DNA of 64,000 nucleotides from Streptomyces uncialis. GTDB taxonomy: Bacteria > Actinomycetota > Actinomycetes > Streptomycetales > Streptomycetaceae. A program made the position numbers and the translations under genes. The stretch lies in NCBI RefSeq assembly GCF_036250755.1, contig NZ_CP109583.1:2914001-2978000 (forward strand). The letters run 5' to 3'. Positions within the stretch are counted from its first letter, which is position 1, and the number at the start of each line of letters is the position of its first letter. Shown in pieces: positions 1-64,000 of this stretch. The notes beneath the pieces are model-generated. The model was not told the origin of the DNA, searched no databases, and saw nothing but the letters and a program-made list of their open reading frames with translations.

Positions 1-287
1 AGGTGGCGGCGCAGGGCGCGCAGCGCGGTGGAGAACGGGGCGAACGGCAGCCCTTCGGCGCCGATCTCGATACAGCCGCCGGTGACGACGACGGCGTCCC
101 GGGCGCGGGCCGCGCGCGCGAACTCCTCGATCAGCCGGGTCTTCCCGACGCCCGCCTCCCCGCCGAGCAGCAGGGCCTGCGGCTCGCCCGCGGCCGCTCG
201 GGCGAGTGCGTCGTGCAGTACGCCCATCTCGTCGGCCCGGCCGATGAACACCGGGCTCACAGATCTGGTCTCCACACCGCCGAGCAT
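1..287 (-). CDS. LuxR/AAA-type ATPase regulator, N-terminal fragment (runs off window)
   Basis: Only the first 95 or so codons are present; the gene continues beyond the left edge. The translation has FIGRADEMGVLHDAL followed by a Walker A loop, GGEAGVGKTRL, near residues 36-46. This is the usual start of the AAA-type NTPase module of large ATP-binding LuxR (LAL/MalT-like) regulators and related signalling ATPases. The ATG at 287 gives the longest protein. A GTG at 260 (giving MSPVFIGRADE) is an equally plausible start, because homologous proteins usually begin just before the FIGR motif. The C-terminal helix-turn-helix that would settle the class lies outside the window, so the regulator assignment is inference and only the P-loop module is seen. 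Confidence 0.75.
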   Translation of the reverse strand, partial: MLGGVETRSVSPVFIGRADEMGVLHDALARAAAGEPQALLLGGEAGVGKTRLIEEFARAARARDAVVVTGGCIEIGAEGLPFAPFSTALRALRRH

Positions 288-484
288 CGCACAGGGGTAC
301 CGCACTCCCCCAGAGGGTTTCCCCCGCGACCCCATGGACCGGTGCCCCAGGCCGTGCCCGTCGGCGGACCAGCCTGGTTCGTCCTCCCCAGGACGCCGAA
401 ACGCCGCGGTCGGGACGCCGGTGTCCGGCGCCCCGACCGTGGTGCGGGCTCTCTTGGTGCTGTCGGTGCGGGTCCCCGTGACCG

Positions 485-499
485 CCGCCTCACAGGCGG
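485..499. terminator. short inverted repeat (6-bp stem, 3-nt loop)
   Basis: CCGCCT-CAC-AGGCGG lies just downstream of the 61-aa gene (stop at 515, minus strand). It is a plausible weak terminator but has no T-tract, which is normal for Streptomyces. The rest of 288-514 shows no convincing gene. Confidence 0.3.
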
Positions 500-514
500 A
501 CGGGGCGGGCCCGT

Positions 515-700
515 TCACGCGGCGCGTGTGAAACGCTCGGGACCGGGTTCGCCCGCACTCACCTGCCCCTCCGCCTCGTACTGCGCGAGGCGGGCCCGGT
601 CGGCCTTGCGTGCCTTGCGTACGGCGCGGACCAGACGGTGGTGGGCGGCCTCACGGTGGAGGTCCGCGGCGTGCAGCTGGTGTATCTCGAACTCGAACAT
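515..700 (-). CDS. small basic hypothetical protein, 61 aa
   Basis: A 61-residue, Arg/Ala-rich protein beginning MFEFEIHQLHAADLHREA. An amphipathic basic helix of HRLVRAVRKARKADR type follows. The start is supported by an AGGGG Shine-Dalgarno sequence about 5 nt upstream of the ATG. Small proteins with this opening pattern (MFEYEI..., then a helix rich in Glu, Arg and Ala) are common in Streptomyces genomes. I know of no assigned function. It is transcribed towards the ATPase regulator but separated from it by more than 200 bp, so no operon is implied. It could be a nucleic-acid-binding or regulatory peptide, but this is only a guess from its charge. Confidence 0.7.
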   Translation of the reverse strand: MFEFEIHQLHAADLHREAAHHRLVRAVRKARKADRARLAQYEAEGQVSAGEPGPERFTRAA

Positions 701-884
701 CTTGACCCCTCGGCCGGTTGCGGTATCGCTTTCCGCGATGCCTCAACTCTCGCGGCCCAGGGGGTTCCACCGCATGGGGCGTGTGCCGCATCTTGTGGGT
801 GACCGGCACCTTAGAGTTCGCCGTCCGCCCCCACGAAACGCCTTAGACGGGGCTCAGACGTCCTAGACCCCGCCCCCTGCTCCC

Positions 885-1246
885 CGCCCGCCCCGGGGTT
901 CCGTGCGCTGAGCCCACTTGTTCCCGTGCGGGTCGCCCGTGGGGTGCGCAGTTCCCCGCGCCCCTGGATGCTGCCCCGGTCCGTCGCATTTCGGGTGCCG
1001 GTTCGCCCTCGTCCTTTGCGCAGTTCCCCGCGCCCCTTGAGGGGCACTCCACTCCGCGCGCAGTCGAAAGAACCCACCGGACGCGCCCCGAAGGGGCGCG
1101 GGGAACTGCGCGAAACCACCGAGCGACGGCACAAGGAACAAGCGCGTCACGCCGGACGGACCTCGGAAGCGCAAGCGAAGGCGACCCGCACGGGAACAAG
1201 TACGCCCCCCGGGCCGGACCTCAGAGGCGCAAGCGAAGGCGACCCG
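885..1246. repeat. intergenic repeat array A (hairpin units, inverted arrangement)
   Basis: The 701-1246 space holds no gene. From about 885 it consists of the dispersed repeat seen six times in this window. Two units read GTGCGCAGTTCCCCGCGCCC-like on the plus strand (near 945 and 1015). One lies in the opposite orientation, directly after the perfect hairpin CGCGCCCC-GAA-GGGGCGCG at 1082-1100. The right end carries the linker CGGAAGCGCAAGCGAAGGCG twice. No protein-coding signal is seen. Confidence 0.8.
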
Positions 1247-1936
1247 TCAGCCTGCCGTCGGCAGGCTCAGGAGCACGTCCGTGTACTTGGCGACCGACAG
1301 CAGCAGTCCGATGACGCCGAGCGAGACACCCGCCCAGGCGACGGACCTGACCCACGGGGCCTGCACCGTACCGGGCGTGCCGAACAGGGGCCTGACGAGC
1401 GTCGCCGCACCGACGATCAGGGCGACCAGGGCGAAGATGCCGCCCACCAGGGCCGTGGCGTGCCAGGCGTCGCCGTAGACCTCCTGGATCTGCTGGGCGA
1501 CCCCGGCCCCCGAGGACGACGCCTCCAGCTGGCCGATGATCGACTCCCGCGCGGAGGCGACCGTGCCGATCCAGCCGCCGCTCAGTCCGACGACGCCGAG
1601 CGCGGCGGAGACCACGGCAGCGGCGCCCTGGCCGACACCCGAGGGCGCCTTGGCCACGGGGGCGGTGAGGTCCTCGTCGTCGATGCCCTCGTCGTCGTCA
1701 TCGACCAGGTCGGTGCCGTCGTCGGCCACGGCGTCCTGGACGGTACCGTCCGGCACCGTGCCGTCCTTCTCCACCGTGTCCGTGGCCTTCGCCGCGTCCG
1801 GGGTCTTCGTCATACGGTCGGCGTCGCTCTTCGCGGCGGTTTCGGGGGCGGCCCCGGCGGCACCGGGTCCCGCTTCGGTGCCCGTGGCCGCGCTGTCGGC
1901 GCCCGCGGCGGCGTTGTCTTCAGTCCTCGTACCCAT
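1247..1936 (-). CDS. hypothetical membrane protein with acidic N-terminal tail, 229 aa
   Basis: The start at 1936 (MGTRTEDNAAAG) is chosen because the upstream extension of the frame overlaps the acetyltransferase gene and looks non-coding. Residues 1-85 are low-complexity Ala/Asp/Thr-rich and very acidic (VDDDDEGIDDEDL), so probably disordered and cytoplasmic. After that come about three hydrophobic stretches: GAAAVVSAALGVVGLSGG, ALVGGIFALVALIVGAATL and VAWAGVSLGVIGLLLSVA. The loop between the first two contains a glutamine-rich segment. No family is recognised. It lies downstream of the GNAT gene in the same direction, with a gap of about 60 bp, so the two may be cotranscribed. Confidence 0.75.
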   Translation of the reverse strand: MGTRTEDNAAAGADSAATGTEAGPGAAGAAPETAAKSDADRMTKTPDAAKATDTVEKDGTVPDGTVQDAVADDGTDLVDDDDEGIDDEDLTAPVAKAPSGVGQGAAAVVSAALGVVGLSGGWIGTVASARESIIGQLEASSSGAGVAQQIQEVYGDAWHATALVGGIFALVALIVGAATLVRPLFGTPGTVQAPWVRSVAWAGVSLGVIGLLLSVAKYTDVLLSLPTAG

Positions 1937-1998
1937 CCGGGCACCGTACGGACGCCGTCTGAGAGGTTCCTTAACGACGCCCGGGACGGCCTCGGGAT

Positions 1999-2553
1999 TC
2001 ACGCCTGACGGGTACCCCATTCGGGTGCCAGGACGGACCACATCTCCATGTCGTGGCGTACGTCCCGGTACGGATAGCTCTCGCGCAGCACCCCTTCGCG
2101 GCGCATTCCGAGCCGTTCCGCGACCCGCAGGCTGGGCTTGTTGGCGGAGGAGGCGACCCATTCGACACGGTGCATGCCGCGGTCGTGGAAGGCCCAGTCG
2201 ATGAGGACCCGGGCGCCCCGGGTGACCAGACCGCGACCGGCGGCGTCGGGTTCGAGCCAGCAGCCGAGCTCGCAGTTGCCGGTCCCCGCGTCGAAGAGGC
2301 GGAAGAGCAGACCCCCGACGAGGGTGCCGTCCAGCCACAGGCCGTGCATGCTGCCGCTGTCGGCGGCGCGCTTGTCGGCGTACGAGCGCAGCATGGCGCG
2401 AGCGGCTTCCGCGTCGTGGATACCGGTGCCGAAGGAGACGTGCTGTCCGATGAACGCGCGTCCGCGGTCCAGATGGGCCAGGAACTCCTCGGCGTGCCAG
2501 GACTCCAGCGGGCGCAGTTCCGCGCCGTCGTCACCGAGTGTTCTCGCGTACAT
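1999..2553 (-). CDS. GNAT-family N-acetyltransferase (RimJ/RimL type)
   Basis: The protein is 184 aa, the usual size for the ribosomal-protein/small-molecule acetyltransferase branch of the GNAT superfamily, which transfers acetyl from acetyl-CoA to an amine. The N-terminal part (LRPLESWHAEEFLAHLDR) matches the start of the fold. The acetyl-CoA pyrophosphate loop is visible as EPDAAGRGLVTRGARVL around residues 103-119. The motif B region WAFHDRGMHRVEWVASSANKPSLRVAERLGMRREG is typical of RimJ-like enzymes, with the N-x-x-S/A...LGF/M pattern. The substrate cannot be inferred. It is followed by the 229-aa membrane protein in the same direction. Confidence 0.88.
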   Translation of the reverse strand: MYARTLGDDGAELRPLESWHAEEFLAHLDRGRAFIGQHVSFGTGIHDAEAARAMLRSYADKRAADSGSMHGLWLDGTLVGGLLFRLFDAGTGNCELGCWLEPDAAGRGLVTRGARVLIDWAFHDRGMHRVEWVASSANKPSLRVAERLGMRREGVLRESYPYRDVRHDMEMWSVLAPEWGTRQA

Positions 2554-2648
2554 TCCTCAGCTCCTCAGCCAGGGGTGGGACCGGTCACCGCCCCGGAGGG
2601 CACCCTTGGCCGGGCGCCGTCACACGGGGGTCGCGGTCGCTTTCGTCG

Positions 2649-4883
2649 TCATACGTCCGCGTGTGTCGGCGCGTCGCGCCGCGCGGGAATCGTCGCATGT
2701 CCCGCCGGATCACCGGTAGCGGCTTTCGGCGCCTCGATGCTGATACGGGGCAGCAGCCGGTCCAGCCGGCGCGGCAGCCACCAGTTGGCGCCGCCGAGCA
2801 TATGCATCAGGGCGGGCACCAGGAGGGTGCGCAGGACGAAGGCGTCCAGGGCGACGGCCGCGGCGAGCGCGATGCCGAACATGGCGATGACCCGGTCGCC
2901 GGTGAGGACGAAGGCGAGGAAGACGGAGATCATGATGACCGCCGCGGAGTTGATCACGCGGCTGGTCTCCGCGAGTCCGACCCGTACCGCGCGGCGGTTG
3001 TCCCGGGTCTCCAGCCATTCCTCGTACATCCGGCTCACCAGGAAGACCTGGTAGTCCATGGAGAGCCCGAAGAGGACGGACACCATGATGACGGGGAGGA
3101 ACGGTTCGATGGGCCCGGCGCGGCCGAGGCCGAGGAGTTCGCTGCCCCAGCCCCACTGGAAGATCGCGACGACGACGCCGAAGGCCCCGGCCACGGCGGC
3201 GATGTTCATGACGGCGGCCTTGACGGGGATACCGATGGAGCGGAAGGCCAGCAGGAGCAGCAGACAGCCGAGGGCGATGACGACCCCGACGAAGAGCGGG
3301 AGCTTGCCGACGATGATCTCGGCGAAGTCGTCGTATCCGGCGGTCACACCCCCGACGTGGACGTCGAGGGAGGTGCCGTGCTCGGCGCGGGGCAGGACCT
3401 CGGTGCGCAGCCGGTCGACGAGCGCGCTGGTCTCCTGGGACTGCGGCGCGGACCCGGGGACGACGGTGAGGACCGCGGTGTCACCGGCGCCGTTGTGGAC
3501 GGCCGGGGTGACGGACGCGACGTTCTCGGTGCTGCGCAGGGTGGCGGCGAGGCCGTCGAAGGCGAGGCGGTCGTCGGCGCCGCGGAGTTCGGCGACGAGG
3601 GTGAGGGGGCCGTTGACCCCGGGGCCGAACCCGTCGGCGAGGAGGTCGTAGGCCTGGCGGGTGGTGGCCGTCTCCGGGTTGTTGCCCTGGTCGGAGGTGC
3701 CGAGGTGCAGCGAGAGGGTGGGCAGCGCGAGGACCGTGATCACGGCGAGGGCGAGAGCGCCGAGGAGTTTGGGATGCCGTTCGACGAAGGCGGACCAGCG
3801 GGCGGCGAGACCGGTGGGGACCTCGGGTGCGGGTCCGTGCTCGGCCAGCCGTCGGCGTTCGCGGCGGCTGAGCGCGCGGGGGCCGATCCAGGCGAGCAGC
3901 GCGGGCAGCAGGGTCACGGACGCGGCGACGGTCAGGACGACGGTGAGGGACGCGGCGATGGCGACCCCGTTGAGGAAGCCGAGCCGCAGGATCAGCATGC
4001 CGAGCAGGGCGATGCAGACGGTGGCGCCCGCGAAGACGACGGCGCGGCCGGTGGTGGCGACGGCCCGGACCGCGGACTCCTCGACGGACAAGCCGCGTTT
4101 GAGGCCCTGCCGGTGGCGGGTGACGATGAACAGCGCGTAGTCGATGCCGACGCCGAGGCCGATGAGCAGGCCGAGCATGGGGGCGAAGTCCGCGACGGTC
4201 ATGGTGTGGCCGAGCAGCACGATCCCGCCGTAGGCGGTGCCGACGCTGACGAGGGCCGTGGCGATGGGCAGCAGGGACGCGGCGAGGGAGCCGAAGGCCA
4301 GGAAGAGGACGACGGCGGCGACGGCGACACCCACGGCCTCCGCGAGATGTCCGCCGAGCGGTTCGGTGAGGGCGACGGCGGTGCCGCCGAGTTCGACGCG
4401 GAGGTCGTCGCCCGCGGCCCGCTGGGCCGTGGTGACGACGGCGTCGGCGTGGGCCGCGGTCAGTTCACCGACCGGCCGGTCGAAGGTGAGGGTGGCGTAG
4501 GCGGTGCGGCCGTCGGCGCTGATCCGGGTGGCGGCGCCGGGTCCGTCGGCGCCCGGCTCACCGTACGGGCTGGTGACATCGGCGACGGTGGGCAGTGCCG
4601 CGACCTCGGCGAGGGTCCGGGTCATGGTCTGTTCGACGGCGGCGGCGCGTACCGTGCCGCGTTCGGTGTGCCAGACGATGGTGTCGCTGTCACCGCCCGC
4701 GCCGGGGAAGCCCTGGGCGAGGAGCTCGGTGGCGCGGCCGGACTCGGTGCCGGGGACCTCGTAGTCGTTGGAGTACGCGGAGCCGGTGAGGGCCGCGGCG
4801 GCGGCCGTGGCGCCGAGGGCGAGGAGCCACAGCAGGACGACCACGAGGCGTCGGCGGACGCACCATCGCGCGAGTGCTGCCAC
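2649..4883 (-). CDS. MMPL-family RND transporter
   Basis: This is a large polytopic membrane protein of 744 aa from the preferred GTG at 4883, which has GGGAG 7 nt upstream. The frame stays open to 5063, but that extension looks non-coding. It begins AALARWCVRRRLVVVLLWLLALG, the first membrane span. A large extracytoplasmic loop follows, then five spans with GLGVGIDYALFIVTRHRQGL, the MMPL signature. A second copy of this pattern contains LFGLSMDYQVFLVSRMYEEW. The two-fold repeat and the Asp in GIDYALF and SMDYQVF, which carries the proton relay, are hallmarks of MMPL/actinobacterial RND transporters. These export lipids, siderophores or drugs using the proton gradient. The cargo is unknown and there is no lipid or natural-product gene next to it. 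Confidence 0.92.
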   Translation of the reverse strand: MAALARWCVRRRLVVVLLWLLALGATAAAAALTGSAYSNDYEVPGTESGRATELLAQGFPGAGGDSDTIVWHTERGTVRAAAVEQTMTRTLAEVAALPTVADVTSPYGEPGADGPGAATRISADGRTAYATLTFDRPVGELTAAHADAVVTTAQRAAGDDLRVELGGTAVALTEPLGGHLAEAVGVAVAAVVLFLAFGSLAASLLPIATALVSVGTAYGGIVLLGHTMTVADFAPMLGLLIGLGVGIDYALFIVTRHRQGLKRGLSVEESAVRAVATTGRAVVFAGATVCIALLGMLILRLGFLNGVAIAASLTVVLTVAASVTLLPALLAWIGPRALSRRERRRLAEHGPAPEVPTGLAARWSAFVERHPKLLGALALAVITVLALPTLSLHLGTSDQGNNPETATTRQAYDLLADGFGPGVNGPLTLVAELRGADDRLAFDGLAATLRSTENVASVTPAVHNGAGDTAVLTVVPGSAPQSQETSALVDRLRTEVLPRAEHGTSLDVHVGGVTAGYDDFAEIIVGKLPLFVGVVIALGCLLLLLAFRSIGIPVKAAVMNIAAVAGAFGVVVAIFQWGWGSELLGLGRAGPIEPFLPVIMVSVLFGLSMDYQVFLVSRMYEEWLETRDNRRAVRVGLAETSRVINSAAVIMISVFLAFVLTGDRVIAMFGIALAAAVALDAFVLRTLLVPALMHMLGGANWWLPRRLDRLLPRISIEAPKAATGDPAGHATIPARRDAPTHADV

Positions 4884-5161
4884 CGATGTGCTCCCAAGCC
4901 TCGTCGGATCTTCCTCGGGAACAGCCGGTACCCCGGTACAGCCGCCGGGACCGGACCCCAGGGTCACACGGGGGACGAACGGTACCGCCACGAAGAACAT
5001 ATGAACGTGGGGCCACTCTCGCAGCAACAAGAGATCGTTTGTCCGGTTCGTGGCTCTCGTCACAGAAGTCGGCGGACGTGTCGGCGGAAGTGGGCCGAGG
5101 CCGGCGGACGGCCCGGACCTGGGAGGGTTCCGCCCCTGCGCGGGCCCGTACGGACGGCGGA
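4884..5161. other. intergenic region upstream of the MMPL gene
   Basis: No gene is seen. The region holds the Shine-Dalgarno and presumed promoter of the minus-strand MMPL gene. It also contains a locally AT-richer stretch near 4990-5045 (AAGAACATATGAACG, AACAAGAGATCG) that is the likeliest promoter site. No confident -10/-35 pair could be assigned. Confidence 0.4.
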
Positions 5162-5192
5162 GGGCGGCGCACCGTCAACCGGTGCGCCGCCC
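5162..5192 (-). terminator. strong terminator hairpin after gatB
   Basis: A perfect 12-bp stem, GGGCGGCGCACC pairing with GGTGCGCCGCCC, with the 7-nt loop GTCAACC. It lies about 30 bp beyond the gatB stop codon (minus strand). This is the typical T-tract-free terminator of high-GC actinobacteria and marks the end of the gatCAB operon. Confidence 0.8.
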
Positions 5193-5221
5193 CCCGCTCG
5201 TACTCATCCGTCCGTCGGGGG

Positions 5222-6733
5222 TCAGCCCTCGACGCCGAGACGCTCCAGGATCAGTTCCTTGACCCGGGCCGCGTCGGCCTGCCCGCGGGTGGCCTTCATG
5301 ACGGCACCCACCAGGGCGCCCGCCGCCTGGACCTTGCCACCGCGGATCTTGTCCGCGATGCCCGGGTTCCCGGCGATGGCCTCGTCGACGGCGGTGGTGA
5401 GCGCGCCCTCGTCGGAGACGACCTTCAGGCCACGCTTCTCGACGACCTCGTCCGGCGTGCCCTCACCGGCCAGCACACCCTCGATGACCTGCCGGGCGAG
5501 CTTGTCGTTGAGGTCGCCCGACGCGACGAGCGCGGCGACCCGCGCGACCGCGGCGGGGGTGATCCCCAGCGCGTCCAGGGCCCGACCGGACTCGTTGGCG
5601 TTGCGGGCCAGCTCGCCCATCCACCACTTGCGGGCGGCGGCGGAGTCGGCGCCCTCCTCGATGGTCGCGGCGATCAGGTCGACCGCCCCGGCGTTGAGGA
5701 TGGACTGCATGTCGTGCTCGGTGACGCCCCACTCCTCGCGCAGCCGGTTACGGCGTACGCGCGGCAGCTCGGGCAGCCCGGCCCGCAGTTCCTCGACCCA
5801 TTCCCGGGCCGGGGCGACGGGCACCAGATCGGGCTCCGGGAAGTACCGGTAGTCCTCCGCCTCCTCCTTGATCCGGCCGGAGGTGGTGGAGCCGGTGTCC
5901 TCGTGGAAGTGCCGGGTCTCCTGGACGATGGTGCCGCCGGTGTTCAGGACCGCGGCGTGCCGCTGGATCTCGAAGCGGGCGGCACGCTCGACGGAGCGCA
6001 GCGAGTTGACGTTCTTCGTCTCGCTGCGGGTGCCGAACTTCTCGCGGCCGTGGGGACGCAGCGACAGGTTCACATCGCAGCGCATCTGGCCCATCTCCAT
6101 CCGGGCCTCGGAGACACCGAGCGCCCGGATCAGCTCACGCAGCTCCGCGACATACGCCTTGGCGACCTCGGGAGCGCGCTCACCGGCGCCGGTGATCGGC
6201 TTGGTGACGATCTCGATGAGGGGGATGCCCGCGCGGTTGTAGTCGAGGAGCGAGTGCGAGGCGCCGTGGATTCGGCCGGTGGCGCCGCCCACATGTGTCG
6301 ACTTGCCGGTGTCCTCCTCCATATGGGCGCGCTCGATGTCCACGCGGAAGACCTCGCCGTCCTCCAGCTGGACGTCCAGATAGCCGTTGAAGGCGATCGG
6401 CTCGTCGTACTGGGAGGTCTGGAAGTTCTTCGGCATGTCCGGATAGAAGTAGTTCTTCCGGGCGAAGCGGCACCACTCGGCGATCTCGCAGTGCAGCGCG
6501 AGACCGATCTTGATCGCGGACTCCACGCCGATCGCGTTGACGACCGGCAGGGAGCCCGGCATGCCGAGACAGGTCGGGCAGGTCTGGGCATTGGGCTCCG
6601 CGCCCAGTTCCGTGGCGCAGCCGCAGAACATCTTGGTCCTGGTGCCGAGCTCGACATGGACCTCCAGGCCCATGACGGGGTCGTACGACGCGAGCGCGTC
6701 CTCGTACGACACCAGGTCGGTCGTGACAGTCAC
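5222..6733 (-). CDS. gatB: Asp-tRNA(Asn)/Glu-tRNA(Gln) amidotransferase subunit B
   Basis: GatB binds the misacylated Glu-tRNA(Gln) or Asp-tRNA(Asn) and activates its side chain with ATP. Ammonia from GatA then converts it to Gln-tRNA or Asn-tRNA in the cytoplasm. The 503-aa length is standard. The kinase-like core opens with [23 protein letters not shown]. It has the metal-binding Cys pattern CGC...[15 protein letters not shown] and the conserved [15 protein letters not shown], followed by MRCDVNLS. The C-terminal GatB/YqeY helical tail covers about residues 350-503. It is the last gene of gatC-gatA-(79 aa)-gatB, 15 bp after the small membrane protein gene, and ends at a strong hairpin. Function is certain at family level. 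Confidence 0.97.
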
Positions 6734-6748
6734 GGTGAAACTTCCCTC

Positions 6749-6988
6749 TCAGCCCAGCAGGACATCGTCGTCACCGAGGCGCTTGAGCTCCCGGTAGAGG
6801 ATGGCGAGGCCGGTGGCGATGGCGGCGGCGGACACCGCGGCGTCGAGCAGCCGCAGCGTGTCGTTGTCCGAGCGGGCCTTCCTGGCCTGCTTGAGGACGC
6901 TGACGGCGCCGAACGCCGTGGTGGCCATGGACAGGTACGTGCCGGACCTGGACTTCTTGAAGCCCTTGGCCTTGGTCAGTGCGCTCAC
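6749..6988 (-). CDS. 79-aa membrane protein inside the gat operon
   Basis: A small protein starting at a GTG (6988) that overlaps the gatA stop by 4 bp (GTGA), so it is translationally coupled to gatA. The basic N-terminus ([15 protein letters not shown]) is followed by one or two hydrophobic stretches, including [21 protein letters not shown] near residues 47-67. A longer reading of the frame runs through gatA and is rejected. A small membrane protein in this position between gatA and gatB is a recurring feature of Streptomyces as I recall it. I know of no function. Tight coupling suggests it is made together with the GatCAB complex, perhaps as a membrane tether; that is speculation. Confidence 0.8.
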
Positions 6989-8499
6989 AGCGACGGTGCC
7001 TCCTCTAGCAGCGGATGACCCCAGCGTTCCACGAACGCCGCCTCGACGGCGGCACCGACCTTGTACAGCCGGTCGTCCTTCATCGCCGGGGCGATGATCT
7101 GGAGACCGACCGGCAGACCGTCCTCGGGCGCGAGGCCGCAGGGCAGCGACATGGCCGCGTTGCCCGCCAGGTTGGTGGGGATGGTGCACAGGTCCGCGAG
7201 GTACATCGCCATCGGGTCGTCCGCGCGTTCACCGATCGCGAAGGCGGTGGTGGGCGTCGTGGGCGACACGATCACGTCGACCCGCTCGAACGCCTTCTCG
7301 AAGTCCCGGGTGATCAGGGTGCGGACCTTCTGGGCGCTGCCGTAGTACGCGTCGTAGTAGCCGGAGCTGAGCGCGTACGTGCCGAGCATGATCCGCCGCT
7401 TGACCTCGTCGCCGAAACCGGCGTCACGGGTGATCGCGGTGACCTCCTCGGCCGAACGGGTGCCGTCGTCGCCGACCCGCAGCCCGTAGCGCATCGCGTC
7501 GAAGCGGGCCAGGTTGCTGGAGCACTCGGACGGCGCGATCAGGTAGTACGCGGAGAGCGCCAGGTCGAAGGACGGGCAGTCCAGCTCGACGATCTCGGCG
7601 CCCAGCTCCTTGAGCAGCGCGACGGACTCGTCGAACCGCTGGACGACGCCGGCCTGGTAGCCCTCGCCGCGGAACTGCTTGACGACACCGACCCGCATAC
7701 CCGCCACGGAACCGTTGCGCGCGGCCTCCACGACCGGCGGTACGGGGGCGTCGATGGACGTCGAGTCCAGCGGGTCGTGGCCGCCGATGACCTCGTGCAG
7801 CAGGGCCGCGTCGAGGACGGTACGCGCACAGGGGCCGCCCTGGTCCAGCGAGCTGGAGAACGCGACCATGCCGTAGCGGGAGACCCCGCCGTACGTCGGC
7901 TTGACCCCGACCGTGCCGGTCAGGGCGGCGGGCTGACGGATCGAGCCGCCGGTGTCCGTACCGATCGCGAGGGGCGCCTGGTACGAGGCGAGCGCCGCGG
8001 ACGAGCCGCCGCCGGAGCCGCCCGGGACCCGGGTCAGGTCCCACGGGTTGCCCGTGGGGCCGTACGCGCTGTTCTCCGTCGACGACCCCATGGCGAACTC
8101 GTCCATGTTGGTCTTGCCGAGGATCACGACGTCGGCGGCCTTCAGCTTCTTCGTGAGGGTCGCGTCGTACGGCGGGATCCAGCCTTCGAGGATCTTCGAG
8201 CCGACGGTGGTCGGGATGCCGTCGGTGGTGAAGATGTCCTTGAGCGCGAGCGGTACGCCCGCGAGGGGGCCGAGCTTCTCGCCCGCCGCGCGCTTGGCGT
8301 CCACCGTGCGGGCCTGGGCGAGGGCGCCCTCGCGGTCCACGTGCAGGAACGCGTGGACCTTCTCGTCGACGGCCTCGATCCGGGCCAGGTGGGCCTCGGT
8401 GACCTCGACGGCCGTCAGCTCGCCGGAAGCGATGCGCGCCGCTGTTTCGGCGGCGGTCAGCCTGATGATGCTGTTCATGTCGGGCTTGTCCTCAGGCAT
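6985..8499 (-). CDS. gatA: Asp-tRNA(Asn)/Glu-tRNA(Gln) amidotransferase subunit A
   Basis: GatA is the amidase subunit. It hydrolyses glutamine and channels ammonia to GatB for transamidation of misacylated tRNA. The 504-aa protein has the amidase-signature fold: catalytic Lys in [12 protein letters not shown] (about residue 85), the Gly/Ser-rich signature [15 protein letters not shown], and the Ser-cisSer-Lys triad completed by [12 protein letters not shown]. The start at 8499 has GGAGG about 10 nt upstream. An alternative ATG 7 codons in ([11 protein letters not shown]) is also preceded by a GAGG-like site. It follows gatC with a 5-bp gap and overlaps the next small gene by 4 bp, so the operon is tightly coupled. 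Confidence 0.97.
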
Positions 8500-8504
8500 G
8501 GCGA

Positions 8505-8801
8505 TCAGTCCTCCCCCAGGATCTGCGGGACCTTGAAACGCTGCTGTTCATGGGCCGGGGCACCGGACAGCGCCTGCTCGGGGGTGAGCGAGGGTCGGAC
8601 CTCGTCCGCGCGCATGACGTTCGTCAGGGGCAGCGGGTGGGAGGTCGGCGGTACGTCCTGGTCGGCGACCTCGGCGACGCGGGCTACCGCGCCGATGATG
8701 TCGTCGAGCTGACCGGCGAAGTGGTCGAGTTCTTCGCTCTTCAGGTCCAGGCGTGCCAGCCGTGCGAGGTGGGCGACCTCCTCGCGCGTGATGCCAGGCA
8801 T
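8505..8801 (-). CDS. gatC: Asp-tRNA(Asn)/Glu-tRNA(Gln) amidotransferase subunit C
   Basis: GatC is the 98-aa assembly subunit that wraps around the GatA-GatB interface. Its sequence is typical: [20 protein letters not shown], then [32 protein letters not shown], then [16 protein letters not shown], ending near [10 protein letters not shown]. The ATG at 8801 has AGAGGA 7 nt upstream and restores the family's normal length; the longer open frame upstream is repeat sequence. It is the first gene of the gat operon, so the operon promoter must lie in or beyond the repeat-filled space at 8802-9446. Confidence 0.95.
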
Positions 8802-8934
8802 GCGTCGATCCTCTGGGGTGAGTGGTGGTTTTGAGGCCAATCCTATGGGGCGGGAGTGTCTCTCCGCGAAACCCCTTGGCGGGGGGCCCGCAGCACCGTC
8901 CCCCGGCCCGTCCTCCGACCCGGCCCGGCCGAGG

Positions 8935-9446
8935 CGCGCGCCCGGGTCCCCTGTGCTGGACGCGCTTGTCCCTGTGCCGTCGCTCGTGGGGTGCGCAGTT
9001 CCCCGCGGGTCGCCTTCGCTTGCGCTTCCGAGGTCTGTCCGGGTGGACGCACTTGTCCCTGTGCCGTCACTCGTGGGTTTCGCGCAGTTCCCCGCGCCCC
9101 TGGATGCTGCCCCCTTGCGGTCGCTCTTCGGGTGCGGGTCCGCCCTCGTTTTTGCGCAGTTCCCCGCGCCCCTGAAGGGGCACTTCTCTCCTCTCGCAGG
9201 CGCTCGGCTGCGGGAGGGGGTGGGCGGGAATCTCTGCTCGCAGACTCCGATGCTCTTCAGTCGGGTAGGGGGACGTCGTACCGAGCGTGTCGGATCGAGG
9301 ACGGAGAATCCCGACCGGCACCGACCCGAAGAACAAGCAGATGGCGCCCCAAAGGGGCGCGGGGAACTGCGCACCCCACGGGCGACGGCACAGGAACGAA
9401 GTACGCCCAGCCGGACAGACCCCGGGGCGCAAGCGAAGGCGAACCG
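8935..9446. repeat. intergenic repeat array B
   Basis: The space between gatC and the GGDEF-EAL gene carries three plus-oriented hairpin units (near 8990, 9078 and 9153, core GCAGTTCCCCGCG) and one reversed unit (near 9353, GGGGCGCGGGGAACTGCGC). Together they form an inverted arrangement around a conserved core at about 9211-9372. The linker TCGCCTTCGCTTGCGCTTCC appears on the left and its complement on the right. No gene is seen. Confidence 0.85.
9211..9372 (+). repeat. conserved core element of array B (copy 1 of 3)
   Basis: A segment of about 160 bp starting GGGAGGGGGTGGGCGGGAAT and ending in GCGCCCC-AAA-GGGGCGC. It recurs at 23556-23712 in the same orientation and at 57345-57505 in the opposite one. 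The copies at 9.2 and 57.4 kb are almost identical by eye. The element contains the segment CAGACTCCGATGCTCTTCAG in all copies and ends with a perfect hairpin. Confidence 0.8.
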
Positions 9447-11639
9447 TTACTCCTGGTCCTCCGCGGTGGACCGCACCGCGGCCTTCGGCCGCTGCCACCC
9501 GCGGGACCCCCGCGCCAGCAACCACGCCGTCGCCTCGTCGGACGGCATCGCCGCGGCGACGAGCCACCCCTGGACCGCGTCACAGCCGAGATCGCGCAAC
9601 CGCTCCCACGTCTCGTCGTCCTCGACCCCCTCCGCCACGACGAGCAGCCCCAGCGAGTGCGCGAGATCCACCGTGCAGCGCACGATCTCCGCGTCCTCGT
9701 TGTCGAAGGCGAGCCGCGCGACGAACGACCGGTCGATCTTCAGCTCGCTGACCGGCAGCCGCCGCAGATGGACGAGGGACGAGTACCCCGTCCCGAAGTC
9801 GTCCAGGGACATCTTCACCCCGTGCCCGGTCAGCCCGGCCAGCGTGTCCGCGGCCCGCTGCGGGTCCTCCAGCAGCACATGCTCGGTGATCTCCAGTTGC
9901 AGGGCGGACGGCGGCACCCCGTGGCGCGCGAGCCGCGCGGCGACCGATCCGGCGAAGCCGGGGGTGTGGACGTCACGGGGCGACACATTCACCGCGACGG
10001 GCACCCGCAGCCCCTGCGCACGCCAGCGGGCGACCTGCCCGAGCGCGATCTCCAGCACGTACTCCGTGAGGTGCGGCATCAGCCCGGACGACTCGGCGAT
10101 GGCGATGAACTCGTCCGGGGGGACCCGCCCGCGTTCCGGGTGCACCCAGCGCACCAGGGCCTCCAGTCCGGCGACCTGTCCGTCGAACCGCACCTTGGGC
10201 TGATAGTGCAGTTGGACGTCCCCCGCGTCCAGCGCGCGCCGCAGGTCCCCGAGGAGGCCGAGCCGGTCGGGGGTGTTGGAGTCGCGCTTCGACTCGTACA
10301 CCTCCACCCCAGTGCGGTCGCGCTTGGCCTGGTACATGGCGACGTCGGCCCGCCGCAGCAGCCCCTCCGCGTCGAGGGCGTGGTCGGGGAAGACGGCGAG
10401 TCCGGCGCTGGCCTCCAGGACGAGGGTGAGTCCGTCGAGGTCGAGCGGCGAACCGAGGGCGGTGACGACCGAGCGGGCGACCCGGGTCGCGGAGGTCGTG
10501 GAGTCCGCGATGGGCAGCAGTACGGCGAACTCGTCGCCGCCGAGCCGCGCGGCCTCCGCGCCGCGGGGCAGCGCGAGCCGGAGCCGGTCGGCGATCTGGA
10601 GCAGCAGCCGGTCACCGGCGAGATGGCCGAGGGTGTCGTTGACGGAACGGAAGCGGTCGAGGTCGATGAGCATGAGCGCGGAGCGCGCCCCGATGCGTTC
10701 GGCGTCGTCGAGCGCGGCCCAGGTGCGTTCGAGCAGCCACTGGCGGTTGGGCAGTTTGGTCAGCGGGTCGCGGAGCTGTTCCTCGGCGCGGGCGCGGGCG
10801 ATCCACAGGGTGGAGTCGAGCGCTATCAGCGGGACGACGAACAGGGGCAGCAGGATCGGCATGGCGATGGCCACGACACAGATGAGCGGTGCGATGCCGA
10901 GCAGCGCCGCCCCCACGAGGGCCTGCCTCATCAGGGCGGTACGGGCGACCGTCGGCAGTCCGGACGCCTGCGGGGCGTGGACGTACCAGAGCAGCAGCCG
11001 GGTGACCGCCAGATAGGTCGCGGCGGCGAGGACGACCTCCAGCGCGGCGTAGAGGTCCCAGGTCTCGGGCAGCCATGGCTCCTCGACGGTGGGCACCAGA
11101 CCGCACGCGCCGAGCGCGAGCGCGCCCGCGCCTATGCCGAGGATGTCGACGGCACCATGCAGTAATCCCTGCCGCCAGCGGTTGCGGCGGGCCACCCCGA
11201 CGAGGACGACGACGGTGAGACTGACCATCCCGGCGGGAATCCAGCCGTAGAGCAGCAGCACCGCGAGGGTCAGGGCGGAGCCGGAGCCCGTGCCGCCCCA
11301 CCAGCGGCCCCGGCCGAGTGCGACGAGGTGGCCGACGATGAGTCCGGTGAGGACGGCGAGGGACCAGCCGGCCTTGCCGGTGGGGAACAGCGCCCGGTTG
11401 CCGCTGATCGCGCTGTAGGCCCCGGCGCCGAGGACGAGCGCGGCGAGGGGGACGACCGCGACGGCGAGGAACGGCCAGGACCCGTGGTGCGGTCCCGGTT
11501 CGGTGTCGGGGTAGGTACGGGTGGCCTGGGTGACAGGCATGTCGGGGTGAGTGGGCGGCCTGCGGCCGATGAGCCAGGCACCGGGCGTCCGGCGGGCGCG
11601 CACGCGTCCGTCCGGGGCGGCTCTCTCGCTCGATTCCAT
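9447..11639 (-). CDS. rmdB: membrane GGDEF-EAL c-di-GMP protein, RmdB-like
   Basis: A predicted c-di-GMP-metabolising membrane protein of 730 aa. Residues 55-275 contain about seven to eight hydrophobic spans. A GGDEF domain follows, with RDPLTKLPNR (290-299) and an intact GGDEF motif (367-371). Next is an EAL domain: EAL (493-495), NVSPRD, EITEHVLLED, DDFGTGYSSL (613-622) and AEGVE. Catalytic residues of both halves appear present, so synthesis and hydrolysis are both possible. S. coelicolor RmdB (SCO5495, as I recall), which lies next to ligA just as here, was reported to act as a phosphodiesterase affecting development. The start at 11639 has AGAGGG upstream; an internal ATG at 11540 lacks one. 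The gene lies upstream of the repeat array and is not coupled to ligA (275-bp gap). Confidence 0.93.
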   Translation of the reverse strand: MESSERAAPDGRVRARRTPGAWLIGRRPPTHPDMPVTQATRTYPDTEPGPHHGSWPFLAVAVVPLAALVLGAGAYSAISGNRALFPTGKAGWSLAVLTGLIVGHLVALGRGRWWGGTGSGSALTLAVLLLYGWIPAGMVSLTVVVLVGVARRNRWRQGLLHGAVDILGIGAGALALGACGLVPTVEEPWLPETWDLYAALEVVLAAATYLAVTRLLLWYVHAPQASGLPTVARTALMRQALVGAALLGIAPLICVVAIAMPILLPLFVVPLIALDSTLWIARARAEEQLRDPLTKLPNRQWLLERTWAALDDAERIGARSALMLIDLDRFRSVNDTLGHLAGDRLLLQIADRLRLALPRGAEAARLGGDEFAVLLPIADSTTSATRVARSVVTALGSPLDLDGLTLVLEASAGLAVFPDHALDAEGLLRRADVAMYQAKRDRTGVEVYESKRDSNTPDRLGLLGDLRRALDAGDVQLHYQPKVRFDGQVAGLEALVRWVHPERGRVPPDEFIAIAESSGLMPHLTEYVLEIALGQVARWRAQGLRVPVAVNVSPRDVHTPGFAGSVAARLARHGVPPSALQLEITEHVLLEDPQRAADTLAGLTGHGVKMSLDDFGTGYSSLVHLRRLPVSELKIDRSFVARLAFDNEDAEIVRCTVDLAHSLGLLVVAEGVEDDETWERLRDLGCDAVQGWLVAAAMPSDEATAWLLARGSRGWQRPKAAVRSTAEDQE

Positions 11640-11914
11640 TACCGTCCCTCTCACCGCCGGCGGTGGCCGCGCCACGCGTCGCCCCGCCGTTCACCGCCAT
11701 CGAACCCGCGTCTGATGACCCACCACGCAGCGGGGCGCGGCAGGCGCATAACTCAACAGTAGGCCGCGGAGGGCCCCCAAGGGCAGCGGTCGGCCACGGT
11801 TGCCCGAATGCGACCGGGGCACCCCTAAGCATCTGATATGCGCCGAACGGGTGTTCTTGCGGGGCGCGCACCGGAGCTGAGGTGCCCTCAGGAGGCGTCG
11901 GCGGGTCGGCGGGG

Positions 11915-15261
<3,347 letters not shown>

Positions 15262-15289
15262 CCGGCGAAGCGTACGGGGTGGGTTCGGC

Positions 15290-15765
15290 CCGACGTGGTG
15301 GTGGTTGCTGCACGTTCCCGGCGTCCCGGCTTTCGCCGTGCCCCGGTGCGTGCCTGGGCCACGTGCGCGGTTCCTGGCGGCCCTGGGGTTCCACCTGTGG
15401 CCGTACTTCGTGCCCGTGCCGGTTCCACGGGGGTGCGCAGTTCCCCGCGCCCCTGGCGGGGCGGTTCTGACCGTCGCTGTTCCCGTGCTCGTCGCTCGTG
15501 GGGCGCAGTTCCCCGCGCCCCCAGGGTTCCACCCGTCGCCGCACTTCGTACCTGTGCCGGTTCCACGGGGGTGCGCAGTTCCCCGCGCCCCTGGCGGGGC
15601 GCGTCTGACCGTCGCTGTTCCCGTGCTCGTCGACCGTGGGGCGCAGTTCCCCGCGCCCCCAGGGTTCCACCCGTGGCCGTACTTCGTGCCCGTGCCGGTT
15701 CCACGGGGGTGCGCGGTTCCTCGCGCCCCTGGCGGGGCGCGTCTGATCGTCGCTGTTCCTGTGCG
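15290..15765. repeat. intergenic repeat array C (single orientation)
   Basis: Five hairpin units all point the same way on the plus strand (near 15433, 15498, 15570, 15639 and 15710), spaced about 65-72 bp. Each unit has the core GCAGTTCCCCGCGCCCC or a close variant (GCGGTTCCTCGCGCCCC in the last). Spacers alternate between two related types, one containing CGTACTTCGTGCCCGTGCCG and one CTGACCGTCGCTGTTCCCG. Unlike the other arrays there is no reversed arm and no core element. No gene is seen in 15262-15770. Confidence 0.85.
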
Positions 15766-15770
15766 GGGGG

Positions 15771-16463
15771 TCAGTGGGGGGTGGGGCGGACGGAGAGGTC
15801 GTTGATCTCTGCGTCGCGGGGGAGGTCCAGGGCGGTCAGGACCGTGGTGGCGACCGTGTCCGGGGACATCCAGCGGGCCGCGTCGTAGTCCTTGCCCTCC
15901 TGCTGCTGGACCTTGGCCTGCATGGCGCTCGCGGTGCGGCCCGGGTAGACGGAGGTGACCCGTACGCCGTGCTGCTGCTCCTCCTCGCGGAGGGCGTCGG
16001 CCAGCGCGCGCAGGCCGTGCTTGGAGGCGGCGTACGCGGACCAGTCGGCCCGTGCGCGCAGCCCCGAGCCGGAGTTGACGAAGATCACCTGCCCGGAGGT
16101 GACCCGGAGCTGGGGCAGGAAGTGGCGGGTGAGTTCGGCGGGTGCGACGAGGTTGACGTTCAGGTGGTGGCGCCAGGCCTTGGGGGTCAGCTCGCCGACG
16201 GGGCCGAGCTCGATGACACCCGCGATGTGCATCAGGGAGTCGATCCGGTCGGGGAGCGTCTGGTGGGAGAAGGCCCAGGAGAGCTTGTCGGGGTCGGCGA
16301 GGTCGCCCACGAGGGTGCGGGCGCCCGGGAAGCGGGCGGCCAGTTCCTTCGCGCGGCCCGCGTTCCGCGCGAGGAGGACGAGCTCGTCCCCGCGCGCGTG
16401 CAGCCTGCGCGCGACGGCCTCGCCGATGCCCGACCCCGCCCCGGTGATCACATGTGTCGCCAT
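15771..16463 (-). CDS. short-chain dehydrogenase/reductase (SDR)
   Basis: A 230-aa classical SDR, an NAD(P)-dependent oxidoreductase of unknown substrate. The cofactor loop is TGAGSGIGEA (TGxxxGIG) near residues 7-16, followed by DLADPDKL for the adenine ring. The usual NNAG is replaced by MHIAGVI. Catalytic Ser lies in NSGSGLRA and Tyr-x3-Lys in YAASK. The start at 16463 is the only Met before the nucleotide-binding motif. The LOG-like gene lies 34 bp upstream in the same direction, so the two may be cotranscribed. Confidence 0.92.
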   Translation of the reverse strand: MATHVITGAGSGIGEAVARRLHARGDELVLLARNAGRAKELAARFPGARTLVGDLADPDKLSWAFSHQTLPDRIDSLMHIAGVIELGPVGELTPKAWRHHLNVNLVAPAELTRHFLPQLRVTSGQVIFVNSGSGLRARADWSAYAASKHGLRALADALREEEQQHGVRVTSVYPGRTASAMQAKVQQQEGKDYDAARWMSPDTVATTVLTALDLPRDAEINDLSVRPTPH

Positions 16464-16497
16464 GGGCCCATCGTCGCATCCGTCACCGGCAGCGGGC

Positions 16498-17037
16498 TCA
16501 GCGTGTGCCGAAGGACTCCTCCAGGTACGCGAGGGCGCCCACGGGTTCCTCCGCGAAGAAGACCAGCTCGGTGAGCGGGAGCGGCAGGAAGCCCTCGTCG
16601 TCCATGCGGCGGAACTGCTCCTTGAGCCCGTCGTAGAAACCGGCCGTGTTGAGCACGACGACGGGCTTCGTGTGGTGACCGTGCTTGCGCAGTTCGAGGA
16701 TGTCGGTGGCCTCGTCGAGGGTGCCCATACCGCCGACCATGACGACGATCCCGTCGGCCTGCTCCAACATCCGGGCCTTGCGTTCGGCGAGGTCGCGGGC
16801 GACGACCATCTCGTCGGTGTCGGTGCGCGCGAACTGCGCCAGGAACTCCACGGACACCCCGAGCAGCCGCCCTCCGGCCTCACGCACACCGTCCGCGACG
16901 ACCTTCATCAGGCCGGCGTCCGAACCGCCCCACACCAGGGTGTGGCCGCCCTTGCCGAGGAGTTCCGCGAACTGCCGGGCGGGCCCGGTGTAGCGCTCGT
17001 CGAGGTCCGCGGCGGAGAGGAAGACACAGATGTTCAT
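16498..17037 (-). CDS. LOG-family (TIGR00730-type) Rossmann protein, probable nucleotide phosphoribohydrolase
   Basis: A 179-aa protein of the LOG/lysine-decarboxylase-like family, members of which cleave the riboside 5'-monophosphate of cytokinins or AMP-like nucleotides. It starts MNICVFLSAADLDERY at 17037; the frame extends 17 codons further, but family members begin at this motif. The conserved PGGxGTxxE loop reads MVGGMGTLDEATDI here. It keeps GGxGT and Glu but has Val for the usual Pro. The first substrate loop is WGGSDAGLMKVVADG instead of the common GGARVGLMGAVAD. Activity is likely but not assured. It is divergent from the DUF427 gene, with a 15-bp inverted repeat between them. Confidence 0.88.
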   Translation of the reverse strand: MNICVFLSAADLDERYTGPARQFAELLGKGGHTLVWGGSDAGLMKVVADGVREAGGRLLGVSVEFLAQFARTDTDEMVVARDLAERKARMLEQADGIVVMVGGMGTLDEATDILELRKHGHHTKPVVVLNTAGFYDGLKEQFRRMDDEGFLPLPLTELVFFAEEPVGALAYLEESFGTR

Positions 17038-17076
17038 GCCGCGACACGGTAGTACGCGGGAAGAAGCCGCCGCCGC

Positions 17077-17091
17077 GAGGTGCTGCACCTC
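17077..17091. promoter_or_regulatory. perfect inverted repeat over the DUF427 ribosome-binding site
   Basis: GAGGTGC-T-GCACCTC, a 7-bp perfect dyad ending 2 nt before the ATG at 17094. Its left arm holds the only GAGG-type Shine-Dalgarno of the DUF427 gene, so as RNA it would hide that site. As DNA it could be an operator between two divergent genes. A 1-nt loop is too tight, so the real hairpin would be shorter. Confidence 0.5.
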
Positions 17092-17093
17092 AC

Positions 17094-17420
17094 ATGACCC
17101 GAGGACACACGATCACGATCGAACAGGGCTCCGCACTGGTGCGCGTCGTCAAGGACGGCCGGCTCCTGGCGGAGAGCCGCCGACCTCTGCTGCTGCGCGA
17201 GACGGGCTGTCCGGTGCGGTACTACCTGCCGCCGGAGGACGTCCGTACGGAGTTGCTGACCCCGTCGGACACGCACACGTACTGCCCGTTCAAGGGCACC
17301 GCGTCGTACTGGTCCCTGCCGGACGCCCCGGACCTGGTGTGGGCGTACCCGGAGCCGAAGGAGGCCGTGGCGGCCGTCAAGGACCATCTGTGCTTCTACG
17401 AGCCGGAGGTGACCGGCTAG
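17094..17420 (+). CDS. DUF427 domain protein, 108 aa
   Basis: A small single-domain protein of the DUF427 family, recognised from RYYLPPEDVRTELLTPSDTHTYCPFKGTASYW followed by WAYPEPKEAVAAVKDHLCFYEP. This matches the family's standard length and its conserved Pro-x-Asp, Cys-Pro-x-Lys-Gly and Tyr-Pro-x-Pro positions. The structure of the family is a beta-rich barrel; no enzymatic role is established. It is divergent from the LOG-like gene and convergent with mnmA, 27 bp apart. Translation may be controlled by the inverted repeat covering its Shine-Dalgarno. Confidence 0.9.
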   Translation: MTRGHTITIEQGSALVRVVKDGRLLAESRRPLLLRETGCPVRYYLPPEDVRTELLTPSDTHTYCPFKGTASYWSLPDAPDLVWAYPEPKEAVAAVKDHLCFYEPEVTG

Positions 17421-17447
17421 CGGCCTTCCCAGGGCCCCGGCGGGCGG

Positions 17448-18572
17448 TCAGGAGACGGGGGCGCCCGCCCGGTCCGTCGACGCGATGGTGGCGGAGCCGA
17501 CGACGCGGCTGCCGTCGTACAGGACGATCGCCTGGCCGGGGGCCACCCCGCGCACCGGCTCGGTGAAGGTGACGTGCAGGGTGCCGTCGAGGAGTTCTGC
17601 GGTGACCTCGGTCTCGCCGCCGTGGGCGCGCAGCTGGGCGGTGTACGTGGCGCTGCCGGTGGGCGCCGTGCCGCACCAGCGGGGGCGGATCGCCGTGAGC
17701 GACGCGACGTCGAGGGAGGCCGCCGGGCCGACCGTGACGGTGTTGTCCACCGGGGAGATGTCCAGCACGTAGCGGGGCTTGCCGTCGGCGGCGGGGTGGC
17801 CGATGCGCAGGCCCTTGCGCTGGCCGATGGTGTAGCCGTAGGCGCCCTCGTGGGTGCCGACCTTGGTGCCGGACTCGTCGAGGATGTCGCCCTCGGCCTT
17901 GCCGAGGCGGGAGGCCAGGAAGCCCTGGGTGTCCCCGTCGGCGATGAAGCAGATGTCGTGGCTGTCGGGCTTCTTGGCGACCGCCAGGTCCCGCCGCTCG
18001 GCCTCCGCGCGGATCTCGTCCTTCGTGGTGAGCGTGTCACCGAGGGGGAACAGCGCGTGCGCGAGCTGGCGCTCGTCCAGCACCCCGAGGACGTACGACT
18101 GGTCCTTCGCCATGTCCGAGGCCCGGTGCAGTTCCCGGGTACCGTCGGGGTGGGTCACCACGCGCGCGTAGTGGCCCGTGCACACCGCGTCGAAGCCGAG
18201 GGCGAGGGCCTTGTCCAGGAGCGCGGCGAACTTGATCTTCTCGTTGCAGCGCAGGCACGGGTTGGGGGTGCGGCCCGCCTCGTACTCCGCGACGAAGTCC
18301 TCGACGACGTCCTCGCGGAAGCGGTCCGCGAGGTCCCACACATAGAACGGGATGCCGATGACGTCGGCCGCGCGGCGCGCGTCACGGGAGTCCTCGATGG
18401 TGCAGCAGCCACGCGCGCCCGTGCGGAACGATTGCGGGTTCGCGGAGAGCGCGAGATGCACTCCGGTCACGTCGTGCCCGGCCTCGACGGCGCGGGCTGC
18501 GGCTACGGCGGAGTCCACACCGCCGGACATGGCGGCGAGGACACGGAGGGGACGCTGCGGGGTCTCAGTCAT
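17448..18572 (-). CDS. mnmA: tRNA-specific 2-thiouridylase MnmA
   Basis: Thiolates U34 of the wobble position in tRNA for Lys, Glu and Gln, using sulfur relayed from a cysteine desulfurase. From the ATG at 18572 (GGAAGGG upstream) the protein is 374 aa. It has the PP-loop ATP site [13 protein letters not shown] (residues 13-25), the first catalytic Cys in [12 protein letters not shown] (Cys106) and the second in [14 protein letters not shown] (Cys208). The tRNA-binding segment VCTGHYARV and the C-terminal beta-barrel ([11 protein letters not shown] to the end) follow. The extended frame to 18821 is spurious. The cysteine desulfurase is 0.8 kb away in the same direction, separated by an amidase gene on the other strand. 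Confidence 0.97.
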
Positions 18573-18633
18573 AACCCTTCCAGAGTACGGGGCGCCGGGG
18601 AACCGCAGGCCGCGAGTACGCGTTGTGCTTCGC

Positions 18634-19353
18634 ATGGGGGTTCGTAAGAAGGCACAGGGGACCGAGGGCCAGGGTCCGCACATCGGTCGGCGCGGCCTGC
18701 TGATCGGCGGCGCCGCGGCGGTCGTCGGCACGGGCGTGGTCATGCGCGAGGAGCTGTCGGAGCTGTGGTGGCGGGCGCCGGGCGTCACGAAACCACGGGT
18801 GGACGGCGCCGTCGACTTCACGGGAGCGCGCTGGGTGGCGGCGTCCTCGGGGAATCTGCGGCGGGCGGACCGCCCCGACGACTACCGGGTCGACCGGGTG
18901 ATCATCCATGTCACGCAGGGCAGCTTCGACAGCGCGGTGAGGGTCTTCCAGAACCCTTCGCACGGCGCGGCCACGCACTACATCGTCCGCAAGGACGGGC
19001 ACATCACCCAGATGATCCGGGAGCTGGACGTCGCGTACCACGCGGGCAACCGCGACTTCAATCAGCGCAGCGTCGGTATCGAGCACGAGGGGTGGGTCGA
19101 CAAGCCGTCGTCCTTCACCGCCAGGATGTACCGGGCGTCGGCGCGGCTCACCGCGGGGATCTGCGCGCGGTACGACATACCGGTGGACCGGGAGCACATC
19201 ATCGGGCATGTGGAGGTCCCGGAGGCCACCCACACCGATCCCGGGCCGCACTGGGACTGGGACCGGTACATGCCGCTGGTGCGCGCCGAGCGCAAGCGGC
19301 TGGCGAGCGCCGTCAGGACACCCGACCCGGGCGCCACCCGGGCGGCCGAGTAG
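18634..19353 (+). CDS. Tat-type secreted N-acetylmuramoyl-L-alanine amidase (amidase_2)
   Basis: A 239-aa exported peptidoglycan amidase. The N-terminus has twin arginines and a hydrophobic segment ([19 protein letters not shown]), so Tat export is likely. The amidase_2 zinc fold is visible from [13 protein letters not shown] (first zinc His), through [14 protein letters not shown] and [20 protein letters not shown], to [21 protein letters not shown], which supplies the second His and the catalytic acid region. This enzyme class cleaves the bond between N-acetylmuramic acid and L-alanine. The ATG at 18634 gives a normal signal sequence; the longer frame back to 18352 lies inside mnmA on the other strand. 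It ends 19 bp from the convergent cysteine desulfurase. Confidence 0.92.
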
Positions 19354-19372
19354 CGCGCCCGGGACCGCCGGG

Positions 19373-20536
19373 TCAGGTCAGTCCGGCCGACCTGGCGCGT
19401 TCCACGGCGGGGCCGATCGCCTTGGTGACGGCTTCCACGTCCGCCTGGGTGCTGGTGTGGCCCAGCGAGAAGCGCAGGGTGCCCCGGGCGAGGTCCGGGT
19501 CGGTGCCGGTGGCGAGGAGGACATGGCTGGGCTGGGCGATGCCCGCGGTGCAGGCGGAGCCGGTGGAGCACTCGATGCCCTGGGCGTCGAGCAGCAGCAG
19601 CAGGGAGTCGCCCTCGCAGCCGGGGAAGGCGAAGTGCGCGTTGGCGGGGAGCCGGTCCACCGGGTCGCCGCCGAGGACCGCGTCGGGCACGGCCCGGCGC
19701 ACCCCGTCGATCAGGTCGTCGCGCAGCGCGCCGATCTCCGTCGCGAACCATTCCTGGCGTGCGGTCGCGATCCGCGCGGCGACGGCGAAGGCCACCACCG
19801 CGGGCGCGTCCAGCGTCCCGGAGCGTACGTGGCGTTCCTGGCCGCCGCCGTGGAGCACCGGGACGGGCGTCCACTCGCGGCCCAGGAGCAGCGCGCCGAT
19901 CCCGTAGGGGCCGCCGATCTTGTGGCCGGAGACGGTCATCGCGGCGAGCCCGGAGTCCGCGAAGCCGACGGGCAGCTGGCCGACGGCCTGGACGGCGTCC
20001 GCGTGCAGCGGAATCCCGTACTCGGCGGCGACGGCGGCGAGTTCGCGTACGGGCATGACCGTACCGATCTCGTTGTTGGCCCACATCACCGTCGCGAGCG
20101 CCACGTCCGCCGGGTTGCGGGCGATGGCCTCGCGCAGCGCTTCGGGGTGGACCCGCCCGTACCGGTCGACGGGCAGGTATTCGACGGTGGCGCCCTCGTG
20201 CTCGCCGAGCCAGTGCACGGCGTCGAGCACGGCGTGGTGCTCGACGGGTCCGGCGAGGACGCGGACGCGGGCGGGGTCGGCGTCCCTGCGGGCCCAGTAC
20301 AGGCCCTTGACGGCGAGGTTGTCGGCCTCGGTGCCGCCGGAGGTGAGGACGATCTCGCTGGGGCGGGCGCCGAGGGAGTCGGCGAGGGTCTCGCGGGCTT
20401 CCTCGACGGCGCGGCGGGCGCGGCGTCCGGCGGCGTGCAGCGAGGAGGCGTTGCCGGTGACGGTCAGCTGGGCTGTCATCGCCTCGATCGCCTCCGGGAG
20501 CATCGGAGTGGTCGCGGCGTGGTCGAGGTAAGCCAT
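19373..20536 (-). CDS. cysteine desulfurase (IscS/NifS class V aminotransferase)
   Basis: A PLP enzyme that removes sulfur from cysteine as a persulfide and feeds tRNA thiolation and Fe-S assembly. The 387-aa protein opens [14 protein letters not shown] and has the PLP Lys in [12 protein letters not shown] (Lys206). The mobile active-site Cys is in STGSACTAG (Cys329), and the PLP-ring contacts [10 protein letters not shown] and HADAVQAVG are in place. The length and [11 protein letters not shown] loop match the group I (IscS-like) family. No Fe-S scaffold gene adjoins it. The nearby mnmA suggests a role as its sulfur donor, an inference from position. Confidence 0.95.
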
Positions 20537-20661
20537 GGTGGACCGATTCTACGAGCCGGGGCCGGGGGGATGTCGGCGGGCCGCCCCTGGTCCGCTTCGC
20601 GGTGCTTCGAGCGGTGTTCCCGGTGGCGGCGCGGGGCGGCGTCCCAGGGCGCGGGCCGGGG

Positions 20662-21642
20662 TCAGACGCCGTCCGTGGCACCGCCGTAGCGGGTGGTGAG
20701 CGCATGGGTGGCGCGGGCCAGTTCCGCGCGGACCTCGGGGGGTGACAGGACCTCCACGTCGTCCGCGAAGGCGAGGGTCAGCCGTGCCTCGGCGGGGGAA
20801 CGGTAGGTGAGCTTCACCGTCAGCCACTCCCCCGTACCGTCCGGCGGGAGGTCGCGGACCGCGCCGCCGCAGAGCGTGAGGAAGAGGTCGAGTCGGGAGC
20901 GGCGGACCCGGGCGGTGACCTCGATGCCGCGGGGGCGGTCCTCGACCGTGCGCCGCAGGGTGTCCCAGGTGTCGGCGAGGGTGGCGCCGGGGCGGCGTTC
21001 GACGGGATCGTCGAGGACGGTCGCGGCGCGTATCCGGTCGGCGCGGAAGAGCCGGGGGTCGCCGTCCTGGTCGGCCACGAGGTACCAGACGCCGGCCTTG
21101 GCGACCAGTCCGTACGGGTCGACGGTACGGGTCCGGTGGTCCGTCGCACCGCCGTGCCGGTAGCTCAGCCGCAGCCGGCGGTCCGTGAAGACGGCGTCCT
21201 GGAGCGCTCCGAGGTCCACCGGGCCGCCCTCGCGGGGCGGTCCGGGGTACCAGCGGGTCGCGTCGACGAGGACCCGGCTGTTGACGAGTTCGGCGGCGGG
21301 CCGGTGGGGGGCGGGCAGCGCGGCCATGACCTTGAGCAGCGCGGAGGCGAGGGCCTCGTCCAGTCCCAGCGCGGTGTGGGCGCCCTGCGCGGCGACGACG
21401 AACAGGGCGCGGGACTCGTCGGCGGTGAGTCCGGTGACATCGGTGCGATAGCCGTCGAGCAGGGCGATCCCGCCGTGCCGGCCGCGTTCGGTGTACACGG
21501 GCACCCCGGACGCGGAGAGCGCCTCGACGTCCCGGTAGATGGTGCGCACCGACACGTCCAGCCGCTCGGCGAGCTCGGGCGCGGGGACCCTGCCCCGGGT
21601 CTGGAGCAGCAGCAGGATCGAGAGCAGCCGGTCGGACTTCAC
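20662..21642 (-). CDS. HTH-WYL (YafY-type) transcriptional regulator
   Basis: A 326-aa regulator. Residues 1-60 form a DeoR/HTH_11-type winged helix (SDRLLSILLLLQTRGRVPAPELAERLDVSVRTIYRDVEAL). The WYL ligand-binding domain spans about residues 140-225 and includes the name-giving GVWYLVADQDGDPRLFRADR. The C-terminal WCX-like domain ends the protein. WYL regulators sense small molecules or nucleic-acid ends, often in response to DNA damage. Here the target is unknown; the thioesterase gene 30 bp upstream in the same direction is the obvious cotranscribed neighbour. Confidence 0.92.
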   Translation of the reverse strand: MKSDRLLSILLLLQTRGRVPAPELAERLDVSVRTIYRDVEALSASGVPVYTERGRHGGIALLDGYRTDVTGLTADESRALFVVAAQGAHTALGLDEALASALLKVMAALPAPHRPAAELVNSRVLVDATRWYPGPPREGGPVDLGALQDAVFTDRRLRLSYRHGGATDHRTRTVDPYGLVAKAGVWYLVADQDGDPRLFRADRIRAATVLDDPVERRPGATLADTWDTLRRTVEDRPRGIEVTARVRRSRLDLFLTLCGGAVRDLPPDGTGEWLTVKLTYRSPAEARLTLAFADDVEVLSPPEVRAELARATHALTTRYGGATDGV

Positions 21643-21672
21643 GTCCCCAGCATCGCGTACCGGGGTGCGGGG

Positions 21673-22536
21673 TCAGTCCAGCTTGGCGCGGGCCAGCTGG
21701 CGGGACTGGGCGACGAGCCGGTCCGCGCTGTCCCAGACCTCGGCGTCCTCCTCCAGGAATCCGCCCGCGAGATTGCGGGTGGTGACGGAGACCCGCAGCG
21801 GGCCGGGGGCGGGACGGCAGCGGACATGGGCGGTCAGCTCGACCGTGGGGACCCAGCCCTTCAGTCCGAGTTCGAAGGCGGTCGGCGGCAGGGCGTCCAC
21901 GGCGAGCAGCAGCGACAGCGGGTCAGGGTCCCGGCCGTCGGCGAGCCCGAGCCAGGCCCGCATCTCACCGCGTCCGGAGGGCGCGCCGAGGACCCAGCCG
22001 AGGGTCGCGGGGTCGAGCTTGAGCGCGAGCCGTTCGGTGATGGCGGAGCTGCCGGGCAGGGGAGTGTCGCCCGGGGCGTCCTCGGGGCCGAGGCACTGGT
22101 CGTAAGGGGGCAGCTGGGGCGGCTTGGCCGAGGTGCGGACGTCGTCGGGGAGTGCGCCGAGGTCTCCGTACGCGGCGAGGGCCCGCATCCGTTCGACCTC
22201 GTGGCCGTCGTCGTCGAGCTGGAAGAGGGACGCCTGGCCGGTGGAGAGGGTGCGGCCGGTGCGGACCGTCTCGGTGCGGATGACGGCGGGGCCGGGGCGG
22301 GACGCCGTGAGGTAGTGGGCCGAGACGGTGAAGGGGTCGGGGTGGGGCAGGGCGTGCGCGAGGGCGCGGCCGACGAGGGCGAGCAGATAGCCGCCGTTGA
22401 CGGCGGAGATGATCGTCCAGCCGGGCGACAGCTCGGTGTCGTAGACGCCCGGGTCGGTGGGGCCCCGGGGCACGACCGCGGTGTCCCGGTCGAACTCGCT
22501 GTCGCCGATCGCTGCCTCTACCCGTGTCTCTGACAT
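21673..22536 (-). CDS. acyl-CoA thioesterase-like double-hotdog protein
   Basis: A 287-aa protein with two hotdog repeats, as in TesB-like thioesterases, which hydrolyse acyl-CoA. The first half has SPGWTIISAVNGGYLLALVGRAL and PFTVSAHYLTASRPGPAVIRTE. The second half has LGWVLGAPSGRGEMRAWLGLADG and WVPTVELTAHVRCRPAPGPLRVSV. The conserved Asn-Gly-Gly and Ala-His-Tyr positions and the size fit the thioesterase family group found in actinobacteria (DUF4442/4HBT_3 type). The start at 22536 follows from the shared beginning of the frame. It is probably cotranscribed with the WYL regulator. Confidence 0.87.
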   Translation of the reverse strand: MSETRVEAAIGDSEFDRDTAVVPRGPTDPGVYDTELSPGWTIISAVNGGYLLALVGRALAHALPHPDPFTVSAHYLTASRPGPAVIRTETVRTGRTLSTGQASLFQLDDDGHEVERMRALAAYGDLGALPDDVRTSAKPPQLPPYDQCLGPEDAPGDTPLPGSSAITERLALKLDPATLGWVLGAPSGRGEMRAWLGLADGRDPDPLSLLLAVDALPPTAFELGLKGWVPTVELTAHVRCRPAPGPLRVSVTTRNLAGGFLEEDAEVWDSADRLVAQSRQLARAKLD

Positions 22537-22601
22537 GCCGGTACGCTACAACAGGTCCATACTAAGCGGTAGCTTTCCGCCGGTCCCGGACCGTCGGCCG
22601 C

Positions 22602-23264
22602 TCACTCGTCGATCTCCACGGCCGTCGAGCGGCGGTTCCAGGCGCGGGGCGCGCGCCAGTGGAAGCGCAGGGCCAGCAGCCGGATGGCGAAGGTCGTGAC
22701 CACGGCGATCGCGCTGGTCAGGACGTTGAGCATGTCGTACTGGATGAACAGGGCGGCCATGCACGCGCCGACCATGGCCGGTACCGCGTACAGGTCCCGG
22801 TCCCAGCGGACCAGGGACGGGACCTCGTTGGCGATCATGTCCCGCAGCACACCGCCGCCGACGGCCGTGGCCAGTCCGAGCGCCGCCGACGCGGTGAGCC
22901 CCAGGCCGTACTCGTACGCCTTGGTGGTGCCCGTCACCCCGAAGAGGCCGAGGCCCGCGGCGTCGAAGACGTTCACCCCCGTCTGGATGCGTTCCACCTG
23001 CGGGTGCAGGAAGAAGACGAGCGCCGCGGCGACCAGGGGGGTCAGGAAATAGCCGAGGTCGGTGAACGCCGCAGGGGGGACGGCGCCGATCACCAGGTCG
23101 CGGAAGAGCCCGCCGCCCAGGGCGGTGACCTCGGCGAGTACGGCTATGCCGAACACGTCGAAGTTCTTGCGTACGGCGAGGAGCGCGCCGGAGATGGCGA
23201 AGACGAAGATCCCGGCGAGGTCCAGCGCGTGCTGGACGGAGGGGGTGAACAGGTCTTGGAGCAC
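22602..23264 (-). CDS. TRIC-type cation channel (UPF0126/YicG family)
   Basis: A 220-aa integral membrane protein with seven hydrophobic segments built as two copies of a three-helix repeat. Each copy carries the family's kinked GGG-x-x-RD motif: ALGGGLFRDLVIG in the first half and AVGGGVLRDMIANEVPSL in the second. Prokaryotic TRIC proteins form trimeric potassium-permeable channels. The start MLQDLFTPSVQHALDLAGIFVFAISGA is typical. The extended frame beyond 23264 runs into the repeat array and is rejected. No physiological role is shown by the context. Confidence 0.93.
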   Translation of the reverse strand: MLQDLFTPSVQHALDLAGIFVFAISGALLAVRKNFDVFGIAVLAEVTALGGGLFRDLVIGAVPPAAFTDLGYFLTPLVAAALVFFLHPQVERIQTGVNVFDAAGLGLFGVTGTTKAYEYGLGLTASAALGLATAVGGGVLRDMIANEVPSLVRWDRDLYAVPAMVGACMAALFIQYDMLNVLTSAIAVVTTFAIRLLALRFHWRAPRAWNRRSTAVEIDE

Positions 23265-23284
23265 GGGCCATTCTCCCCCATATC

Positions 23285-23800
23285 CCCCGCAGGTCGCCTT
23301 CGCTTGCGCTTCCGAGGTCTGTCCGGCTGGGCCTACCTGTTCCCGTGCGGGTCGGACGGGGGTGCGCAGTTCCCCGCGCCCCTGGATGCTGCCCCATTGC
23401 GGTCGCTCCTAGGGTGCGGGTCCGCCCTCGTCTTTTGCGCAGTTCCCCGCGCCCCTTTGGGGGCGCTCTCCTGGGGCTGTCGTCAGGGTGCGGGCTGTCA
23501 GCAAGCGGGGCCGGGGTTCAAACCCCCCTCCTCGTGCAGTCGCGGGACTCACGTAAGGGGGTGGGCGGGAATCTCTGCCCGCAGACTCCGATGCTCTTCA
23601 GTCGGACCAGGGGGATGTCCGACCGAGCGCGTTGGAGCGAGGACGGAGAATCCCGACCGGCACCGACCCGAAGAACAAGCAGACGGCGCCCCAAAGGGGC
23701 GCGGGGAACTGCGCACCCACGAACGACGGCACAGGGACAGGTAGGCCCAGCTGGACAAACCTCGGAAGCGCAAGCGAAGGCGACCCGCCCCCGGCGGTCA
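23285..23800. repeat. intergenic repeat array D
   Basis: Between the TRIC gene and the peptide transporter: two plus-oriented units (near 23363 and 23436), the conserved core element, then one reversed unit (near 23697) and the linker GGAAGCGCAAGCGAAGGCGA. A GGGGTTCAAACCCC hairpin at 23513-23526 recalls a tRNA T-arm, but no cloverleaf surrounds it. A related TTGAACCCC motif appears beside the core copy at 57.5 kb. No gene is seen in 23265-23826. Confidence 0.85.
23556..23712 (+). repeat. conserved core element of array D (copy 2 of 3)
   Basis: Same element as at 9211-9372: GGGGGTGGGCGGGAATCTCT, the CAGACTCCGATGCTCTTCAG segment, and the closing GCGCCCC-AAA-GGGGCGC hairpin. It is more diverged in the middle (GACCAGGGGGATGTCCGACC in place of GGTAGGGGGACGTCGTACC). 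Confidence 0.75.
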
Positions 23801-23826
23801 CCGGAGGCGGGGCGGGAGCCACCCGC

Positions 23827-25056
23827 TCACGCGTCGTCCGCGGCCGCCTCCGACGGAGTCCGGACCTGCGACGGGTCGGACACATGCGTGGGGGCCGGCG
23901 CGTCCTTCCCCACCGCCACCACCGCCACCGCGTCCACCGCCGCCGACAACAGCACCGTGTCCCCCGGCGCCTGATCCGCCGCGTTCTCGGGATGGTGGCA
24001 GGCCACGGACTGCCCCGGCCGCAGCTCCACGAACACCGGCTCCTGCCGGGCGCAGATCTCCGTCGCCTTCCAGCACCGGGTGTGGAACCGGCAGCCGCTG
24101 GGCGGCGAGATGGGCGACGGCACGTCCCCCTTCAGCAGGATGCGCTCGCTCTTGGCGGTCCGCCGCCGGGGGTCCGGGATCGGCACCGCCGACATCAGGG
24201 CCTTGGTGTACGGATGCATGGGCGACGCGTACAGCGACTTGCGGTCCGCCAGCTCGACGATCTTGCCGAGGTACATCACCGCGATCCGGTCCGAGACATG
24301 CCGGACGACGGACAGATCGTGCGCGATGATCACATAGGTGAGCCCCAGCTCGGTCTGGAGATCGTCCAGGAGGTTGACCACCTGCGCCTGGATGGACACG
24401 TCCAGCGCCGACACGGGCTCGTCCGCCACGACCAGCTTCGGCTTGAGGGCGAGCGCGCGGGCGATCCCGATGCGCTGGCGCTGGCCGCCGGAGAACTCGT
24501 GCGGATAGCGGTTGTAGTGCTCGGGGTTGAGGCCGACCACCTCCAGCAGCCGCTGGACCTCCTTCTTGACACCGCCCTCGGGGCTGACGCGCTGGAGCCG
24601 GAAGGGCGCGCCCACGATCGTGCCGATGGTGTGCCGGGGGTTCAGCGAGGAGTACGGGTCCTGGAAGATCATCTGGACATCGCGCCGCAGGGGCCGCATC
24701 CCGGCGACCCCGAGGTGCGTGATGTCCCGGCCCTGGAACTCCACCGTGCCGGCCGTGGGCTCCAGCAGCCGGGTGATGAGCCGCCCCATCGTGGACTTGC
24801 CGCAGCCCGACTCGCCGACGACGCCCAGGGTCTCCCCCGCGCGCACCTCGAAGTCGATGCCGTCGACCGCCTTGACCGCCCCGGACTGCCGCTGGAGCAG
24901 GCCCTTGCGGATGGGGAAGTGCTTCTGGAGACCGCTGACCCTCAGCAGCACCTCGCCGGGTGCCGGGTCCTCGGTCAAGGCGGCGCCGGCGGACCGCTGG
25001 GCGGGGACCGGCTTGGAGCCTTTGTCGTCGCTCGTCACGGGTTTGTCCTCGCTCAC
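23827..25056 (-). CDS. peptide ABC transporter ATPase (OppF/DppF type)
   Basis: The second ATPase of a peptide importer, 409 aa from a GTG whose first bases overlap the stop of the preceding OppD-type gene (GTGA). It has Walker [11 protein letters not shown]-loop [13 protein letters not shown], signature [15 protein letters not shown], Walker [12 protein letters not shown] and switch His in [14 protein letters not shown]. The C-terminal oligopeptide-transporter extension carries four Cys (CRFHTRC...C...C), the site that binds an Fe-S cluster in some OppF/DppF proteins. A further Ala/Val-rich tail of about 50 residues follows ([19 protein letters not shown]), which is longer than usual. It is the last gene of the operon, before repeat array D. 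Confidence 0.95.
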
Positions 25057-26146
25057 AGCTTGGGCGCAATCTCTTCGGTCCAGATCCGCTCCCGCTGCTC
25101 CTGCGCCATATGGCAGGCGGCCCAGTGGGCACCGCCGACCCGCGTCAGCTCGGGGCGGACCTTGCGCGTGACGTCGTCCTTGGGGACGTCCGCGTACGGG
25201 CAGCGCGGGTTGAAGGCGCAGCCGTCCGGGATGTTGATCAGCGAGGGCGGGGAGCCCTTGACCGGGATCAGCCGTTCGGTCTCCTCGCGGTCGAGCCGGG
25301 GCATCGAGCCGAGCAGTCCCCAGGTGTAGGGGTGGCGGGGCTCGTAGAACACCTGCTCGGCGGGTCCGCGTTCCACGCACCGGCCGCCGTACATCACCAG
25401 GATGTCGTCGGCGAGTTCGGCGACGACCCCCAGGTCGTGGGTGATGATGACGACCGCCGAGCCGAACTCCTTCTGGAGATCGCGGATCAGGTCGAGGATC
25501 TGCGCCTGGACGGTGACGTCGAGGGCGGTCGTCGGCTCGTCCGCGATGAGCAGTTCGGGGTTGTTGACCAATGCCATGGCGATCATGGCGCGCTGGCGCA
25601 TCCCGCCGGAGAACTCGTGCGGGTAGCTGTCGACGCGTTTGTCGGGCTGGGGGATGCCGACCCGGTCGAGCATGTCGACGGCCCGCTTGCGGGCGGCCTT
25701 CTTGCTGACGTCGTGGTGGACGCGGTACGCCTCCACGATCTGCTGGCCGATCGTGTAGTACGGGTGCAGCGCGGACAGCGGGTCCTGGAAGATCATCGCC
25801 ATCTCCCGGCCGCGCAGCTTGCGCACCTTGTCCGGGTCGGCGGACAGCAGCTCTTGTCCGTCGAGCCAGATCTCCCCGGAGAGCCGGGCCTTGCGCTTGC
25901 CGTACTGGCCGGCGGTGTGCAGGCCCATGATGCCGAGCGAGGTCACCGACTTGCCGGAGCCGGACTCCCCGACGATCCCGAGGGTCTTGCCCTTCTCCAG
26001 TGTGAAGCTGAGTCCGTCGACGGACTTGACCACGCCGTCGTCGGTCGGGAAGTGCACCTTCAGATCGCGTACGTCGAGGAACGCGGTGGGCGGCGGGGAG
26101 TCGGTCACGGGTTCGCCGAGGGCCGCCCCGGTCTTGCTGAGTCGGG

Positions 26147-26150
<4 letters not shown>
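25053..26150 (-). CDS. peptide ABC transporter ATPase (OppD/DppD type)
   Basis: A 365-aa ATPase of the peptide/opine/nickel importer class. Walker A is GESGSGKS, the Q-loop is [17 protein letters not shown], the signature is [15 protein letters not shown], Walker B is [11 protein letters not shown], and the switch His is in [15 protein letters not shown]. The C-terminal Cys-containing extension ([16 protein letters not shown]) is typical of OppD. Together with the OppF-type subunit it forms the heterodimeric motor. Its start overlaps the stop of the permease gene by 4 bp (ATGA), and its stop overlaps the next start. Confidence 0.95.
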
Positions 26151-27145
<995 letters not shown>

Positions 27146-27164
27146 AGCTCTTCGGCCCGGCGGG

Positions 27165-27205
27165 GGTCGCGGGCCACCGGAGGTCCTCCGGTGGCCCGCG
27201 ACCCT
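27165..27205 (-). terminator. intercistronic hairpin between binding protein and permease genes
   Basis: A perfect 18-bp stem, GGGTCGCGGGCCACCGGA pairing with its complement, with loop GGTCC. It lies inside the transporter operon after the binding-protein stop codon (minus strand). Such hairpins usually protect or terminate the upstream message, so that binding protein is made in excess of the membrane components. Confidence 0.8.
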
Positions 27206-27262
27206 ACCGCTCCGGCCTTCACCTGCCTTTCGTGCCGTACGGCGGGTGTGCCGGGGTGGTCG

Positions 27263-29050
27263 TTACTTCAGGCCCAGGCTGATGAAGTCGTACTGACCGC
27301 TGTACGCGTCCGTGGTGTACACGTTGGTCAGGTCCGACGACCGGAAGTTGATGAACTTCTCGAAGACGAAGGGCAGGTAGTACGCGCCCTCCATCACCTG
27401 GTGGTTGATCTGGGTGGCGAGCTGCTCCTTCTTCGCGTCGTCCAGCTCGGTGACGAACTTGTCGAAGTTGCCGTCGATCGCCTTGTCGTTGATCATCGCG
27501 AAGTTGTTGTTACCGCTGTCGAGGATGTACTTGCTGTCCCACAGCGGCTGGCCGTAGCCCTGGACCGACGGGAAGTCGGGGCCCCAGCCCATGATGATGA
27601 TGCCGTAGTTCTTGTCCTTGACGACCTTCGGGTTGCCGATGATGCCCGAGGTCTGCGAGCCGTCGTACTTGTCGATGTCGACCGTGATGCCGATCTTCTT
27701 CAGCGACGCCTGGAGCGACTCGGCGGTGGCCACCTCGACCGGCTTGTTGTTCCGGACGGCGATGGTGGTCTTGAAGCCGTTCGGCTTGCCGCACTTCTTC
27801 AGCGCGTCCTTGGCCTTGGCCTCGTCGGGCTTGCCGTCGTTCTGGGCGAGACCGTACGGGTCGTACTTCTGGCCCTCGGAGCCCGGGACGGACGGCGGGA
27901 GCATGTTGGTGCCGATGTCGCCACCGGCCATCGGGCCGCCGCGCGCGGTCTGGAGCGACTTGTGGTCGGCGCCGTAGATGACGGCCTTGCGGCACTCGAT
28001 GTTGTCGAACGGCGCGACCGTCTGCGGGAACACCGCGTAGCGGATGTAGCCGGAGACCGGGTTGTCCAGGTTGTTCTTGTGGTCCTTCAGGGCCTTGATA
28101 CGGCCCTGCGGGGACAGCCCGGTCTGGTTGATGTCCAGGTGGTAGTCACCGGCGAGGATGCGGTTGTCCATCTCGTCGGCGTTCGAGAACAGGGTCACCG
28201 TGACCTTGTCCGGCAGGGCCTTGCGGACCGGGTCGGAGGACTGCTTCCACTCCGTGTTGCGGACGAGGGTGATTTCCTTGTTCGGCGTGTACGACTCGAA
28301 CTTGTACGGGCCGGACGAGAACGGCTTCAGACCGTACTTCGACTTGGTGTCCTTGTCCTGGCGGACCGGGGACGCCGAGGTGAGCGCCAGCATCTCCTCG
28401 AAGTCGCTGTTCGCCTCGGGCAGCTTGAAGATGATGGTCTTGTCGTCGGGCGTCTCGATCGCCTTGAGGCCGAGCTTGTCCTTGGACTTGTCCTTGTACG
28501 GGCCCGGGTACTCGCCCTTGGGGTCGAGGACGTCCTTGAGGTAGATCGGGCCGCCGGACAGCACGTCCTGCGCCCACACGCGCTGGATGCCGTACTTGAC
28601 GTCCTGGGAGGTGATCGGCTTGCCGTCCTCCCAGGTGATCCCGTCACGCAGGGTGTACTTGTACGTCTTGCCGTCGTCGCTGATCTCGGCGCGCGCGTTG
28701 GCGAGGTCCGGGGTCAGGTCGGAACCGGCCTTGCCGGGCTGGGTCTGGCTGGTGACGAGCTGACGGCTGTAGTAGCGCATGAAGTTCCACGCGAAGCCGT
28801 AGTAGCCGCGGGTGGTGTCCCATGAGTCGGCGTCCTGGGCGCCCGCGAACTTGAGCGTGCCGCCCTTCGTGGTACCGGCGCTCGCGATCTTGTTGTTGGC
28901 CGCGTCGAAGCCCGCGGCCTTGCCGCCGCCCTTGCCATCGTTGTCGCCGCCGCTGTCGCCGCCGCACGCCGCCGTGGCCAGCAGCGCCGCGACCACGGCG
29001 GTCGCCGCCACGGCCTGCTTGCGCCGTCCTCTGCTGATGTGGGTAGTCAC
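27263..29050 (-). CDS. peptide-binding lipoprotein (SBP family 5)
   Basis: The extracellular solute-binding protein of the importer, 595 aa. It has a lipoprotein signal peptide (basic MTTHISRGRRKQ, hydrophobic core, lipobox ATAAC with Cys29), followed by a Gly/Asp-rich linker (GGDSGGDNDGKGGGKAAG). The family 5 fold is shown by YTLRDGITWEDGKPITSQDVKYGIQRVW near residues 130-157 and by LAGDYHLDINQTG. The long two-lobed body and the C-terminal EGAYYLPFVFEKF are standard for DppA/OppA-like proteins. Ligand cannot be read from sequence. Gene order permease-binding protein-permease-ATPase-ATPase is unusual compared with the common binding-protein-first order. Confidence 0.95.
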   Translation of the reverse strand: MTTHISRGRRKQAVAATAVVAALLATAACGGDSGGDNDGKGGGKAAGFDAANNKIASAGTTKGGTLKFAGAQDADSWDTTRGYYGFAWNFMRYYSRQLVTSQTQPGKAGSDLTPDLANARAEISDDGKTYKYTLRDGITWEDGKPITSQDVKYGIQRVWAQDVLSGGPIYLKDVLDPKGEYPGPYKDKSKDKLGLKAIETPDDKTIIFKLPEANSDFEEMLALTSASPVRQDKDTKSKYGLKPFSSGPYKFESYTPNKEITLVRNTEWKQSSDPVRKALPDKVTVTLFSNADEMDNRILAGDYHLDINQTGLSPQGRIKALKDHKNNLDNPVSGYIRYAVFPQTVAPFDNIECRKAVIYGADHKSLQTARGGPMAGGDIGTNMLPPSVPGSEGQKYDPYGLAQNDGKPDEAKAKDALKKCGKPNGFKTTIAVRNNKPVEVATAESLQASLKKIGITVDIDKYDGSQTSGIIGNPKVVKDKNYGIIIMGWGPDFPSVQGYGQPLWDSKYILDSGNNNFAMINDKAIDGNFDKFVTELDDAKKEQLATQINHQVMEGAYYLPFVFEKFINFRSSDLTNVYTTDAYSGQYDFISLGLK

Positions 29051-29113
29051 GATGTCGGTTCCTCCGTGTGATTCGTGGCCTGTCCGAGCAACGGGCCCTG
29101 GTGGTACGGCAGT

Positions 29114-30115
29114 TCAGCGGGAGCCCTTCGGGTCGAGCGCATCGCGTACGCCGTCGCCGAAGAGATTGAAGGAGAGGACGGTGATGAAGATGGCCAGACC
29201 CGGGATGACCATGTACATCGGGTCGGCCTCGTAGTAGCTCACCGCGGAGGAGAGCATGTCGCCCCAGGACGAGGTGGGCGGCTTGACGCCGACACCCAGG
29301 AAGCTGAGGGCCGCCTCCGTGAGGATGTTCGTCGGGATCATCATGGTCATGTACACGATGATCGGGGCCACCAGGTTGGGCAGCAGTTCCTTGAACAGGA
29401 TGTAGAAGCGTCCCGCGCCGAGACTGCGGGCCGCCTCCACGTACTCGCGCTCCCGCAGCGAGAGGGTCTGGCCGCGCACCACACGGCCGACGTAGGGCCA
29501 GCCGAAGAAGCCGATGACCAGGATCATCACGAAGAGCCGGACACCGGTGCCGGTGAGCCCCAGCATCTCGTTCGGCATCACCGAGACCAGCGCGATGATG
29601 AACAGCAGCTGCGGGAAGGACAGCAGCAGGTCCATCAGCCGGCTGATGGCCGCGTCCAGCCAGCCGCCGAAGTAACCGGCGAGGACCCCGAGGACCGTAC
29701 CGATCACGACGGCGACCATCGCGGACGCGAAGCCGACGAGCAGCGAGATCCGGGCCCCGTAGACGATCCGGGCGAAGATGTCGCGGCCGTTGACGGGCTC
29801 GACACCGAGCCAGTGCTCACCGCTCATCCCGCCGTACGAGCCGATCGGGGTGGAGAACAGCGGGTCGATCAGGTCCTCGTGATGGACGTCGGGGTCCTGG
29901 CCCGCGAGCTTGGTGATGAACGGGGCGAGGATGGCGACCAGGATCAGCAGCAGCACCACGGCGCCGCCGAACAGGGCGAGTTTGTCGCGTTTCAGGCGCT
30001 CCCAGGCGATACGCCCGAGGGAACGCCCCTGCACCGCCTTCCCCTCGACCGCGGCGACCTCCTCGGCGGCCGACGGGGCCGCTTGCGCGGTGGGCTCGTG
30101 CAATGGTGCCGTCAT
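29114..30115 (-). CDS. peptide ABC transporter permease (OppC/DppC type)
   Basis: A 333-aa permease and the first gene of the importer operon. The N-terminal cytoplasmic segment (about residues 1-40) precedes ERLKRDKLALFGGAVVLLLILVAILAPF, the OppC_N span. After the periplasmic loop (GEHWLGVEPVNGRDIFARIVYGARISLLVG, a family signature) come five spans with the EAA loop VEAARSLGAGRFYILFKELLPN. The ATG at 30115 has AAGGGG upstream; the frame continues to 30253, but that part looks non-coding. The binding-protein gene follows 63 bp downstream. Confidence 0.93.
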   Translation of the reverse strand: MTAPLHEPTAQAAPSAAEEVAAVEGKAVQGRSLGRIAWERLKRDKLALFGGAVVLLLILVAILAPFITKLAGQDPDVHHEDLIDPLFSTPIGSYGGMSGEHWLGVEPVNGRDIFARIVYGARISLLVGFASAMVAVVIGTVLGVLAGYFGGWLDAAISRLMDLLLSFPQLLFIIALVSVMPNEMLGLTGTGVRLFVMILVIGFFGWPYVGRVVRGQTLSLREREYVEAARSLGAGRFYILFKELLPNLVAPIIVYMTMMIPTNILTEAALSFLGVGVKPPTSSWGDMLSSAVSYYEADPMYMVIPGLAIFITVLSFNLFGDGVRDALDPKGSR

Positions 30116-30442
30116 GGTGGCGGGGACCCCTTTTCTCAACCGGCGGTGACCGGCCCGTACTTGCCGCGATGGCGACATGATCAGCCGTCGTGCGTGAGGG
30201 CTGGGTGCCCCCGTCGAGCGGGGCGGCGCGGCCCCTGGTGCGGGAGTCTTCATCCCGGCCGCGATCCGTAGCCAGACCTGACAGTGAATGGATGCGCAAC
30301 CGTGATGCGGTCCGGCAGGTTCCGTTATTCGAACGGGAGGTAACGAACCCCGGACACCGGCCAGTTGGAAACCGTTACAGGACGCGCGTAGACCAGTGCG
30401 ACTTCTGCCCGCACAAGCCGCGCCGAAGAGTAAAAGGGGTCA
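30116..30442. promoter_or_regulatory. upstream region of the peptide importer with GTTAC-type repeats
   Basis: No gene is seen. Between 30321 and 30385 lie several copies of a short motif: CCGTTATTCGAACGG, GGTAACGAAC and AAACCGTTACAGG (plus strand). CGTTA and TAACG stand 13 bp apart as an imperfect dyad. They sit 200-270 bp upstream of the importer start codon, a sensible place for operator sites. No promoter hexamers could be assigned with confidence. Confidence 0.4.
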
Positions 30443-30461
30443 ACGGGCACGGAGGGCCCGT
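30443..30461 (-). terminator. hairpin after the first SseB-like gene
   Basis: ACGGGC pairs with GCCCGT across a 7-nt loop, 17 bp beyond the stop codon of the minus-strand SseB-like gene. A modest terminator candidate. Confidence 0.4.
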
Positions 30462-30477
30462 GAGGTGACAGAGCGGG

Positions 30478-31272
30478 TCAGTACGCGCTCTGCTGCGGCG
30501 GGTAGCCGTACCCGGCGGTAGGCGCGGCGGGGGCGACATGCGATTCACGGTCGTAGAAGGGCCGGGCGTGCGCCCGCAGCCACATCGCGACGGGGTCGTA
30601 CTCGTCGGACAGCGCGACCGTCGACACGGCGAGGCCCTCGGGCACCGCGCCGATGGACTGCTGCATCATCGCCCGCACCGCGTCCACGGCACCGGGGCCG
30701 CTGTCGTACACGTCCAGCCCGATCGCCAGGTACGGGGCGCCGAGCGCGGGCTGCACCCAGGCGCGGCGCAGCGAGCGGACGGCGGGGGTGCGGTGGGCGT
30801 TCTGTCCGAGCAGCGCGTAGAACTGCGGGATCTCGATCGCCGGCTCGGTCAGCCGCAGCGGTCCGGCGGGCTGGCGCTCCAGGCCGGTGGCGACGCGCCG
30901 CAGATCGAGCCAGGGGATGCCGACACCGCCGCCGGGGGCATGCGGGTTGAGCCACAGGCCGTAGCGGTCGGGGTAGAGCGCGCGGGCGACCTCGGTGACG
31001 GGCAGCACCTCGTAGCCGCGGTTCCAGCCGCTCGCGGACAGCTCCTGGGCCGAGGTCACACACGGGGCGTAGCCGAGGCCGTCGACGTCCATGTTGCCGT
31101 ACTGGGCGTCGGGCGAGCCCGAGCGGCCCTGCCACAGCAGCATCCAGACCTGGCCGGACGACGGGTCGGCCAGGGCGCGCAGCAACGCCTCGTACGCGTC
31201 GTAGCGCCCGGGGGTCACCTGGCGCAGCATGTGCTCGATCTGCCCGGCCGCAGCCGTGCCCGACGCACTCAC
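30478..31272 (-). CDS. SseB-like protein (enhanced serine sensitivity), 264 aa
   Basis: A soluble 264-aa protein of the SseB family, first named for serine sensitivity when overproduced in E. coli. The N-terminal half contains LLRALADPSSGQVWMLLWQG. The C-terminal half has the SseB C-domain pattern QPALGAPYLAIGLDVYDSG...VDAVRAMMQQSIG...VSTVALSDEYDPVAMWLRAHARPFYDR. A Pro/Tyr-rich tail (AAPTAGYGYPPQQSAY) ends it. Biochemical function is unknown. It sits immediately beside a second SseB-like gene and upstream of the glycine/serine genes, which agrees with a link to serine metabolism. Confidence 0.85.
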   Translation of the reverse strand: MSASGTAAAGQIEHMLRQVTPGRYDAYEALLRALADPSSGQVWMLLWQGRSGSPDAQYGNMDVDGLGYAPCVTSAQELSASGWNRGYEVLPVTEVARALYPDRYGLWLNPHAPGGGVGIPWLDLRRVATGLERQPAGPLRLTEPAIEIPQFYALLGQNAHRTPAVRSLRRAWVQPALGAPYLAIGLDVYDSGPGAVDAVRAMMQQSIGAVPEGLAVSTVALSDEYDPVAMWLRAHARPFYDRESHVAPAAPTAGYGYPPQQSAY

Positions 31273-31439
31273 CCTTGACCGCCCCTTCGTGACCCATCAG
31301 AACAGTTCCGCAGCCGACACGACCCGATTCGTCCGCCCCGGTCCGCCCGGGCCCCGGATCAGGCCATGAAACCAGCTTAAGCGCCACGGCCGGGACCGAC
31401 TTGACGTGCCGGTCCCAGGTCGGTCACAGGTGACGGTGC

Positions 31440-32252
31440 TCACCGGCCCCGGGCGTAGAAGGGCCGCACCTTCTCCCGCATCCAGTCGGCGACGGGATCA
31501 TGGGCGACATCGAGGAGGACGAGGTTGACCCCCCAGGCCACCGGTACCAGGCCGAGGGCGCGGCCGAGGGCGTCCAGCGGGAGTTCGCGACCGGCTCCGG
31601 CGAGCTGCGCGGGGTCCAGTTCGACGCCGACGAAGAGGTTCGGCTCGGCGCCCTCCACGCTGGCGAGGCAGCGGCGGGCCGTGGTGACGACGCCCGTGCC
31701 CTCGAACTCGGCGCTCGCGGCGGCGAGGAAGTCGACGGGGTCCTCCTTCCAGTCCGGCTCGAAGAGGCGGACCCGGCCGCCGCTGCCGGGGCCGTCGAGG
31801 GCGGTGCGTCCGGCGCGGCACAGTTCCGCGACGGCCGGGGGCGGCAGCGGGACGCCGACGGGGCCGTCGGGGTTGAGGACGATGCCGAGCTGCGGGGGCA
31901 GGCCCCGGGCGAACTCGACGGCCGGGGCGGCGGTGCCGTCCATACGGTCGCCGACGGTCTGGTGGAAGCGGTGCTCGGAGCTGAAGACGGGGACGTAGGC
32001 CTGGCCGTCGATCTCCAGGGTCGGCAGATCGAGGCTGCTGCTGGTGCGGCCGCCGCCGTTGGGGAGCGGAACCCATATCCGGCTGCGGCCCAGGGCCTCG
32101 ACGATCCGGGGGGCGGCCGTGGGGACGCCCACGGAGGCGGCGAGCACCTCCTCCAACTCGTTCGCGGGCCACCCGTTGCCCTCGGGGGGGTGGGGGGCCG
32201 GTGCGGGGCCCTCCGGGGGGTGGGGGGCCGGTGCGGGGGCCGGGAACTCCAT
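31440..32252 (-). CDS. second SseB-like protein, with Pro-rich N-terminal repeat, 270 aa
   Basis: A paralogue of the neighbouring SseB-like gene. Both end in the same pattern: here LVLLDVAHDPVADWMREKVRPFYARGR, there STVALSDEYDPVAMWLRAHARPFYDR. From the ATG at 32252 the first 26 residues contain an exact direct repeat of PAPAPHPPEG, encoded by a near-perfect 30-bp tandem repeat, likely a flexible linker. The N-terminal SseB domain follows (ELEEVLAASVGVPTAAPRIVEALGRSRIWVPLPNGG...YVPVFSSEHRF). Function is unknown. It is upstream of the other copy in the same direction, with a gap of about 170 bp. Confidence 0.83.
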   Translation of the reverse strand: MEFPAPAPAPHPPEGPAPAPHPPEGNGWPANELEEVLAASVGVPTAAPRIVEALGRSRIWVPLPNGGGRTSSSLDLPTLEIDGQAYVPVFSSEHRFHQTVGDRMDGTAAPAVEFARGLPPQLGIVLNPDGPVGVPLPPPAVAELCRAGRTALDGPGSGGRVRLFEPDWKEDPVDFLAAASAEFEGTGVVTTARRCLASVEGAEPNLFVGVELDPAQLAGAGRELPLDALGRALGLVPVAWGVNLVLLDVAHDPVADWMREKVRPFYARGR

Positions 32253-32384
32253 GGTCAACCACCTGCTCTGGACGGTGCGGGGTGCGGCACGCACCTTAGC
32301 GAAGTCGCGGGGGCGCGAGGTGGGGGCGGCCGCCTTCCCGTCCGTACGCGGCCCCCTCACCGGGCCGCCCCGGGCCCGCGTGCC

Positions 32385-33250
32385 GGGGTCCCCCGGGCTG
32401 GGCGTACCTGTTCCCGTGCGGGTCGCTCGTGGGGTGTGCGGTTCCCCGCGGGCCGCCTTCGCTTGCGCCTCTGGGTCTGCCCGGGTGGGCGTACCTGTTT
32501 CCTGTGCCGTCGCTCGTGGGGTGCGCAGTTCCCCGCGCCCCTAGGGTTCCCCGGCTGGGCGTACCTGTTCCCGTGCAGGTACTTCGGGGGTGCGCAGTTC
32601 CCCGCGCCCCTGGGTCTGCCCGGCTGGGCCCACTTGTTCCTGTGCCGTCGCTCGTGGGGTGCGCAGTTCCCCGCGCCCCTAGGTTTGCCCGGGTGGGCGT
32701 ACCTGTCCCTGTGCCGTCGCTCGTGGGGTGCGCAGTTCCTCGCGCCCCTGGGTCCTCGCGTCTGGGCGTACTTGTTCCTGTGCGGGCCGGACGGGGGGCG
32801 CAGTTCCCCGCGCCCCTGGGTACTCGCCCCTGGGCGTAACTCGTCCCGTGCGGGCCCGACAGGGGTGCGCGGTTCCTCGCGGGCCTGGGGGCTGCCGCCT
32901 CGGGGCCGGCCTGTGGCTGCCTGCCGCACCCGACCGGCAGCGTCCAGGGGCGCGATCAAGGGGCGCGGGGAACTGCGCACCCCCGTCGAGCCCGCACAGC
33001 ACGTGCGACGCCCACCCGGGACGACCCAGGAGCGCGGGGAACTGCGCACCCCCGAAGTACCCGCACGGGAACAAGTACGCCCAGCCGGGAAACCCTAGGG
33101 GCGCGGGGAACTGCGCACCCCACGAGCGACGGCACGGGAACAAGTACGCCCAGCCCGGGGAACCTCAGGGGTGCGGGGTACCGCGCAGACCGGGGGCGAC
33201 CCGCACGGGGAGAGGCGTGGGCGCGGACCCGGAGGCGCAAGCGAAGGCGA
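32385..33250. repeat. intergenic repeat array E (large inverted array)
   Basis: Seven units read on the plus strand (about 32430, 32520, 32590, 32658, 32728, 32797 and 32866). Then follow four on the minus strand (about 32957, 33033, 33100 and 33168), with period near 70 bp. Consensus core GTGCGCAGTTCCCCGCGCCCC, with variants GGTTCC and TTCCTCG. There is a centre of dyad near 32920 but no 150-bp core. The right edge overlaps the 3' end of the ATPase gene. No independent gene is seen in 32253-33164. Confidence 0.87.
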
Positions 33251-33956
33251 TCGTGCGGAGGGTGTCCGCCGCGGCCCGGTCGAGCAGCACCGCGGACCTG
33301 CACCCCCGGGGCAGAACCCCCCGCTCCGCGTCCCGCACCAACCGCCCCACCGCCCGCCGGTGCCGCGCGAAGGCGTACCGCGACACCCCGCGCCCCCGCT
33401 CCCGCTGCCCGTCCAGCGCGGTCCGCGGCGCGACATCGAGCAGCAGCAGATGCAGCACCGCCCCCCGCCGCCGGGCCTCCCGCGCGAGCCACCGCCGCAC
33501 CCACGCCTGCGTCCCGCAGTCATGCACCACGACACCCGCCCCGGACCGCAGCGCCCTGCGCAGCCCCGCGAAGTGGGCGAACCGCACCAGCGGCCGGTAC
33601 AGCGCGTACGGCACCGCCGCCGGAACCCGCCGCGCCCAGCGGTCCCGGGTGTCCTGGGAGTCGATCCGGACCGCGGCCGCGGCGGCGCCCAGGGCCCCGG
33701 CACCCGCCCCGCCCCGGAGATCCGTGTCCCCCACCGTCCGCGCCATCAGCGTCGTCTTCCCGCTGCCGGGCAGACCCGAGACGACGACGAGGTCACCGGG
33801 GTCGAAACGCAGCGCGCGGGGCCCCCTGCCCGAACGGTCGCGGAAGTCCCGTACGACACCGAGCCGCCGTTCCGCGGCCACCTCCGCGGCGGGCGCGCCC
33901 GACTGTCCGGGAAGCGCGATACCGGAAGCGCCCACCGTCACCCTGGTCCTGTTCAC
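33165..33956 (-). CDS. P-loop ATPase/kinase-like protein whose 3' end is repeat DNA
   Basis: From the GTG at 33956 (GGAGGGG 9 nt upstream) the product has 263 aa. Residues 55-70 hold a Walker A loop in DLVVVSGLPGSGKTTLMART. A later VVVHDCGTQAWVRRWLAREARRRGAVLHLLLLDV fits a Walker-B-like strand and the sensor region of small AAA/zeta-toxin-like or adenylate-kinase-like ATPases. The last 25-30 residues (TIAFACASGSAPTPLPVR to the stop) are translated from the dispersed intergenic repeat, so array E supplies the C-terminus and stop codon. The original end was probably near LLDRAAADTLR. The function is unknown. It is divergent from gcvT. Confidence 0.75.
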   Translation of the reverse strand: MNRTRVTVGASGIALPGQSGAPAAEVAAERRLGVVRDFRDRSGRGPRALRFDPGDLVVVSGLPGSGKTTLMARTVGDTDLRGGAGAGALGAAAAAVRIDSQDTRDRWARRVPAAVPYALYRPLVRFAHFAGLRRALRSGAGVVVHDCGTQAWVRRWLAREARRRGAVLHLLLLDVAPRTALDGQRERGRGVSRYAFARHRRAVGRLVRDAERGVLPRGCRSAVLLDRAAADTLRTIAFACASGSAPTPLPVRVAPGLRGTPHP

Positions 33957-34196
33957 CGTGATCGTCCCCTCCAGTCGGTCACGTGAGCCTTCCCCGTAGA
34001 GTGTAAAGAGCGGGTAATTTCGGACAATCGTGATCGGGTACCGGTACTGCCACAGGACCGTTACGGCCCGTACCCCCTCCAACACGCCGCCCGCGGTCCG
34101 TACTCCCGTTTCCGCACTCCCGTACGGATGCTGCCCTGCCCTCGGCGGCGAATGCGTGCAATGATGAGCGCGCCAACTGCATACCGGCCGCTTGAA

Positions 34197-34430
34197 TCCG
34201 CGCGGGAGAGCCCTCGGCCGACGCCGGGGCGCCGAAGGAGCAAGTCCCTCCCTTGAATCTCTCAGGCCCAGTTACCGCGCGGGCGAGGCACATCTGAAAA
34301 GCGGACCGCAGTACCGGGAGCCCTTGGGCCCCTGGTCCTGAGCGGTCCCACCCAAGGTGCAAACCGGACTCACCGCGCACGGCGCGTCGTCCGGCGAACC
34401 TCTCAGGTTCCGATGACAGATGGGGAGGAT
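34197..34430 (+). promoter_or_regulatory. tandem glycine riboswitch upstream of gcvT
   Basis: Two glycine aptamers in the 5' leader of gcvT. Aptamer 1 (about 34197-34304) has CGCGGGAGAGCCC, GCGCCGAAGGAGCAAGTCC, GAATCTCTCAGGCCCAGTTACCG and CATCTGAAAAGCGG, all hallmark segments. Aptamer 2 (about 34305-34430) has ACCGGGAGCCC, CCCAAGGTGCAAACCGG, CGAACCTCTCAGGTTCCGAT and GACAGATGGGGAGG. Glycine binding normally turns on expression of the glycine cleavage genes. It ends about 30 bp before the gcvT start. The mechanism (transcription or translation) is not clear from the sequence. Confidence 0.93.
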
Positions 34431-34462
34431 CACCTCGCCGTCATGCCCTGGGAGCACCCTTC

Positions 34463-35578
34463 ATGAGCAACGCCCCCCGTCATACCGCCCTCGACGCCCT
34501 GCACCGGTCGCTCGGGGCGACCATGACCGATTTCGCGGGCTGGGACATGCCGCTGCGGTACGGGAGCGAGCGCGACGAGCACAACGCCGTACGGACCCGT
34601 GCCGGGCTGTTCGACCTGTCGCACATGGGCGAGATCACCGTCACCGGGCCGCAGGCCGTCGGGCTGCTGAACCACGCGCTGGTCGGCAACATCGGCACGG
34701 TCGGCGCGGGCCGCGCCCGGTACACCATGATCTGCCGCGAGGACGGCGGCATCCTGGACGACCTGATCGTCTACCGCACCGGCGACACCGAGTACCTGGT
34801 CGTCGCGAACGCGGGCAACGCGCAGACCGTGCTGGACGCGCTGCTGGAGCGGGCCGCGGGCTTCGACGCCGAGGTGCGGGACGACCGGGACGCGTACGCG
34901 CTGATCGCCGTGCAGGGCCCGGAGTCGCCCGGCATCCTCAAGGCCGTCACCGACGCGGACCTGGACGGTCTGAAGTACTACGCGGGCCTGCCCGGCACGG
35001 TCGCGGGCGTCCCCGCGCTGATCGCCCGGACCGGGTACACCGGCGAGGACGGCTTCGAGCTGTTCGTGGCGCCGGAGCACGCCGAGACCCTGTGGCGGGC
35101 GCTGACCGACGCGGGCGCCGGGGCAGGTCTGGTGCCGTGCGGGCTGTCCTGCCGGGACACCCTGCGCCTGGAGGCGGGCATGCCGCTGTACGGCAACGAG
35201 CTGACGACGGCGCTGACCCCCTTCGACGCCGGCCTCGGCCGGGTCGTGAAGTTCGAGAAGGACGGCGGCTTCGTGGGCCGTGAGGCCCTGACGGCCGCCG
35301 CCGAGCGCGCCGCCGCGAAGGCGCCCCGCAAGCTGGTCGGACTGATCGCCGAGGGCCGCCGGGTGCCGCGCGCCGGGTTCGCCGTCGTCGCGGACGGCGT
35401 GGTGATCGGCGAGGTCACCTCCGGCGCCCCGTCCCCGACACTCGGCAAGCCGATCGCGATGGCCTACGTGGACACCGCGCACGCCGAGCCCGGCACCCCC
35501 GGGGTCGGCGTCGACATCCGGGGCACCCACGAGCCGTACGAGGTCGTGGCGCTCCCCTTCTACAAGCGCCAGAAGTAG
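34463..35578 (+). CDS. gcvT: aminomethyltransferase (glycine cleavage T protein)
   Basis: GcvT releases ammonia from the aminomethyl-lipoyl H protein and transfers the one-carbon unit to tetrahydrofolate. The 371-aa length is normal. Family marks are [23 protein letters not shown] (folate-binding N-terminus), FDLSHMGEI with the catalytic Asp region, [19 protein letters not shown], the substrate-binding [13 protein letters not shown], and [18 protein letters not shown]. It starts [18 protein letters not shown] behind a GGGAG site. Expression is controlled by the glycine riboswitch just upstream. gcvH follows 136 bp downstream; gcvP is not in this window. Confidence 0.97.
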
Positions 35579-35714
35579 CGCGGCGGGCGGTCGGGCCCTC
35601 GCACGGCCCGCTCCGTCCCGCTGTGGCCTGTTCGGGCCCGTGTCCCGGCGGCCGTCTCGCATACCAAGACATCCCGTTCCCCAGCACTCCCCCGCGTACA
35701 GGAGAATTCGACTC

Positions 35715-36095
35715 ATGAGCAACCCCCAGCAGCTTCGTTACAGCAAGGAGCACGAGTGGCTGTCGGCCGCCGGCGACGACGGTGTGTCGACGATCGGCAT
35801 CACGGAGTTCGCCGCAGGCGCGCTCGGCGATGTGGTCTACGCCCAGCTTCCCGAGGTCGGCCGGCAGGTCACCGCGGGTGAGACGTGCGGCGAGCTGGAG
35901 TCGACGAAGTCGGTCAGCGACCTGTACTCGCCGGTGACCGGGGAGGTCACGGAGTTCAACCAGGACGTGGTCGACGACCCGTCCCTCGTGAACTCCGCGC
36001 CCTTCGAGGGGGGCTGGCTCTTCAAGGTACGCGTCGGCGCCGAGCCGGACGATCTGCTCTCCGCCGACGAGTACACCGCGTTCTCCGCGGGCTGA
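35715..36095 (+). CDS. gcvH: glycine cleavage system H protein
   Basis: A 126-aa lipoyl carrier that shuttles the aminomethyl group between the P, T and L proteins. The lipoylation site is Lys65 in [20 protein letters not shown]. The opening [27 protein letters not shown] and the C-terminal [19 protein letters not shown] are standard. The ATG at 35715 has AGGAGA about 9 nt upstream; a longer frame from 35640 would add non-family sequence. glyA begins 22 bp after the stop, so gcvT-gcvH-glyA is a likely operon. Confidence 0.97.
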
Positions 36096-36117
36096 CCCGA
36101 GACCGAGGGATCTACTG

Positions 36118-37386
36118 ATGTCGCTTCTGAACACCTCTCTGCACGAGCTGGACCCGGATGTCGCCGCCGCCGTCGACGCCGAGCTGCGCCGCCAGCAGTC
36201 CACGCTGGAAATGATCGCGTCGGAGAACTTCGCCCCGGTCGCGGTCATGGAGGCCCAGGGCTCGGTCCTGACCAACAAGTACGCGGAGGGCTACCCGGGC
36301 CGCCGCTACTACGGCGGCTGCGAGCACGTCGATGTGATCGAGCAGATCGCCATCGACCGGATCAAGGAACTGTTCGGCGCCGAGCACGCCAACGTCCAGC
36401 CGCACTCCGGTGCCCAGGCCAACGCGGCGGCGATGTTCGCGCTGCTGAAGCCGGGCGACACGATCATGGGTCTGAACCTCGCGCACGGCGGGCACCTGAC
36501 CCATGGCATGAAGATCAACTTCTCCGGCAAGCTGTACAACGTGGTCGCCTACCACGTGGACGAGACCACCGGCCAGGTCGACATGGCCGAGGTCGAGAAG
36601 CTCGCCAAGGAGGCCCGGCCGAAGCTGATCGTCGCGGGCTGGTCGGCGTACCCGCGCCAGCTCGACTTCGCGGCGTTCCGCCGGATCGCGGACGAGGTCG
36701 GCGCGTACCTCATGGTCGACATGGCCCACTTCGCGGGTCTGGTGGCGGCGGGGCTGCACCCCAACCCCGTCCCGCACGCCCATGTCGTCACGACCACCAC
36801 GCACAAGACGCTCGGTGGTCCGCGCGGCGGGGTCATCCTGTCCACCCAGGAGCTGGCGAAGAAGATCAACTCGGCGGTCTTCCCCGGTCAGCAGGGCGGC
36901 CCGCTGGAGCACGTCATCGCGGCCAAGGCCGTCTCCTTCAAGGTCGCGGCGACGGAGGAGTTCAAGGAGCGCCAGCAGCGCACCCTGGACGGCGCGCGCA
37001 TCCTCGCGGAGCGGCTGGTCCAGGACGACGCCCGCGCGGTCGGCGTCAACGTCCTGTCCGGCGGCACGGACGTGCACCTCGTCCTGGTCGACCTGCGGGA
37101 GTCCGAGCTCGACGGCCAGCAGGCCGAGGACCGCCTCCACGAGGTCGGGATCACGGTCAACCGCAACGCCGTCCCGAACGACCCGCGTCCCCCGATGGTC
37201 ACCTCGGGGCTGCGGATCGGCACCCCGGCGCTCGCCACCCGCGGCTTCACCGCCGAGGACTTCCGCGAGGTCGCCGACGTGATCGCCGAGGCGCTGAAGC
37301 CGTCGTTCGACGAGACGGTGGCGGCGTCCCTCAAGGCCCGGGTCACCGCCCTGGCCGACAAGTACCCGCTGTACCCGGGCCTCTAG
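36118..37386 (+). CDS. glyA: serine hydroxymethyltransferase
   Basis: Interconverts serine and glycine with tetrahydrofolate, linking the glycine cleavage products to serine. The 422-aa PLP enzyme has [40 protein letters not shown] (substrate and folate contacts) and [21 protein letters not shown]. The PLP Lys is Lys230 in [15 protein letters not shown]. It follows gcvH by 22 bp and ends at a perfect 11-bp hairpin. The pairing of GcvT, GcvH and GlyA under a glycine riboswitch means excess glycine is turned into serine and one-carbon units. Confidence 0.97.
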
Positions 37387-37397
37387 GCCCTTCCCGC

Positions 37398-37431
37398 GGG
37401 CGCCGCGCACCCGTCCTTTCGCGCGGCGCCC
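37398..37431 (+). terminator. terminator hairpin after glyA
   Basis: A perfect 11-bp stem, GGGCGCCGCGC pairing with GCGCGGCGCCC, with a 12-nt loop, starting 12 bp after the glyA stop. It separates the gcvT-gcvH-glyA unit from sdaA. Confidence 0.8.
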
Positions 37432-37484
37432 GTACGGTGCCCGTACCGGCGCGTGACGCGGGTACGAGCACAGGAGGACCCGCC

Positions 37485-37625
37485 GTACCACGAGCGCCAC
37501 AAGCGCCACGGCACACCACCAGCCTGACCGCGTCACGAGCCTCACCGCACAACAAGCGTCACCGCACAACAAGCCTCACCGCACCACGAGCCTCACCGGC
37601 CCACCGGCCGACGGCCCGCAGAAAC
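37485..37625. repeat. degenerate short direct repeats upstream of sdaA
   Basis: The space 37432-37697 contains no gene. It carries about seven imperfect repeats of a 15-18-nt unit of the type CACCGCACAACAAGCCT (variants CACGAGCCTCACCG, CACGAGCGCCACAAG). They are purine/pyrimidine-biased, CA-rich and unlike surrounding DNA. They lie 75-210 bp upstream of the sdaA start. Confidence 0.55.
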
Positions 37626-37697
37626 GATTCACCCACCGGTGGGTCCGCACCATCCGGCAGACAACGGCGTCTACCAGCACCAGCTAGGAGTCCTCCC

Positions 37698-39065
37698 GTG
37701 GCCATCTCGGTCTTCGACCTGTTCTCGATCGGCATCGGCCCGTCCAGCTCCCACACGGTCGGCCCCATGCGCGCCGCGCGGATGTTCGCCCGGCGCCTCA
37801 AGAACGACGGGCTCCTCGCCCACACCGCGTCCGTCCGCGCCGAGCTGTACGGCTCGCTGGGCGCGACCGGTCATGGGCACGGCACCCCGAAGGCCGTGAT
37901 CCTGGGCCTGGAGGGCGAGTCGCCGCGCACGGTCGACGTGGAGGGCGCCGACGAGCGTGTGGAGCGGATCAAGCGGGACGGCCGGATCGAACTGGTCGGC
38001 GCCCACGCGATCCCGTTCTCCTTCGACGACGACCTGATCCTGCACCGCCGCAAGGCACTGCCCTACCACGCCAACGGGATGACGCTCTTCGCCTTCGACC
38101 ACGAGGGCGCCCCGGTGCTGGAGAAGACGTACTACTCGGTCGGCGGCGGCTTCGTCGTGGACGAGGACGCGGTCGGCGAGGACCGCATCAAGCTGGACGA
38201 CACCGTCCTCACACATCCGTTCCGGACCGGCGACGAGCTGCTGCGCCTCGCCCGTGAGACCGGCCTGTCGATCTCCTCGCTGATGCTGGAGAACGAGAAG
38301 GCGTGGCGCACCGAGGCGGAGATCCGCGAGGGACTGCTGGAGATCTGGCGGGTCATGCAGAGCTGCGTGGCGCGGGGCATGGGCCGTGAGGGCATCCTGC
38401 CGGGCGGTCTGAAGGTCCGCCGCCGCGCCCCGTCCTCCGCGCGGCAGCTGCGCGCCGAGGGGAACGCCGCGGCCCACTCGATGGAGTGGACGACCCTGTA
38501 CGCGATGGCCGTGAACGAGGAGAACGCGGCGGGCGGCCGGGTGGTGACCGCCCCCACGAACGGGGCCGCGGGCATCATCCCCGCGGTGCTCCACTACTAC
38601 ATGAACTTCGTGCCCGGCGCGGACGACGAGGGCGTGGTCCGCTTCCTGCTGGCCGCGGGCGCGATCGGCATGCTGTTCAAGGAGAACGCCTCCATCTCCG
38701 GCGCCGAGGTCGGCTGCCAGGGTGAGGTCGGCTCCGCCTGCTCGATGGCGGCCGGCGCCCTCGCGGAGGTCCTGGGCGGCTCCCCCGAGCAGGTCGAGAA
38801 CGCGGCGGAGATCGGCATGGAGCACAATCTGGGCCTCACCTGCGACCCCGTCGGCGGTCTGGTCCAGATCCCCTGCATCGAACGCAACGGCATGGCCGCG
38901 GTCAAGGCGGTCACCGCGGCCCGGATGGCGATGCGCGGCGACGGCAGCCATCTGGTCTCCCTGGACAAGGTCATCAAGACCATGAAGGAGACCGGGGCGG
39001 ACATGAGCATCAAGTACAAGGAGACGGCGCGGGGCGGGCTCGCGGTGAATATCATCGAGTGCTGA
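37698..39065 (+). CDS. sdaA: L-serine ammonia-lyase (iron-sulfur type)
   Basis: Deaminates L-serine to pyruvate with an oxygen-sensitive 4Fe-4S cluster. From the GTG at 37698 (AGGAG 8 nt upstream) the single-chain enzyme has 455 aa. The N-terminal beta domain begins [26 protein letters not shown] and includes [16 protein letters not shown]. The catalytic alpha domain has [37 protein letters not shown]. Cys residues suitable for the cluster lie in [33 protein letters not shown] and near the C-terminus (NIIEC). The frame upstream of 37698 is repeat-like and rejected. It drains serine produced by glyA, next door. Confidence 0.96.
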
Positions 39066-39194
39066 GGGGCGGGCCCTGAACAGGCTCTTCGACCGGTCGG
39101 TACCGATGTGGTGGATCAAGGCTCCGATCCGCGGTGTCCCGGGACAGCGAAGATCGATCAATTGCCACCGAAGTCTGACTGCGAGCGAGGGTTG

Positions 39195-39617
39195 ATGAGC
39201 CGCCGAATAACTCAAGGTGCACTGTTCGTGGGCTCGATCGGCGTCCTGATCAACACCGTGGACGCGATCGGGACGGGGCGCCTGGAGTCGCACCATGCCT
39301 TCGCCGCGCTGGTCATGCTCGGCGCGGGTGGTGAGCTGCTCAAAGAGCGGCGGCCCAAGGCTGCGAAGGCACTGTATGCCGTGGCGTCGGTGCTGCTCGT
39401 GGTTGTCGGATCCGTCGCGGGCACCCGGGCATGGGTATCGCTCCTCAGGGGCACGGCCTATGACTGGCTCGACCTCGTACTCGGGGTGCTGGTCGCGCTT
39501 TACGTCGCCGTCGGTGCAGGTCAACTGCTCGCGCGCCGGTCCCGCAGAGCATCGAGGTCCCGCGTGAGGGCCGACACCCTCAGCGAACAGCGCCGGCATC
39601 AGTCACGCACCGATTAA
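39195..39617 (+). CDS. hypothetical membrane protein, 140 aa
   Basis: From the ATG at 39195 (GAGG-type site 5 nt upstream) the protein has three to four hydrophobic segments: GALFVGSIGVLINTVDAIG, HHAFAALVMLGAGGELL, ALYAVASVLLVVVGSVAG and DLVLGVLVALYVAVGAG. A basic tail follows (RRSRRASRSRVRADTL). No family is recognised. Codon choice is a little less GC-biased than in the neighbouring genes. Its TAA stop is followed directly, in the same frame, by the PIN-domain remnant, so the two may have been joined by a recombination that removed the start of the PIN gene. Confidence 0.7.
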   Translation: MSRRITQGALFVGSIGVLINTVDAIGTGRLESHHAFAALVMLGAGGELLKERRPKAAKALYAVASVLLVVVGSVAGTRAWVSLLRGTAYDWLDLVLGVLVALYVAVGAGQLLARRSRRASRSRVRADTLSEQRRHQSRTD

Positions 39618-39932
39618 ACCGCGGCCGAGGCCGAGGACATCCGCGTGGTCACGAGCTCCGTCACACTGGTCGAAGCACGCGACCCGAAGCTCAACCAGGC
39701 CCGCTTCGACCACGCCGTCTCCCGCGTGAACATCGTCCCGCCCACTGAGGCCATCGCCCGCCATGCCAGCAAGCTCCTCGCCGCTGCCGGGCTGCACGGC
39801 CACAAGTACGCCCTCGACGCCATCGTGGCCGCCACCGCGCTCGCCTCGCCCGCCCCCGTGACCGTACTGACGTCGGACCCCGAGGATCTCCTCATGCTGT
39901 GCCGCCCCGGCGTCCGCGTCATCAAGGTCTGA
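39618..39932 (+). pseudogene. PIN-domain toxin remnant (N-terminus missing)
   Basis: The reading frame TAAEAEDIRVVTSSVTLVEARDPKLN... followed by HKYALDAIVAATALASPAPVTVLTSDPEDLLMLC is the C-terminal two-thirds of a PIN-domain (VapC-like) ribonuclease. The acidic residues of LDAIVAATAL and TSDPEDL match the second half of the active site. The conserved N-terminal strand with the first catalytic Asp (usually VLDASALIAL or similar) is absent. The only possible starts (GTG 39645 or nearby) would give a protein lacking it. No antitoxin gene is seen upstream. It is therefore called a broken toxin gene. Confidence 0.65.
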
Positions 39933-40057
39933 CCCCGCGAGGCCGCGCCTCTCGGTCCGTCTGATCGCCTCGGCTGCGACACGGACCGCCAAGGCTCCTG
40001 TGGGGGCGCGCCCCTCACCCCGCTCACCGGCGAACTCTTGAGAGCCGTTCAAAATCG

Positions 40058-40104
40058 CGCTGTTCCGCAATCAGTGGGCCCCGCCCGCCAATTACGGAAC
40101 AGCG
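40058..40104. terminator. long inverted repeat between convergent genes
   Basis: CGCTGTTCCG and CGGAACAGCG form a 10-bp perfect stem around a 27-nt spacer, with three further pairs (AAT/ATT) after one mismatch. It lies between the PIN remnant and the convergent secreted-protein gene, so it could terminate both or be a scar of a mobile element. Confidence 0.5.
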
Positions 40105-40193
40105 GGCGGACCGGTTCCGCGAGATCCAGGAAGGGGCACGCCGGGCGGGCGGAAAGCCGCCGGAATGCGCGGCATTCGGTCGGGCGGACGAAC

Positions 40194-40559
40194 TCAGGTG
40201 TTGTTGCGCGGCGACAGCTCGACACCCGCGACATGGGGTGTGTAACCGGCACCGCAGGACGAGTACGAGAAGCCGCTCTGCTTCCACGTACCGTAGGCGA
40301 ACTTGATTGCTCCGGTGGTGTCGCGCTTGCACTGGCCCACGGCCCGGTAGGAGCCTCCGTTGTGGTGGTCGCATCGGGCGTACGTTCCCGAGCGGTGGTT
40401 GATGCCGTAGCTACAGCCGCTGGGATGCGCCTGGGGGCCGGCGGTGGTGGCCGACGCGGCCGACGCGGGGGCCGCGACCCCGAGCGAGAACAGTCCGGCC
40501 AGCAGCGCTCCGGCCGCCGGTGCGACAAGGGACCGCTTGAGGGAAGTATTCATCGACAT
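40194..40559 (-). CDS. small secreted Cys-containing protein, 121 aa
   Basis: From the ATG at 40559 the protein has a clear Sec signal peptide (basic NTSLKRSL, hydrophobic APAAGALLAGLFSLGVA, cleavage near APASA-AS). It leaves a mature domain of about 87 residues with four Cys: PSGCSYG, YARCDHH, VGQCKRD and SSCGAG. The even Cys count, Gly/Ser/Tyr richness and His pair fit a disulfide-stabilised exported protein. The family is not recognised. Another ATG lies 6 nt downstream. The upstream space holds a cluster of TTACGTAA-type palindromes, suggesting tight regulation. Confidence 0.75.
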   Translation of the reverse strand: MSMNTSLKRSLVAPAAGALLAGLFSLGVAAPASAASATTAGPQAHPSGCSYGINHRSGTYARCDHHNGGSYRAVGQCKRDTTGAIKFAYGTWKQSGFSYSSCGAGYTPHVAGVELSPRNNT

Positions 40560-40740
40560 TTCTTTCACCACTCCATCCGCTTTCGGGTCGGTAATGCGAT
40601 TCGAGACGCTATCCGACACCACCGCGCTCGGCAATGACGCGGCAATACTTGTCCGAATCAGCATCGCGGAAAAACATCGCCCGAAAGGTGCGACCTCATG
40701 AAATTTCGGTCACCATCTTCATGGCGCGGGCAGGTAATGA

Positions 40741-40835
40741 CCGGCCTTACGTAATACTCGGCATTACCCGATTCCCCGCTTTACGTAAAGCTCAGCATGA
40801 CGTGGCCCGGCATGACGTAATACCCGGCTTTACCC
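40741..40835. promoter_or_regulatory. cluster of TTACGTAA-type palindromic sites
   Basis: The space 40560-40916 contains a run of related short motifs. These are CCTTACGTAATACTCGG (40745-40761), the perfect 14-bp palindrome GCTTTACGTAAAGC (40778-40791), CATGACGTGG and CATGACGTAATACCCGG (from about 40811). They are interleaved with GCATTACCCG and GCTTTACCCGG. They lie 180-280 bp upstream of the secreted-protein gene. Several regularly related half-sites suggest a regulator binding region. Confidence 0.55.
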
Positions 40836-40916
40836 GGACCGCTTCGAGCGCCGGGAGCACGCGGGAAATCGCGTGGGAATCGCGGGACGGGCGTCCGGGT
40901 CGCCGCGAGCGGCGCG

Positions 40917-43142
40917 TCACACCGGGCTGCGGCGGATCAGCAGGATCGCGATGTCGTCGTAGCCGGGGTCGGTGAAGCCGTGGGAGACGAGGGTGTCGGC
41001 CAGGAACTCCAGCCGGGTCTGCGGATCGCTGTCCTCGGGTCCCGCGGCCCATCGGGCGAACGCCTCGCGTACGGCGTCCACGGCCTCGTCGTACGGGCGG
41101 TCGGGGCGGTCGACCAGGCCGTCGGTGTACAGCAGCAGGGTGCCGCCGGGCGGCAGGTTCCCCTGGTGGACCGGGTAGGTGTCGTCGGGGAGGCAGCCCA
41201 GCGGGAGCCCGCCCGGGGTGACCACCTCGTGCACCGCGCCGCCCGGCTCCGCCTGGAGCGGGTGGGGATGACCGGCGCGGACGATCCGCAGGTCCCCCGA
41301 GTGCGCGGACACATCGACGACGCAGCAGGTGGCGAACCGATCCGTGTCGAGGCCCCACAGCGTCTGGTTGCCCCGGGACAGCAGACCGTCCGCGCGGAAG
41401 CCGTCGGAGGCGTGCGCGCGCAGGGCGGTGCGCAGCTGGCCCATCACCCCGGCGGCCTTCGCGCTGTGCCCCTGGACGTCCCCGATGACCAGCGAGGCAC
41501 CGCCGTCGGGGCGGGGCAGTACGTCGAACCAGTCGCCGCCGACCTGCATGCCCCCGGCCGCCGGACGGTACCGCGCCGCGATGTCGTAGCCGGGCAGCCG
41601 GGGCAGCGAACGGGGCATCATCAGCCGCTGGAGCTCGGTCATCCGCCGCCGGGACATGTCCGAGAGCCGGGCGCGGGCCAGCGTCTGGGTGAGGATGCCG
41701 GAGACCGCGGTGGCGACGGTCTGGTCGTCGGAGGTGAACTCACGCGGTTCGGCGTACGAGATCAGACAGGTGCCCACCGTGCCGTCGGCCGAGATCAGCG
41801 GCAGGAACACGAACGCCTTGTGCGACTCGGGCGGCCGGATGCGCGGGTCGGGGAACCGGGCCACATAGGCGTCGCGGGAGGACAGGAACAGCGGATGGCC
41901 GTCGTGCAGCGCGGCGGCCATCGGGTTGTCCCGGACGGTGCCCATCATCCGCAGCCGGTCACGTATCGGCTGCGAGTAGCCGATCGCGTCCTCCAGCAGC
42001 AGCCGTCCCTCGTGCTCGATATGCAGGGCGAGCGCGCGTCCGCCCACCTCCGGCAGCACGATCCGGCCCATCACGTCGATGATGTCCCGGGTGGAGCGGG
42101 CGGCGGCGAACGCCCTGGTCACCCGCAGGACGAAGTCACGGCGAGCCTCGCGGCGGCGGCCCCGCTCGCGCTGCTCGGTGTCGTCCCAGGACACCCCGAT
42201 CATGGCGTCCGGCGTCCCGTCCGGGGCCCGCTCCAGCGCGCCCTTGGCCTCCAGCCAGTGAATGCTCCCGTCGGGCCACACCACCCGGAACGCGGCGTGG
42301 TAGACCCCGCTCCGCAGCCCCTCGGCCATCGCCTCGTCCAGGGTGGAACGGTCATCGGGGTGGACGGCCTCACGGAAGGTCTCGACCCGTGAGTCGAAGG
42401 TGTCCGGTCCGAGTCCGCAGAGCAGCATCTGGCGCTCGTCCCAGACGGCCGCGCCGGTCCGGATGTGCCACTCCCAGGAGCCGATGAATCCGCTGGACAT
42501 CGCCATTTCGAGGCGCGACTGCCGGGAGCGGCGGGACTCGATGCGTTCGGCGGGGTCGAGCAGGGGGCTGCCGGCCGGGAGCCCCGCGCTCTCCAGCGCC
42601 ATCAGATGGTCCAGATGGTGGGCGCAGAGCGCGGCGACCATCGCCAGATGCTGGTCGTCCTCGGCGGACAGCGGGCGCGGGACGGAGAACATGACGAGCA
42701 GCGCGCCGAGGCAGCGGTCGTCCACCAGCAGCGGCGCCGCGACGAACTCGACCAGCTCCGCCGGTGCCCCCGGACCCGCCGGCCCCGGGGCGGGGCTCTC
42801 GGCGAGGCTGTGGAGCAGCCTGCGCTCCCGGACCGCGATGGAGACGGCGAACGACGAGTCCGGGGCGATCACCGGATAGCGCTCGACGGTCTCGGCGTCC
42901 AGTCCCCGCTGGGCCTCCAGCCGCAGCCAGCCGTCGTCGCTGGCGAGATAGACGGCACCGGTCCGGACCCCGGGCCCCGGACCCACCGCGTCCAGGGCCG
43001 CGCCGACCAGGGCGTCCGCGTCCTGGGCGGCGAGCAGCGCGAGGACGGTCCGCCGCAGACCGGGCACGCCGAGCCCCCCGGCCGGGGCGTCGGCCCCGTC
43101 CGGTGTCCGGTCGGTCGCCCGGTCGGCGCGGTCAGCGTTCAC
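40917..43142 (-). CDS. GAF-PAS-GAF-PP2C phosphatase (RsbU/SpoIIE type)
   Basis: A 741-aa signalling protein predicted to dephosphorylate anti-anti-sigma partners in response to sensory input. From the GTG at 43142: a first GAF domain (about 35-190, ending MALESAGLP); a PAS domain (about 215-330, WEWHIRTGAAVWDERQM...WLEAKGALE...GVSWDDTEQRE); a second GAF domain (about 345-490); and a SpoIIE/PP2C catalytic domain to the end. Catalytic motifs are QVGGDWFDVLPRPDGG, VIGDVQGHSAKAA, LLLYTDGLVDR and GYDDIAILLIRR, with the expected metal-binding Asp residues. No DNA-binding or histidine-kinase domain is present. It is divergent from the Acg-type nitroreductase gene. Confidence 0.92.
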   Translation of the reverse strand: MNADRADRATDRTPDGADAPAGGLGVPGLRRTVLALLAAQDADALVGAALDAVGPGPGVRTGAVYLASDDGWLRLEAQRGLDAETVERYPVIAPDSSFAVSIAVRERRLLHSLAESPAPGPAGPGAPAELVEFVAAPLLVDDRCLGALLVMFSVPRPLSAEDDQHLAMVAALCAHHLDHLMALESAGLPAGSPLLDPAERIESRRSRQSRLEMAMSSGFIGSWEWHIRTGAAVWDERQMLLCGLGPDTFDSRVETFREAVHPDDRSTLDEAMAEGLRSGVYHAAFRVVWPDGSIHWLEAKGALERAPDGTPDAMIGVSWDDTEQRERGRRREARRDFVLRVTRAFAAARSTRDIIDVMGRIVLPEVGGRALALHIEHEGRLLLEDAIGYSQPIRDRLRMMGTVRDNPMAAALHDGHPLFLSSRDAYVARFPDPRIRPPESHKAFVFLPLISADGTVGTCLISYAEPREFTSDDQTVATAVSGILTQTLARARLSDMSRRRMTELQRLMMPRSLPRLPGYDIAARYRPAAGGMQVGGDWFDVLPRPDGGASLVIGDVQGHSAKAAGVMGQLRTALRAHASDGFRADGLLSRGNQTLWGLDTDRFATCCVVDVSAHSGDLRIVRAGHPHPLQAEPGGAVHEVVTPGGLPLGCLPDDTYPVHQGNLPPGGTLLLYTDGLVDRPDRPYDEAVDAVREAFARWAAGPEDSDPQTRLEFLADTLVSHGFTDPGYDDIAILLIRRSPV

Positions 43143-43498
43143 GGTCCCCTTGTTCCTCGGGCGCGGTGGACACCGGGTCCGTGGGTGGGCGTCCCCCGGG
43201 GCGCCCGTGTCCCGGGACGGCTGTGACTGCCACTCTAGAAAAGAGTGATGGAACCCGCCAAACTTGTACCGGTCGTTAGATATGACGCGAAGAGGGAGGA
43301 TTGCCCTGTCGACGTGTGCGCGTCCGCGTCCGTACCGGTACCCGTGCTCGTACCCGTACTCGGGTTCGCGGGCGCACGGGAGTGCCGCAGGCGTCGGCAG
43401 GCCCTGACCCGCACCGTGCGGGACGGTCGCGGGTCCCGTACGGACCTCACCGGCCCGTACGGACCGCTCAGAAGAACGGGAACCCCGAGGAGGCCACG
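43143..43498. other. divergent promoter region (PP2C phosphatase / nitroreductase)
   Basis: No gene is seen. The best promoter-like part is the AT-richer stretch at 43230-43300 (CTAGAAAAGAGTGATGG, TCGTTAGATATGACGCG). The right half contains repeated short CGTACCCGT/CGTACCGGT-type words (43335-43365) that may be low-complexity DNA. The GAGGAGG site before 43499 serves the nitroreductase. Confidence 0.4.
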
Positions 43499-44650
43499 GT
43501 GTCGCTGAAGACCCCAGCCGGTCCCGACGCACACACCCCCGACCCGGACGGAGGACAGGACCCCGTCCCCGTACCGAGCCCGGAGGCGATCGCCGACCTG
43601 GTGGCCGACGCGATCACCGCGCCCTCCCTGCACAACGCCCAGCCGTGGCGTTTCCGCTACGACCCGGACCGCCGGGTCGTGGAGGTACGGGCCGATCCCG
43701 ACCGCGGGATCGCGCTGTCCGACCCCGACGGCCGGGCCGCCCACCTGGGGTGCGCCGCCGCGCTCTTCAATCTGCGGGTCGCCGCCGCGCACGCGGGCTG
43801 GAAGCCCGTGACCCGGCTGCTGCCCGACCCCGGCGACCCGCTCCTGCTCGCGGAGGTCCGGCTGGACGGCGGACGCGCGCTGTACGACGCGACCCGGCTG
43901 CCGTACCGCAAGACGACGGAGACCTACCGCAGGTCCGGTGAGCCCTACGACGGCACGGCCGACGCGTACGACGAGCTGGCCGACCTGTATCCCGCGCTGC
44001 GCCGCCGCCGGACCAGCCGGGCGCCCTTCACCGAGGAGCGCATCGACGAGCAGCTGCTCGACACCCTGCGCCGGGCCGCGCTGATCGAGGGCGCGCGGCT
44101 GGCGTTCCCGGACGAGTTCCACGGCGAGACGGTCCTGGAGCTGGGACGGGAGGCCGAACGGCGGCAGCTGAGCGACACGGCCCTGCGCGAGGAGCTGGCC
44201 GCCTGGACGGGCGACCTCCGTACGCACCCGCCGGACACACCCCCCGACGACGGCGTTCCCTCGGACGCCTTCGGCCCCCGGGCACGCGCGGGGAACGCCC
44301 CGGTCCGGGATCTCGACGCGGGGGACGATTCCTCCGGACGGGCGGTGGCGGACTTCGAGCGGTCGCCGCAGCTGGCGCTGCTGGGCACGGCGGGTGACAG
44401 CCGGGCCGACTGGCTGCGGGCGGGCCAGGCCCTGGAGCGGGTCCTGCTGGAGGCGACCCTGGACGGCCTGGCCACCTCACTGGCCTCCGAGGCCCTGGAG
44501 TGGGACGAGCTGCGCTGGGCGGTACGGGACCCGGCGTCGGCCCTGAGCCATGTCCAGATGGTGATCCGCTTCGGCTACGGCGACCAGCCGGGCCCGGCAC
44601 TCCGGCGCAGGCCCGTGCAGGAGGTGCTGACGGTCACGGGAGACGGGTGA
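43499..44650 (+). CDS. Acg-family nitroreductase-like FMN oxidoreductase
   Basis: A 383-aa protein with duplicated nitroreductase fold, as in the Acg/Rv2032-type family linked to dormancy and hypoxia in actinobacteria. The start is the GTG at 43499 with GAGGAGGCCACG immediately upstream. Visible marks are DAITAPSLHNAQPWRFRYD (FMN-binding N-terminus), LGCAAALFNLRVAAAHAG, the RRRRTSRAPFTEERIDEQLL central segment, and LRAGQALERVLLEATLDGLATSLASEALEW near the end. Acg proteins have a lid over the flavin and may store rather than turn over FMN. The neighbouring phosphatase hints at stress control; direct evidence is lacking. Confidence 0.87.
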   Translation: MSLKTPAGPDAHTPDPDGGQDPVPVPSPEAIADLVADAITAPSLHNAQPWRFRYDPDRRVVEVRADPDRGIALSDPDGRAAHLGCAAALFNLRVAAAHAGWKPVTRLLPDPGDPLLLAEVRLDGGRALYDATRLPYRKTTETYRRSGEPYDGTADAYDELADLYPALRRRRTSRAPFTEERIDEQLLDTLRRAALIEGARLAFPDEFHGETVLELGREAERRQLSDTALREELAAWTGDLRTHPPDTPPDDGVPSDAFGPRARAGNAPVRDLDAGDDSSGRAVADFERSPQLALLGTAGDSRADWLRAGQALERVLLEATLDGLATSLASEALEWDELRWAVRDPASALSHVQMVIRFGYGDQPGPALRRRPVQEVLTVTGDG

Positions 44651-44900
44651 CGCCTCTGAACAAGCGACCTGACACCCAGTCAAGTCGATTACGGTGCGGC
44701 CGAGTTGCCCGGTGTCCGAGTGATGGGCGTTGTACGGGCCGGAGGTGGGGTACGACCGGAGCCCTGGAGGGAAGACCCGCGGCCCGGGTTCACCGCTTCG
44801 GGTGTCTTGCCCCGGAAGGGGCGGATACGCGTCCCGCCGGGCGGGCACGCTGGGGGCCGGACCGGCGCCGTGCGACCCCGGTCCGGGAGAGGCGAACCGT

Positions 44901-45455
44901 ATGATCCGCGGCATCGATGTGAGTGCCTACCAGTCGTCGTTCGAGACCGACGGACTGGCCTTCGTGTTCGTGAAGGCGACCGAGGGCCGTTCCTACATCA
45001 ACCCCCGGCAGACCGCCCAGGCCAAACAGGCCCGGGACGCGGGCTGTGTGGTGGGCTTCTACCACTTCCTGTGGCCGGGCAACATCAAGGCGCAGGCGGC
45101 GTACTTCGTGGAGGAGTGCGTGTCGAAGGGCCGTGATCTGCTGGCCGTCGACTGGGAGTGGACCGGCGAGAACACCCGGGCCAGCAACGCCGAGAAGGAC
45201 GCCTTCCTGCGGGAGGTGAAGCGGCTGCGGCCGACCCACCGGGTGCTGCTGTACTGCAACCGGGATTTCTGGCTCAACCACGACGACACGTCGTTCGCCG
45301 GGGACGGGCTCTGGATCGCCGATTACACGACCGCGGGGAAACCCCGGATCAAGGCGGACTGGCGGTTCCACCAGTACACGGACCGTCCGCTCGACAAGAA
45401 CCTCGGCGACTTCTCGTCCGAGTCTGCCCTGCGGAGCTGGGCGAACAGCGCCTGA
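44901..45455 (+). CDS. GH25 muramidase (lysozyme-like)
   Basis: A 184-aa single-domain glycoside hydrolase of family 25 that cleaves the MurNAc-GlcNAc bond of peptidoglycan. The fold is shown by IRGIDVSAYQSSF (first catalytic-site Asp), FVFVKATEGRSYINPR, VVGFYHFLWPGN, the catalytic DxE in LLAVDWEWTGE, HRVLLYCNRDFW and WRFHQYTDRPLD. The ATG at 44901 has GGAGAGG upstream and removes a non-coding extension. There is no signal peptide, so export would need another route, or it acts after lysis. It converges on the 175-aa gene across a long hairpin. Confidence 0.88.
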   Translation: MIRGIDVSAYQSSFETDGLAFVFVKATEGRSYINPRQTAQAKQARDAGCVVGFYHFLWPGNIKAQAAYFVEECVSKGRDLLAVDWEWTGENTRASNAEKDAFLREVKRLRPTHRVLLYCNRDFWLNHDDTSFAGDGLWIADYTTAGKPRIKADWRFHQYTDRPLDKNLGDFSSESALRSWANSA

Positions 45456-45485
45456 CGGATGCGCCGGCACGGTGACCGGCGGGAG

Positions 45486-45534
45486 CCGTTGCGGTTCAAG
45501 GCACCGCTCATGGTGACGCCTTGAACCCCAACGG
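45486..45534. terminator. bidirectional terminator hairpin
   Basis: CCGTTG-C-GGTTCAAGGC pairs with GCCTTGAACC-C-CAACGG: 16 bp with one C-C mismatch. It lies between the convergent muramidase and 175-aa genes, so it can stop transcription from both sides. Confidence 0.75.
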
Positions 45535-45563
45535 TCCCCGGCACGGGACCCGGGGCCGCACCC

Positions 45564-46091
45564 TCAGGGGAAGTACCGCGCGGCCTTCTCCAGGACGTGC
45601 CCCGTGAACATCCCGCCGTACATGGGCCGTCCCTGGTAGACGGTGACCCGGGCGGACCCCGGGGCGAGTACCTCCACCGTGATCGGGCGGCCGATCACGG
45701 TCGCCCCGAGCAGCCGGGCGTCCGCCGCCGCCCAGTTCACCGCCTCCGGCTGGACACTGCCGCTGATCAGGGCCGGCAGGACCGACGCCGCGTTGCGGGC
45801 ACCGGCCACACCGGTGCGGACACTTCTCGCGAACGCCATCGCCCACTCGGTGAATCCCGCGAGGGAACGGGCGTCGACCTCGGGGACCGCCGCGGCGAGG
45901 ACGAACAGTTCGGCCTTGGTGCCCATCCAGCGCGCCTTGCGGTCCGACCGGCTGCCGAGTACGACCTGGTGATCGCCCCAGGTGGCCTTGGTCACCGAAC
46001 ATCCGTCGGCCGTCAGCCGCCCGCGGACGGCCTCCAGATACGCGGTGGCCTCGTCGGCCGACGGCGCGCTGTTCATGGGTTGCTGGGTCAT
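45564..46091 (-). CDS. hypothetical cytoplasmic protein, 175 aa
   Basis: From the ATG at 46091 (GGAGG 8 nt upstream) the product begins TQQPMNSAPSADEATAYLEAVRGRL. It contains QVVLGSRSDRKARWMGTKAELFVLAAAVPEVDARSLAGFTEWAMAF in the middle and ends VYQGRPMYGGMFTGHVLEKAARYFP. It has no signal peptide, membrane span or recognised catalytic motif. The frame extends upstream, but the extension has no coding character. The family is not recognised. Neighbours give no clear functional hint. Confidence 0.72.
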   Translation of the reverse strand: MTQQPMNSAPSADEATAYLEAVRGRLTADGCSVTKATWGDHQVVLGSRSDRKARWMGTKAELFVLAAAVPEVDARSLAGFTEWAMAFARSVRTGVAGARNAASVLPALISGSVQPEAVNWAAADARLLGATVIGRPITVEVLAPGSARVTVYQGRPMYGGMFTGHVLEKAARYFP

Positions 46092-46419
46092 ACGTGGAAC
46101 CTCCATCACCGTCCCGGTGCGGGAACGCCCGCCGGTACGCCGGAGTCCGTTTGCACGGGTGCCCGACTCGCGTATGACGAGAGGGAGTTGGCGTACGGTT
46201 CCCGCCGGTGGACGGGTCCGGCCGTACCGCCGGGGCCACGGCCGGATCCGGCCATGGCCCCGGAAGCCGATCCGGCGGAACCTGGAAGCCGACCTGACCG
46301 GAGCCCGGAAACCACTTGAGCCGGACCCCGGGGCCCGCGTCGCGGCGGTCCGGCTCAGCGGCCCGGCTGCCGCCACACGCCCCGCCCGCCGCCACGTCAC
46401 CCGGACGGCGAGCGCGCCT
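46092..46419. other. intergenic region with no recognised gene
   Basis: A low-complexity, Pro/Arg-coding-looking stretch with many GGATCCGG/GAGCCGG-type words (46240-46330). It contains the Shine-Dalgarno of the 175-aa gene. I see no gene, terminator or operator that I would defend. Confidence 0.35.
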
Positions 46420-47088
46420 CTACGGTTCGCGGTGGGCGCGGAAGGCCGCCGGGCGTTCCGGGGACGCCTCGGCCAGGGCCCGGGTCACGGCGTCGGCGCC
46501 CTCGCGCAGCCCGTAGACCGGGGTGTCCGGCTGCTGGCGCCAGGACTCGTCGAGCCCGCCCGCGTCGACCGTGTCGAAGCCGATCGCGTCGATGAGTTCC
46601 CGGACGGTCCGCTTGGCGGCCTCGTCGTCACCGGCCACGGGGACGGCGAGCCGGTCGGGGGCGCCCGCCGGGCGGGGCCGGGCGACGATGTCCTCGGCGT
46701 AGGTGCCGTTGAACGCCTTGACGACGGGGTGGCCGACATGGCGTTCCACCCAGCGGCTCTCGGGGAGCCCGTTCTCGATCTCCTCGATGAACCCGTCGCG
46801 CTGCGGGTAGTAGTTGTTCGTGTCGATGACGGCGAAGCCGTCGGCCGCTCCGGCGAACAGGCCGGCGGGCAGGTCCGGTACCGCCTTCAGCGGGATCGTG
46901 ACGACGACGACCTGTGCGTCGCGCACCACGTCCGCGACGGTCGCCGGGGTGGCTCCGGTCTCCTCGGCGAGATCCTTCAGGGTGTGCGGGCCGCGGGAGT
47001 TGGCCACGGAGACGGTGTGGCCGACGGCCGTCAGCCGCCGGGTGAGGTTGCCGCCGATCTGTCCCGCGCCGATGATGCCGATCTTCAT
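46420..47088 (-). CDS. NADPH-dependent F420 reductase-like oxidoreductase
   Basis: A 222-aa Rossmann protein related to F420H2:NADP oxidoreductase and the NAD-binding domain of pyrroline-5-carboxylate reductase. The dinucleotide loop is KIGIIGAGQIGGNLTRRLTAVGHTVSVANSRGP, where Asn-Ser-Arg suggests NADP preference. Other marks are VVVVTIPLKAVPDLP, VIDTNNYYPQRDG, HVGHPVVKAFNGTYAEDI and ELIDAIGFDTVDAGGL. True F420 specificity cannot be confirmed from this alone; a general reductase of NADP-binding type is the safe call. Confidence 0.88.
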   Translation of the reverse strand: MKIGIIGAGQIGGNLTRRLTAVGHTVSVANSRGPHTLKDLAEETGATPATVADVVRDAQVVVVTIPLKAVPDLPAGLFAGAADGFAVIDTNNYYPQRDGFIEEIENGLPESRWVERHVGHPVVKAFNGTYAEDIVARPRPAGAPDRLAVPVAGDDEAAKRTVRELIDAIGFDTVDAGGLDESWRQQPDTPVYGLREGADAVTRALAEASPERPAAFRAHREP

Positions 47089-47258
47089 ATGGAGCCCTTC
47101 CGGATCGGTGACCGACCGCCGTCGCGCCCGGTCGTTACGGAGGCAACCTCCGTTTCACCGTCCGCTATTCCACGGCCCGGGGCGAGATCCCGCCATTCCT
47201 GGCACCCGGCCGCCGATGGCACTGCCCATCCATACGACGCCGCCCGCCGATACGACAA

Positions 47259-47296
47259 GGCCCGGCGTCCGACCGGTAGGGGTCGGGCGCCGGGCC
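47259..47296 (-). terminator. terminator hairpin after the EF-hand gene
   Basis: GGCCCGGCG-T-CCGACC pairs with GGTCGG-G-CGCCGGGCC (15 pairs plus one T-G wobble), loop GGTAGG. It lies about 30 bp beyond the EF-hand stop codon on the minus strand. Confidence 0.75.
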
Positions 47297-47323
47297 CTGG
47301 GGCCGGGTGCGAGCCGGGGGTGC

Positions 47324-47536
47324 CTACTTGTTGAGGTTGCCCCAGAACTCGTCGAACGAGAGCAGCTTGTCCCTGTTGGTGTCCTGCGCGGCGATGACGG
47401 CCTCCGCCACGGACTCCGTGACGTTCCAGTCGCCCAGCTGGGCCATCGCGGTCTTGTACTCGGCCGCCGTGATGAAGCCGTCGCCGTCCGCGTCGAACCG
47501 CTCGAACGCCTTACGCGCTTCCTCGATGTCCGCCAC
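47324..47536 (-). CDS. calmodulin-like EF-hand protein, 70 aa
   Basis: A small cytoplasmic calcium-binding protein with two EF-hands. Loop 1 is DADGDGFITAAE (residues 15-26), a perfect 12-residue loop. Loop 2 is DTNRDKLLSFDE (residues 52-63), which has Lys instead of the usual Gly at position 6 but keeps the coordinating Asp, Asn and Glu. The GTG at 47536 has AAGGGG 8 nt upstream; a GTG three codons earlier (47545) would have its Shine-Dalgarno too close. Several small EF-hand (Cab) proteins are known in Streptomyces, and this is one of that type. The target is unknown. Confidence 0.88.
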   Translation of the reverse strand: MADIEEARKAFERFDADGDGFITAAEYKTAMAQLGDWNVTESVAEAVIAAQDTNRDKLLSFDEFWGNLNK

Positions 47537-47653
47537 TGGGTCCACCCCTTCTTGTCGCCTTGCTTGACGAAGGTCAGATTAACGGCCCGTGGCGGACGGC
47601 CGCGCCCCCGGCCCCGTCCGCACGCCCCGGCCGGGCGCGCGGCGGGGTGCGGG

Positions 47654-48850
47654 TCAGCGGAAGACCCCGGTGTGGCCCAGGGAGTAGCGGCCCGGCTGGG
47701 GGTAGACGGCGAGGCCGTGCGGGCCGGAACCGACCTTGATCCGGGCCAGTTGGGCGCCGGTACGGGTGTCGATGGCGTAGACCTCGGAGTCGTAGCGGCC
47801 GGAGAGCCACAGCACCTTGCCGTCGGCGGAGACACCTCCCATGTCGGGGCTGCCGCCGTCGGGCAGGCGCCACTTCTTGGCGACCTTCTTCCTGCCGAAG
47901 TCGAAGACGGAGACGGTGCCCTCGCCCCGGTTGGAGACGTACATCTCCTTCGAGTCGCGGCTGACGTACAGCCCGTGGCAGCCCTTGCCGGTGGACAGCA
48001 GCTTCGGTTCCGCGAAGGTGTCGCCGTCCAGGACCCACATGCCGTGGGCCATCATGTCGGCGATGTAGAAGGTGGAGCCGTCGGGAGAGATCTTCACGTC
48101 CTGCGGCATGGCGCCCTTGAGGGGCAGTTTGCGCTGGGCGACCACCTTCATCTTCAGGGTGTCGACCTTGAGGAGTTCGCCGGAGAACTCGCAGGAGACG
48201 ATGAAGTAGCGGCCGTCGATGGAGAAGTCCGCGTGGTTGACGCCGTAGCAGCTCACCGGTTCGGTCTTCTTGATCTTCATGGTGTGCGGATCGCGGAAGA
48301 CGAGCTGCCGGTCGAGGGACGCCATGACGACGGCGTGCTTGCCGTCGGGGGTGAAGTAGAGGTTGTACGGGTCGTGGACGGGGACGGCCTTGCCCGCCTT
48401 GCCGGTTCCCGGGTCGATCGGGGTGAGGGTGTGGCCGCGGTTGTTGTTGACCCACAGGGTCTTCAGGTCCCAGGACGGCACGACGTGCTGCGGCTGGTCG
48501 CCCACGTCGATCGTCTCGACGACCTTGTACGTCTGCGGGTCGATGACGCTGACCGTGCGGGAGCCGGTGTTGGGGACGTACACCCGGGACGGGAAGTCCT
48601 TGACCACCGGGGAGAGCGCGCCGGGCCGGTCGGCGGAGTAGAGGTCCTTCGGGTCGAGGACGGGCGGCATGCCCGGCAGGACGTCGACCGCGCCCGCGGC
48701 GGGGGCCGGGGGCTGGGCGGCGCGCTCGGTGCCGGGCGGCGCGGCGCCCCGGTCACCGCCGTCGCCGCCGCAGCCGGCGAGGGCCACGAGGACGGCCGGG
48801 GCGAGCAGCGCCGCGGCGGCGCGCCGGGTGAGGTGCAGGGATACGGACAT
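47654..48850 (-). CDS. beta-propeller lipoprotein (YncE/cytochrome-D1-like)
   Basis: A 398-aa exported lipoprotein. Residues 1-27 are a signal peptide with lipobox LAGC (Cys27), followed by a Pro/Ala-rich linker. The rest is a seven-bladed-like propeller with the repeated pattern VYVPNTGSRTVSVIDPQTYKVVETIDVG, LWVNNNRGHTLTPIDPGTGK, FYIADMMAHGMWVLDGD, MYVSNRGEGTVSVFDFG and VYAIDTRTGAQLARIKVG. YncE-like proteins bind DNA or cell-wall ligands in other bacteria; no catalytic site is evident. Its ATG overlaps the stop of the deacetylase-fold gene (TGATG), so the two are translated together. Confidence 0.9.
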   Translation of the reverse strand: MSVSLHLTRRAAAALLAPAVLVALAGCGGDGGDRGAAPPGTERAAQPPAPAAGAVDVLPGMPPVLDPKDLYSADRPGALSPVVKDFPSRVYVPNTGSRTVSVIDPQTYKVVETIDVGDQPQHVVPSWDLKTLWVNNNRGHTLTPIDPGTGKAGKAVPVHDPYNLYFTPDGKHAVVMASLDRQLVFRDPHTMKIKKTEPVSCYGVNHADFSIDGRYFIVSCEFSGELLKVDTLKMKVVAQRKLPLKGAMPQDVKISPDGSTFYIADMMAHGMWVLDGDTFAEPKLLSTGKGCHGLYVSRDSKEMYVSNRGEGTVSVFDFGRKKVAKKWRLPDGGSPDMGGVSADGKVLWLSGRYDSEVYAIDTRTGAQLARIKVGSGPHGLAVYPQPGRYSLGHTGVFR

Positions 48851-49629
48851 CAGGTCAGCAGCTCCGTGGTCGTCACCGCGCGCAGCCCGCGCCGGTGCAG
48901 TTCGTCGAGGAGGGCGGGCAGCGCGGCGACGGTGTCCGGGTACCCGAAGTGCAGGCTGACCACCGCCCCGGGCCGCGCCCCGTCCAGGACGGTCCGGACG
49001 ACGGCGGGGGCGCCGGGTGAGGTGTGGTCGAGGGAGTCGACGCCGTAGGACAGGACGTGCGGGTAGCCCAGCGAGCGGGCGACCCGGGCCACCAGCGGGG
49101 ACGCGCCCTGGGCCCGGGAGGGGCGGAACCAGGTGCCGGCCGAGCCGGTGAGGCGGCGCAGCCGGTCGGCGCAGCCCGCGATCTCGGCGCGGACCCCGTC
49201 CTCCGGCAGGGCGTTGACGTCGAGATGGCGCTGGGTGTGGTTGCCGAGGTCGTGGCCGCCGTCGAGGACACGGCGGGCGAGCGCGGGGTGGGCGTCGAGC
49301 CAGCTGCCGACGGCGAGCACGGTGAGCCGGGCGTCCGCGCGTTCGGCCTCGGTGAGCAGGGCGCGGGCGGTGGCGGGGTCGCCGCCGCCGTGGAAGGTGA
49401 GGGCGATCTCGGGGCGTGCGCCGGAGCCCCGGGTGATCTCGGCGGGGTGGCCGGGGAAGCGGCGCGGGCCGGGGGCGGGCCGCGCCGGGGGCGAGGGCGC
49501 GGCACCGGTTCCGGTGGCCGGGGGGCGGGGTGTGCGCGCGAGGGGAGCCGGTGCGCAGCCGGTGACGGCGGTGCCCGCCGCGAACAGGGCGGCACCCGCG
49601 CGCAGGGCCGTGCGGCGGTCGGGGGTCAC
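48850..49629 (-). CDS. polysaccharide deacetylase-fold lipoprotein with altered active site
   Basis: A 259-aa exported protein: twin-Arg start TPDRRTALRAGAALFAAG with a lipobox-like TAVTGC (Cys25). A Pro-rich linker precedes a NodB fold. The zinc His pair is present in DLGNHTQRHLDVN, and the later motifs WFRPSRAQGAS (usually RPPxG) and LSYGVDSLDHTSPGA are present. The first motif, normally TFDDGP with the catalytic base and a metal-binding Asp, is TFHGGGDP here, lacking the Asp pair. It may be inactive or have another chemistry. It is translationally coupled to the propeller lipoprotein. Confidence 0.85.
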   Translation of the reverse strand: MTPDRRTALRAGAALFAAGTAVTGCAPAPLARTPRPPATGTGAAPSPPARPAPGPRRFPGHPAEITRGSGARPEIALTFHGGGDPATARALLTEAERADARLTVLAVGSWLDAHPALARRVLDGGHDLGNHTQRHLDVNALPEDGVRAEIAGCADRLRRLTGSAGTWFRPSRAQGASPLVARVARSLGYPHVLSYGVDSLDHTSPGAPAVVRTVLDGARPGAVVSLHFGYPDTVAALPALLDELHRRGLRAVTTTELLT

Positions 49630-50019
49630 GGGACCATTTAAGGGGCGGCGGAGCGGAATACGTCCTGATCAACCCGGTTCGCTGGGATTGTCACCCATTG
49701 GCCCCGCTTTCACGCCCCTCGTGAAGCATGCCGACATCCTGTCGATTGACCTGCACACAGGGAGTTCATCCGGTGTTTACCAGGTAAGTGGCCCATCTCA
49801 CCAATGATTCACCCACCGATTGCCCTATTTTATACACTTTCGCACCGATTCTTGCCTTTGGATCATCGGCCACGGTCTGCCATAGTCGGAACCACGACCC
49901 CCCTTGACCCGGGCCAAGGTCGCCCCAAGCAGCCGGGGACCACACCCCCAAAAGTGTTCCCGGTGCTCCACAGCAGCCCCCGCGAGACCGTACAACGGCA
50001 GACCGGGGGCTTCTGTGTA
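49630..50019. other. AT-richer intergenic region
   Basis: No convincing gene. The segment 49790-49860 is unusually AT-rich for this genome (TGCCCTATTTTATACACTTT) and could be a promoter in either direction: reading on the minus strand, GTGTATAAAATAGGG is a good -10-type element for the deacetylase/propeller pair. A short frame at 49766-50032 (minus) is judged to be chance. Confidence 0.4.
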
Positions 50020-50037
50020 CCCGGATACGCATCCGGG
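50020..50037 (-). terminator. terminator hairpin after the anti-sigma-type ATPase gene
   Basis: CCCGGAT-ACGC-ATCCGGG, a perfect 7-bp stem, 26 bp downstream of the stop codon of the minus-strand ATPase gene. Confidence 0.65.
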
Positions 50038-50062
50038 GGACGGCGGGTGGGACTTCGGCGGG

Positions 50063-50566
50063 TCAGCGGTCGCAGACGCGCATCTCGAACCAGGTCGTCT
50101 TGCCGCGCGGCAGCAGGTCCACGCCCCAGCGGTCGGACAGTTTGTCCACGAGGAAGAGCCCGCGCCCCGACACATCGAGTTCGTGCACGGGCATCAGACA
50201 GGGGAGTCCGCGGGAGGGGTCCCGCACCTCGACCCTGATCCAGCCGCGCCGCCGCAGCATCCGTAACCCGAAGACCCGGGCGCCGGTATGACGGACCGCG
50301 TTGCCGACGAGTTCGGAGACGAGCAGCACGGTGTCCTCCGTGAGCTTCGGGGACAGCGCCCACTGCCGCAGCACCACCACCTGGGCGAGCCGCCGCGCCG
50401 ACGCGGCCGACTCGGGACGGGACGGCAGCCGCACCTCGGCCTCCGTGGGATCACCGAACAACTCCACCGCGCGCAAAGCCTGTTCGTCCGCGACCGCCGG
50501 TGACCAGCGTGCCGCGGTCGTCCCCCCGGGCAGTCCCGGCTGTTCGATGCCCTCCAGCCCCGCCAT
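50063..50566 (-). CDS. RsbW-like HATPase (anti-sigma/serine-kinase type)
   Basis: A 167-aa single-domain GHKL ATPase of the actinobacterial anti-sigma-factor-like group. The N-box is LLVSELVGNAVRHTG, the G1 region is IRVEVRDPSRGLP, and the G2 loop is DVSGRGLFLVDKLSDRWG. The Streptomyces family of such stand-alone ATPases (many per genome) has only partly known partners. Starts at 50575/50578 (ATGATG) are possible; the ATG at 50566 was chosen because GGGGG lies just upstream, but the choice is uncertain. It could phosphorylate an anti-anti-sigma factor; no such gene lies beside it. Confidence 0.83.
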   Translation of the reverse strand: MAGLEGIEQPGLPGGTTAARWSPAVADEQALRAVELFGDPTEAEVRLPSRPESAASARRLAQVVVLRQWALSPKLTEDTVLLVSELVGNAVRHTGARVFGLRMLRRRGWIRVEVRDPSRGLPCLMPVHELDVSGRGLFLVDKLSDRWGVDLLPRGKTTWFEMRVCDR

Positions 50567-51013
50567 ACCCCCCATCATGGCCGTCCGGGGGCACCGCCGT
50601 GGCCGTTCCGGGGGAATCGGGTGGGCGTAACAGGCCCTGTCGCCGGGTCTGTTGGGCATATGCCGAGGACATTGATCATGTCCACGTACACCCGATGACC
50701 TGCGATGACCTCCCGTAGCCACGCGATCACCATGAGCCGCATACGTGACGTGCTTAAGGCTGTCTTAAGGCTGCGACAAACCGCACCATCGGGGTACGGC
50801 CACGGCACCCCGTATCCCGGAGTCGCCCGTACGAGGGGGTTTCGGCGTCCGGGTCGACGCCCGGACGGCGCGGGACCGACCGGGCGCCGACCGACCGTCC
50901 GGACATCGGATCGACGGCATCGGATCGACGGCATCGGATCGACGGCATCGGGTCAACAGCGCCGGATCAATGGCGTCAGGCCGAACCGCGCCGGACCGAT
51001 GGCGTCGCGCGCG
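50567..51013. repeat. intergenic region with 14-bp tandem repeats
   Basis: No gene is seen. At 50904-50945 the 14-bp unit CATCGGATCGACGG occurs three times exactly, followed by a degenerate fourth copy and several GGATCAATGGCGTC-like pieces to about 51005. The left part (50640-50770) has AT-richer DNA with CTTAAGGCTGTCTTAAGGCTG, another short direct repeat that could be a binding site. Confidence 0.6.
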
Positions 51014-51781
51014 TCAGAGGAACTCGGCCTTGCCCGGTCCCTCCTCGACGAAGCTGCGCATCCCGCGCTCGCGGTCCTCGGTGGCGAACAGACCGGCGAA
51101 CCAGGTCCGCTCGATCGCGAGCCCCGTACCGATGTCGGTCTCCAGGCCCGCGTCCACCGACTCCTTCGCCGCGCGCAGCGCCAGCGCGGGGCCCTTGGCG
51201 AGCTTCGCGGCCCACGCGTGGGCCGCGGTGTACACCTCGGCGGCGGGCACCACCCGGTCCACCAGACCGATGGCCAGCGCCTCGTCGGCGCGGACATGAC
51301 GGCCCGTGAAGATGAGGTCCTTGGCCTTCGACGGGCCGATCAGCCGGGCCAGCCGCTGGGTGCCGCCCGCGCCCGGGATCAGCCCGAGCAGGATCTCCGG
51401 CTGGCCCAGCTTGGCGTTGTCCCCGGCGATCCGGAAGTCCGCGCACAGCGCCAGTTCGCAGCCGCCGCCCAGGGCGTAGCCGGTGACCGCGGCGACCACG
51501 GGCTTGGGGATCCGGGCGACGGCCGTGAACGACTCCTGGAGGGCGCCGGACCTGCGGACCATCGCCGCGTGGTCCATGGCCTGCATCTCCTTGATGTCCG
51601 CGCCCGCCGCGAACACCTTCTCACCGCCGTACAGGACGACCGCGCGGATGTCGTCCCGTCCGGCCGCCTCCTCGGCGAGTTCCTTGATCCGGTCCTGGGC
51701 GGCGACGTCCAGGGCGTTCATCGGGGGCCGGTCCAGCCGGATCGTCCCCACACCTTCGGCGACCTCTAGATGCACAGTCAT
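51014..51781 (-). CDS. enoyl-CoA hydratase/isomerase family protein
   Basis: A 255-aa crotonase-fold enzyme, probably acting in fatty-acid or CoA-ester breakdown by adding water to a trans-2-enoyl-CoA. The oxyanion-hole segments are VFAAGADIKEMQ and AVTGYALGGGCELALCADF. The two catalytic glutamates expected of a hydratase are in GGGCELAL (about residue 107) and QPEILLGLIPGAGGTQRLARLIG (about 127). Full length and start (MTVHLEVAEGVGTIRLDRPPMNALD) are standard. The frame context gives no pathway. Confidence 0.94.
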   Translation of the reverse strand: MTVHLEVAEGVGTIRLDRPPMNALDVAAQDRIKELAEEAAGRDDIRAVVLYGGEKVFAAGADIKEMQAMDHAAMVRRSGALQESFTAVARIPKPVVAAVTGYALGGGCELALCADFRIAGDNAKLGQPEILLGLIPGAGGTQRLARLIGPSKAKDLIFTGRHVRADEALAIGLVDRVVPAAEVYTAAHAWAAKLAKGPALALRAAKESVDAGLETDIGTGLAIERTWFAGLFATEDRERGMRSFVEEGPGKAEFL

Positions 51782-51973
51782 GCCCAGCAGGTTAGCGACC
51801 GTTCACCGCCGGGAGGCCGGTGCGGTTGCTCACACCGGTCGGGGCAGTGGTCGGGGCAGTGGCCGCCTCAGCGGTCGGGACAGCGAACCGGTCGCCGGGT
51901 CGGTCGGCCGGCGGACGGGGCGCCGGGGCCGTCGGGCGGGCGGGCCGCCGGTCCGGGCCGGGCCGGGCACCGG

Positions 51974-53179
51974 TCAGCGGACCGCCGAGCCCGCGCGCCA
52001 CTCGTCCCAGCCCATGTTCCAGCCGCCGAGGCCGTTGTCCGCGGCCACCGTCCCGTCGTCGCTGCCCCGCACCTCGACCACGTCCCCGATCAGCGTGCGG
52101 TCGAAGAACCAGCCCGCGGGTGTGCTCGGGCTGCCGCCCTTCACATCCCGCAGCCCCACACAGCCATGGCTCACATTGGTCTTGCCGAAGACCCCGCCCG
52201 CCCAGTAGTTGCCGTGCAGGAACGTCCCCGAGGAGGTCAGCCGGATGGCGTGCGGCACGTCCGGGATGTCGTACTCACCGCCGAAACCGACCGTGCGGCT
52301 GTTCATCCGGGTCGTCTCGTGCATCTCCGTGACGACCATCAGACCGTTGTACGTGGTCGACTCCGGGGCGCCCGCGGTGATCGGGAGTGTCGCGAGGAGG
52401 TCCCCGGAGCGGCGGACCGTCATCGTGTGCCGCACCGCGTCCACGACGCTGATCTGCTCCCGGCCGACGGTGAACCCGAACGTCCGGTCCTGGAGCCCGT
52501 ACACCCCGGGCGCCGCCTCCACGTCCCGCAGCCGCAGCGCGACGGTGACCTTCGTCCCCGGGCGCCAGTACTTCTCGGGCCGCAGATCCAGCCGTTCCTT
52601 GCCGAACCAGTGCGGGGCGACCTCGGCCGGGGGTTCGGCGGTGATCCGGACGGCGCGTTCCACGGCGGCCCGGTCGGTGACCGGACGGCTGAACTCCAGC
52701 GAGACGATCGTCCCGGTGCCGACCGTGGCACGGTTCTCCGGTGCGGAGTACGCGATGAACCGCTCCTCGGGCACCCGGGTACGGAAGGTGGTGTGCCGTG
52801 CGATCCGGCGGCCGTGGCCGTCCAGCGCCAGCGCGTCGACCGTGTACGCGGCGGCGGGCGCGAGCCGTTTCGCGGCGGGCTCCCAGCTGAGCCCGTCGGC
52901 GGAGATCCGGCCCGGCACCGGACGCCGGCCCGCGTCCTCGGACCTGACGACCCGTACGGACTCCAGCCGACCGCCGGACACCCGGACCAGCAGCCGCTCG
53001 TCCAGGGGGACGTCCCGTGCCGAGTCGTCCGGAGTCACACGGATGGCGTCCTTCGGCGAGCGGGGTTCGCCGACCAGACCGTCGGGTCCGCAGCCGGCCG
53101 TCGTGGCGAGCAGGAACCCGCAGAGGGCCAGGGCGACCAGGGACATTGCCGTGCGCGGGGCGCGTCTGAGGGGGGTCAC
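51974..53179 (-). CDS. L,D-transpeptidase lipoprotein (Ig-YkuD)
   Basis: A 401-aa cell-wall enzyme forming 3-3 peptidoglycan cross-links. The chosen GTG at 53179 gives a normal lipoprotein signal (MTPLRRAPRTAMSLVALALC...ATTAGC, Cys30). Starts at 53200 or 53146 are possible and none has a good Shine-Dalgarno, so the gene may be leaderless. Two Ig-like domains (residues about 40-250) precede the YkuD catalytic domain. Its signature is HGNYWAGGVFGKTNVSHGCVGL, with the catalytic Cys in SHGC; the usual Asn/Arg two residues later is Gly here. A C-terminal Trp-rich tail (NGLGGWNMGWDEWR) follows. Confidence 0.9.
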   Translation of the reverse strand: MTPLRRAPRTAMSLVALALCGFLLATTAGCGPDGLVGEPRSPKDAIRVTPDDSARDVPLDERLLVRVSGGRLESVRVVRSEDAGRRPVPGRISADGLSWEPAAKRLAPAAAYTVDALALDGHGRRIARHTTFRTRVPEERFIAYSAPENRATVGTGTIVSLEFSRPVTDRAAVERAVRITAEPPAEVAPHWFGKERLDLRPEKYWRPGTKVTVALRLRDVEAAPGVYGLQDRTFGFTVGREQISVVDAVRHTMTVRRSGDLLATLPITAGAPESTTYNGLMVVTEMHETTRMNSRTVGFGGEYDIPDVPHAIRLTSSGTFLHGNYWAGGVFGKTNVSHGCVGLRDVKGGSPSTPAGWFFDRTLIGDVVEVRGSDDGTVAADNGLGGWNMGWDEWRAGSAVR

Positions 53180-53402
53180 GCCCCGACCAACGAGCGTCAC
53201 CGCCGGGGGAAACGTAGGTGCGGGCCGCCCGGGGGAGGCGGGCGGCCGTGTCCGTGGGCCGCCGTTCGCGGGCGCACCCCCTCCGGTGCGGGGCGGGTGC
53301 GGCGGAGGGCTCGGTGCGCCGGGGTCCTAGGTCCAGGGGATGAGGGGGTGTGGGGCGAAACTCACTGGGACGAGTGGGCCCAAAACCGTAGGCTCGTGGT
53401 CG

Positions 53403-55229
53403 ATGCCCAGTACACCCTCACCGGTCGAGCCGGTGGATACGCCCGGCTCACCGGTCCGCACCCTGCTGCGCCTGTGGCCCTACGTCCGTCCGGTCAGGGC
53501 GAGGTGGATCACGGCGGCCGTCGTCGCCGTGATCGCCTCGTGCATGTCCCTGGTCTTCCCCGTCGTCCTGAAGTGGATGGTCGACGGGCCGATCACGGAC
53601 CAGGACCAGGCGGGGGTCTGGCTCGGCGCCCTGCTGCTGCTCGTCCTCGGCATCGCCGAGGCGCTGCTGTTCGGGTTCCGCCGCTGGCTGGTGGCCCGGC
53701 CGCTCGCCGGGGTCGAGGCGGCGATGCGGGCGGATCTGTACCGGCACCTCCAGCGGGTACCGGTGGCGTTCCACGACCGCTGGCCGTCCGGACAGCTGCT
53801 GTCACGGGGGACGACGGATCTGTCGGTGATCCGGATGTTCTTCGCGTTCCCGCTGACGTTCCTCCTGGTGAACGGGGTGACGATCCTCGCGGGCTTCGGA
53901 CTGCTGCTGGCCCAGGACTGGACGCTCGGGCTGGTCCTCGTGCTGCCCGCGGTCCCGATGGTGCTGATCTGCTACCGCTTCGAGGGCAAGTACTCGGCGG
54001 CGGCCCGCACCTCGCAGGACCAGGTCGGTGACCTCACCACGGTGGTCGAGGAGAGCGTGCTCGGGGTGCGCGTCATCAAGGGCTTCGGCCGGCACCGCAG
54101 CCAGGCCCGCGCGTTCCGGGAGCTCAGCGGGCGGCTGCGGGGCACCGAGCTGACGAAGGCGCGGCTGCTGGCGACCCTGCTCGGCACCCTGACCGTCTTC
54201 CCCGAGATCGCGCTCGGCGCGGCACTGGTGGTCGGCACGGTGCAGGTGGCCGACGGGCAGCTGTCGGCGGGCACCCTGGTCGCGTTCCTGTCGACGGCGC
54301 TGGCGCTGCGCTGGCCGATCGAGTCCATGGGCTATCTGCTCGCGATGAGCCAGGAGGCGGCGACGGCCACCCGCCGCTACTTCGAGGCGATGGACGAGCC
54401 GGAGGAGGACTCCGGCGGGACGGCGGCCGTGCCGGACCCCGGGTCCGGTGACGGTATGCGCTTCACGGGTGTGGAGTTCCGCTACCCGGACGCGCCGCCC
54501 GGTTCCACGGCCGTGCTGGAGCGGATCGACCTGCATGTGCGGCAGGGCGAGACGATGGCGGTCGTCGGTGCCACGGGCAGCGGCAAGACGACCCTGACCG
54601 CGCTGGTGCCCCGGCTGCACGAGCTGACCGGCGGCCGGATCACGCTGGACGGGCAGGACATCACCGCGATGGACCGCGCCGAGCTGCGCGCCCTGGTGTC
54701 GGTGGCGTTCGAGGAGCCGACGCTGTTCTCGGCGTCCGTCGCGGAGAACGTCCGGATGGGCGCCGGACCGGACACGGCCGCCGGCCCCGGCGCCGACCCG
54801 GCACTGACCCGGGCCCTCGGCATCGCGCAGGCGGGCTTCGTCGCGGAGCTTCCCGACGGCCCGGCGACCGAGGTCGGCGAGCAGGGGCTCAGTCTCTCCG
54901 GCGGGCAGCGCCAGCGGCTCGCGCTGGCGCGGGCGGTCATCGGCGGCCCCCGCTTCCTCGTCCTGGACGATCCGCTGTCCGCGCTGGACGTGCACACCGA
55001 GGCCGCGGTCGAGGCCGCGCTGCGGGAGGTCCTCGGGCGGACCACGGCCCTGGTCGTGGCGCACCGCCCGTCGACCGTGCTGCTCGCGGACCGGGTGGCG
55101 CTGCTGTCCGGCGGGCGGGTCACGGCGGTGGGCACCCATCAGGAACTGCTGCGCGAGAGCGCCGAGTACCGGCATCTGATGTCGGGCGGTGACGGCCTTG
55201 CGGGGCCGAAGGGGGACGGGACCCGATGA
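53403..55229 (+). CDS. ABC exporter half-transporter with degenerate nucleotide site
   Basis: A 608-aa membrane-ATPase fusion (six spans, then NBD). The ATG at 53403 gives PSTPSPVEPVDTPGSPVRTLLRLWPYVRPVRARW. An upstream ATG at 53340 would add 21 residues and has an AGGGG site immediately before it. NBD motifs are Walker A VGATGSGKTT, Q-loop SVAFEEPTLFSASV (Glu where Gln is normal), signature LSLSGGQRQRLALARAV, and Walker B LVLDDPLSALDVHTE. In that Walker B the catalytic Glu is Asp. Asymmetric nucleotide sites are typical of heterodimeric exporters. It pairs with the next gene, whose start overlaps by 4 bp. Confidence 0.93.
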   Translation: MPSTPSPVEPVDTPGSPVRTLLRLWPYVRPVRARWITAAVVAVIASCMSLVFPVVLKWMVDGPITDQDQAGVWLGALLLLVLGIAEALLFGFRRWLVARPLAGVEAAMRADLYRHLQRVPVAFHDRWPSGQLLSRGTTDLSVIRMFFAFPLTFLLVNGVTILAGFGLLLAQDWTLGLVLVLPAVPMVLICYRFEGKYSAAARTSQDQVGDLTTVVEESVLGVRVIKGFGRHRSQARAFRELSGRLRGTELTKARLLATLLGTLTVFPEIALGAALVVGTVQVADGQLSAGTLVAFLSTALALRWPIESMGYLLAMSQEAATATRRYFEAMDEPEEDSGGTAAVPDPGSGDGMRFTGVEFRYPDAPPGSTAVLERIDLHVRQGETMAVVGATGSGKTTLTALVPRLHELTGGRITLDGQDITAMDRAELRALVSVAFEEPTLFSASVAENVRMGAGPDTAAGPGADPALTRALGIAQAGFVAELPDGPATEVGEQGLSLSGGQRQRLALARAVIGGPRFLVLDDPLSALDVHTEAAVEAALREVLGRTTALVVAHRPSTVLLADRVALLSGGRVTAVGTHQELLRESAEYRHLMSGGDGLAGPKGDGTR

Positions 55230-57121
55230 CGACGACGAGTGAACAGCCGCTGGCCCCGGACGAGGACCGGGGCCGCCGGGACGAACCGCCGCTCCCCGCG
55301 GCGTCCGGTCCTGGCGACGGGACCCGGGTCGACCCGTTCGACCAGGACGATCTGCCGACGCCCCGGGGCGCGACGGGCACCTTGCTGCGTTCGCTGCTCG
55401 GCCCGCACCGCAAGCTGGTCGCCGTGACGGCGCTGTGTCTGCTCGTCCAGCAGGCGGCGGTGCAGTCGGGCCCGCTGATCGTGGCGTACGCGATCGACAG
55501 CGCGGTCCCCGCGTTCCGCGCCGACGACCACGGCCCCCTGATCGGTGTCGCGGTGGCCTATCTGGTCGCGGCGCTGCTGGGCAGTCTGCTGGTGTACGGC
55601 TTCATCCGGCTGTCCGCGCGGGTGAGCCAGGCGGTGCTGCTGGATCTGCGGGGCCGGATCTTCCGGCACGGGCAGGCGCTGAGCGTCGACTTCCACGACC
55701 GGTACACCTCGGGACGGCTGATCTCACGGGCCACCACGGATGTGGAGGCGCTGCGGGAACTGCTGGAGGAGGGCCTTCAGGAGCTGGTCGGTTTCGTCGT
55801 GTCGTCGGTGTACATCATGGCGATGCTGCTGTGGCTGGACCTCGGGATGGGGTCGGTGGCCGTGCTGTCGTTCGTCCCGCTGTACTTCGTGATGCGGTGG
55901 TACCGCAGGCGGGCGGCGCGGGTGTTCGCCGAGCGGTCGACGGCGATCGCCGGGGTGATCGTGAAGTTCGCGGAGACCCTGGGCGGTATCCGTCCGGTAC
56001 GGGCGTTCCGCCGGGAGCGGGCCAACGACGAGCGGTTCGCGGTGCTCAACCGACGCCATGAGCGGGCCAACGGTGACTCGCTGCTGGAGATGGCCCGCTA
56101 TGTGACGCTGTCCCGGCTGATCGCCAACACGGCGGTGGCGGGGATGGTGCTGTGGGGCGGCTACCGGGTCGCGGGCGGCACGCTGGAACTGGGTGTGCTG
56201 GCGGCGGCGGTGCTGTACATCCGGCGGCTGTACGACCCGATCGACCGGCTGGCGATGTTCCTGAACTCGTACGAGTCGGCGAGCGCCTCGCTGAAGAAGA
56301 TCGCCGGGCTGCTGCACCAGCGGCCCTCGGTGGCGGAACCGGCCGAACCCCGGACCCTGCCCGCGCGCGCCGACGGCCGGCCCGGCCGGGAGGTCGTCTT
56401 CGACGGGGTGAGCTTCGGCTACCGCACCGGCGGGGAGATCCTGCCGCGCTTCGACCTGCGGATACCCGCTGGTCAGACGGTCGCCGTGGTGGGTTCCACG
56501 GGTGCGGGCAAGTCGACGCTGGCGAAGCTGCTGGCCCGGTTCTACGACCCCAGCGAGGGGCGGGTCCTGCTCGACGGGACGGATCTGCGGGACCTCGCGG
56601 TGCCGGAGCTGCGCAAGGGGGTGGTGATGGTCACCCAGGAGGCGTTCCTGTTCTCGGGGACGGTCGCGGAGAACATCGCCATCGGCCGCCCGGACGCCAC
56701 GCGCGCCGAGATCGAGGAGGCCGCGCGGGCGATCGGCGCGCACGAGTTCATCGTCGCCCTCCCGGACGGCTACGACACGGATGTCCGTAAACGGGGCGGG
56801 CGGATCTCGGCGGGTCAGCGTCAGCTCGTCGCCTTCGCGCGCGCGTTGCTGGCGGACCCGGCGGTGCTGATCCTGGACGAGGCGACCAGTTCCCTCGACA
56901 TCCCCGGCGAGCGGGCGGTGCAGCGGGCGATGGACACGGTGTTGCGGGGGCGCACGGCCGTGGTCATCGCGCACCGGCTGTCCACGGTGGAGATCGCGGA
57001 CCGGGTGCTGGTGATGGAACGGGGGCGGGTCGTCGAGGACGGTACGCCCGCGGAGCTCATCGCGGGGACGGGGGCGTTCGCGGGGCTGCATGCCGCTTGG
57101 CGGGAGAGCGTGGTCGGCTAG
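55226..57121 (+). CDS. ABC exporter half-transporter (partner, canonical ATPase)
   Basis: A 631-aa partner of the preceding gene, overlapping its stop codon (ATGA). An N-terminal extension of about 45 residues precedes six spans (LVAVTALCLLVQQAAVQSGPL first). The NBD has Walker A VVGSTGAGKSTLAKLLARFYDPSEG, Q-loop VMVTQEAFLFSGTVAENIA, signature RISAGQRQLVAFARALL, Walker B LILDEATSSLDIPGE with Glu present, and switch His in VIAHRLSTVEIADR. So one functional and one degenerate ATP site would form between the two. Substrate is unknown. The gene is followed by repeat array F. Confidence 0.94.
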   Translation: MTTTSEQPLAPDEDRGRRDEPPLPAASGPGDGTRVDPFDQDDLPTPRGATGTLLRSLLGPHRKLVAVTALCLLVQQAAVQSGPLIVAYAIDSAVPAFRADDHGPLIGVAVAYLVAALLGSLLVYGFIRLSARVSQAVLLDLRGRIFRHGQALSVDFHDRYTSGRLISRATTDVEALRELLEEGLQELVGFVVSSVYIMAMLLWLDLGMGSVAVLSFVPLYFVMRWYRRRAARVFAERSTAIAGVIVKFAETLGGIRPVRAFRRERANDERFAVLNRRHERANGDSLLEMARYVTLSRLIANTAVAGMVLWGGYRVAGGTLELGVLAAAVLYIRRLYDPIDRLAMFLNSYESASASLKKIAGLLHQRPSVAEPAEPRTLPARADGRPGREVVFDGVSFGYRTGGEILPRFDLRIPAGQTVAVVGSTGAGKSTLAKLLARFYDPSEGRVLLDGTDLRDLAVPELRKGVVMVTQEAFLFSGTVAENIAIGRPDATRAEIEEAARAIGAHEFIVALPDGYDTDVRKRGGRISAGQRQLVAFARALLADPAVLILDEATSSLDIPGERAVQRAMDTVLRGRTAVVIAHRLSTVEIADRVLVMERGRVVEDGTPAELIAGTGAFAGLHAAWRESVVG

Positions 57122-58325
57122 CCGCCTTCGCTTGCGCCTCCGGGTCCTGCCTCCTGCTGCCGCCCTTCGACCGCGGGTCGCCTTCGCTTGCGCTTCCGAG
57201 GTCCGTCCGGCTGGGCCTACCTGTCCCTGTGCGGGTACGTCCGTGGGTGCGCAGTTCCCCGCGGGTCGCCTTCGCTTGCGCTTCCCAGGTCCGTCCGGCT
57301 GGGCGTACTTCGTTCCTGTGCCGTCGCTCGTCGTTTTCGCGCAGTTCCCCGCGCCCCTTTGGGGCGCGTCCGGTCGGTTCTTCGGGTCGGTGCCGGTCGG
57401 GATTCTCCGTCCTCGATCCGACACGCTCGGTACGACGTCCCCCTACCCGACTGAAGAGCATCGGAGTCTGCGAGCAGAGATTCCCGCCCACCCCCTCCCG
57501 CAGCAGAGCGGGTCCGCGAGGAGGGGGGCTTGAACCCCGACCCCGCTTGCTGACAGCCCGCACCCTGACGACAGCCCCAGCAGGGCGCCCCCAAAGGGGC
57601 GCGGGAATTGCGCAAAATCGAGGACGGCCCGCACCCGAAGAACGACCGCGAGGGGGCAGCACCTAAGGGGCGCGGGGAACTGCGCACCCACGGACGTACC
57701 CGCACGGGAACAGGTACGCCCAGGTGAGGAACCCCAGGGGCGCGAGGAACTGCGCGAGCAACCAAGAACCACCCGCACCCGAACGGGAACCCCAAGGGGC
57801 ACAACCTCAGGGGCGCGGGGAACTGCGCACCCCACGAGCGACGGCACAGGAACAAGTCCGCCCAGCCGGACAGACCCAGGGGCGCGAGGAACTGCGCACC
57901 CACGGACGTACCCGCACAGGAACAAGTACGCCCAGGTGGGGAACCCCAGGGGCGCGGGGAACTGCGCACCCCCGTCCGACCCGCACAGGGACAAGTGGGC
58001 CCAGCCGGACAGACCCAGGGGCGCGAGGAACTGCGCGAGCAACCAAGGACCACCCGCACCCGAACGGGAACCCCAAGGGGCACAACCTCAGGGGCGCGGG
58101 GAACTGCGCACCCCACGAGCGACGGCACAGGAACAAGTCCGCCCAGCCGGACAGACCCAGGGGCGCGAGGAACTGCGCACCCACGGACGTACCCGCACAG
58201 GAACAGGTACGCCCAGGTGAGGAACCCCAGGGGCGCGGGGAACTGCGCACCCCACGAGCGACCCGCACAGGGACAAGTGGGCCCAGCCGGACAGACCTCG
58301 GAAGCGTAAGCGAAGGCGGCCCGCC
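57122..58325. repeat. intergenic repeat array F with 281-bp tandem duplication
   Basis: The largest array. Plus-oriented units lie near 57248 and 57340, then the core element (reversed, 57345-57505). Next come about ten minus-oriented units: one diverged unit near 57600 and nine regular units at about 57667, 57737, 57810, 57879, 57949, 58018, 58090, 58159 and 58228, spaced 69-73 bp. The block starting at 57737 (four units, 281 bp) is repeated starting at 58018 with only a handful of differences by eye. Linkers (CCTTCGCTTGCGCTTCC and complement) bound the array. No gene is seen. Confidence 0.87.
57345..57505 (-). repeat. conserved core element of array F (copy 3 of 3)
   Basis: Reverse complement of the element at 9211-9372. 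It runs from the GCGCCCC-TTT-GGGGCGC hairpin through CTGAAGAGCATCGGAGTCTG to ATTCCCGCCCACCCCCTCCC. By eye it differs from copy 1 at only a few positions, apart from a short CGACCGG insertion-like change near 57370. Confidence 0.8.
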
Positions 58326-58355
58326 CGGGCGGACGGACGGGTGAACGGACGGGCG

Positions 58356-59021
58356 TCAGGGGCCGTAGGCGCTGAGGAACGTGTCGACCGCTGCGGCCGC
58401 GATCTCCCGGCTCTCCGCGACGGAGATCCGCCGCGTACCGAGCCGCGTACGCAGCTCCAGCGGCCCCGTGAGCATCGCGAGCAACTGCTCCGCGGCCCGC
58501 GCGGGATCCGCGACCCGCAACCGCCCGGCGAGCGCGAACCGGGCGAGACGGTCGGCGAGCGCGTCCGCGATCCGTACGGCCGTGCGCCCGTGGACATCGA
58601 CCACGAGGTCGGGGAACTCGGCGACCTGACCATGGGTGAGCCAGCGCAGCGCCACGGCCCGCTCGCCCCGGCAGACCTGGAGCAGCCGGTGCGCCACGTC
58701 CTCCAGCGCGGCCGGCAGGTCGTCCCCGGGCGCGCGCAGCCGGTCGAGCACGGCCACGCACTCGTCGGCGACCGTGTCCGCGGCGGTCTGCATCGCCTGC
58801 CGGAACAGGTTCTCCTTGTCGTGGAGGTGGTTGTAGACGGTCGGTTTGGCGACCCCCGCCTCCTGGGCGACCTCCTTGACGCAGGCCCCCGCGTACCCCC
58901 GGCGGGCGAACACGGTGAACGCGGCGGTGAGGATCGCCCGCCGTTTGTCGATCTGCCCGCTGCCGCCGCCCGCGGCGCCGGTGGTGGTCCGTCCGGCGCT
59001 GTCCGGTGTCGCTCGCCCCAT
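58356..59021 (-). CDS. TetR-family transcriptional regulator
   Basis: A 221-aa repressor-like protein. After a Gly/Thr-rich tail, the TetR DNA-binding domain spans about residues 25-75 (KRRAILTAAFTVFARRGYAGACVKEVAQEAGVAKPTVYNHLHDKENLF). The ligand domain ends in a conserved C-terminal TetR_C motif (AAEQLLAMLTGPLELRTRLG). The intergenic space upstream (59022-59165) contains one perfect and one imperfect TGAACCCA-type palindrome, so it likely represses itself and the divergent Dabb gene. The effector is unknown. It could also regulate the adjacent P450/peptide block. Confidence 0.92.
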   Translation of the reverse strand: MGRATPDSAGRTTTGAAGGGSGQIDKRRAILTAAFTVFARRGYAGACVKEVAQEAGVAKPTVYNHLHDKENLFRQAMQTAADTVADECVAVLDRLRAPGDDLPAALEDVAHRLLQVCRGERAVALRWLTHGQVAEFPDLVVDVHGRTAVRIADALADRLARFALAGRLRVADPARAAEQLLAMLTGPLELRTRLGTRRISVAESREIAAAAVDTFLSAYGP

Positions 59022-59053
59022 GCCCGCATCGTAGCCCGGCGGCCTCGGAGACC

Positions 59054-59069
59054 TGAACCCATGGGTTCA
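59054..59069. promoter_or_regulatory. operator O1: perfect 16-bp palindrome
   Basis: TGAACCCATGGGTTCA is a perfect 16-bp dyad in the TetR/Dabb intergenic space, 33 bp upstream of the TetR start codon. Its arms match the operator at 59111-59126, so it is very likely bound by the TetR regulator. Confidence 0.75.
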
Positions 59070-59110
59070 ACTTCCCGGACTCCGGTGCTTTACTGATGAG
59101 GCCGACGAGG

Positions 59111-59126
59111 TGAACCCACGAGTTCA
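59111..59126. promoter_or_regulatory. operator O2: imperfect copy of the palindrome
   Basis: TGAACCCACGAGTTCA has the same left arm as O1 and a right arm with two changes. It is 57 bp from O1 (start to start) and 40 bp upstream of the Dabb start codon. The pair suggests cooperative binding and control of both divergent promoters. Confidence 0.7.
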
Positions 59127-59165
59127 CTTGTTGGCGGGCTCATCCCCTATGAGGAGGTCTTTGAC

Positions 59166-59564
59166 GTGATCGTCATCATTCTGCGCTTCAGCTTCCGGGA
59201 CACGACCACCGAGGCGGAGCGGGAGGAGGCGCTGACCGCGATGCGGCGTACGGCGACCGTGGAGTCGACGGTGTTCGGCGTGGTCGGCAGGGACATCGGC
59301 GACCCGGCCGAGGGCTTCACCCACACGTACAGCGCGGCCGTCACGGACTTCGGCGCGCTGGAGCGCTACACGTACGACCCGGTACATCTCGCGGGCGACG
59401 ACGTGATCCTGCCCCGGCTGTCCCGGCTCTCCGCGGTGCGGTTCTCCGACGATCCCGATCCCGCGCTGGTGGAGCGCATCAACGAGCTGCATCTGGAGAA
59501 GCGCGCCAGGTACCCCGAGTGGGACCGGCAGCTCGACGCGATCCCGGACACACGGCGCGGCTGA
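59166..59564 (+). CDS. Dabb (stress-responsive A/B barrel) domain protein, 132 aa
   Basis: A small protein of the ferredoxin-like dimeric alpha/beta-barrel class. The N-terminal strand is IVIILRFSFRD, followed by a helix (EREEALTAMRRTATVE). The central segment is VFGVVGRDIGDPAEGFTHTYSAAVTDFGALERYTYDPVHL, where the tyrosine- and His-containing strand is typical of Dabb, ending in a C-terminal helix. The GTG start has GAGGAGG upstream. Dabb proteins are stress-linked, some are monooxygenase- or cyclase-like. It is divergent from TetR and converges on the P450 gene, 34 bp away. Confidence 0.82.
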   Translation: MIVIILRFSFRDTTTEAEREEALTAMRRTATVESTVFGVVGRDIGDPAEGFTHTYSAAVTDFGALERYTYDPVHLAGDDVILPRLSRLSAVRFSDDPDPALVERINELHLEKRARYPEWDRQLDAIPDTRRG

Positions 59565-59598
59565 GGTGCCCGTACGGCGTGGGCGGTGGCCGGTGGGT

Positions 59599-60858
59599 CT
59601 ACCAGCGCACCGGGACCCGCCGGTCGCCGTGGCCGAGGAAGCCGTCCAGGGCGAGCGTGGGGCAGCGGCGCAGCAGGGTGCCGATGACGACGCGGCCCTC
59701 CAGCCGGGCCAGCGGGGCGCCGAGGCAGTGGTGGACGCCGTGGCCGAAGGCGAGGTGTCCGCGGCGTTCGGCGGGCGGGCGGCGGATGTCGAAGCGGTCG
59801 GGTGCGGGGAACCTGCCGGGGTCGCGGTCCGCGTCGGCCAGGGCGATCAGCACGACGCCGCCCCGGGGGATCACCGTGCCGCCGATGCCGACGGGCGCGA
59901 CGGCGACCCGGGGCGGGGCGGTGCCCACCGGGGCGTCGTAGCGCAGCATCTCCTCCACCGCTCCGGTGACCAGCGTGTCGGGGTCGGCGCGGAGCAGGGC
60001 CAGTTGGTCCGGGTGGGCGAAGAGGGCGCGGACGCCCTTGGAGATGAAGTTGACCGTGGACTCATGGCCCGCGATGAGCAGCAGGAAGGCCATGGAGAGC
60101 AGTTCGTCCTCGTCGAGCCGGTCGCCGTTCTCGTCCTCGGTGTGGATCAGCGCGCTGAGCAGGTCGTCGCCGGGGGCCGCGCGCTTCGCGGCGACGAGTC
60201 CGGAGAGATAGGGCACCGCCTCGGCCTGGGCGGCCCGCGCGGCCTCGGCGCTGGTGGGTGCGGCGACCTCGTCGGACCATCCCCGGAAGGCGTCCCGGTC
60301 CAGGTCGGGGATGCCGAGCAGTTCGCAGACGACGGTGAGCCGCAGCGGGTACGCGAGCGCGTCGACGAGGTCGGCGCGGCGGTCCGGGGCGGCGAGCATG
60401 GCGTCGAGGAGTGCGTCGGTGAGCCGCTGGACCCGGGGCTCCAGCGCGGCGACCCGGCGGGTGGTGAACTCCCTCGCCGCCAGCCGTCGCAGCCGGGTGT
60501 GGTCGGGGGGATCGCGCAGCAGCATATGGGCGTTCCCCGGGCCGTCGACGGGCGGCGGGGCGGGCAGCCCGGTGGCGATCGGGCCGTGCCGCCGCCAGTC
60601 GCGGCTGAGCGCGGGCGAGGTGAGCGCGGTCCGGCAGGCGTCGTATCCGACGACGAGCCAGAACCGCTCACCGCCGCCGCCCTTGACGAGGTGGACCGGC
60701 CCCCGGGAGCGCAGCCGCGCGTAGGCCGGGTAGGGGTCGGCGGCGAATCCGGGGTCGATGCCGAGGAGGTCCACCGCTTCGCGGGGTTCCCCGGGCGGGT
60801 GGGCTGCGGTGGCGGCCCCGGGGCCCGGGTACGGCTCCGCCGGTTCGGTGTCGGGCAT
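59599..60858 (-). CDS. cytochrome P450 (class I bacterial type)
   Basis: A 419-aa soluble P450. From the ATG at 60858 (AGGAAGG upstream) it begins MPDTEPAEPYPGPG. The I-helix has the normal oxygen-activation motif LLLIAGHESTVNF (Ala263-Thr268, acid Glu266). The K-helix ExxR is EEMLRY (303-306), and the heme loop is FGHGVHHCLGAPLAR with the axial Cys378. Other marks are DPPDHTRLRRLAAREFT in the C-helix. Redox partners are not encoded nearby. It is divergent from the candidate peptide precursor, with a 337-bp space between, and could share its regulation. Confidence 0.94.
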   Translation of the reverse strand: MPDTEPAEPYPGPGAATAAHPPGEPREAVDLLGIDPGFAADPYPAYARLRSRGPVHLVKGGGGERFWLVVGYDACRTALTSPALSRDWRRHGPIATGLPAPPPVDGPGNAHMLLRDPPDHTRLRRLAAREFTTRRVAALEPRVQRLTDALLDAMLAAPDRRADLVDALAYPLRLTVVCELLGIPDLDRDAFRGWSDEVAAPTSAEAARAAQAEAVPYLSGLVAAKRAAPGDDLLSALIHTEDENGDRLDEDELLSMAFLLLIAGHESTVNFISKGVRALFAHPDQLALLRADPDTLVTGAVEEMLRYDAPVGTAPPRVAVAPVGIGGTVIPRGGVVLIALADADRDPGRFPAPDRFDIRRPPAERRGHLAFGHGVHHCLGAPLARLEGRVVIGTLLRRCPTLALDGFLGHGDRRVPVRW

Positions 60859-61195
60859 GGCGGCCTTCCTGGTGCCGGGCTCCGGTCCGCTGCCCGCCCG
60901 CCGCCCCGGAGGAAGGACGGGGCACGGGCGGGATCCGGGGCGAACGGGAGCGGGTGGACGGGACGCGGGCGGGCGTATGCGGGGGCGAGCGGAGTGCGGA
61001 CGGGAGCGTGGACGGGGGTGCGGGCAGGGGCCGTCGGGCTGTCCGGGCAGGGAGCACCGACCCGTCGGCCGACCGGTCGTCACCGTAGCCCCGGGAGGGG
61101 TGCGAATCCCAGGGCGCCGACGCGGGACCACCCGGAAAGGTGCAGGATACAGAGAGTATTTACGCAGGTCAGAGCCATGATGATCATAAATTTCG
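60859..61195. promoter_or_regulatory. divergent promoter region between P450 and peptide gene
   Basis: No gene is seen. The left part is GC-rich, low-complexity DNA with repeated GCGGGCGGG/GGGAGCG words. The right end, just before the peptide ATG, is exceptionally AT-rich for this genome (GAGAGTATTTACGCAGG, then ATGATGATCATAAATTTCG) with the 8-bp palindrome ATGATCAT at 61180-61187. No Shine-Dalgarno stands before 61196, so a leaderless or very short-leader transcript is likely. Confidence 0.5.
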
Positions 61196-61282
61196 ATGGC
61201 CAAGCGCGTCCTGTACAAGGCTGCGAGCAAGCTGGGCTTCACCACGAAGGGTGCGGCCGGTGCCTACCCCTGGGTTCCCTAG
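61196..61282 (+). CDS. candidate RiPP precursor peptide, 28 aa, ending in YPWVP
   Basis: An unlisted short ORF in a third frame inside a much longer chance frame. It runs ATG 61196 to TAG 61282. The peptide has a basic, helix-prone leader (MAKRVLYKAASKLGFTTKG) followed by AAGAYPWVP at the C-terminus. Third positions are less GC-rich than in neighbouring genes (GCT, GGT, GGT, GTT). In P450-modified RiPP families such as biarylitides and atropopeptides, short precursors end in Tyr/Trp-containing cores that a P450 cross-links. Two P450 genes flank this ORF. The core would be about AYPWVP. There is no visible protease, transporter or other tailoring gene adjacent. A stop in frame lies immediately before the ATG, so 61196 is the earliest start. 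Confidence 0.6.
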   Translation: MAKRVLYKAASKLGFTTKGAAGAYPWVP

Positions 61283-61470
61283 GGAGAGCGCCACTCCGGA
61301 CGGCCCGGTCCCGGCTCCCGGGGCCGGGCCGCTCCCGTTCCGCGGCCATGAAGTCAGGTCAGCGGTCATGGACTGCGGTCCACGGCGCTGGATTGCGGTC
61401 CGCAGTCCATGGCGTCCGGTCCGTACGACCAGGGCGAGCCGAACCGTACGACCAGAGCGAGGGGTGTCCG

Positions 61471-62745
61471 TTGACCGAACAGACCGTGCCCCGGCCTCCC
61501 GTCCCCACCGGGGCCTCCCAGGCCGAGATGCTGGAGCGTTACGAGGACGACCGGCTCGGCCATCTGCTGTCCAGCGCGCGGCGGTTCGGCCCGGTCTGCG
61601 AACTCACCGAGGGCACTGTCCTCGTCAGCGATCCCGCGCTTGTGCACGATGTGCTGAAGCGCACCAACACCGACTTCCTGGTGACGAGCAACATCCGCCG
61701 GGACGAGGTCAGCGGGGAGCGCGGCGACCCGGGCACCGAGGCGTGGATGCGGGGGCGGCGCGCGACCCAGAAGGGCATGGGCCCGGCCGCGCTCGCCGCG
61801 CACCGCGAGTGGCTGACGGAGGAGACGGAACGGCTGATCGCCGGCTGGCGCACCCGTTCCTCGGTGACCGATCCGGTCGCGGAGCTGGAGCGGCTCTCGG
61901 CGCGCTCCTTCACCCGCTTCTGCTTCGGCACCCGTGACCCCGGGGCGGCGGCCCGGCGCACCGGCGAACTGCTGGCCGCGCTCACCCCGATCATCAGCAG
62001 CCCCTTCCACTTCCCGCGCGCGATCCGCCGTTTCATGCCCCGCTACCGGCGCTCGGTGGACGCCCAGCGGACCCTGGAGCGGGAGTTGCGGCGGGCGCTC
62101 GACGCCCCGGGCGGGGGCGGGCTCGTCGAGTCGCTCGCGGACGCGGGGCTGGACCCCGAGGCGTCGGTGCGGATGCTGGTGTCCAACGGGCTGGCCTCCT
62201 ACCGGGTCCCGGCGGCGGCCGTGACCTGGACCCTCGTCGCGCTGGCCCGGAATCCGGCGGTCGCCGACGAACTCGCCGGACGGCTCGGCGGCGCGGGGAC
62301 GGGTGACGGAGCAGGTGACGCGGACGGGGACCCGCTGCTGGCGTGGACGATCGCCGAGTCGCTGCGGCTGTGGCCCCCGAACTGGCTGATCCTGCGGACC
62401 GCGAACGGCGAACAGAGCTGCGGCGGCTGGCGGTTGCCGCCCAGCGCCTCGGTGATCGTCTCGCCCTACGTGGTCCACCGGACGGCGCCCTCGTTCGCCG
62501 GTGACCCCGACACGTTCCGTCCGGAGCGGTGGTCCGGGATGAACCCGGGTCCCGGCGAGTACCTTCCGTACGGCATCGGCAGCCGCTGGTGCGTCGGCAA
62601 GGCGCTCGCCGATCTGGAGCTGAAGACCATCGTCGCGGCCCTCGCCCGTGAGTTCCGCTTCTCGGTGCGGACGATGGCCGAGCGGCCGGACGTCCGGACC
62701 ACCCTGCTCCCGGCGTCCCTGACCCTCGGCCTGCGGCCACGTTGA
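61471..62745 (+). CDS. atypical cytochrome P450 lacking the I-helix acid-alcohol pair
   Basis: A 424-aa P450 starting at TTG 61471 with GAGGGG 6 nt upstream; the long frame upstream is spurious. The K-helix ExxR is ESLR in AESLRLWPPNWLILR (296-299), the meander is FRPERW, and the heme loop is YGIGSRWCVGKALAD with axial Cys374. In the I-helix, where most P450s have (A/G)Gx(D/E)T, it reads LASYRVPAAAVTW (241-253), so the acid is Arg and the Thr is Val. This implies a non-standard oxygen-activation route, as seen in some cross-linking or peroxide-type P450s. Its position 188 bp after the peptide ORF suggests it acts on that peptide. Confidence 0.92.
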   Translation: MTEQTVPRPPVPTGASQAEMLERYEDDRLGHLLSSARRFGPVCELTEGTVLVSDPALVHDVLKRTNTDFLVTSNIRRDEVSGERGDPGTEAWMRGRRATQKGMGPAALAAHREWLTEETERLIAGWRTRSSVTDPVAELERLSARSFTRFCFGTRDPGAAARRTGELLAALTPIISSPFHFPRAIRRFMPRYRRSVDAQRTLERELRRALDAPGGGGLVESLADAGLDPEASVRMLVSNGLASYRVPAAAVTWTLVALARNPAVADELAGRLGGAGTGDGAGDADGDPLLAWTIAESLRLWPPNWLILRTANGEQSCGGWRLPPSASVIVSPYVVHRTAPSFAGDPDTFRPERWSGMNPGPGEYLPYGIGSRWCVGKALADLELKTIVAALAREFRFSVRTMAERPDVRTTLLPASLTLGLRPR

Positions 62746-62792
62746 GGACAGGCCGCCCCTCCCTCCGCCCGCGGCCACGTCGAGCATGGGGC

Positions 62793-62813
62793 GGCGCCCC
62801 AGCCCGGGGCGCC
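62793..62813 (+). terminator. terminator hairpin after the second P450
   Basis: GGCGCCCC-AGCCC-GGGGCGCC, a perfect 8-bp stem, 48 bp after the P450 stop codon. It closes the peptide-P450 unit. Confidence 0.65.
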
Positions 62814-63548
62814 CCCTCCCCCGGCACCCCGATCCGCACCCGACCGTTCACTTCCGGCCATGGGCGGGCCGGAAGCGCTCCCCCACCGAGGCGGCCCCCT
62901 CCGCCCCAAGCCCGGCGCACACCGGTCCGCCCCCGGTCCGCGGCACGACCCCCAGGGCCTCCGTCCGGCACCCCGGACGGCCGTCCGGTCAACGGACGCG
63001 CACCGCGCGGAGCTCGCGAACCGGACGGCGGGCGTCCCCCGTAGCGGCCTTCGGCGCGGTCCCGGCCCGAGGGCACGGTGTGCCGGGCCGACGGCCGCCA
63101 CCGCGCCCCGGCCCGCTCTCCGGTTACCGAACATGACCATCCGTGCAACGGACCATTTCGAGCCAAGATAATGACGCGCCCCTGACAAGTACGTCACCGA
63201 GGTGCCAGTCTTCCCCTCGGTCGCCCTGCCGCACAGCTCAGTCCCCCGACCCCGGGCACGGCGTCCAGGCACCTGGTGCTCGGCGGCACCACGTGCCACC
63301 GCACGGCACGACATATCCGCGCGACCGGCAACGACGGCGCCACCCCCCACCCTCTACCGCAACGCGTCGCCGTCCCACCCGCACCACCGCGCCACGGCCC
63401 CCACGCCCCCGCGTCGGCGGCCGTTCCTCCCCGGTCGGAGGAAGCACGCGTGTCCACCCGCACATGGTTCCGCCCCGCTCTGCCCGGACGGCCACCCGCC
63501 GACCGGTCCCCCTGGCCGTGCCCGACGGCGGCCACGCAGAAGGAGTCC
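62814..63548. other. long GC-rich intergenic region with no recognised gene
   Basis: All six frames are shadow-like (Pro/Arg/Ala runs without domains). Near 63150-63190 there is AT-richer DNA (CGAGCCAAGATAATGACG) that could be a promoter for the metalloprotease 360 bp downstream. The last 20 bp hold its AAGGAG Shine-Dalgarno. Confidence 0.4.
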
Positions 63549-64000
63549 GTGTTGAGACCCACCTCCCCCATACCCCCCACCTCCGGTTCCCGGCCCGTAC
63601 GACGCCGTCGTGCGGCGACCGGGGGCGCGCTCGTCGCCGTCGCCGCGCTGCTGGCGGTCGCCGTGCAGAGCGGTGCCGCGACCGCCGCGCCCGAGGGACG
63701 GCCCCTGGCCGCGCCCACCAAGGCCGACCCCGGCTCGCTGCCCGCGCAGCTCTCCCCCGCCCAGCGTGCCGCGCTGATCCGCGCCGCCCAGGCGAAGTCG
63801 GCGCGGACCGCCGGGGAACTCGGCCTCGGGGCCAAGGAGAAGCTCGTCGTCCGGGATGTGATCAAGGACCGTGACGGCTCCCTGCACACCCGCTACGAGC
63901 GCACCTACGACGGACTGCCCGTCCTCGGCGGCGACCTCGTCGTGGACAGCGCGAAGTCCGGTGCCACGCAGGGCGTGACCAAGGCGTCCAAGTCGGCCCT
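63549..64000 (+). CDS. secreted thermolysin-type (M4) metalloprotease, N-terminal fragment
   Basis: The gene runs off the right edge. From the GTG at 63549 (a TTG directly after it is equally possible) the protein has a long basic n-region (SGSRPVRRRRAATGG), then a hydrophobic core (ALVAVAALLAVAVQSGAATAA) for secretion. The pro-region follows, with the FTP (fungalysin/thermolysin propeptide) pattern VVRDVIKDRDGSLHTRYERTYDGLPVLGGDLVVD. The catalytic HExxH motif would be further downstream, outside the window, so the M4 assignment rests on the propeptide only. Such proteases are secreted degraders in Streptomyces. Confidence 0.85.
   Translation, partial: MLRPTSPIPPTSGSRPVRRRRAATGGALVAVAALLAVAVQSGAATAAPEGRPLAAPTKADPGSLPAQLSPAQRAALIRAAQAKSARTAGELGLGAKEKLVVRDVIKDRDGSLHTRYERTYDGLPVLGGDLVVDSAKSGATQGVTKASKSA

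Follow-up and report, generated by a model that had tools for sequence, protein, structure and literature searches.

Cyptides such as roseovertin, rubrin and lapparbin are made from a leader-bearing precursor, on which a dedicated P450 installs an aryl cross-link; links between Tyr and Trp occur among them (described from Nam et al., 2023, in PMC12299652 and PMC12352619). MpoB, a P450 cyptide synthase, acts on a YPW motif and cross-links it, to go by the title of Khan et al. (2025; RSC Chem. Biol. 6:1386), which is cited in PMC13383641. The aminopyruvatide P450, ApyO, cross-links YLY and also modifies YLW and WLY variants with a loss of 2 Da, the WLY variant being linked through the indole nitrogen; as PMC13192836 has it, the enzyme requires an Arg five residues before the first Tyr, Lys giving about 8% conversion. 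Two other families come from short precursors and P450s. The biarylitides are described as having a pentapeptide precursor with a two-residue leader and an MxYxW motif (PMC13417212), and the atropopeptides as having a leader motif KSLK, RSLK, ESLK, KSRK, KPLK or PSLK and a Trp at core position 2 (PMC11450843).

Here we describe a locus of this kind in a window of 64,000 nucleotides from the 9.26-Mb genome of Streptomyces uncialis. A first-pass annotation had pointed to a 28-codon ORF between two P450 genes as a candidate precursor of a P450-modified RiPP. The ORF is where it was said to be, and both neighbours match the Pfam p450 model above its cut-off (Table 1). The zone upstream of the ORF is also AT-rich as claimed (43% GC at 61140-61195). 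The codon use, said to be unlike that of the neighbours, differs only slightly (GC3 0.857 over 28 codons, against 0.925 and 0.945), and as the gap comes from few codons we have dropped codon use as an argument for the precursor.

Table 1. Features of the precursor-P450 locus, numbered from the first nucleotide of the window
Feature	Position	Strand	Description
P450_1	59599..60858	-	Accessory P450; AGHEST in I helix; predicted second oxidation
Precursor peptide gene	61196..61282	+	28 codons, ATG to TAG; product MAKRVLYKAASKLGFTTKGAAGAYPWVP; kept in 9 Streptomyces loci, with third-position-biased substitution
Lys18 codon	61247..61249	+	Candidate docking residue, six before Tyr24, by analogy with ApyO
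Tyr24-Pro25-Trp26 codons	61265..61273	+	Predicted cross-linked motif; [YH]xW end in 16/16 family loci
Hairpin	61298..61335 (main stem)	+	Strong, 3' of precursor stop; z -2.7; possible transcript attenuator or stabiliser
P450_2	61471..62745	+	TTG start; predicted Tyr-Trp cross-linking cyptide synthase; heme motif YGIGSRWCVG

The pairing of a short precursor gene with a dedicated P450 gene, characteristic of cyptides, is found here. The likeness to the published cyptides, which lies in the dedicated P450 and the leader-bearing precursor, is one of description and leaves core motif and spacing aside (PMC12299652; PMC12352619). The YPW motif and the enzyme class are the same as those of the MpoB system, as far as the title of that work tells. 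The first-pass annotation had held that the product could be new; this was too strong, since cross-linking of YPW by MpoB is already in print (PMC13383641), and the claim of a new core class is withdrawn. ApyO shares the aromatic-x-aromatic motif and a basic residue ahead of the first Tyr, the Arg (or Lys) standing five residues before it there and the Lys six before it here. The Apy clusters are also described with other modifying enzymes (PMC13192836), whereas none is common to the loci that we inspected.

The biarylitides share the Tyr-x-Trp spacing, but their five-residue precursor contrasts with the 28 residues, leader included, found here, and on the pentapeptide definition (PMC13417212) membership is rejected. 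With the atropopeptides the two-gene core of precursor and P450 is shared, and some of their clusters are reported to hold additional P450s (PMC11450843). Membership is rejected here too: the peptide has no KSLK-type motif, and AYPWVP has no Trp at position 2 if the core starts at Ala23. Core strings of the AYPW[VI]P type gave no RiPP paper among the matches listed in open-licence literature, a result that is not proof of absence from print.

The frame is conserved. Of 295 genomes sampled from the genus, 4 contain the peptide among the matches listed, its own genome included (E values from 5.5e-11 to 4.6e-14). When named genomes were scanned with an alignment built from 17 relatives of P450_2, and the best 80 of 211 relatives were kept, eight Streptomyces loci emerged, each with the peptide 5' of the P450: Streptomyces sp. 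rh34, S. anulatus, Streptomyces sp. WZ.A104, S. durocortorensis, S. spirodelae, S. boncukensis, S. smyrnaeus and S. californicus (L009-L016, in this order). Three of the eight are apparently the same genomes as matches in the sample of 295. Over these eight loci and the window, the nine Streptomyces loci of what follows, the consensus is MAKRxLxxAAxKxGxTxKGxxGAYPW[VI]P, placed 5' of a P450_2 orthologue, and the YPW motif is present in all nine. Variation is concentrated in third codon positions: the variable columns at positions 1, 2 and 3 number 5, 6 and 16 of 28. In every differing pair of the nine coding sequences pN is below pS, except between spirodelae and smyrnaeus (0 synonymous and 3 non-synonymous changes); it should be noted that the nearest pairs have too few changes for pN against pS to mean much. 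Three outcomes had been set beforehand as counting against the proposal, namely a frame not conserved, third positions without bias, and stops or frameshifts. None was seen in the nine loci, and the substitution pattern indicates that the frame is under purifying selection.

The association of precursor and P450_2 extends beyond Streptomyces. In a tree of 45 P450 rows (midpoint-rooted, for drawing only), P450_2 falls within a group of 29 rows with support of 100/100. Thirteen of these rows are proteins without DNA, and the search for precursors was restricted to the other 16. In all 16 loci a small ORF whose product closes with [Y/H]-x-W and 1-5 further residues lies at most 450 nt upstream of the P450 gene, the pattern having been written post hoc with the precursors already seen; the 16 are not 16 independent events, because they have common ancestry and several Streptomyces copies are near-identical. 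The same pattern was found in 2 of 77 other P450 loci (other P450 groups from the same searches, some near-identical, and not a random genome sample), in 50 of 3000 shuffled upstream regions (with single-base composition alone preserved) and in none of 15 reverse strands. The 16 do not include L008, where the precursor region is missing, or L088-L092, which are repeats or near-repeats of counted loci and have the precursor in 5 of 5.

The ends of these precursors vary. In Streptomyces they read AYPW[VI]P in nine loci, one with SSR added; elsewhere they read GAYPWH (Actinoplanes), GRYPWH (G186), GMYEWS (two Rhodococcus), THYWL (Actinomadura), ASYIWH (G831) and ASYAWV (G904). In an alignment of 8 distinct precursors Y24 and W26 are invariant, while the middle residue, leader and tail vary; related precursors also have, as read by eye, K or R 5 or 6 residues ahead of the [Y/H]xW motif. 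The pairing of precursor and P450_2 thus persists although the end of the peptide diverges. Together with the conservation of the frame, this supports the earlier proposal of a P450-modified RiPP precursor. One member of the group, the P450 of L093 (with an RYPWH precursor), is of unsure place in the tree because of its long branch (1.55) and unusual heme motif, PFGAGARRCVA.

A search of 394 genomes of the class gave one match beyond the genome of the window. Within the 29-row group, a P450_2 relative from Micromonospora polyrhachis (P0015; 43% identity) adjoins the Streptomyces lineage in the tree with modest support (84/81). Used as a query against 250 genomes of the family to which the genome matched in the class search belongs, P0015 gave two relatives, at 42-43% identity and with ASYIWH and ASYAWV precursors, and no match near 100%. 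From the name alone we would guess that P0015 is MpoB, and P450_2 would then be kin to MpoB. If so, the published YPW chemistry would fall within the 29-row group.

Several other small ORFs were seen beside P450 genes. At L107:1299-1385 a precursor-like ORF, MTKIMTLTVLRLNRGKMGGRYHWATPTG, precedes a P450 gene that the tree places outside the 29-row group; it is one of the two matches among the control loci, and this match may be a genuine precursor. Precursors of a second group end in AGFYKY and lie upstream of a separate P450 group (L020, L022, L023, L024, L039 and L094), which in the members inspected, L039 not among them, has the heme motif PFGAGPL[IV]CMG with Leu replacing the usual Arg. 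For FYKY with a P450 as a RiPP precursor there was no match in open-licence literature, which again is no proof of absence from print. Finally, small ORFs adjoining more distant P450s (L095, L097-L103, L105 and L106) end in GRYPYWPYQLR, GRYSYWPYHHR, GRYIYWYHAR, GMYTYWNIFN or the like of AYYYYYVQAR, and look like further groups of P450-RiPP precursors.

What kind of enzyme is P450_2? Its best NCBIfam model is that of ApyO (NF050147), but with 154.2 bits it is far below the curated cut-off of 525, and membership of the ApyO family is rejected. The I helix of P450s canonically bears an acid-alcohol pair. That of P450_2, NGLASYRVPAAAVTW, is without the pair, and in the AlphaFold model (pLDDT 85.7) it is broken before Val246-Pro247. 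Such a helix would favour radical coupling, and the AGHEST of P450_1 would favour oxygen insertion. A fold search with the P450_2 model gave general P450 matches, CYP184A1 being the best (23-24% identity), and no RiPP P450 by description among the best 50 of 1651 matches. This result is neutral for the RiPP reading of P450_2.

The two P450s that flank the precursor are not equivalent: P450_2 has a precursor upstream in all 16 family loci, whereas P450_1 was found only at Streptomyces AYPW[VI]P loci, 7 of these 9. There it comes in two gene arrangements. In the window, L010, L011, L012 and L016 it is transcribed divergently from the precursor, and in L013 and L015 it lies beyond P450_2 and faces it. 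L014 has no P450_1 in the 4 kb upstream, and its contig ends just past P450_2. In L093, L108 and L109 the flanks of about 1.5 kb are too short to judge.

Among the 295 congeneric genomes of the P450_1 search (drawn like those of the peptide search, and taken as the same set), relatives of at least 75% identity were found only in three, G000, G127 and G178, among the matches listed, and each of the three also carries the precursor. In 21 more genomes the matches that reach the threshold have 57-64% identity. G073 has the precursor, yet is not among the P450_1 matches listed. A P450_1 protein from a further S. uncialis entry (P0018, 426 aa) is 98% identical over the full query. The family behind P450_1 is large (of 7998 candidate proteins scored, 7326 reach E <= 1e-60), and for this reason P450_1 looks like a recruited member. 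Judged by its distribution, P450_1 appears to belong to the Streptomyces precursor system.

This tight association with the Streptomyces precursor group could also be read as a sign that P450_1, alone or jointly with P450_2, forms the cross-link, P450_2 then doing another step; P450s with canonical I helices are also capable of phenol coupling. We consider this improbable. P450_2 is found at the 9 Streptomyces loci and 7 further ones, whereas P450_1 is not found within 4 kb of it in L009, L017, L018, L019 and L040.

The signals around the ORF bear on a different reading of the peptide. A terminator had been reported after the precursor: the strong hairpin is there, but the T-tract is not, and a terminator scan of 60800-61500 gave 0 sites. 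A strict intrinsic terminator is accordingly rejected for lack of a T-tract. In 10 of 13 loci a hairpin with a z of -2.7 or below comes after the stop codon of the precursor; the value is -1.6 in boncukensis, and spirodelae and smyrnaeus have no hairpin in the first 70 nt after the stop. The hairpin could raise the ratio of precursor to enzyme. No sigma-70-like promoter was found in a scan of 60800-61500. A GAGG-type Shine-Dalgarno sequence before the ATG is absent from the window copy and present in 6 of 8 relatives; spirodelae and smyrnaeus have GGGGA alone.

Attenuators too have a strong hairpin before the gene that they control, and the peptide might be a regulatory leader peptide or a small functional protein of the P450_2 mRNA, acting through attenuation or translational coupling, and not a substrate. 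Against this reading, the precursor ORF has no run of one regulatory codon, the P450 partner resembles RiPP cross-linking P450s, and an aromatic-x-Trp end that is kept across genera, with a changing leader and tail, would be left unexplained. We rate it as unlikely as the assignment of the cross-link to P450_1. The least credible reading, to which we give practically no weight, is that the frame arose by chance between two P450 genes that are unrelated and serve other pathways: GC-rich DNA commonly contains short ORFs (those of at least 20 aa that overlap 57000-64000 number 75), so 28 codons by themselves are unremarkable, and the window copy has a weak ribosome-binding site, but the reading is refuted by cross-genus conservation and third-position bias, which mark the ORF as more than chance.

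The surroundings of the precursor-P450 unit are varied, as the TetR, Dabb and ABC genes of the window are found in only one other locus, that of S. uncialis DCA2648 (L008), and are absent from the other 15 loci compared. The unit may thus move as a block. No protease or transporter gene common to the loci inspected was seen. In Rhodococcus (L018) an MFS transporter gene follows the P450. At the AYPWH locus of Actinoplanes flavus (L017:1790-6047) genes for a TauD-type dioxygenase, an FMN-dependent dehydrogenase and an alpha/beta hydrolase adjoin the P450, and the product there may therefore carry more modifications.

DCA2648 is a close relative of the strain studied here and shares 98.6% identity with it over 2347 bases on the side of P450_2. 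It has no DNA matching about 1 kb of the window (60657-61654), so that the precursor gene is gone, as is the 5' end of each P450 gene; the gap site is at L008:4015-4095, and there is no N in the locus. Either the system is dispensable in that strain or the assembly is wrong, and both are possible. Elsewhere in the window a repeat, GCGCGGGGAACTGCGC, occurs in 35 copies (at up to 2 mismatches) against 0.38 expected. Its clusters lie at 57249-58293 and at about 946-1111, 8993-9372, 15435-15726, 23364-23714 and 32523-33116; the stretch at 57666-58293 is a tandem array of 8.9 copies of units of about 70 bp, and in the array region S. uncialis aligns in diverged, overlapping pieces.

In sum, we hold with considerable confidence that the ORF encodes a YPW-type cyptide precursor, that P450_2 links Tyr24 to Trp26, that P450_1 carries out an oxidation and that a host protease completes maturation. 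We infer the following order of steps. The basic leader would dock the peptide on P450_2, Lys18 probably being important. P450_2 would then remove two hydrogens and link the Tyr24 side chain, over Pro25, to that of Trp26 by a C-N or C-C bond, very probably closing the Tyr-Pro-Trp end into a small ring, a three-residue macrocycle. A Tyr-Trp link with loss of two hydrogens is what the likeness to ApyO leads one to expect, given that the YLW and WLY variants are reported as cross-linked there and that a basic residue precedes the motif (PMC13192836). In the Streptomyces AYPW[VI]P group, P450_1 may carry out a further oxidation on the cross-linked peptide, and a host protease encoded outside the cluster would cut off the leader. 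More tentatively, and with the balance somewhat against it, the Streptomyces system could be a two-P450 cyptide: once P450_2 had stapled Tyr24 to Trp26, P450_1 would add a different oxidation, a hydroxylation or a second ring, to the AYPW[VI]P core, to give a scaffold not yet described.

It is well supported that the system joins the known cyptide-like peptides and that what it has in addition is a partner P450, whose job is the more interesting question. Nine Streptomyces loci thus carry a two- to three-gene RiPP system that had not been annotated, with kin in Actinoplanes, Rhodococcus and Actinomadura. The precursors offer a natural series of substrates, YPW, YEW, YIW, YAW and HYW, in which to see how a P450 cross-link depends on the middle residue and on the lysine of the leader. 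The Streptomyces loci offer, besides, a natural pair of P450s that can be studied with or without the accessory enzyme.
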